Positions 1-20,343 of a stretch of 20,343 bases of DNA are shown here, piece by piece. The notes beneath the pieces are model-generated. The model was given only the letters and a program-made list of their open reading frames with translations, was not told the origin of the DNA and searched no databases. A program made the position numbers and the translations under genes. Each line of letters starts with the position of its first letter. Position 1 is the first letter of the stretch. This DNA comes from a virus: IMG/VR virus record IMGVR_UViG_3300017725_000105, positions 1-20,343 of that record. One strand, written 5' to 3'.

Positions 1-1558
1 AGTTATCATCCTGTAAAATAGGTTTTATATAATTTTGAAATACACTGGCTGCTGACTCTCCAGCTGAACTTGTTTGCGGCTCTAAATCATTAGCTTTAGC
101 CAATGTTCCGTCCTTACCAAATACATCTAAACTTGAATATGCTCCAGTTGGGTCTGTAAAGTCAACGTACCTACTATGTCCTGCGAATGTTCTGTTTACA
201 CTTTTAATTTTTTTAACACCACCCACTTGTGATTGTAAGATGCTATTATAGTCCTGTGAGGTAATTAGCCTATCTTGTGATGCATAGGCTTTAGGTGCGT
301 TTTCTTTAATACTATCTAGGGTTTCGCTACTACTTGCTGTACTAATACTACGTTTAAGCTGTACAGTCATGACTGCATTGTATGTGTTACCATCTATACC
401 AACATAGTTAATAGATAGCTTTTTGTTTACAAGATCGTCTGGTCTTACAGTATATGTGCTATTTTCACTTACACGATACCAAACTCGTGTATTGCCAACT
501 GGTAAACTACCAAATAGTTTATCAGGAAATCTAATGCTAACTCTGTTATTTGTTCTTGTTTTAACACTGAAAATATCTCTAACGCCGCCTGCAAAGCTAT
601 TATAAATTACATTTTCACTATTGGTATCTAAAACTTTATTCCAACTTTTCACAACATTTCCTGATGTGTCGATAGTCTGTACCCAAACATCGCTGTTGTT
701 AATATTGTCTGTGTCAATATCTAATGTTAAATTATCTATTGGGTTCTCAATATTAAAATCGTCAAATTGTAGTGTGCCTTGTTTTACACCTACAAAAAAC
801 CCTGTATCATTACTTGAAAGGCCTTTGCCATCATTTTTATAATATATACCAAAACTACTCTGTGGGTCTGGAGATTTCTCTACAATTGTTTGTGAAGTTG
901 TGTCATAGTCAACACTTATTAAGTTATAGCTTACTTGGTTACCATCTGCAAATCCACTGATATCAAATCTAATTTGGCTGGCAGTATTATTTAAATCATA
1001 AAATTGTGTTGATACGCCATCTAGCATTACTTGTTTCTTTGGACTACCAAAGTTGTTGCTAGTTTGGAATACTGCATTCATTACTGTAATAAAGTTGTCT
1101 ATATTGTTTACATCAGTTGTGGTTTCAAATCTAATATCTTGTCCACCCAAACTTGTACCTTCACTACCAATAACTGCTTCGTTAGTTTTAACACTTACTA
1201 CTTTCATTTCTCCAAACGCTGGCACATTGCGTCGAGGACTGTATCCTAAAAACTCTGCAAGTTTAAAAACACTCTCTTGTTTTGTTGCAGTACTTAGAAA
1301 GTTATTGCGTGTATTTAAGTCAACTCTGTATGCTAAGTTATGTCCAAATTGTGCAACTACGTCAAGTAGTGCTACAAATTCAGCCGATTCAATCCAGTCA
1401 TTATAGTTTTCTGGATAGGTGTTGCGTACATACTCAACCATAGTAGTTCTAATTGTATCATAGTCAAATGCTTGAAAGTTTGCATTGATATATGATTCAT
1501 AAACAACTGTATAATCTTCTGCCGCGAACAATTTATTCTGTCTTTTATTTTGTGCCAT
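1..1558 (-). CDS. 6: Baseplate wedge protein gp6 (partial, 3' end cut by window edge)
   Basis: This reading frame is open from an ATG at 1558 to the window edge and gives 519 codons. T4 gp6 is about 660 aa, so the C-terminus is missing. The N-terminal part (FAAEDYTVVYESY, then TTMVEYVRNTYPENYNDW and GHNLAYRVDLNTRNNFLS) is the conserved start of gp6 from T4-like marine phages. Further on, ITSQDYNSILQSQVGGVKKI resembles the 'DY' segment of baseplate J-like proteins. gp6 forms the wedge ring that ties neighbouring wedges together and drives sheath contraction. It starts 3 nt after the gp25 stop with no strong ribosome binding site, so its translation is probably coupled to gp25. The gene pair 25-6 at the end of the operon fits its role. 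Identity is recognised from sequence pattern; family assignment is confident. Confidence 0.9.
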   Translation of the reverse strand, partial: MAQNKRQNKLFAAEDYTVVYESYINANFQAFDYDTIRTTMVEYVRNTYPENYNDWIESAEFVALLDVVAQFGHNLAYRVDLNTRNNFLSTATKQESVFKLAEFLGYSPRRNVPAFGEMKVVSVKTNEAVIGSEGTSLGGQDIRFETTTDVNNIDNFITVMNAVFQTSNNFGSPKKQVMLDGVSTQFYDLNNTASQIRFDISGFADGNQVSYNLISVDYDTTSQTIVEKSPDPQSSFGIYYKNDGKGLSSNDTGFFVGVKQGTLQFDDFNIENPIDNLTLDIDTDNINNSDVWVQTIDTSGNVVKSWNKVLDTNSENVIYNSFAGGVRDIFSVKTRTNNRVSIRFPDKLFGSLPVGNTRVWYRVSENSTYTVRPDDLVNKKLSINYVGIDGNTYNAVMTVQLKRSISTASSSETLDSIKENAPKAYASQDRLITSQDYNSILQSQVGGVKKIKSVNRTFAGHSRYVDFTDPTGAYSSLDVFGKDGTLAKANDLEPQTSSAGESAASVFQNYIKPILQDDN

Positions 1559-1561
1559 TTT

Positions 1562-1945
1562 TTAAAACTCTATATCTTGTTCGAAATCTCTATCGAATTT
1601 AACTTGCAACTCAGTTGCAGTTGTTGTTGGTAAATAAATTAACTGCACAATTATTGTAATTGCTTGTGCATCTGATTGTACATTTACCTTACTGCTATTC
1701 AACTCAAACCTAGGATCGTTGGATACTATTGTTAATACTTCTGTATTAATTAAATCAATAGTAGATTCGTCTAAAGGTTGAAATACATAAAAAGGCAAGT
1801 CGCTACCAAAGTCTGGATTGGTCCACTTTTCTCCTTTTCTAATATGAAAATGATTGATTAAATCTTGCTTCGCTAAATCTAAATTAGTTAGCGTAGTGCT
1901 TGTAAAATCGTTCAGAGTTGTTGTATAGCCTGTTATTTTAGTCAT
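1562..1945 (-). CDS. 25: Baseplate wedge protein gp25
   Basis: A 127-aa protein with the GPW/gp25 family pattern: KQDLINHFHIRKGEKWTNPD, FGSDLPFYVFQPLDE and a stretch ending SNDPRFE. Length is close to T4 gp25 (132 aa). In T4 gp25 is a small wedge protein, structurally related to the sheath, that helps initiate sheath polymerisation. The chosen start is the ATG at 1945. No ribosome binding site precedes it; instead a late-promoter-like CATAAATA (1951-1958 on the minus strand) ends 5 nt before the ATG, which would make the message start at or next to the start codon. It lies between the HNH gene (33-nt gap) and gp6 (3-nt gap). Confidence in the family is high. Confidence 0.9.
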   Translation of the reverse strand: MTKITGYTTTLNDFTSTTLTNLDLAKQDLINHFHIRKGEKWTNPDFGSDLPFYVFQPLDESTIDLINTEVLTIVSNDPRFELNSSKVNVQSDAQAITIIVQLIYLPTTTATELQVKFDRDFEQDIEF

Positions 1946-1950
1946 ATTAA

Positions 1951-1958
1951 TATTTATG
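1951..1958 (-). promoter_or_regulatory. Candidate T4-type late promoter for gp25-gp6
   Basis: The minus strand reads CATAAATA followed by TTAATATG. It differs from the T4 late core TATAAATA only at the first base; the same CATAAATA variant occurs at 20287-20294. With the T4 geometry (start about 6 nt past the final A) transcription would begin at about 1945, the A of the gp25 start codon. A chance match in AT-rich DNA is possible. Confidence 0.45.
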
Positions 1959-1978
1959 CTAATAATTAACTACTAGGT

Positions 1979-2536
1979 TTATACTGTGATTTTTGTATTT
2001 TGTATGGTAAGTTTGTCTTCTGGCCACATGATATAGTCTTGCCAGGAAGCGTCTGGAATAGTAGTATGATAGTTTCTACTTGCAAAATTAAGCTGGTGCC
2101 AACTAGGACGTTTTGGATCCTGTAATGGCTTAACAATTTTATCGTTCTTCTTTACATTACATGGCCCGCATGCCGCTACACTATTTTCCCAAGTGAGTTT
2201 GCCACCTTTGCTTTTTGGTATAACATGATCAATAGTTAAATCTGAATAGCTAAATTTGTTTCCACAATATTGGCAATTATAGTTGTCTCTGATATATAAA
2301 TTTTTTCTTGTATACTTTGCTCGCAACGGAGGCCTGTGATAGCTGTTTAACATTACAATACTTGGTAATGGAATACTTATAGTTGTACTATTTAAAAATA
2401 CATTATTATAATTTTTGACTACAAAGACTTTATCGCTATACAGGGCTTTAACAGCATTTTGCCAGCTAATTGTACTCAGGGGAAGTAAACTTAATGGTTG
2501 GGCATCTGCGTTTAGTAAGAGTACACTGGCTTGCAT
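1979..2536 (-). CDS. HNH endonuclease
   Basis: A 185-aa protein with a clear zinc-bound HNH nuclease module at about residues 80-132. Visible are CQYCG (Cys88, Cys91), TIDHVIPKSKGG (Asp103-His104), TWENSV (Asn118) and CGPCNVKK (Cys123, Cys126, Asn127). The N-terminal VLLLNADAQPLSLLPL followed by ISWQNAVKALY is the typical start of a widespread HNH family found in bacteria and phages. It cuts DNA; whether it acts as a homing nuclease, in packaging or against competitors cannot be told. It has an AGGAAA ribosome site 8 nt before the ATG and sits as an intact free-standing gene inside the baseplate operon, between the lysozyme-fold gene (8-nt gap) and gp25. Its product has no known structural role, so it may be a mobile insertion. 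Confidence 0.88.
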   Translation of the reverse strand: MQASVLLLNADAQPLSLLPLSTISWQNAVKALYSDKVFVVKNYNNVFLNSTTISIPLPSIVMLNSYHRPPLRAKYTRKNLYIRDNYNCQYCGNKFSYSDLTIDHVIPKSKGGKLTWENSVAACGPCNVKKNDKIVKPLQDPKRPSWHQLNFASRNYHTTIPDASWQDYIMWPEDKLTIQNTKITV

Positions 2537-2544
2537 TTTATTTC

Positions 2545-3270
2545 CTATTTGAGTAAATTGGCCAAGAGTCGCTTTCTAGATTCGCTCATGTTGGGGAGGA
2601 ATCGCTGTGTTTCCGCAAAGTACACATACTCTGCTTGGGCTTTGGCTTTTTCGTTTATAAACCTATTTGGATATCGTTTAACTAATTCCTGTAGGCTTTG
2701 TTCTTTAATTAAATTTCTTGCTTTAGGTAAACCATAGTCTGCTAACATAATAATTTTACCTTCGCTTTGTCTTAATGGCCGTTGGTTACCACCTGCAATA
2801 GTTAATGCAGTACTGATGTACTCCCACTTTCTATTCTCTATATACTCTCTTAATTGAAATTTTCGAGTGTCTGTACCAACACTATAAAAATCTCCAGTAA
2901 GATAGAATAAGCTCAACAATCCGTCATATTGACTTTGTGACAGAGTGTCAAGCGTCATTTGCTTCTTAAATTTTCGTTCCTTGTCTTTAAAGTCTGCTAT
3001 CCATAAATTGAATGCATCTGCTTCAGTAAGACCAGGAGACTCCTGATTACCCTTAAGATTATAACCTATTTTTAATTTATTGTCAACATCATTATAACAA
3101 TAACCTGTCCATTTTATATTGCGCAATAAAAAATTAATTATATCGTCACTTGCTTCCAAGTCTTGCAAAAGGATAAGTGTAGATGCCACAGTAGAGTTTT
3201 TAACTGGAAATAAATCCCAAGTAATCAAGTCTTTACTAGTTATAACATTAGGTAATTTGAAAGATGGCAT
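2545..3270 (-). CDS. Lysozyme-fold (GH24-like) baseplate-operon protein, probably catalytically inactive
   Basis: A 241-aa protein whose residues about 40-180 follow the T4-lysozyme/GH24 pattern: YCYNDVDNKLKIGYN, then LTEADAFNLWIADF, LSQSQYDGLLSLFYLTGDF, and GGNQRPLRQSEGK. In a gapless alignment to the T4 lysozyme active site (Glu11, Asp20, Thr26) the Asp is kept (Asp61), but the Glu becomes Ile52 and the Thr becomes Lys67. Catalysis by the usual mechanism is therefore unlikely. About 60 further C-terminal residues (KEQSLQELVKRYPNRF onward) match no domain I know. The start ATG overlaps the gp5 stop by one base (TAATG). In T4 the lysozyme domain is inside gp5; here gp5 lacks it and this is the next gene, so it may be a detached, repurposed structural copy. 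Fold call is moderate to good; role is inference. Confidence 0.65.
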   Translation of the reverse strand: MPSFKLPNVITSKDLITWDLFPVKNSTVASTLILLQDLEASDDIINFLLRNIKWTGYCYNDVDNKLKIGYNLKGNQESPGLTEADAFNLWIADFKDKERKFKKQMTLDTLSQSQYDGLLSLFYLTGDFYSVGTDTRKFQLREYIENRKWEYISTALTIAGGNQRPLRQSEGKIIMLADYGLPKARNLIKEQSLQELVKRYPNRFINEKAKAQAEYVYFAETQRFLPNMSESRKRLLANLLK

Positions 3271-4502
3271 TATCCAGTATTTCCTTTTCCTGTTGTAAAT
3301 GATTCTTGTACACTACTATTTCCTAACCAAGGCTGATGCTCTGGCACACGACTTGCGATACTAGAAGTTATATTACTGTTTACAGTCTGTGCTTGTACTT
3401 CAGGTTTAGATGCAGAGCTTGCAGGAGGACCGTTTAAGTCAATACGCCCACCAGTTGCTTTTATATAACCGCTTGATGCATTTATTTCATATTGTGATGT
3501 TTCGCTTCTGATTGCAAGGGCACTGTGTATATCTATACTACTAGCACTAGATTGTATTTTTATACCTTCATTTCCTGTACTTTTAATATTAACACCTTGG
3601 TCAGCTTGCATATTGATATGTCCTTTTGCATGTACATTATAATCGCCTTCAGTACTGATACTAACACCAGCCTTACTGTACATATCTATTCTGCCTTCAC
3701 TGTCTATTTCTATCCAAGAGCTACCATTTTGGTTTATTATATTAATAAAACCATGTGTATCGTCTAAAAGTATTTGAGCACCTTGTTTTGTTTTTATTCT
3801 TATATTTCTACTAGGTCCATCTTCTTGACCGTCATCTAATGATATTACATGCCCTTCTCTGGTTGTCATACCAAACACACGGCTAGGAGTTTCTCGTCTA
3901 GCACTACTCATACTATGTCCTCTTACATAATCTTCGTCAGTACCTTTCTCTGTTAAAACATCCATTGCTTCGTTATCTGAAGGCCTGGTGTCATTATCAT
4001 TTCTATCATACGGATTCTTTTCACTTGATGGAGACAATATAGTTTTTTCTTCTTTATATGCTTGGCTACTTGCGTTGCCTCCCATCATAGCATTTCTATC
4101 TTTAGATATAAGACTTCCTATATACACACCTTGTTCCATACCAGCAGTGAATAATACAACTACATTTGTGTTTATTGCTGGAGGTTGTGACCACATTCCG
4201 TAGCTCTTAGGGCTACCATTTCCTGTTTGTCCTTCTTCTTCTCCAAACTTCTTTTCGTCTTCACTACTAGCAACAACGTCAGTGTGGCCACCAAATGGAG
4301 TACACAATAGACATATTCTTTCTGTTGCTTTGCCACTAAAATCACTAATACGAACAGTAACTCTACCAGTATGCAAACTATCATTATTTTTTATCACTTG
4401 TCCAATATACATCCCACTGAGGTCGTTAATATTGTATTTGCTATCCTGTTTGCCTCTTCCAGCAACATTGTAGCCTTGTGTTTTGATACTTGATCCTGAC
4501 AT
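3270..4502 (-). CDS. 5: Baseplate central spike protein gp5 (OB-fold plus beta-helix, no lysozyme domain)
   Basis: A 410-aa protein. Residues about 30-140 form the OB-fold (MYIGQVIKNNDSLHTGRVTV, then ERICLLCTPFGG and NTNVVVLFTAGMEQGVYIGSL). Residues about 215-355 carry short repeats of the gp5/VgrG beta-helix needle (GHVISLDDG, IRIKTKQGAQILLDD, WIEIDSEGRIDMYSKAG, INMQADQGVNIKST). gp5 makes the trimeric membrane-piercing spike under the gp27 hub. T4 gp5 is 575 aa with a lysozyme domain between these two parts; here only a linker of about 75 polar residues lies there, so the enzyme domain is absent. It overlaps the upstream hub gene by one base and has an AAGGAT ribosome site. Family call is firm. 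Confidence 0.88.
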   Translation of the reverse strand: MSGSSIKTQGYNVAGRGKQDSKYNINDLSGMYIGQVIKNNDSLHTGRVTVRISDFSGKATERICLLCTPFGGHTDVVASSEDEKKFGEEEGQTGNGSPKSYGMWSQPPAINTNVVVLFTAGMEQGVYIGSLISKDRNAMMGGNASSQAYKEEKTILSPSSEKNPYDRNDNDTRPSDNEAMDVLTEKGTDEDYVRGHSMSSARRETPSRVFGMTTREGHVISLDDGQEDGPSRNIRIKTKQGAQILLDDTHGFINIINQNGSSWIEIDSEGRIDMYSKAGVSISTEGDYNVHAKGHINMQADQGVNIKSTGNEGIKIQSSASSIDIHSALAIRSETSQYEINASSGYIKATGGRIDLNGPPASSASKPEVQAQTVNSNITSSIASRVPEHQPWLGNSSVQESFTTGKGNTG

Positions 4503-6358
4503 TATTCTATCCTTATATTAACTAAAGCATCGAGCGTTAGGAACGAATTTGTATTTCTATCTTTATATGCATCTAGTGTTTGAGTAAACTGTCCTTGTTG
4601 GAACTTGCTTTCAATTGTAACAACTTTATATATACCAGTACTAATTAAATCAACAGGTCCTCTATTTTGGTCTATTAGCAAATCTTTTTCGTTTGCTTGA
4701 TAATTTAAAAATCCTATCATTGCATTTGTGCCTTTAAAGTTTGCTACTGATAGTTTATTGCCACTTCTCACACTATCAGGAGTACCCATCCAAAAAGGAT
4801 CTCCTTTAATTTCCAATACAATTTGTTGTGCATCATTTTCTCGTCTTGCCATTTGTCCAGCAACAGAGCTTGCAATTCTATCTGTTTCTGTCAATGTTTC
4901 ATTAACTTGTTGTGAATTAGGGCTACCTGGTATTCTATCATACACAACACTTTCATTAACATTTATTTTTGGTAATTCAACATCACTTAGGAAAAATTCT
5001 CCCGTAAGTTGCTGTTGTTGCTCTCTTGTTTTAAGCGTAACACCTTTTCTATCTGTAGTTATTTGAATAGCATTTGTGGGTGTAAATTGTTGATTATTAT
5101 CAGCATAATATATACCAGCAGCAGGCGCCTGTGCTACTGTAAATAACTGTTGTATGTCTAATTGGAAATCTAATATTTCAGTATTTTCTCCAGTATATAG
5201 GTAGTTGTATTTTTTTACTATAGGCAACGCTTCAAATCGCTGTCTTTGAATTGGTTGATTTGTTTGTAGTTGTTCTTGTTCATCTGCCAATTCTTTTGGA
5301 ACTGTAAAATCTTCTCCCAAATGTATAGTCACAATAATTTTAGTACGTTGTGTATTTAAGGTACTATCTTCATCATTAAATAATTCTTCTGATACAGTTG
5401 TATAAACATAAGGCACAACAAAACTATTTTTTCTTGCATCTTGTACATATGTACTAAAACTTGGTACGTTTTTTTCAATAAGGCTAGTAACTTTTGCAGT
5501 TAGTTGTGTTTCACTGTTTACTGTTATGTCTCTTGTATTGACGTCTTCCATAGTGGTACTTTGTCCTGATGAGGTTTGGCTATCAGCAGTACCAGCCCAA
5601 GGAGCGGCTTTTAAATCAAATCTTTTTGTTCTAGTTACACTGTCAACTTCTATACTTGTGCTTGGTGCAAATTCAACAACATACTCTTTATTTGGTTTAA
5701 ATCCGCTTGCTTGCTCTTCAGGCCTCAATAGGTTGAACTCAGCTTCATTAAGTGTATCTTGTAAACGTTGCCCAAAGTTTTGAACATTAGTAACTTCGCT
5801 TATATTAATGTCAGTTTTTGTTACTGTACTTGTTTGTGCAGATTTAATAATACTTTGCGCTACTATAAAGTATTTTGCGCCCGCTGGTCCTAGACTTGCT
5901 TTCATTTGTCCTATACGTAACTGGTATAGAAAAATACCATCATATTTTTTACTTGCACCAGTTTCACTGTCTCTGCCTACAAATTCTAATTTAAGAACAT
6001 ATGCTTGGCTAGGAAAGTTACTGGGTCTACCCATTCTTCTACCTACACTTAAAACTCTATCTAATAAACTAAATCCCAAAGGTTCATATATTTCAAACAC
6101 AAACCCAGTAGGCGTACTATTACCTCCAGTTGTACCTGGATTAATTGTACTTTGAATAATTACATTCTCTATACTATATGCGCCAGTTACACCACTTTCA
6201 GCAATCACTACTGCCTTGCCTGCTTGTAAGGAGGCAGTGTCATTTACTGCTAATGGTTTGGGGTCATTATATAGATCATTATCAACAATATAAAATGTAA
6301 ATTTATATGTACCTAAATCTACTGTGCTGATCCAATTATCAGTTACTGTTTTGGTCAT
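4502..6358 (-). CDS. Baseplate hub protein, gp27-like
   Basis: A 618-aa protein immediately upstream of gp5, overlapping it by one base. No single motif gives a certain name. The C-terminal third has an EIKGDPFWMGTP segment (about residues 515-527) and ends in a stretch typical of hub proteins (STGIYKVVTIESKFQQGQFTQ). The N-terminus (WISTVDLGTYKFTFYIVDN) and EIYEPLGFSLLDRVL fit a virion beta-rich protein that positions a tube-like barrel. In T4 gp27 (391 aa) forms the trimeric hub that plugs onto gp5, and in contractile systems the hub gene usually sits directly before the spike gene. Assignment therefore rests mainly on position; the protein is longer than T4 gp27. The middle (Gln/Ser/Thr-rich, about 265-285 and 365-385) looks like linkers. 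Confidence 0.6.
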   Translation of the reverse strand: MTKTVTDNWISTVDLGTYKFTFYIVDNDLYNDPKPLAVNDTASLQAGKAVVIAESGVTGAYSIENVIIQSTINPGTTGGNSTPTGFVFEIYEPLGFSLLDRVLSVGRRMGRPSNFPSQAYVLKLEFVGRDSETGASKKYDGIFLYQLRIGQMKASLGPAGAKYFIVAQSIIKSAQTSTVTKTDINISEVTNVQNFGQRLQDTLNEAEFNLLRPEEQASGFKPNKEYVVEFAPSTSIEVDSVTRTKRFDLKAAPWAGTADSQTSSGQSTTMEDVNTRDITVNSETQLTAKVTSLIEKNVPSFSTYVQDARKNSFVVPYVYTTVSEELFNDEDSTLNTQRTKIIVTIHLGEDFTVPKELADEQEQLQTNQPIQRQRFEALPIVKKYNYLYTGENTEILDFQLDIQQLFTVAQAPAAGIYYADNNQQFTPTNAIQITTDRKGVTLKTREQQQQLTGEFFLSDVELPKINVNESVVYDRIPGSPNSQQVNETLTETDRIASSVAGQMARRENDAQQIVLEIKGDPFWMGTPDSVRSGNKLSVANFKGTNAMIGFLNYQANEKDLLIDQNRGPVDLISTGIYKVVTIESKFQQGQFTQTLDAYKDRNTNSFLTLDALVNIRIE

Positions 6359-6359
6359 T

Positions 6360-6644
6360 TTATGTAAACCTTGTTGGAACTTTAATTTTTAATCCTGATA
6401 CAAAATCAATAATAGGGTCGTTCAACATGTCAGGGTTGAACTGTGCAAATACCCACCAAAGTTTAGCATTGCCATAAAGTTCGTGTGCCAGTACGTCTGG
6501 TCTATTATTATGCTTTGATGTAAGAACATAGTCTACAGTAGAAGTATTTTCTAAATCTAAACTACCAGGCTCGTATACATCCAAATACTTATTGTTTACA
6601 ATGCCTGTATTTCTGTAAACACTATCTGTTCTATAACTAGTCAT
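6360..6644 (-). CDS. 53: LysM-like baseplate wedge protein, gp53-like
   Basis: A 94-aa protein whose core NRPDVLAHELYGNAKLWWVFAQFN is the same pattern as T4 gp53 (RPEELANAIYGNPQLYWVL), followed by DPIIDFVSGLKIKVP, the end of a LysM-type fold. It keeps only the N-terminal LysM-like half of T4 gp53 (196 aa). Short LysM proteins of this type connect tube, hub and wedge in many contractile tails. It is packed between the tube-initiator-like gene (1-base overlap) and the hub gene (1-base gap). Recognition of the motif is good; exact structural equivalence to T4 gp53 is inferred. Confidence 0.78.
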   Translation of the reverse strand: MTSYRTDSVYRNTGIVNNKYLDVYEPGSLDLENTSTVDYVLTSKHNNRPDVLAHELYGNAKLWWVFAQFNPDMLNDPIIDFVSGLKIKVPTRFT

Positions 6645-7339
6645 TAGATATATCCTTTATCAATTAGTGATCCACCTGAAGCAAAGTTTTTAATGTTGAA
6701 TTCTTTACGCACACTACTTGGTGGTAATTGTACACCTAAATCTATAGACAATAATAATTGTGTAGGTATGGTAACAGTACTACCAGGTTCAAAATCTGCT
6801 CCTGCATTTAAAATTGTTGTATCTTCAATTTGAGGACCACTTTCAATATCTGATTCAGATACCATTACATAATCAACATCTTCTGTTAATGTGTATGAAA
6901 CGCTTTTTACTACTACTGGTGTATTTTTTGCATGTACTGCGCCGTATCCACTAAAACTAAGAATAGGTGGAGGTGTTCCAGCAGTAGCTCTTCTTTGTTG
7001 TCCAAAATCTGACTTTACACACGTTTTTAAAAAATGTATAGCAGCAATTGTATATTTTGCTTCTTCTAAATTATTACTTGTAAATAATGCAGTGATGTTA
7101 ATCTGAGGAGTTGGGGTGTTTACATAATAATTAGGAGCATACATACCATGTGTTATATCGAAAGCACCATAATTTGCACTGTGCGACATCTGTATTGTAG
7201 GTGTGTAAGGAAAAACTATACCCCCATTATTGGATCCTTGTCCAGAACGTAAAGGTGCTAACATACCACTAAAGTCAAAAGGGTTTCCTGGTTTTGTTAC
7301 CAGCTTTACAAATTGATCTTGTGCTACTCCACCACTCAT
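6644..7339 (-). CDS. Tail tube initiator / tube-baseplate adaptor protein (gp48/gp54-like)
   Basis: A 231-aa virion protein. It contains FPYTPTIQMSHSANYGAFDI, then YYVNTPTPQINITALFTSNN and EEAKYTIAAIHFLKTCVKSD. This pattern occurs in tube-initiator or tube-like baseplate proteins of many large myoviruses. The mixed beta-strand and helix arrangement would fit a tube-type barrel. Position supports it: the order tube initiator, LysM protein, hub, spike, gp25, gp6 is the standard order of contractile tails. It starts by an ATGA four-base overlap with the nucleotidyltransferase and overlaps the next start by one base, so translation is coupled throughout. Whether it corresponds to gp48 or gp54 of T4 cannot be decided by eye. 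Confidence 0.55.
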   Translation of the reverse strand: MSGGVAQDQFVKLVTKPGNPFDFSGMLAPLRSGQGSNNGGIVFPYTPTIQMSHSANYGAFDITHGMYAPNYYVNTPTPQINITALFTSNNLEEAKYTIAAIHFLKTCVKSDFGQQRRATAGTPPPILSFSGYGAVHAKNTPVVVKSVSYTLTEDVDYVMVSESDIESGPQIEDTTILNAGADFEPGSTVTIPTQLLLSIDLGVQLPPSSVRKEFNIKNFASGGSLIDKGYI

Positions 7340-7944
7340 GTAAGTCTATCCTCGATAAATTTAAATATCTTCTCATCAAACTTTCCAAAGAACTTAGCAA
7401 ACATTTTTTGTTTTTCCTCTGGAGATGCGTTACTTGCCATTGTTTCACGGAAATCACTTGCACTCATGCCACCTTGCATAAGTGGTGCTTCATAATAATA
7501 TATCATTTCAGCAGCTGGTTTCATTTCATCCATGTTATCTGGCAATGGTTGTACTTTATCTGATCCGCCTAAACGCCCTGCGTCTTTGGCACCAAATACC
7601 AATACAAGTCTTGTATTGTTGTTATCTCTGCCTACTGTAGATGGTTCACTTCTGTATGGATTGGTATTTACAATCTTATCTGATGGTATACCAAACATTG
7701 TAGACATAATGCTTTTCTTTTCGTCAAATGTAAATGGATCATCGCTATAGTTGCCAGCCGCATGCATCTTTGTTGCTTTCTGACTAAAAGTCGTAGCAAT
7801 AAATACATTTGAAGCACCGAACTTGCCTACTAGATGTTTATATACATCTCGGTGTCCTTGGTGCATAGGTTGAAAGCGACCTCCAAAAAATACTACAACA
7901 TTTGCAACATTTTCAGTTATTTTAATAATTTCATTAATAAGCAT
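7336..7944 (-). CDS. Nucleotidyltransferase of the NMN-adenylyltransferase/HxGH superfamily
   Basis: A 202-aa protein beginning with the nucleotidyltransferase signature VVFFGGRFQPMHQGHRDVYKHL (approximately residues 17-38), with the ATP-binding HxGH motif at His28-Gln-Gly-His31. Residues near 156 (GGMSASDFRETM) stand where the second nucleotide-binding motif (ISxTxxR in NadR/NadM-like enzymes) normally is. Enzymes of this fold transfer a nucleotide from ATP or CTP to a phosphate, for example NMN to NAD. The substrate here is unknown. It is the first gene of the late baseplate operon, with a GGAGA ribosome site 6 nt before the ATG and a late promoter directly upstream, so it would be made with virion proteins rather than with early metabolic genes. 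Superfamily call is strong, substrate is not. Confidence 0.8.
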   Translation of the reverse strand: MLINEIIKITENVANVVVFFGGRFQPMHQGHRDVYKHLVGKFGASNVFIATTFSQKATKMHAAGNYSDDPFTFDEKKSIMSTMFGIPSDKIVNTNPYRSEPSTVGRDNNNTRLVLVFGAKDAGRLGGSDKVQPLPDNMDEMKPAAEMIYYYEAPLMQGGMSASDFRETMASNASPEEKQKMFAKFFGKFDEKIFKFIEDRLT

Positions 7945-7960
7945 GACTATTCTCCAATAG

Positions 7961-7968
7961 TATTTATA
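7961..7968 (-). promoter_or_regulatory. T4-type late promoter for the baseplate operon
   Basis: The minus strand reads TATAAATACTATT, an exact match to the T4 late core plus the common downstream extension. The expected start (about 6 nt past the last A) is near 7955, the first base of the GGAGA ribosome site (7951-7955). The leader would then be only about 11 nt. The recogniser would be gp55, encoded divergently 70 bp away. Confidence 0.8.
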
Positions 7969-7983
7969 CTATTGAAATATCGA

Positions 7984-8012
7984 TTGACATCGCACAAGGC
8001 CGCATATACAAT
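7984..8012 (+). promoter_or_regulatory. Sigma70-type promoter for gp55-gp47-gp46 operon
   Basis: TTGACA at 7984-7989, a 17-bp spacer, and TACAAT at 8007-8012. This is almost the ideal host sigma70 promoter. Transcription should begin near 8019, just before the AGGAGA ribosome site at 8023-8028 and the ATG at 8034. No late element precedes this gene, which suits an early or middle class operon. The region 7945-8033 thus holds two different promoter types facing away from each other. Confidence 0.8.
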
Positions 8013-8033
8013 GCTTATAACTAGGAGAAAATT

Positions 8034-8939
8034 ATGGCTAGAGCCCCTAAACAATTTTATTTAACAAACAAAGACTTATTGAAAGAAATACACAAATCTA
8101 AAATGTCCTATTGTTGGGTCAAAGATGAAGAAAGCGAAGGCTTATTTGATGCAATTGTAGAGAGTTTAGATGATATTGATGACGAAATCATTGATCTTGC
8201 TAGACAAACACGTGCAACTAGGATGCAACGCTTTGCTCATGAGGCAGAAGTTAAACGGTGGGAAAAGGGATTAACAGGCAAAAAGACAAAGCCTAAAGCT
8301 GCAGATTTTGCAGTAGATGTAGATACAATTCCAAAAACAGATGTGGTTATTCGTGTAATGACTTTTGATCATGTTCCTAAAGAGAACAGAAAAAATAAAC
8401 CAAAAACAGAAGCAGATTATCATGCTAAGTGTAATTTTCCTCCTTTTAAACATTATAATCTTAAAGAAGATAATTCCTGGGAAGAGGTTGCACGAAGTCA
8501 TTGGGAAGGTAGTTTAGGTAATGGAGCATTTAGTGTTACACATGGTACTACCAATAATCGTTTAGCAAGTATGTATATGAAATTGTGTGAACGATATAGT
8601 ATGCGTGGTAACTGGCGTGGCTATACATATGTAGATGAGATGCGTGGACAGGCGTTATTGCAGTTGACACAAATAGGTTTACAATTTAATGAAGCAAAGA
8701 GTGCTAATCCGTTTGCATACTATACTGCTGCAATCAATAATAGTTTTACAAGAGTACTTAATTTAGAAAAACGTAGCCAGGAAATTAGAGATGACTTATT
8801 AGAAGAAGAAGGTCTAAATCCAAGTAGCACAAGATTGTTTAATGCAGAATGGGAAAGTGCTCAAGAAATAATCAACAAAAAAACAAAAGAATCGAAAGAA
8901 TCTGAATCCACAACATCAAAGCAAGAAGCAGGAGAATAA
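8034..8939 (+). CDS. 55: Late-promoter sigma factor gp55
   Basis: A 301-aa protein whose residues about 172-255 match the sigma region 2-like core of T4 gp55: NRLASMYMKLCERYSMRGNW, then RGYTYVDEMRGQALLQLTQI, and ANPFAYYTAAINNSFTRVLN. gp55 binds host RNA polymerase core and recognises the TATAAATA late promoter; several such elements are present in this window. T4 gp55 is 185 aa, so this protein has about 160 extra N-terminal residues (including NFPPFKHYNLKED at 134-146) of unknown function. The C-terminus is a Lys/Glu/Ser/Thr-rich tail; the clamp-binding motif at the end of T4 gp55 is not obvious. It has an AGGAGA ribosome site 5 nt before the ATG and a sigma70 promoter. Its stop TAA abuts the gp47 ATG. 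Confidence 0.85.
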   Translation: MARAPKQFYLTNKDLLKEIHKSKMSYCWVKDEESEGLFDAIVESLDDIDDEIIDLARQTRATRMQRFAHEAEVKRWEKGLTGKKTKPKAADFAVDVDTIPKTDVVIRVMTFDHVPKENRKNKPKTEADYHAKCNFPPFKHYNLKEDNSWEEVARSHWEGSLGNGAFSVTHGTTNNRLASMYMKLCERYSMRGNWRGYTYVDEMRGQALLQLTQIGLQFNEAKSANPFAYYTAAINNSFTRVLNLEKRSQEIRDDLLEEEGLNPSSTRLFNAEWESAQEIINKKTKESKESESTTSKQEAGE

Positions 8940-9962
8940 ATGTTTTTTGACAAGGCTGTTATCTTTACCGATATCCACTTCGGTATGAAGAATAACTCAC
9001 GAACTCACAACATTGATTGTGAAAACTTTATCATATGGATGATTGAACAGGCGCATCAAAGAGGAATTAAAAAATGTTTCTTTTTGGGCGACTGGCATCA
9101 CAATCGTGCAAGTATTAATGTTAGTACACTCAATTATACGCATAGTAATCTCGAAAGGTTAAATGATAACTTTGACGAGGTAATTATGATTACAGGCAAT
9201 CATGACTTGTATTATCGTGAGAAGAGAGAAATACACAGTGTACCTATGGTAGCAAACTATAATAAAATTAGAATGATTAATGATGGTACATTTATTGAAG
9301 ATGGTGTGGCATTTGTTCCATGGCTTGTAGATGACGAATGGAGAAAGCTAAAAGAGATTGACTGCAAATTTATGTTTGGTCATTTTGAGCTTCCTAGTTT
9401 CTATATGAACGCACTTGTGCAGATGCCAGATCATGGGCAACTAAGTGCTGAAGATTTAAAGAAGCCTGATAAGGTTTTTAGTGGGCATTTTCATAAAAGA
9501 CAAGAAAGAGGCAATGTAGTTTATACTGGCAATGCATTTCCACATAACTTTTCAGATGCATGGGATGATGACCGTGGTATGATGATTTTAGATTGGGATG
9601 GAACTATGGAGTACATACAATGGCCTGATGCTCCAAAATATCGAACAATACCATTGAGCAAATTAATTGATAGCCCTGGTGATTATTTGGCAGATAATAC
9701 ATATTGTCGTGTAAGTTTGGACTGTGGCATTACATACGAGGAAGCAAACTTTGTAAAAGAAACATTTGCACAACAATATAATTTGAGAGAGATTTCTCTT
9801 ATTCCAAGTAAAAAAGAAGAACACACAAATGATTGGCAACAAGGTGTTGACATTCAAGTAGAAAATGTTGATAGTATAGTACTAAGCCAAATACAATCAA
9901 TAGAAAGCGAAAATATCAAAAAAGAAGTTTTGGTAGACATTTATAGAGGACTAAGTCATTAA
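8940..9962 (+). CDS. 47: Recombination nuclease subunit gp47 (Mre11/SbcD-like)
   Basis: A 340-aa metallophosphoesterase with all the expected metal-binding motifs: TDIHFG (residues 10-15), GDWHH (50-54), GNHD (86-89), FGHFE (146-150) and SGHFHKR (181-187). Length equals T4 gp47 (339 aa). Together with gp46 it resects DNA ends to feed recombination-dependent replication and degrade host DNA. The start codon follows the gp55 stop directly (TAAATG), and the stop overlaps the gp46 start by one base (TAATG), so the two subunits are translationally coupled. Identification is firm. Confidence 0.95.
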   Translation: MFFDKAVIFTDIHFGMKNNSRTHNIDCENFIIWMIEQAHQRGIKKCFFLGDWHHNRASINVSTLNYTHSNLERLNDNFDEVIMITGNHDLYYREKREIHSVPMVANYNKIRMINDGTFIEDGVAFVPWLVDDEWRKLKEIDCKFMFGHFELPSFYMNALVQMPDHGQLSAEDLKKPDKVFSGHFHKRQERGNVVYTGNAFPHNFSDAWDDDRGMMILDWDGTMEYIQWPDAPKYRTIPLSKLIDSPGDYLADNTYCRVSLDCGITYEEANFVKETFAQQYNLREISLIPSKKEEHTNDWQQGVDIQVENVDSIVLSQIQSIESENIKKEVLVDIYRGLSH

Positions 9963-11737
9963 TGTTAACAATTAAAAACATAACAGTAAAAAACTTTATG
10001 AGTGTTGGAAATGTAACACAAGCGGTACACTTTGACAATGCAGGACTTACTCTTGTTTTAGGAAATAACCTAGACTTGGGCGGTGATGGTTCACGTAATG
10101 GCACTGGTAAAACTACAATTGTAAATGCACTTAGCTTTGGATTATTTGGTAATGCACTTTATAATATTAAAAAGGACAACCTTGTTAATAAAACTAACAA
10201 TAAACAAATGTTAGTTACTGTTGATTTTGAAAGAGATGGTGTACAATATCGTATTGAGCGTGGACGTAAGCCTAATATTTTTAAGTTTTTAGTTAATGAG
10301 GTTGATAGTCTTGAAAGCATTACAGATGAGATGCAAGGCGAAGGACGTATGAGCCAACATGCTATTGAGCGTGTTCTTGGAATGAGTCATACAATGTTTA
10401 AGCATGTTTGTGCATTAAATACATATACTGAACCTTTTCTTAGTATGCGAGCTAACGATCAAAGAGAACTAATTGAACAACTATTGGGTATTACACAGCT
10501 TAGTGAAAAGGCTGATGTACTTAAAGATCTTGTTCGTATAAGTAAAGATAGCATACAAGAAGAAACATACCGTATAAGAGGTATAGAAGAAGCCAACGAA
10601 AGAATTGGTAAAAGTATTTCTGATCTAGAACGCAGACAACGTGTATGGGTACAAAAAAGACAAGAAAGAATTAATGAGTTTGCTAGTGAGCTACGTGCTT
10701 TGGAACATATAGACATTGATGCTGAATTACAAGCACATGTGGACTTTGCTGCTTTTAACGAAAAAAAGACAAGACTTGATGAAGCTAATCGGTGGATTGC
10801 TAGTTTGGATGCAGACAACAACAAACAACAAAAGCTAATAACTAAACTAGATAAAGAAACAAAATTACTTCAAGAACACAAATGTCATGCATGTGGACAA
10901 GATTTACATGATGATAAGCAACAAGACATTCTAAATAGTAAAAATGAACAACGAGAAGAAGCAAGCACACATATTTGGGATAATGGATTAAAACAAAAAG
11001 AATATAAAGACACTATAGCAGAAATTGGTGACTTGGGTGTTTCCCCAACAATACAATATAATACTGTGCAAGAAGCATTTGAACATCAGAATAAAATACA
11101 ACAAATGCAAACTGCACTAACTAATGCGGAACAAGAAACAGATCCATATACAGAGCAAATTGAAAGTTTGAATGAAACAGGATTGCAAGAATTGGACTGG
11201 TCAGAAGTTAATAGAATTACTGAACTAAAAGAGCATCAGGACTTTTTATTGAAACTATTAACTAACAAAGATAGCTTTATTCGTAAAAAGATTATTGAAC
11301 AAAACTTGCAGTTTTTAAACACACGATTAGAATATTATATTACACGTTTAGGTTTACCACACGAAGTACAATTCCAAAGTGACCTAACTGTAACTATTAC
11401 ACAACTTGGACAAGACTTAGATTTTGACAACCTATCACGTGGTGAGCGCAATAGACTAATACTAGGACTTAGTTGGAGTTTTCGCGATGTATTTGAAAGC
11501 ATGAATCATCCTATTAACTTAGTTTGTATTGACGAACTTGTTGATAGTGGTATGGATACAGTTGGTGTGGAAAGTGCATTAAGTGTTCTTAAGAAGCAAG
11601 AGCGTGAGCGAGGTAAGAATATTTTACTAATTAGTCACAGAGATGAATTAGTAGGACGAGTGAATAACATTTTACAAGTAACAAAAGAAAATGGATTTAC
11701 TACGTTTAATACAGAAGTAGAAATTGTGGATGTCTAA
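9962..11737 (+). CDS. 46: Recombination nuclease ATPase gp46 (Rad50/SbcC-like)
   Basis: A 591-aa SMC-type ATPase. The N-terminus has the Walker A loop SRNGTGKTT (44-52). The middle has two coiled-coil arms joined by a zinc-hook CHACG (Cys308, Cys311). The C-terminal lobe has the signature LSRGERNRL (491-499) and Walker B CIDELVDSGMD (Asp524-Glu525), followed by an ISHR switch (about 557-560). T4 gp46 is 560 aa. It forms the ATP-driven partner of gp47. Its 3' end overlaps the start of the next small gene by 8 nt. Identification is firm. Confidence 0.95.
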   Translation: MLTIKNITVKNFMSVGNVTQAVHFDNAGLTLVLGNNLDLGGDGSRNGTGKTTIVNALSFGLFGNALYNIKKDNLVNKTNNKQMLVTVDFERDGVQYRIERGRKPNIFKFLVNEVDSLESITDEMQGEGRMSQHAIERVLGMSHTMFKHVCALNTYTEPFLSMRANDQRELIEQLLGITQLSEKADVLKDLVRISKDSIQEETYRIRGIEEANERIGKSISDLERRQRVWVQKRQERINEFASELRALEHIDIDAELQAHVDFAAFNEKKTRLDEANRWIASLDADNNKQQKLITKLDKETKLLQEHKCHACGQDLHDDKQQDILNSKNEQREEASTHIWDNGLKQKEYKDTIAEIGDLGVSPTIQYNTVQEAFEHQNKIQQMQTALTNAEQETDPYTEQIESLNETGLQELDWSEVNRITELKEHQDFLLKLLTNKDSFIRKKIIEQNLQFLNTRLEYYITRLGLPHEVQFQSDLTVTITQLGQDLDFDNLSRGERNRLILGLSWSFRDVFESMNHPINLVCIDELVDSGMDTVGVESALSVLKKQERERGKNILLISHRDELVGRVNNILQVTKENGFTTFNTEVEIVDV

Positions 11738-11909
11738 CGAAGAAGATTTATCTAAAAATTGGAGCAAAATTATTGAAAAAGTAATGTATCCAAAAAAACA
11801 AATTGCAGATACACAACATGAATTATTTGCATCCAAATTTAAACATATAGACATTACAAAATTAGGCATTGACATAATGCAGAAAATACAGTATAAACAA
11901 GATGAGTAG
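11730..11909 (+). CDS. Small hypothetical protein (59 aa)
   Basis: Start chosen at ATG 11730 (MSNEEDLSKNW); an in-frame TTG lies 6 nt upstream but is inside gp46. The protein is hydrophilic, mostly helical in appearance, with no recognisable motif. It overlaps the gp46 end by 8 nt and the next gene's start by 8 nt (ATGAGTAG), so it is squeezed within the operon and probably translated by coupling. The dense packing is the main evidence that it is real. Function unknown. Confidence 0.6.
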   Translation: MSNEEDLSKNWSKIIEKVMYPKKQIADTQHELFASKFKHIDITKLGIDIMQKIQYKQDE

Positions 11910-12447
11910 TAAAAGTAAAAATAAAGGAAAAGGTTTTGAACGTGAAGTATGTAAAATACTTTCAGAAATCTATCAAGACAACTTCGAACGTGTCCCACAC
12001 AGTGGAGCGTTTGTAGGCGGCATTAATGCCGCTCGTAAGAGTACACTTACGGAAAATCAAATCAAGGCATTTAAAGGAGATATAATTCCTCCTGATAACT
12101 GGAATTATTTTAACTGTGAGTGTAAAAACTATGCAGACTTTCCTTTCCATCAACTATTACAGGAAAAACCAATACCAATTTTAGAACAATGGCTCGAACA
12201 AACACTAGACGCACATGATGAAAACGACTTAGACATATTGTTTATGAAGTTTAATCGCAAAGGCATTTACATAGCATTTCCTTCGATATTGGATAGATTT
12301 TTATTCACTTCTCGAAGAGTAAATTATGGATCAAAAAAATATGGATCATGGACAATTACATTTTGGGATGATTTTAAGGCTAATACAGAAAATACTGAAA
12401 CACTAGAGACTTTTGCCATTAATGGCGCTAATATAGACCCTAGATAA
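11902..12447 (+). CDS. PD-(D/E)XK nuclease, Holliday-junction-resolvase-like
   Basis: A 181-aa protein with the restriction-nuclease fold pattern seen in Hjc-type resolvases: an N-terminal helix KGKGFEREVCKIL with Glu13/Glu15, VPHSGAFVGG (31-40), KGDIIPP with Asp60, and NCECKNYADF with the Glu73-x-Lys75 pair. The C-terminal half (ILFMKFNRKGIYIAF) supplies further beta strands. The likely task is cutting branched or damaged DNA. Placement directly behind gp47 and gp46 supports a recombination or end-processing role, but substrate specificity is inference; a RecB-type exonuclease is the alternative. It shares 8 nt with the 59-aa gene and ends the operon. No ribosome site of note is seen. Confidence 0.68.
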   Translation: MSSKSKNKGKGFEREVCKILSEIYQDNFERVPHSGAFVGGINAARKSTLTENQIKAFKGDIIPPDNWNYFNCECKNYADFPFHQLLQEKPIPILEQWLEQTLDAHDENDLDILFMKFNRKGIYIAFPSILDRFLFTSRRVNYGSKKYGSWTITFWDDFKANTENTETLETFAINGANIDPR

Positions 12448-12469
12448 CTAACACAACTCTAATACAATT

Positions 12470-12773
12470 CTAATAAAGGCATCATGGCTTTGATTGGTCG
12501 GGATTAGCTCGACTCACCTTGAGGTTACGTTAACTCGTGACCAGAAACTGGTGTGCCTTGGTCAATGCGCTGGTTTGACCAACCAAAAACGAGTAAGCTC
12601 TCCTGTCCAATTGGAACTTACGGATAGCTATATGTTGTTTGTTGTAACATATGGTGTTTCTGCGTTATTAAGCATTATGTAATAGAGGTACAGCATAACC
12701 GCCTCCCCTGAGCGTTAATTTAGGTTTAATACAACAATGTGAGTGAGGCTGACGGTGATGTCAGGTTTTTTTT
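12470..12773 (+). ncRNA. Candidate structured non-coding RNA (about 300 nt)
   Basis: This gene-free stretch is visibly richer in GC than its surroundings, packed with complementary segments, and ends in an intrinsic terminator. Helices seen: ACTCGT (12533-12538) with ACGAGT (12589-12594), enclosing ACCAG-AAA-CTGGT (12540-12552) and TTGGTCAA-9 nt-TTGACCAA (12558-12582), a three-way junction; GTAAG (12593-12597) with CTTAC (12617-12621), partly exclusive with the first closing helix; CTATATGTT with AACATATGG (12628-12654, one G-T pair). The 5' end is not certain: TACAAT at 12463-12468 could be a -10, but no convincing -35 is seen. A 7-codon ORF (12484-12507, MALIGRD) behind AAAGG lies at the front. 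It does not match tRNA, tmRNA, RNase P or 6S patterns I know. Function unknown. Confidence 0.6.
12749..12773 (+). terminator. Intrinsic terminator
   Basis: CTGAC, a 6-nt loop GGTGAT, GTCAG, one G and then eight T (12766-12773). It ends the candidate RNA and would also stop read-through from the gp55-gp47-gp46 operon. Confidence 0.85.
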
Positions 12774-12983
12774 CATGCTTGGCCTTCTTCAGGCTAAGTG
12801 TGAATAAAACTTCATGTGATATAGTATCATAAATATTATTATAGAAAAAATTCTTAATGATAATTATAATTTTCGATATTTCCTAAAGTAACAGCGAATA
12901 AAGCGATAGCTTTATGAAGCTGAAAATGCCGTAGGCATTTAATAGGATATATAATATAATCTTAGATATATGGATACCTGTGA
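12774..12983 (+). other. AT-rich non-coding leader with three small hairpins
   Basis: No ORF of note lies here. Three hairpins are visible: CTTGGCCT/AGGCTAAG with loop TCTTC (12778-12798, one G-T pair), TAAAGC/GCTTTA with loop GATA (12899-12914), and AAATGCC/GGCATTT with loop GTA (12924-12940). None is followed by a T-run, so they are not terminators. They may shape the leader of the gene at 12984. Two overlapping TATAAT boxes (12950-12960) lie 24-34 nt before that gene without a recognisable -35. Confidence 0.45.
12828..12835 (+). promoter_or_regulatory. Possible late promoter (CATAAATA)
   Basis: CATAAATA followed by TTATT, the same one-base variant of the T4 late core as at 20287. If used, transcription would begin near 12841 and give a leader of about 143 nt containing two hairpins before the ATG at 12984. 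The surrounding AT-richness makes a chance match possible. Confidence 0.35.
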
Positions 12984-13424
12984 ATGAATTTCCAAGAGTT
13001 TCAAGATAAATTTCTTGAATGGACTGAAGAAGAAATCGAAGCTAAAAAATTGGATGGATTTCCCATTTGTCCTTTTGCTAGAAAAGCTAGATTACAAAAC
13101 AAAATACAATTTATAGATGCTAGAGATAATCTAGCTTCAAGTTATGATACGTTTGATAAGGAAACTTATGAAATAGGTATTGCTTGGGTAGATGGTTGTG
13201 ACATGTCAGAAGTAGAGAAAATTATAGAACTTCAGGCAACAAAGGATACTGACTTGTTGTATTTTACCAGTACAACAACAAGTGGCCACTTTACTAAGAA
13301 CTTCACTAATTGTGTTTTTATTCAGTTACGTGGAGATTTGGAAGAAAAAAGAAAATATTTACACACAACCAAATATTATGACAGTTGGCCATTAGATTAT
13401 TATAAAATGATCACTTCTGTTTAA
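12984..13424 (+). CDS. Hypothetical protein (146 aa)
   Basis: An acidic, soluble protein of unknown function. Start is the ATG giving MNFQEFQDKFLEW; no clear ribosome site precedes it. Features seen: an ICPFARKA segment (28-35) with a Cys-Pro in a short loop, a DGCDMSEVEKI segment (65-75), and many aromatic residues towards the C-terminus. I have the impression that small CPFA-containing proteins occur in T4-like marine phages, but cannot name a family. It is isolated between the RNA region and the gp26 unit, and its last 14 nt overlap the end of the converging gene. Confidence 0.7.
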   Translation: MNFQEFQDKFLEWTEEEIEAKKLDGFPICPFARKARLQNKIQFIDARDNLASSYDTFDKETYEIGIAWVDGCDMSEVEKIIELQATKDTDLLYFTSTTTSGHFTKNFTNCVFIQLRGDLEEKRKYLHTTKYYDSWPLDYYKMITSV

Positions 13425-13677
13425 TAGCGTTATTTCTTTCTTCAGCCATATGGTTCATTCTTTCTACCAATAACATAACACTGTCTATTGGCATTGTCAT
13501 AACATCTTGATATGATACAGCCCCATTGCTGTGCAATACAATATCAAGATAATCAGATTCTGTCTTCTTAGCGTCTTTATTATATCTTTCGACTATGTCT
13601 AATATTTCTTGGGGCTGACGAGAAGCTATCAGCCCTCGAAAAAATTTGCAATATCCAGATCTACCGTAGTTTGCCAT
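13411..13677 (-). CDS. gp51-position ORF, probable C-terminal extension of gp26 made by -1 frameshift
   Basis: An 88-codon frame starting at ATG 13677 inside gp26, in the -1 frame, overlapping gp26 by 49 nt. No ribosome site precedes this ATG. The part beyond the slippery site (76 aa from Phe13: FRGLIASRQPQEILDIVERY onward, ending VERMNHMAEERNNAIKQK) is helical and highly charged, as in the T domain of tail assembly chaperones. A frameshift would give a fusion of 351 aa (275 from gp26 plus 76). In T4, gene 51 (hub assembly catalyst) follows gene 26, so the position matches gp51 even though length does not (T4 gp51 is about 249 aa). Family assignment is positional only. Independent translation from 13677 remains possible. 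Confidence 0.7.
   Translation of the reverse strand: MANYGRSGYCKFFRGLIASRQPQEILDIVERYNKDAKKTESDYLDIVLHSNGAVSYQDVMTMPIDSVMLLVERMNHMAEERNNAIKQK
13612..13647 (-). promoter_or_regulatory. Programmed -1 ribosomal frameshift signal
   Basis: On the minus strand the gp26 frame reads A AAT TTT (13647-13641), which fits the X XXY YYZ slippery rule exactly. After a 5-nt spacer (13640-13636) comes a perfect 7-bp stem: GGGCTGA (13635-13629), 10-nt loop, TCAGCCC (13618-13612). The gp26 stop codon TGA (13631-13629) lies in the stem. Slipping back one base lands in the open frame that continues to 13411. GC-rich hairpins are otherwise rare in this AT-rich DNA. Confidence 0.8.
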
Positions 13678-14465
13678 TCATGCTGACAACTTTGGCACTG
13701 TGCGTTAAATTTTGTATCGATAACATTTTCACTTAATGCTTCAATACATTGTTTGATTTGGTCATAATCTTTCTTTGTAATACTCTGTAACCATTCTAAA
13801 ATAATTTTAACTTGGTCACTTTCAAACACTTCATTATCTGGTGTTTGAACTTTTTGTATACAGTTAGCGATTAATCCCACTGTTAAGTCTGCTATTTCTA
13901 CAAATGTTTTACCAAACTGAGCTTCTCTCTCTTCATCTGATAAATTTGCATCACTGAGACTTTCAATTAATTTTTGTTGTTTAATTGTCTGCACCTGCAA
14001 TAATGTTCTGTCACGCAAACTATAAGGCTTACAAAAAACTTTAAAGTTGCTTTCTAGTTTTACATCCTCTGGTGCTTGCTGGTTAGATCCTGTACCAAGC
14101 AACATACTTCCATCAATTTGTAGTTGATTCATATGTTCACAAGCAGGACATTTTATGTCTAGATCTATTTTATTGCCGTAACTGGCTTGTCGTATGCCTA
14201 TTAAAATACTAAGTAAATCATTCACAGGTATTTCATTTGGATCTTCAATATCTGGCACACAACTTTTAATTAAACTTATTGTGGCTTCACCATTAAACAA
14301 AGCATCTGGATTTTTTGTAACTAATTCGTCTCTGGCAGTCATAGGAAAGATAGCCAGTTCGTTATCAACGCTAAGTTTAGGCTTGGTTGTATAATACTTA
14401 CCTTCACTAGGTAATGCAATATATAATGCAGGTTTTCTATAAGCTGCAATTAATGGGTTGTTCAT
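13629..14465 (-). CDS. 26: Baseplate hub assembly protein gp26-like (T4 baseplate protein family)
   Basis: A 278-aa protein starting at ATG 14465 (MNNPLIAAYRKPALYIALPS), which has a GGAGA ribosome site 5 nt upstream; a longer frame to 14549 exists but lacks a proper start. It shows the T4 gp26 family pattern: LPSEGKYY, ELAIFPMTARDELVTKNPDA, SCVPDIEDPNEIP and two CxxC pairs (Cys106/Cys109 in KCPACEH, Cys257/Cys260 in QCQSCQH) likely binding zinc. T4 gp26 (208 aa) takes part in hub assembly. The gene lies divergently to the two tape-measure-like genes, where tail assembly chaperone genes are usually found near. Its last codons contain a slippery site leading into the next ORF. Confidence 0.8.
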   Translation of the reverse strand: MNNPLIAAYRKPALYIALPSEGKYYTTKPKLSVDNELAIFPMTARDELVTKNPDALFNGEATISLIKSCVPDIEDPNEIPVNDLLSILIGIRQASYGNKIDLDIKCPACEHMNQLQIDGSMLLGTGSNQQAPEDVKLESNFKVFCKPYSLRDRTLLQVQTIKQQKLIESLSDANLSDEEREAQFGKTFVEIADLTVGLIANCIQKVQTPDNEVFESDQVKIILEWLQSITKKDYDQIKQCIEALSENVIDTKFNAQCQSCQHEWQTTVDLDIANFFEG

Positions 14466-14477
14466 TATATTCTCCGC

Positions 14478-14485
14478 GATAAATA
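14478..14485 (+). promoter_or_regulatory. Late promoter for the tape-measure unit
   Basis: GATAAATAC, one base from the T4 late core, with an expected start near 14491 and a 37-nt leader to the ATG at 14528. It forms the left arm of a perfect 9-bp inverted repeat (14478-14486 with 14500-14508), whose right arm is the late promoter of gp26. Confidence 0.65.
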
Positions 14486-14500
14486 CGTTAAGTACAATAG

Positions 14501-14508
14501 TATTTATC
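14501..14508 (-). promoter_or_regulatory. Late promoter for the gp26 unit
   Basis: The minus strand reads GATAAATACTATTG, matching the T4 late core except the first base and matching the usual CTATT extension. Start expected near 14495, a leader of about 30 nt, then GGAGA (14471-14475) and the gp26 ATG. It points toward the opposing promoter, so the two predicted start sites lie about 4 bp apart. Confidence 0.65.
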
Positions 14509-14527
14509 TGGATTAAAACTGCACATA

Positions 14528-17371
14528 ATGGAACAAATAGTAAATTCAATACACAATCAATACCCTTGGGCTAGTGAAGAAACGGCAACTCGTTTAGCTG
14601 AACTTACTAGATCAAGTAATATTAAAAGCACCGCCTTGGCTGTGGCTATTGGTAATGTATTCAATCAGTCCGAAGGAAATGCTATTAAACAGTCTATTGC
14701 AAGCGCATTGCGAGATGTCGATTTAGCAGGTAAAAGAGCAGAAGAAACTATAGACGATATTAAAAAGAGCATCAAAAGTTCTACTAATATTATGGGTAGT
14801 GCAAGTGGAATAGAGGCTATATCAGAACTTACATATGCTGGTACACAAGCATTACACAAACTTACAAAAGCATCCACCAGTTCTGTGGGAGCAGGCAAAG
14901 CAGGAGCCGCACTTAAAGGGGTTTTAAACTATGGAACAGGAGCCGCTGTAGGTGTAGCTGCAATTGGTACAGTGTTTACTAAGTTGATGACAGAACAAGA
15001 AAAACAACTAAGACAGCTGATTGATTATGGTATGGTTGTTGGCGATACCCAATTGTTTACTGACCTTAGAGGAAGAGTAGCACAGTTAGGTATGAGTTTG
15101 GGAGATTTTAGCAGTGTAATAGAAAAAACAAAGCCTATGATGACTCGTGTGTCAAACAACACATTTGAAGGACAAATGCAATTTGCAGAGTTTGTAGCAA
15201 ATAGTTACAGTGATAAAACAGCCAAAAGGTTTGGATACAGTATACAAGAATACGCCAATGTACTTGCACAAGAAGCCGCTATGCTTTATGAAACAAATCA
15301 GATACAAGATTTTGGTCTACAGACGCAAGCTAAAATTATTAAAACTTTTGAAACTGTAAATAATTTAAGTTTATTTTTAGCCGATAATATCGGAGTACAA
15401 CGTAGTGAGCAGTTACGACTACGATCTGAGGCATCAGAAAACGAAGAATTTAGCCATGCTTTGAGACAAAATGGAGAATATATTACACAACAATTTGGTA
15501 ATGAAGCACAAAGAAATATTAAAGAGGGAAATGAACTTCTTAATATCATATTCACTGCTGGGCTTGGTGAAGAGTTTGCAAAAGAATCTCAACAAATATT
15601 TGCAAACGCTTTGAGCGACATAAGTTTTGATACTAGTATTGTAAACAATGCAAGTGCTGATTTTATAAAAACGTTGCAAGTAATAAGTCCTGACGCAGCA
15701 AGTCAATATGTAGGACTAATGGAAGATGTATTACAAGGAAAAATTTCAAGACAGGATGCAGTACTTAGAGGAAGAGAATTTATACAAGCTATAAATGAAA
15801 GTGAATCTAAATTAAGTATCGATGATATTGGAATGAGGGCAACAGAATTAAGAGCGCAAACTGCACTTATACCAAAATCATTTATGAATTTTACAGAAGA
15901 AGAATTTTTAGAACAATTAGAAAGTGGTAGTACAATGGCAGATACTGCTGGTAAGTCTATTGATCAAATTAGTGCAGTATCTATTGCATTTAAAGAAGCA
16001 CAAAATACCATAACTCCAGGATTTGAAACAACAGAAGAAATGTTTGGTCTTGTAACAAAAGCAGGAGAAAACTTTGGTAAAGTTTGGATAAACTTATTTG
16101 GTATAGAAAATGTAAGGACTTTAGAAGAGAGAAGAAAAAGAAATCTAAATGATGTAATCAGAAATGAAAGCGCAGATGCAAAAGTAGAAATGTATGATAA
16201 CTTTGGAGCTTCTGCACAATCAGATCCAGTTAATGAGGTAGTACAAAACTCAGAAACTATATACCATTTAGAACAGCAAATTCAGAATTTGGAAACTGAA
16301 GTAAGTGACGTACAGGCACAAATTGACAAGAAGCAAAAAAGAATTGATATAATTAATCAAGATGTAAGACCTGATAACTCAGTAAACCAAGCATTGCTTA
16401 CAAAAATTCAGACTGAGATTGACGAACTAACTTCACAAGTGTCAGAATCTATTGCAAACCTAGCAACATATAATGAAGAAGTTACACAACTAAAAGAACA
16501 AAATGCTAAAGCTAATTTTAGAATGAGAGATACTACTTCTGAAGATAGTACTGCACCAGAAATAGAAACACCTTTAATGAATTCTCCTATAACATCTTTG
16601 CTAGACTTAATTGGTAAAGGAGAGGGATCTTATGATAGTAGTAATAGAGGAACATCAGGCGGCAGTATCGTAGGCAGTACCCACAGTACTAGTAGAGATG
16701 GTAGAATGTTATCAGAAATGACATTTGCAGATATATTTAAACATCAGAGTATAGATGACCCGCATAATGAAGATAGACTATTTGCAGTAGGCAAGTACCA
16801 AATTATACCTAGTACAATGCAAGAAATATTTCCACATAGTGGACTTAGTTTAGACGATAAATTTACACAAGAAAATCAAGATAAATTAGGTTTATTGTTG
16901 TTACAAGGAAACAATGGTTATAGTAAACGTCCAGAACTGTCAGCATATTTGCAAGGGGAAGACGTATCTCTTAGAACTGCAATGATATCCTTTGCAAGAG
17001 AATGGGCAAGTTTGCCACATCCTGATACTGGAAACAGTGTATATGGTGATGGAAACCGTGCAAGTCATAGTGTAAGTGAAGTTGAAGCTGTATTAAGAAA
17101 AGTGAGAAAAGCAACCTTAGAAGAACAAGGAAGAATAGATTATGTAGAACCGGCTACATTAAGCGAAGCACAATTAAGAAAGCAACGCTTGGAAGAAGAA
17201 ATTTCTTCTTTAAGAGAGCCAACTACTGGAAAAATCACACAGTCACAAAATAGTTTAACTGAAAAAAGAAAACAGATATCATTATTAGAACAAGAACTAG
17301 CACAAGTTATTAATTCTATTAACAATGAATTAAGTAGTGAAAATGCAAAGGAGTTAAACAATAATGGCTAA
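14528..17371 (+). CDS. Tape-measure-like virion protein with GH104-type lytic transglycosylase domain
   Basis: A 947-aa protein with no clear ribosome site before its ATG. Residues 131-154 (GVLNYGTGAAVGVAAIGTVF) are hydrophobic. A long helical body follows, with a coiled coil at about 576-668 (LEQQIQNLETEVSDVQAQID). Residues about 685-865 look like the phage lambda R lysozyme/GH104 family: IGKGEGSYDSSNRG with likely catalytic Glu699, VGKYQIIPSTMQEIF, and REWASLPHPDTG (about 823-834; lambda R has NIWASLP in the same place). This domain would cut glycan strands during DNA injection. A second coiled coil (about 878-943) ends the protein. It overlaps the next gene by 8 nt. Residues about 135-290 look similar in layout to the next protein. 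The domain call is good; the tape-measure role is inferred from length, helicity and neighbour. Confidence 0.72.
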   Translation: MEQIVNSIHNQYPWASEETATRLAELTRSSNIKSTALAVAIGNVFNQSEGNAIKQSIASALRDVDLAGKRAEETIDDIKKSIKSSTNIMGSASGIEAISELTYAGTQALHKLTKASTSSVGAGKAGAALKGVLNYGTGAAVGVAAIGTVFTKLMTEQEKQLRQLIDYGMVVGDTQLFTDLRGRVAQLGMSLGDFSSVIEKTKPMMTRVSNNTFEGQMQFAEFVANSYSDKTAKRFGYSIQEYANVLAQEAAMLYETNQIQDFGLQTQAKIIKTFETVNNLSLFLADNIGVQRSEQLRLRSEASENEEFSHALRQNGEYITQQFGNEAQRNIKEGNELLNIIFTAGLGEEFAKESQQIFANALSDISFDTSIVNNASADFIKTLQVISPDAASQYVGLMEDVLQGKISRQDAVLRGREFIQAINESESKLSIDDIGMRATELRAQTALIPKSFMNFTEEEFLEQLESGSTMADTAGKSIDQISAVSIAFKEAQNTITPGFETTEEMFGLVTKAGENFGKVWINLFGIENVRTLEERRKRNLNDVIRNESADAKVEMYDNFGASAQSDPVNEVVQNSETIYHLEQQIQNLETEVSDVQAQIDKKQKRIDIINQDVRPDNSVNQALLTKIQTEIDELTSQVSESIANLATYNEEVTQLKEQNAKANFRMRDTTSEDSTAPEIETPLMNSPITSLLDLIGKGEGSYDSSNRGTSGGSIVGSTHSTSRDGRMLSEMTFADIFKHQSIDDPHNEDRLFAVGKYQIIPSTMQEIFPHSGLSLDDKFTQENQDKLGLLLLQGNNGYSKRPELSAYLQGEDVSLRTAMISFAREWASLPHPDTGNSVYGDGNRASHSVSEVEAVLRKVRKATLEEQGRIDYVEPATLSEAQLRKQRLEEEISSLREPTTGKITQSQNSLTEKRKQISLLEQELAQVINSINNELSSENAKELNNNG

Positions 17372-20291
17372 GGTACATAATATAACATTACCTGATGGTA
17401 CTACAATACCTGTACCTGCATGGGCTACAGAAGATACTATGACACAAGTTGCTGGATACATGGCAGCGTCTAATAAAGTAGATCAAAAGTTTTTAGGATT
17501 AATGAAGGGCTTAGGAGCAGACGTAACTGACCTTCAACGAGAAATATCAAGTCTAGTAACTGGTGTAAAAAACACCACTAAAAATGAAACTGCATTAGAT
17601 GCGGCAGACGCAACGAGCAAAGGCTTTAAAAATATAGCAAACTCTGTAATGAAAGCAAGTAACTTTTTTGGTGATGCTGAAAAACCAATGACAAGTTTAG
17701 TATCAGCAACAGGTACTTTAACAGATGGTCTTAAAGGTCTTGATGAAGGATTTATTAAAAGACTCATGCCAGAAGGAAGCGCCTTAGGAAAGTTTTTTGG
17801 TAAGTTTGGAGGTACATTGGATGTAGCTACAGATGCTGGTCTTGCTTTGTTAGGTTGGAATGCGGCCAAATTTGAACAGTTTGCAGATGCACAAAAATTA
17901 GCATTAGAAGCAGGTGCAATATTCTATAGCAGTGGAGATCAATTTGATCAACTTTATAGCCGTAGTATGGATGCAGGCGTATCTTATAATAATATGATGG
18001 AAGCTGTAAATCAATTTGGTGGTACATTAACTGGATTAGGTGGAAGTGTAAGTGCAGGAACGGATAACTTTATACATATGTTTGATAATCTAAACGATAT
18101 GGCAGACGGGTTTGGTGATTTGGGACTTACTTCTAAAGATATGCTTAATCAATACGGACAGTTTTTAGAGTACGCACGTTTAAGTGGTCGTTTAGGAAAT
18201 GCTACTCTGGATGCAGGTGATAAAATTAACAAATCATTTATTGATTTAACTATAGAGTCAGCAGGTTTGGCAAACCTTACAGCATTAAGTAAAAGTGAAG
18301 CTATGTCAAGACAATTAGCCGCAATGACAGAACCACTAACTGCACTAGGTAAACAAACTTTACTAAACAACGGATTAACTGCTCAAGCAGCAATGGTAGA
18401 TACATTTGTAGGTCAATTAGGAATGATTGCACCAGAGGCTCCAGAGTTTCAAGGAGTGTTAGATGCAATAAGTAGGGAACTCGCAGAAACAAGTGATAAT
18501 ATTGAAACTTTTGATATTGGACGTAGACTTGATGGTAATTTGCGTGGTGCATTGGATACAGCACTGGGTACTGATTTCATTCCAACAATAAATGAAGCAA
18601 TTAGAACTGGTAATATGGCTAATGCAGATGCAGAGACATATATTATTAGATCCTTGGCAAATGTAAATCAAACCAAACTTGCAAGTGCTGGAGCTGCATC
18701 AGGAAGTATATTAAGACTAGTACAAGATATACAAGCAAGTGGATTTATTATAGAGAAAAACTTTAGTAACTATTTAAAAATGTCAAAATCTGACAGAGAA
18801 AAATATAATAAAGAATTTGGCGAAGCAATGGGTGTATCAGGTAAAAGTGTAGTAATTATGAATAAAGCTACAGAGCAGTTTTACCAATTACAAGATGCTT
18901 TAACCTTTCCTATGCAAACCACCGCAGATACTTTTGAATTTATAGCAGAAGGATTGCAAAAAGGTGCGGCAAAGATTAAAGAGTTTTTTGGACTTTCAAG
19001 TGAGGAAGATGATTTTGGGTCAGTTATTAAAGAAGATGGAAACCAAACACCATCAGTAGATTCAACAAATCCTATACCAGGAAATGGAAACTCTCCTACA
19101 CAAAGAGTTCCGGTACCCAACACAAGTACTGTTTTTGATCCTAGTGGAAATGAAGTAGAAAGCGAAGATATAAACTATACTGAAGATTCAGAACAGACGG
19201 CTGAAAATCTAAACAGTTTAAGTGAACATGTAAGAGATAGATTCAAGGGAACAATATCAGAATTTAATGAAACATATGGAGGTGAAGGATATAGACTATT
19301 ACTAGCTGAAGGGTACAGATCAGTACAAGACTCTAATGAATTATATAATAGTGGAGAAATATCTACACCAGGAGGACAAAGTTATCATAATTATGGTATG
19401 GCTGGAGACTTTTTAATATATAAAGACGGAGAGCTAATACAAAACGACAATAACAGTGAATACACATTATTATCAGAGATTGCAAATAGGCATGGATTAA
19501 ATAACCCTGTAAATAACGATACTGGGCATTTTCAACCTAGTGAAATGCCAGTTGCAGTTCCTGTAGAGTTGTCCACTATAGCAAAAACTAGTAGCGGAAA
19601 TAGATCTCTAATGGAGCAACAGGCAGTTGAGATGAGTGAAAAAATATTAGAAAATGGTAACACTGAGTCTCCTGAACCAGCATCTATTCCAGACAGAACA
19701 ACAGAAACTGATAATCCAAGTGAACAAAGACGTACAGTAAATTCTGACTTTGGCATGAGAGAACTATTAGAAGCAGATAGCGATTTATATGAACAATTAA
19801 CAGCCGCTTATAATGACCATGTTAAAAATACATTATCAGAACTTGATAGAAGAGCTAATCGCGGTGACAAAGCTAGAGCAAGAATGAAAGCTACAAATGA
19901 AGTTTATCCATTATTTGCTGATAGAATTAATGAAGCATTGGGTCGAGAAGCTGTTACAGTAACAAGTAGAAGAATGGGAGGCTCAGTTGGATCTAATAAA
20001 CCATATGTTGTGGGCGACCAATTAGGAATGGAAAATGCAGAATTATTTGTACCAGAAGAATCTGGGACAATTGTTAATAATACAGACTTTAAAACTATGC
20101 TACAAAATTCAAGTAACTTGACAAATACTGATAATAGTAGTATAATAGAGGATCTAGAAAAAGAATATGATAATTTATTGCTACAAAAAGCAGAAGCTGT
20201 ATCTACTGCACTAGCATTGAAAGATACAATAAAACTTATTCACGGTACAAAGCATCAAAAAGCACGTATTGATAGAATAAATTCAGCATAA
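17364..20291 (+). CDS. Tail tape measure-like protein with M15-type peptidoglycan peptidase domain
   Basis: A 975-aa protein with an AAGGAG ribosome site 10 nt before the ATG and an 8-nt overlap with the preceding gene. The N-terminus (ITLPDGTTIPVPAWATEDTM) is distinct, then a long helical body follows. Residues about 645-725 match L-alanyl-D-glutamate/M15 peptidases: EGYRSVQDSNELYNSG, SYHNYGMAGDF and DTGHFQ. The presumed zinc ligands His675, Asp682 and His722 and catalytic Asp719 keep the H-x6-D and D-x2-H spacing of phage T5 endolysin. Residues about 870-905 carry a motif common at tape measure C-termini (GGSVGSNKPYVVGDQLG followed by AELFVPEESGTIVNN). A coiled coil closes the protein. It likely sets tail length and cleaves peptide cross-bridges on infection. 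T4 gp29 (590 aa) has no such domain. Confidence 0.75.
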   Translation: MAKVHNITLPDGTTIPVPAWATEDTMTQVAGYMAASNKVDQKFLGLMKGLGADVTDLQREISSLVTGVKNTTKNETALDAADATSKGFKNIANSVMKASNFFGDAEKPMTSLVSATGTLTDGLKGLDEGFIKRLMPEGSALGKFFGKFGGTLDVATDAGLALLGWNAAKFEQFADAQKLALEAGAIFYSSGDQFDQLYSRSMDAGVSYNNMMEAVNQFGGTLTGLGGSVSAGTDNFIHMFDNLNDMADGFGDLGLTSKDMLNQYGQFLEYARLSGRLGNATLDAGDKINKSFIDLTIESAGLANLTALSKSEAMSRQLAAMTEPLTALGKQTLLNNGLTAQAAMVDTFVGQLGMIAPEAPEFQGVLDAISRELAETSDNIETFDIGRRLDGNLRGALDTALGTDFIPTINEAIRTGNMANADAETYIIRSLANVNQTKLASAGAASGSILRLVQDIQASGFIIEKNFSNYLKMSKSDREKYNKEFGEAMGVSGKSVVIMNKATEQFYQLQDALTFPMQTTADTFEFIAEGLQKGAAKIKEFFGLSSEEDDFGSVIKEDGNQTPSVDSTNPIPGNGNSPTQRVPVPNTSTVFDPSGNEVESEDINYTEDSEQTAENLNSLSEHVRDRFKGTISEFNETYGGEGYRLLLAEGYRSVQDSNELYNSGEISTPGGQSYHNYGMAGDFLIYKDGELIQNDNNSEYTLLSEIANRHGLNNPVNNDTGHFQPSEMPVAVPVELSTIAKTSSGNRSLMEQQAVEMSEKILENGNTESPEPASIPDRTTETDNPSEQRRTVNSDFGMRELLEADSDLYEQLTAAYNDHVKNTLSELDRRANRGDKARARMKATNEVYPLFADRINEALGREAVTVTSRRMGGSVGSNKPYVVGDQLGMENAELFVPEESGTIVNNTDFKTMLQNSSNLTNTDNSSIIEDLEKEYDNLLLQKAEAVSTALALKDTIKLIHGTKHQKARIDRINSA

Positions 20292-20294
20292 ATA
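20287..20294 (+). promoter_or_regulatory. Late promoter before the gene at 20317
   Basis: CATAAATACATATT overlaps the stop codon of the tape-measure gene. The expected start near 20300 would give a 17-nt leader with an AAAGGA ribosome site (20304-20309) before the ATG at 20317. Its spacing relative to a real gene start supports use of the CATAAATA variant. Confidence 0.6.
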
Positions 20295-20316
20295 CATATT
20301 ATTAAAGGACATTAAA

Positions 20317-20343
20317 ATGGCAGGCTGGAAAAAGCATTTTACA
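20317..20343 (+). CDS. Start of a further gene (partial, 9 codons)
   Basis: ATG with AAAGGA 7 nt upstream and a late promoter before it; the visible residues are MAGWKKHFT. Too short to identify. Direction and context suggest another virion gene. Confidence 0.55.

Follow-up and report, generated by a model that had tools for sequence, protein, structure and literature searches.

The gp26-like gene analysed here encodes, with a probability that we put at about 0.88, a tail assembly chaperone of a T4-superfamily phage that is made by -1 programmed frameshifting. The gene lies in a virus record of 20,343 bases, which is called the window in the following. The 3' end of the gene carries AAATTTTTTC, followed by a hairpin that contains the gp26 stop codon and by an open -1 frame. 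These elements and their conservation are observed directly, and the comparison of relatives shows that the signal is real and conserved, and very probably functional.

Predicted frameshift signal at the 3' end of the gp26-like gene

The 278 aa product of the gene matches the family PF12322 (T4_baseplate, gp26/gp51) with an E value of 1.2e-22 and 81.1 bits (curated cut-off 24.5) over positions 15-219 of the 219 profile positions. It also matches phrog_150 (baseplate hub) with an E value of 2.7e-22. The features of the locus are as follows.

14465-13629, minus strand: gp26-like ORF, 278 aa (short form, TAC-N), assigned by PF12322, phrog_150 and IMG/VR relatives
13675-13677, minus strand: upstream ATG of the -1 frame, an unlikely start, unconserved and with no Shine-Dalgarno-like motif
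13647-13641, minus strand: heptamer A AAT TTT, with a spacer of 5 nt (TTCGA, 13640-13636) to the stem
13644-13638, minus strand: heptamer T TTT TTC, the conserved core, overlapping A AAT TTT and 2 nt from the stem
13612-13635, minus strand: stem of 7 bp with a loop of 10 nt (13628-13619), from folding and covariation
13631-13629, minus strand: gp26 stop codon TGA, the 3'-terminal triplet of the 5' arm, with an in-frame TAG next
13414-13644, minus strand: -1 frame from the slip (FFRGL...) to the last sense codon, predicted C-terminal extension of the long form

The final codons of the gene are GCA AAT TTT TTC GAG GGC TGA TAG. Both overlapping heptamers fit the slippery pattern X XXY YYZ in the zero frame ahead of the stop, and slips on either of them would lead to the identical peptide, ...IANFFRGLIASRQP... 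The predicted junction peptide of the phage is FNAQCQSCQHEWQTTVDLDIANFFR, the ending of the short form is ANFFEG. The arms of the hairpin are GGGCTGA (13635-13629) and TCAGCCC (13618-13612), and the -1 frame runs for 75 codons past the Phe-Phe up to its stop codon TGA at 13413-13411. Two stop codons in tandem, TGA TAG (13626-13631, minus strand), end the gp26 frame inside and adjoining the stem.

An earlier sequence-only reading of the window had claimed an A AAT TTT in the gp26 frame, a spacer of 5 nt, a 7-bp hairpin with the gp26 stop in its stem, a -1 frame that remains open past this stop and an ATG at 13677 that lacks a ribosome site. All of the named signal elements were found on the minus strand, so that this description was accurate, and no Shine-Dalgarno-like sequence precedes the ATG. 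In the window, AAATTTTTTCG occurs a single time, and 3 of 100 shuffled sequences contain one. The bare motif TTTTTTY is frequent, with 22 matches and no excess, and the case for the signal therefore rests on conservation.

Conservation of the slippery site and the -1 frame

Relatives were gathered from IMG/VR and from cultured phages, and 240 sequences of at least 1,500 bases, the window included, were scanned (L001, L020 and shorter loci were left out). 232 of the 240 matched, and the 8 unmatched sequences are all from Campylobacter phage NCTC12673. Two of the matched sequences are incomplete; the remaining 230 collapsed into 150 distinct contexts of 300 bases. The IMG/VR relatives are the best 80 of 570 and the best 80 of 252 loci in two scans. 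Since these scans returned the best-scoring loci, the 150 contexts are biased to phages close to P-SSM2 or to the window.

An in-frame xxT TTT TTY stands at most 12 codons from the gp26 stop in 148 of the 150 distinct loci. Beyond the slip, the -1 frame is open for 57-83 codons in 145 loci and reaches the contig end in 3. The expectation of the earlier reading that relatives show no break of this frame was thus borne out in all 148 distinct loci with the heptamer. Upstream of the slip, the open stretch of the -1 frame has a median length of 8 codons and a maximum of 20, and among 37,352 further codon positions inside the gp26 bodies only 8 hold an in-frame T TTT TTY. In favour of a broken gene or an overlap by chance, a single -1 frame open for at least 57 codons is no great rarity (981 of 37,056 codon positions of gp26 bodies). 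The arrangement is shared, however, by 148 of the 150 distinct loci, some of them from phages with a gp26 identity of 25-32% to the window. Conservation and the gp26-body controls led us to reject a chance overlap, and the probability left for this explanation is practically negligible.

Codon usage points in the same direction. At the Phe-Phe nearest to the gp26 stop (n = 150), TTT TTC is used in 145 contexts, TTT TTT in 3 and neither in 2. Elsewhere in the gp26 genes (n = 77), Phe-Phe is written TTT TTC in 5, TTT TTT in 33, TTC TTT in 37 and TTC TTC in 2 cases. Codon choice at the terminal Phe-Phe hence differs from that elsewhere, and the heptamer is not forced by the amino acids.

The earlier reading had expected its heptamer A AAT TTT to be conserved across relatives, which proved right for the slippery site as a whole and wrong for this particular motif. 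T TTT TTY is present in all 148 heptamer loci (148 of 150 contexts), but A AAT TTT in only 58 of the 148. It was found in 49 of 51 loci of the window clade, in 9 of 10 loci of the L077 group and in none of the 87 other loci. The missing motif in 2 of the 51 clade loci and in all 74 cyanophage-type loci rules out A AAT TTT as the essential heptamer. By this comparison of loci, T TTT TTC is the conserved core of the putative slippery site and A AAT TTT is a lineage-specific addition of two groups. Of the two heptamers of the window, A AAT TTT has the more usual spacing to the stem (5 nt versus 2 nt).

Four further, divergent phages, outside of the 150 contexts, all keep the -1 tail, and two of them, Desulfovibrio 7757 and Rhizobium I1_9, carry T TTT TTN. 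In Aeromonas phiA8-29 (L249) and Vibrio K476 (L250), CTT TTC and CTT TTT were observed at the place of the slip; the -1 tail is kept in both. A nucleotide search with positions 12900-15000 of the window against 50,697 phage records gave no match.

RNA structure downstream of the slippery site

Folding of the RNA from 13637 to 13588 gave -14.6 kcal/mol with a z-score of -2.62, and 3 of 200 shuffles were equally good. In the window clade, which supplied 45 distinct sequences, 92.1% of the cells of the stem are paired; the outermost pair is open in 17 and the innermost pair in 8 of the 45. Covariation was directly observed. The stem contains 21 cells with double changes compared to 4.2 in shuffles, none of 500 shuffles reached 21, and the signal is abolished by sliding the stem partners. 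Two of the five stem measures, namely how many pairs show a double change and how many pair types occur, were not above the shuffles.

Pair 16-33 supplies 17 of the 21 double changes. It is C-G in 20, U-A in 17, U-G in 8 and unpaired in none of the 45 sequences. Column 16 occupies the third position of a glycine codon in the gp26 frame and, in the -1 frame, the first position of a leucine codon (CTG/TTG); column 33 occupies the third position of a glutamine codon. Changes of this pair are synonymous in both frames, and the covariation therefore speaks for the RNA. On the gp26 tree, columns 16 and 33 change at least 9 and at least 12 times, respectively. Independent pairs on supported branches differ at column 16 in 3 cases and at column 33 in 7; partner changes always go in the same direction when present and are absent in 4.1 of the 7, and these pairs are too few for significance.

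The downstream fold was then compared between the groups in 145 of the 148 heptamer loci, as 3 were too short. It is strong in the window clade (51 loci, mean z -2.18, 39 under -1.5), in the L077 group with SCTP-2 (mean z -2.55, 9 of 10 under -1.5) and in the cyanophage-type loci (mean z -3.23, 69 of 71 under -1.5). It is weak in the cultured jumbo phages and KVP40, with a mean z of -1.00 and 5 of 13 under -1.5. Four control segments of the same loci have mean z-scores between +0.37 and -1.37, less negative than the means of the window clade and the cyanophage-type loci; the strongest of them, 60-110 bases downstream in the cyanophage-type loci, is under -1.5 in 36 of 71. Compensatory changes of the stem, as the earlier reading had predicted for related phages, are found in the window clade, chiefly at pair 16-33, while the structure is weak in cultured jumbo phages and KVP40.

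The stem also bears on transcriptional slippage, in which a base inserted on the T6 run (A3T6) would give rise to the long form. Its product would be identical and the homopolymer run is conserved. Transcriptional slippage normally takes a run longer than six, yet the run is mostly only six T. Furthermore, it needs no close downstream structure, whereas one is conserved here, with compensatory changes in the window clade. We regard this explanation as very improbable.

Fusion protein or separate gene

Another explanation is that the downstream frame forms a small gene of its own, with an independent start or with termination-coupled reinitiation. The tail is indeed annotated as its own CDS in P-SSM2, S-PM2, KVP40, 121Q and other cultured relatives, and 73 of 74 cyanophage-type loci have an ATG early in the tail, within its first codons. 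However, 12 of 51 loci of the window clade carry an ATG of the -1 frame ahead of tail codon 20 and 39 carry none, and 15 of the 51 have none of ATG, GTG and TTG in this region. An independent start at the ATG 13677 was rejected as a general route, since an ATG occurs at this place in only 12 of the 51 loci and none has a Shine-Dalgarno-like motif. The tail residues which are invariant in the clade (aligned with 20 relatives) begin directly after the slip with R3, L5 and I6, and in T4 the tail is fused in frame. A separate gene would moreover leave the heptamer and the stem unexplained. This alternative thus seems improbable for the locus, although both routes could coexist in the cyanophages. 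The claim that the downstream frame is read by frameshifting gains strong support from the conserved heptamer, the open -1 frame, the covarying stem and starts that are absent or unconserved in the clade.

The sequence of the tail differs between the groups. Tails of the window and of cultured jumbo phages are clearly related, with an HHalign E value of 2.3e-15 (one comparison). The similarity between jumbo and cyanophage tails is weak (HHalign E 0.0016, probability 16%), and cyanophage-type tails match the tail of T4 gp51 with an E value of 1.7e-4 and a probability of 49%. In S-PM2, P-SSM2, HTVC008M, phiM12 and KVP40, a match to phrog_634 in the -1 frame spans the end of gene 26. The AlphaFold2 model of the window tail consists of four helices (pLDDT 84.0).

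T4 and the duplication of the gene

T4 encodes two members of the family, gp26 with 208 aa (PF12322 E 8.8e-64) and gp51 with 249 aa (PF12322 E 3.9e-52). The latter consists of a PF12322 part (residues 1-201) and a C-terminal tail, and this extra C-terminus is covered by phrog_634 ('baseplate hub assembly catalyst') and phrog_150. Gene 26 of T4 ends with GAG TTC TTT GAG, and the heptamer is absent. As far as homology can tell, T4 gp51 is a second gp26-like copy plus the tail, so that the predicted frameshift product of the window corresponds to gp51. The earlier reading had named the fusion gp26-51. This is correct in that the fusion corresponds to T4 gp51, but gp51 is not the downstream ORF alone.

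The two contexts of the 150 that lack the heptamer are T4 gene 26 and the metagenomic L092 group (five loci, one context), in which Phe-Phe is written TTC TTC. Both are from genomes with a second, longer paralog; that the signal is missing from both lineages is a direct observation. In L092, positions 3944-5709 (also in L093-L096), tandem PF12322-like paralogs without a slippery site are followed by an ORF of 1,007 aa. The second gene of L092 encodes 305 aa with a longer C-terminus. It is a paralog of the first (BLASTP E 2e-28) and reaches an E value of 1.3e-4 with PF12322, which is below the cut-off. Its tail is weakly similar to the tails of the window clade (E 0.0028, probability 11%) and gave no match to the tails of cultured jumbo phages. 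The duplication in this group is firm, and the weak match no more than hints that its end is the same tail. The tandem paralogs may represent an independent replacement of frameshifting by duplication.

PF12322 is single copy in all 6 heptamer phage records, in all 3 contigs of the window clade, in all 4 further phages and in 10 of the 11 records of cultured jumbo phages; for the remaining one, SCTP-2, the profile detected no copy and tblastn one. Two copies are present in T4 and in both contigs of the L092 group. In Campylobacter phage NCTC12673 (L065, 1983-3295), three PF12322 stretches were observed in neighbouring ORFs, and the end of the first gene, checked by hand, has no Phe-Phe and no T6. 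From this distribution we give about even odds to the possibility that a frameshift ancestral to the T4 superfamily sets the ratio of the chaperone forms and was lost at least twice on duplication, with divergent genes in T4 and tandem genes in the L092 group.

Genomic neighbourhood and proposed chaperone function

The tail assembly chaperone of other phages sits between the tube gene and the tape measure gene. According to the annotation, gp26 follows the tube gene in KVP40, phiM12, HTVC008M and Rhizobium I1_9, and in phiM12 and HTVC008M a tape-measure-like gene is located after the tail, with one ORF between. In the window, two large ORFs on the opposite strand diverge from gp26; the earlier reading had taken its divergent neighbours for tape-measure genes, a role that is putative here.

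14528-17371, plus strand: 947-aa ORF, candidate tape measure by position; a large virion protein of RaK2 is in the same place
17364-20291, plus strand: 975-aa ORF with a weak VanY-like peptidase region (PF02557 E 0.0012, below cut-off)

The RaK2 counterpart of the 947-aa ORF is noted as resembling a tape measure protein. Residues ~690-870 of the 947-aa ORF match phrogs of unknown function. The 975-aa ORF matches the endolysin phrog_2649 with an E value of 1.6e-9, and its VanY/endolysin-like region comprises residues ~613-724. Several other genes were observed in the window. A stand-alone HNH endonuclease gene (1979-2536, PF14279 E 3.3e-17) lies amid baseplate genes, a gene for a nucleotidyltransferase-like protein (7336-7944, PF01467 E 6.1e-5) adjoins the baseplate cluster, and a PDDEXK endonuclease (11902-12447, PF24608 E 2.2e-25) is encoded downstream of a gp46-like gene.

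The structure of the window gp26 was modelled with AlphaFold2 (pLDDT 87.6). VIA-align ranked 2ob9, the tail assembly chaperone of HK97, first (Z 6.4, rmsd 5.2, 102 of 107 residues), tied with unrelated chains, and this match of the predicted fold to the HK97 chaperone is suggestive. Foldseek against the PDB listed 127 matches at E <= 10 and none at E <= 0.001, while viral predicted structures gave 64 matches at this threshold (E <= 0.001), of which many carry the name baseplate hub protein. A profile search of PDB sequences found one designed protein only (E 0.5). At the level of reading frames, a predicted short form and a predicted extended long form are present at one locus. The proposal of the sequence-only reading that they act as short and long forms of a chaperone gains support from the gp26/gp51 homology, from the placement after a tube gene and, one ORF apart, ahead of a tape-measure-like gene in phiM12 and HTVC008M, and from the suggestive fold match.

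Proposed mechanism and comparison with known systems

We infer slippage, its efficiency and the chaperone action from these data as follows. The majority of the ribosomes would terminate at the TGA 13631-13629 and release the 278-aa gp26 as the short form. A minority, paused by the hairpin, would slip one base back on A AAT TTT TTC and translate 75 extra codons. The slipped product of ~350 aa would be the long form, extended by helices at its C-terminus. The analogy with lambda G/GT suggests that the part common to both forms may coat the tape measure and that the extension may recruit tube subunits. T4 would make the equivalent pair from two genes, with gp26 as the short and gp51 as the long form.

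The T4 proteins gp26 and gp51 ('hub assembly chaperones') belong to the same family, PF12322. The short form of the window matches gp26, and the plan of gp51, a PF12322 part with a tail, is like that of the predicted long form. T4 differs by its two divergent genes and by a gene 26 without the heptamer. The gp26-gp51 loci of cyanophages, KVP40, phiM12 and HTVC008M are like the window in that T TTT TTY is located close to the 3' end of gp26 and the -1 frame encodes the tail. P-SSM2 and S-PM2 have a strong hairpin as in the window, whereas that of KVP40 is weaker (z -1.44). The cyanophage-type loci are distinct in the sequence of the tail (weak in HHalign) and in the ATG near the stop in 73 of 74. 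In KVP40, phiM12 and HTVC008M, gp26 comes after the tube gene, unlike the window gp26 with its divergent large neighbours.

In lambda G/GT and other TAC-N/TAC-NC genes, a -1 slip near the 3' end likewise leads to a minor, C-terminally extended form (PMC5009743). The signal of the window is T TTT TTC with a hairpin, and its likeness to lambda G/GT is one of arrangement. Chaperones of the Vandenendeviridae and Andersonviridae, described for phage Adele, also have a conserved -1 frame and a poly-T motif (PMC12846349). They belong to other families and have the motif GTTTTT, and are likened to the window by this description. According to Atkins et al. (2016; PMC5009743), conservation of the G-T frameshift extends widely over the long-tailed phages, 'except T4'. 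Poly-T slippery sites in TAC-N genes of T4-like phages are credited to Vladimirov et al. (2022) in PMC12846349, and the PRFect paper (PMC10885494) cites the same authors for T4-like phages in which the short form and the long fusion each have their own gene. Going by these citing papers, the chaperone identity and the poly-T sites of T4-like genes are largely anticipated by published work. Searches of the open-licence literature of PubMed Central, in which Vladimirov et al. (2022) is represented through the papers citing it, yielded no description of the window locus, nor of this lineage, of covariation in the stem or of a tandem duplication replacing the signal.

The finding makes the T4 exception intelligible and directly testable, as many relatives appear to frameshift and T4 seems to use two genes instead. 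The pattern further suggests that many of the small ORFs of jumbo and marine phages which are annotated as 'gp51' or hypothetical are parts of fusion proteins. If the frameshift is ancestral, the signal and the second gene copy would be mutually exclusive answers to one problem.
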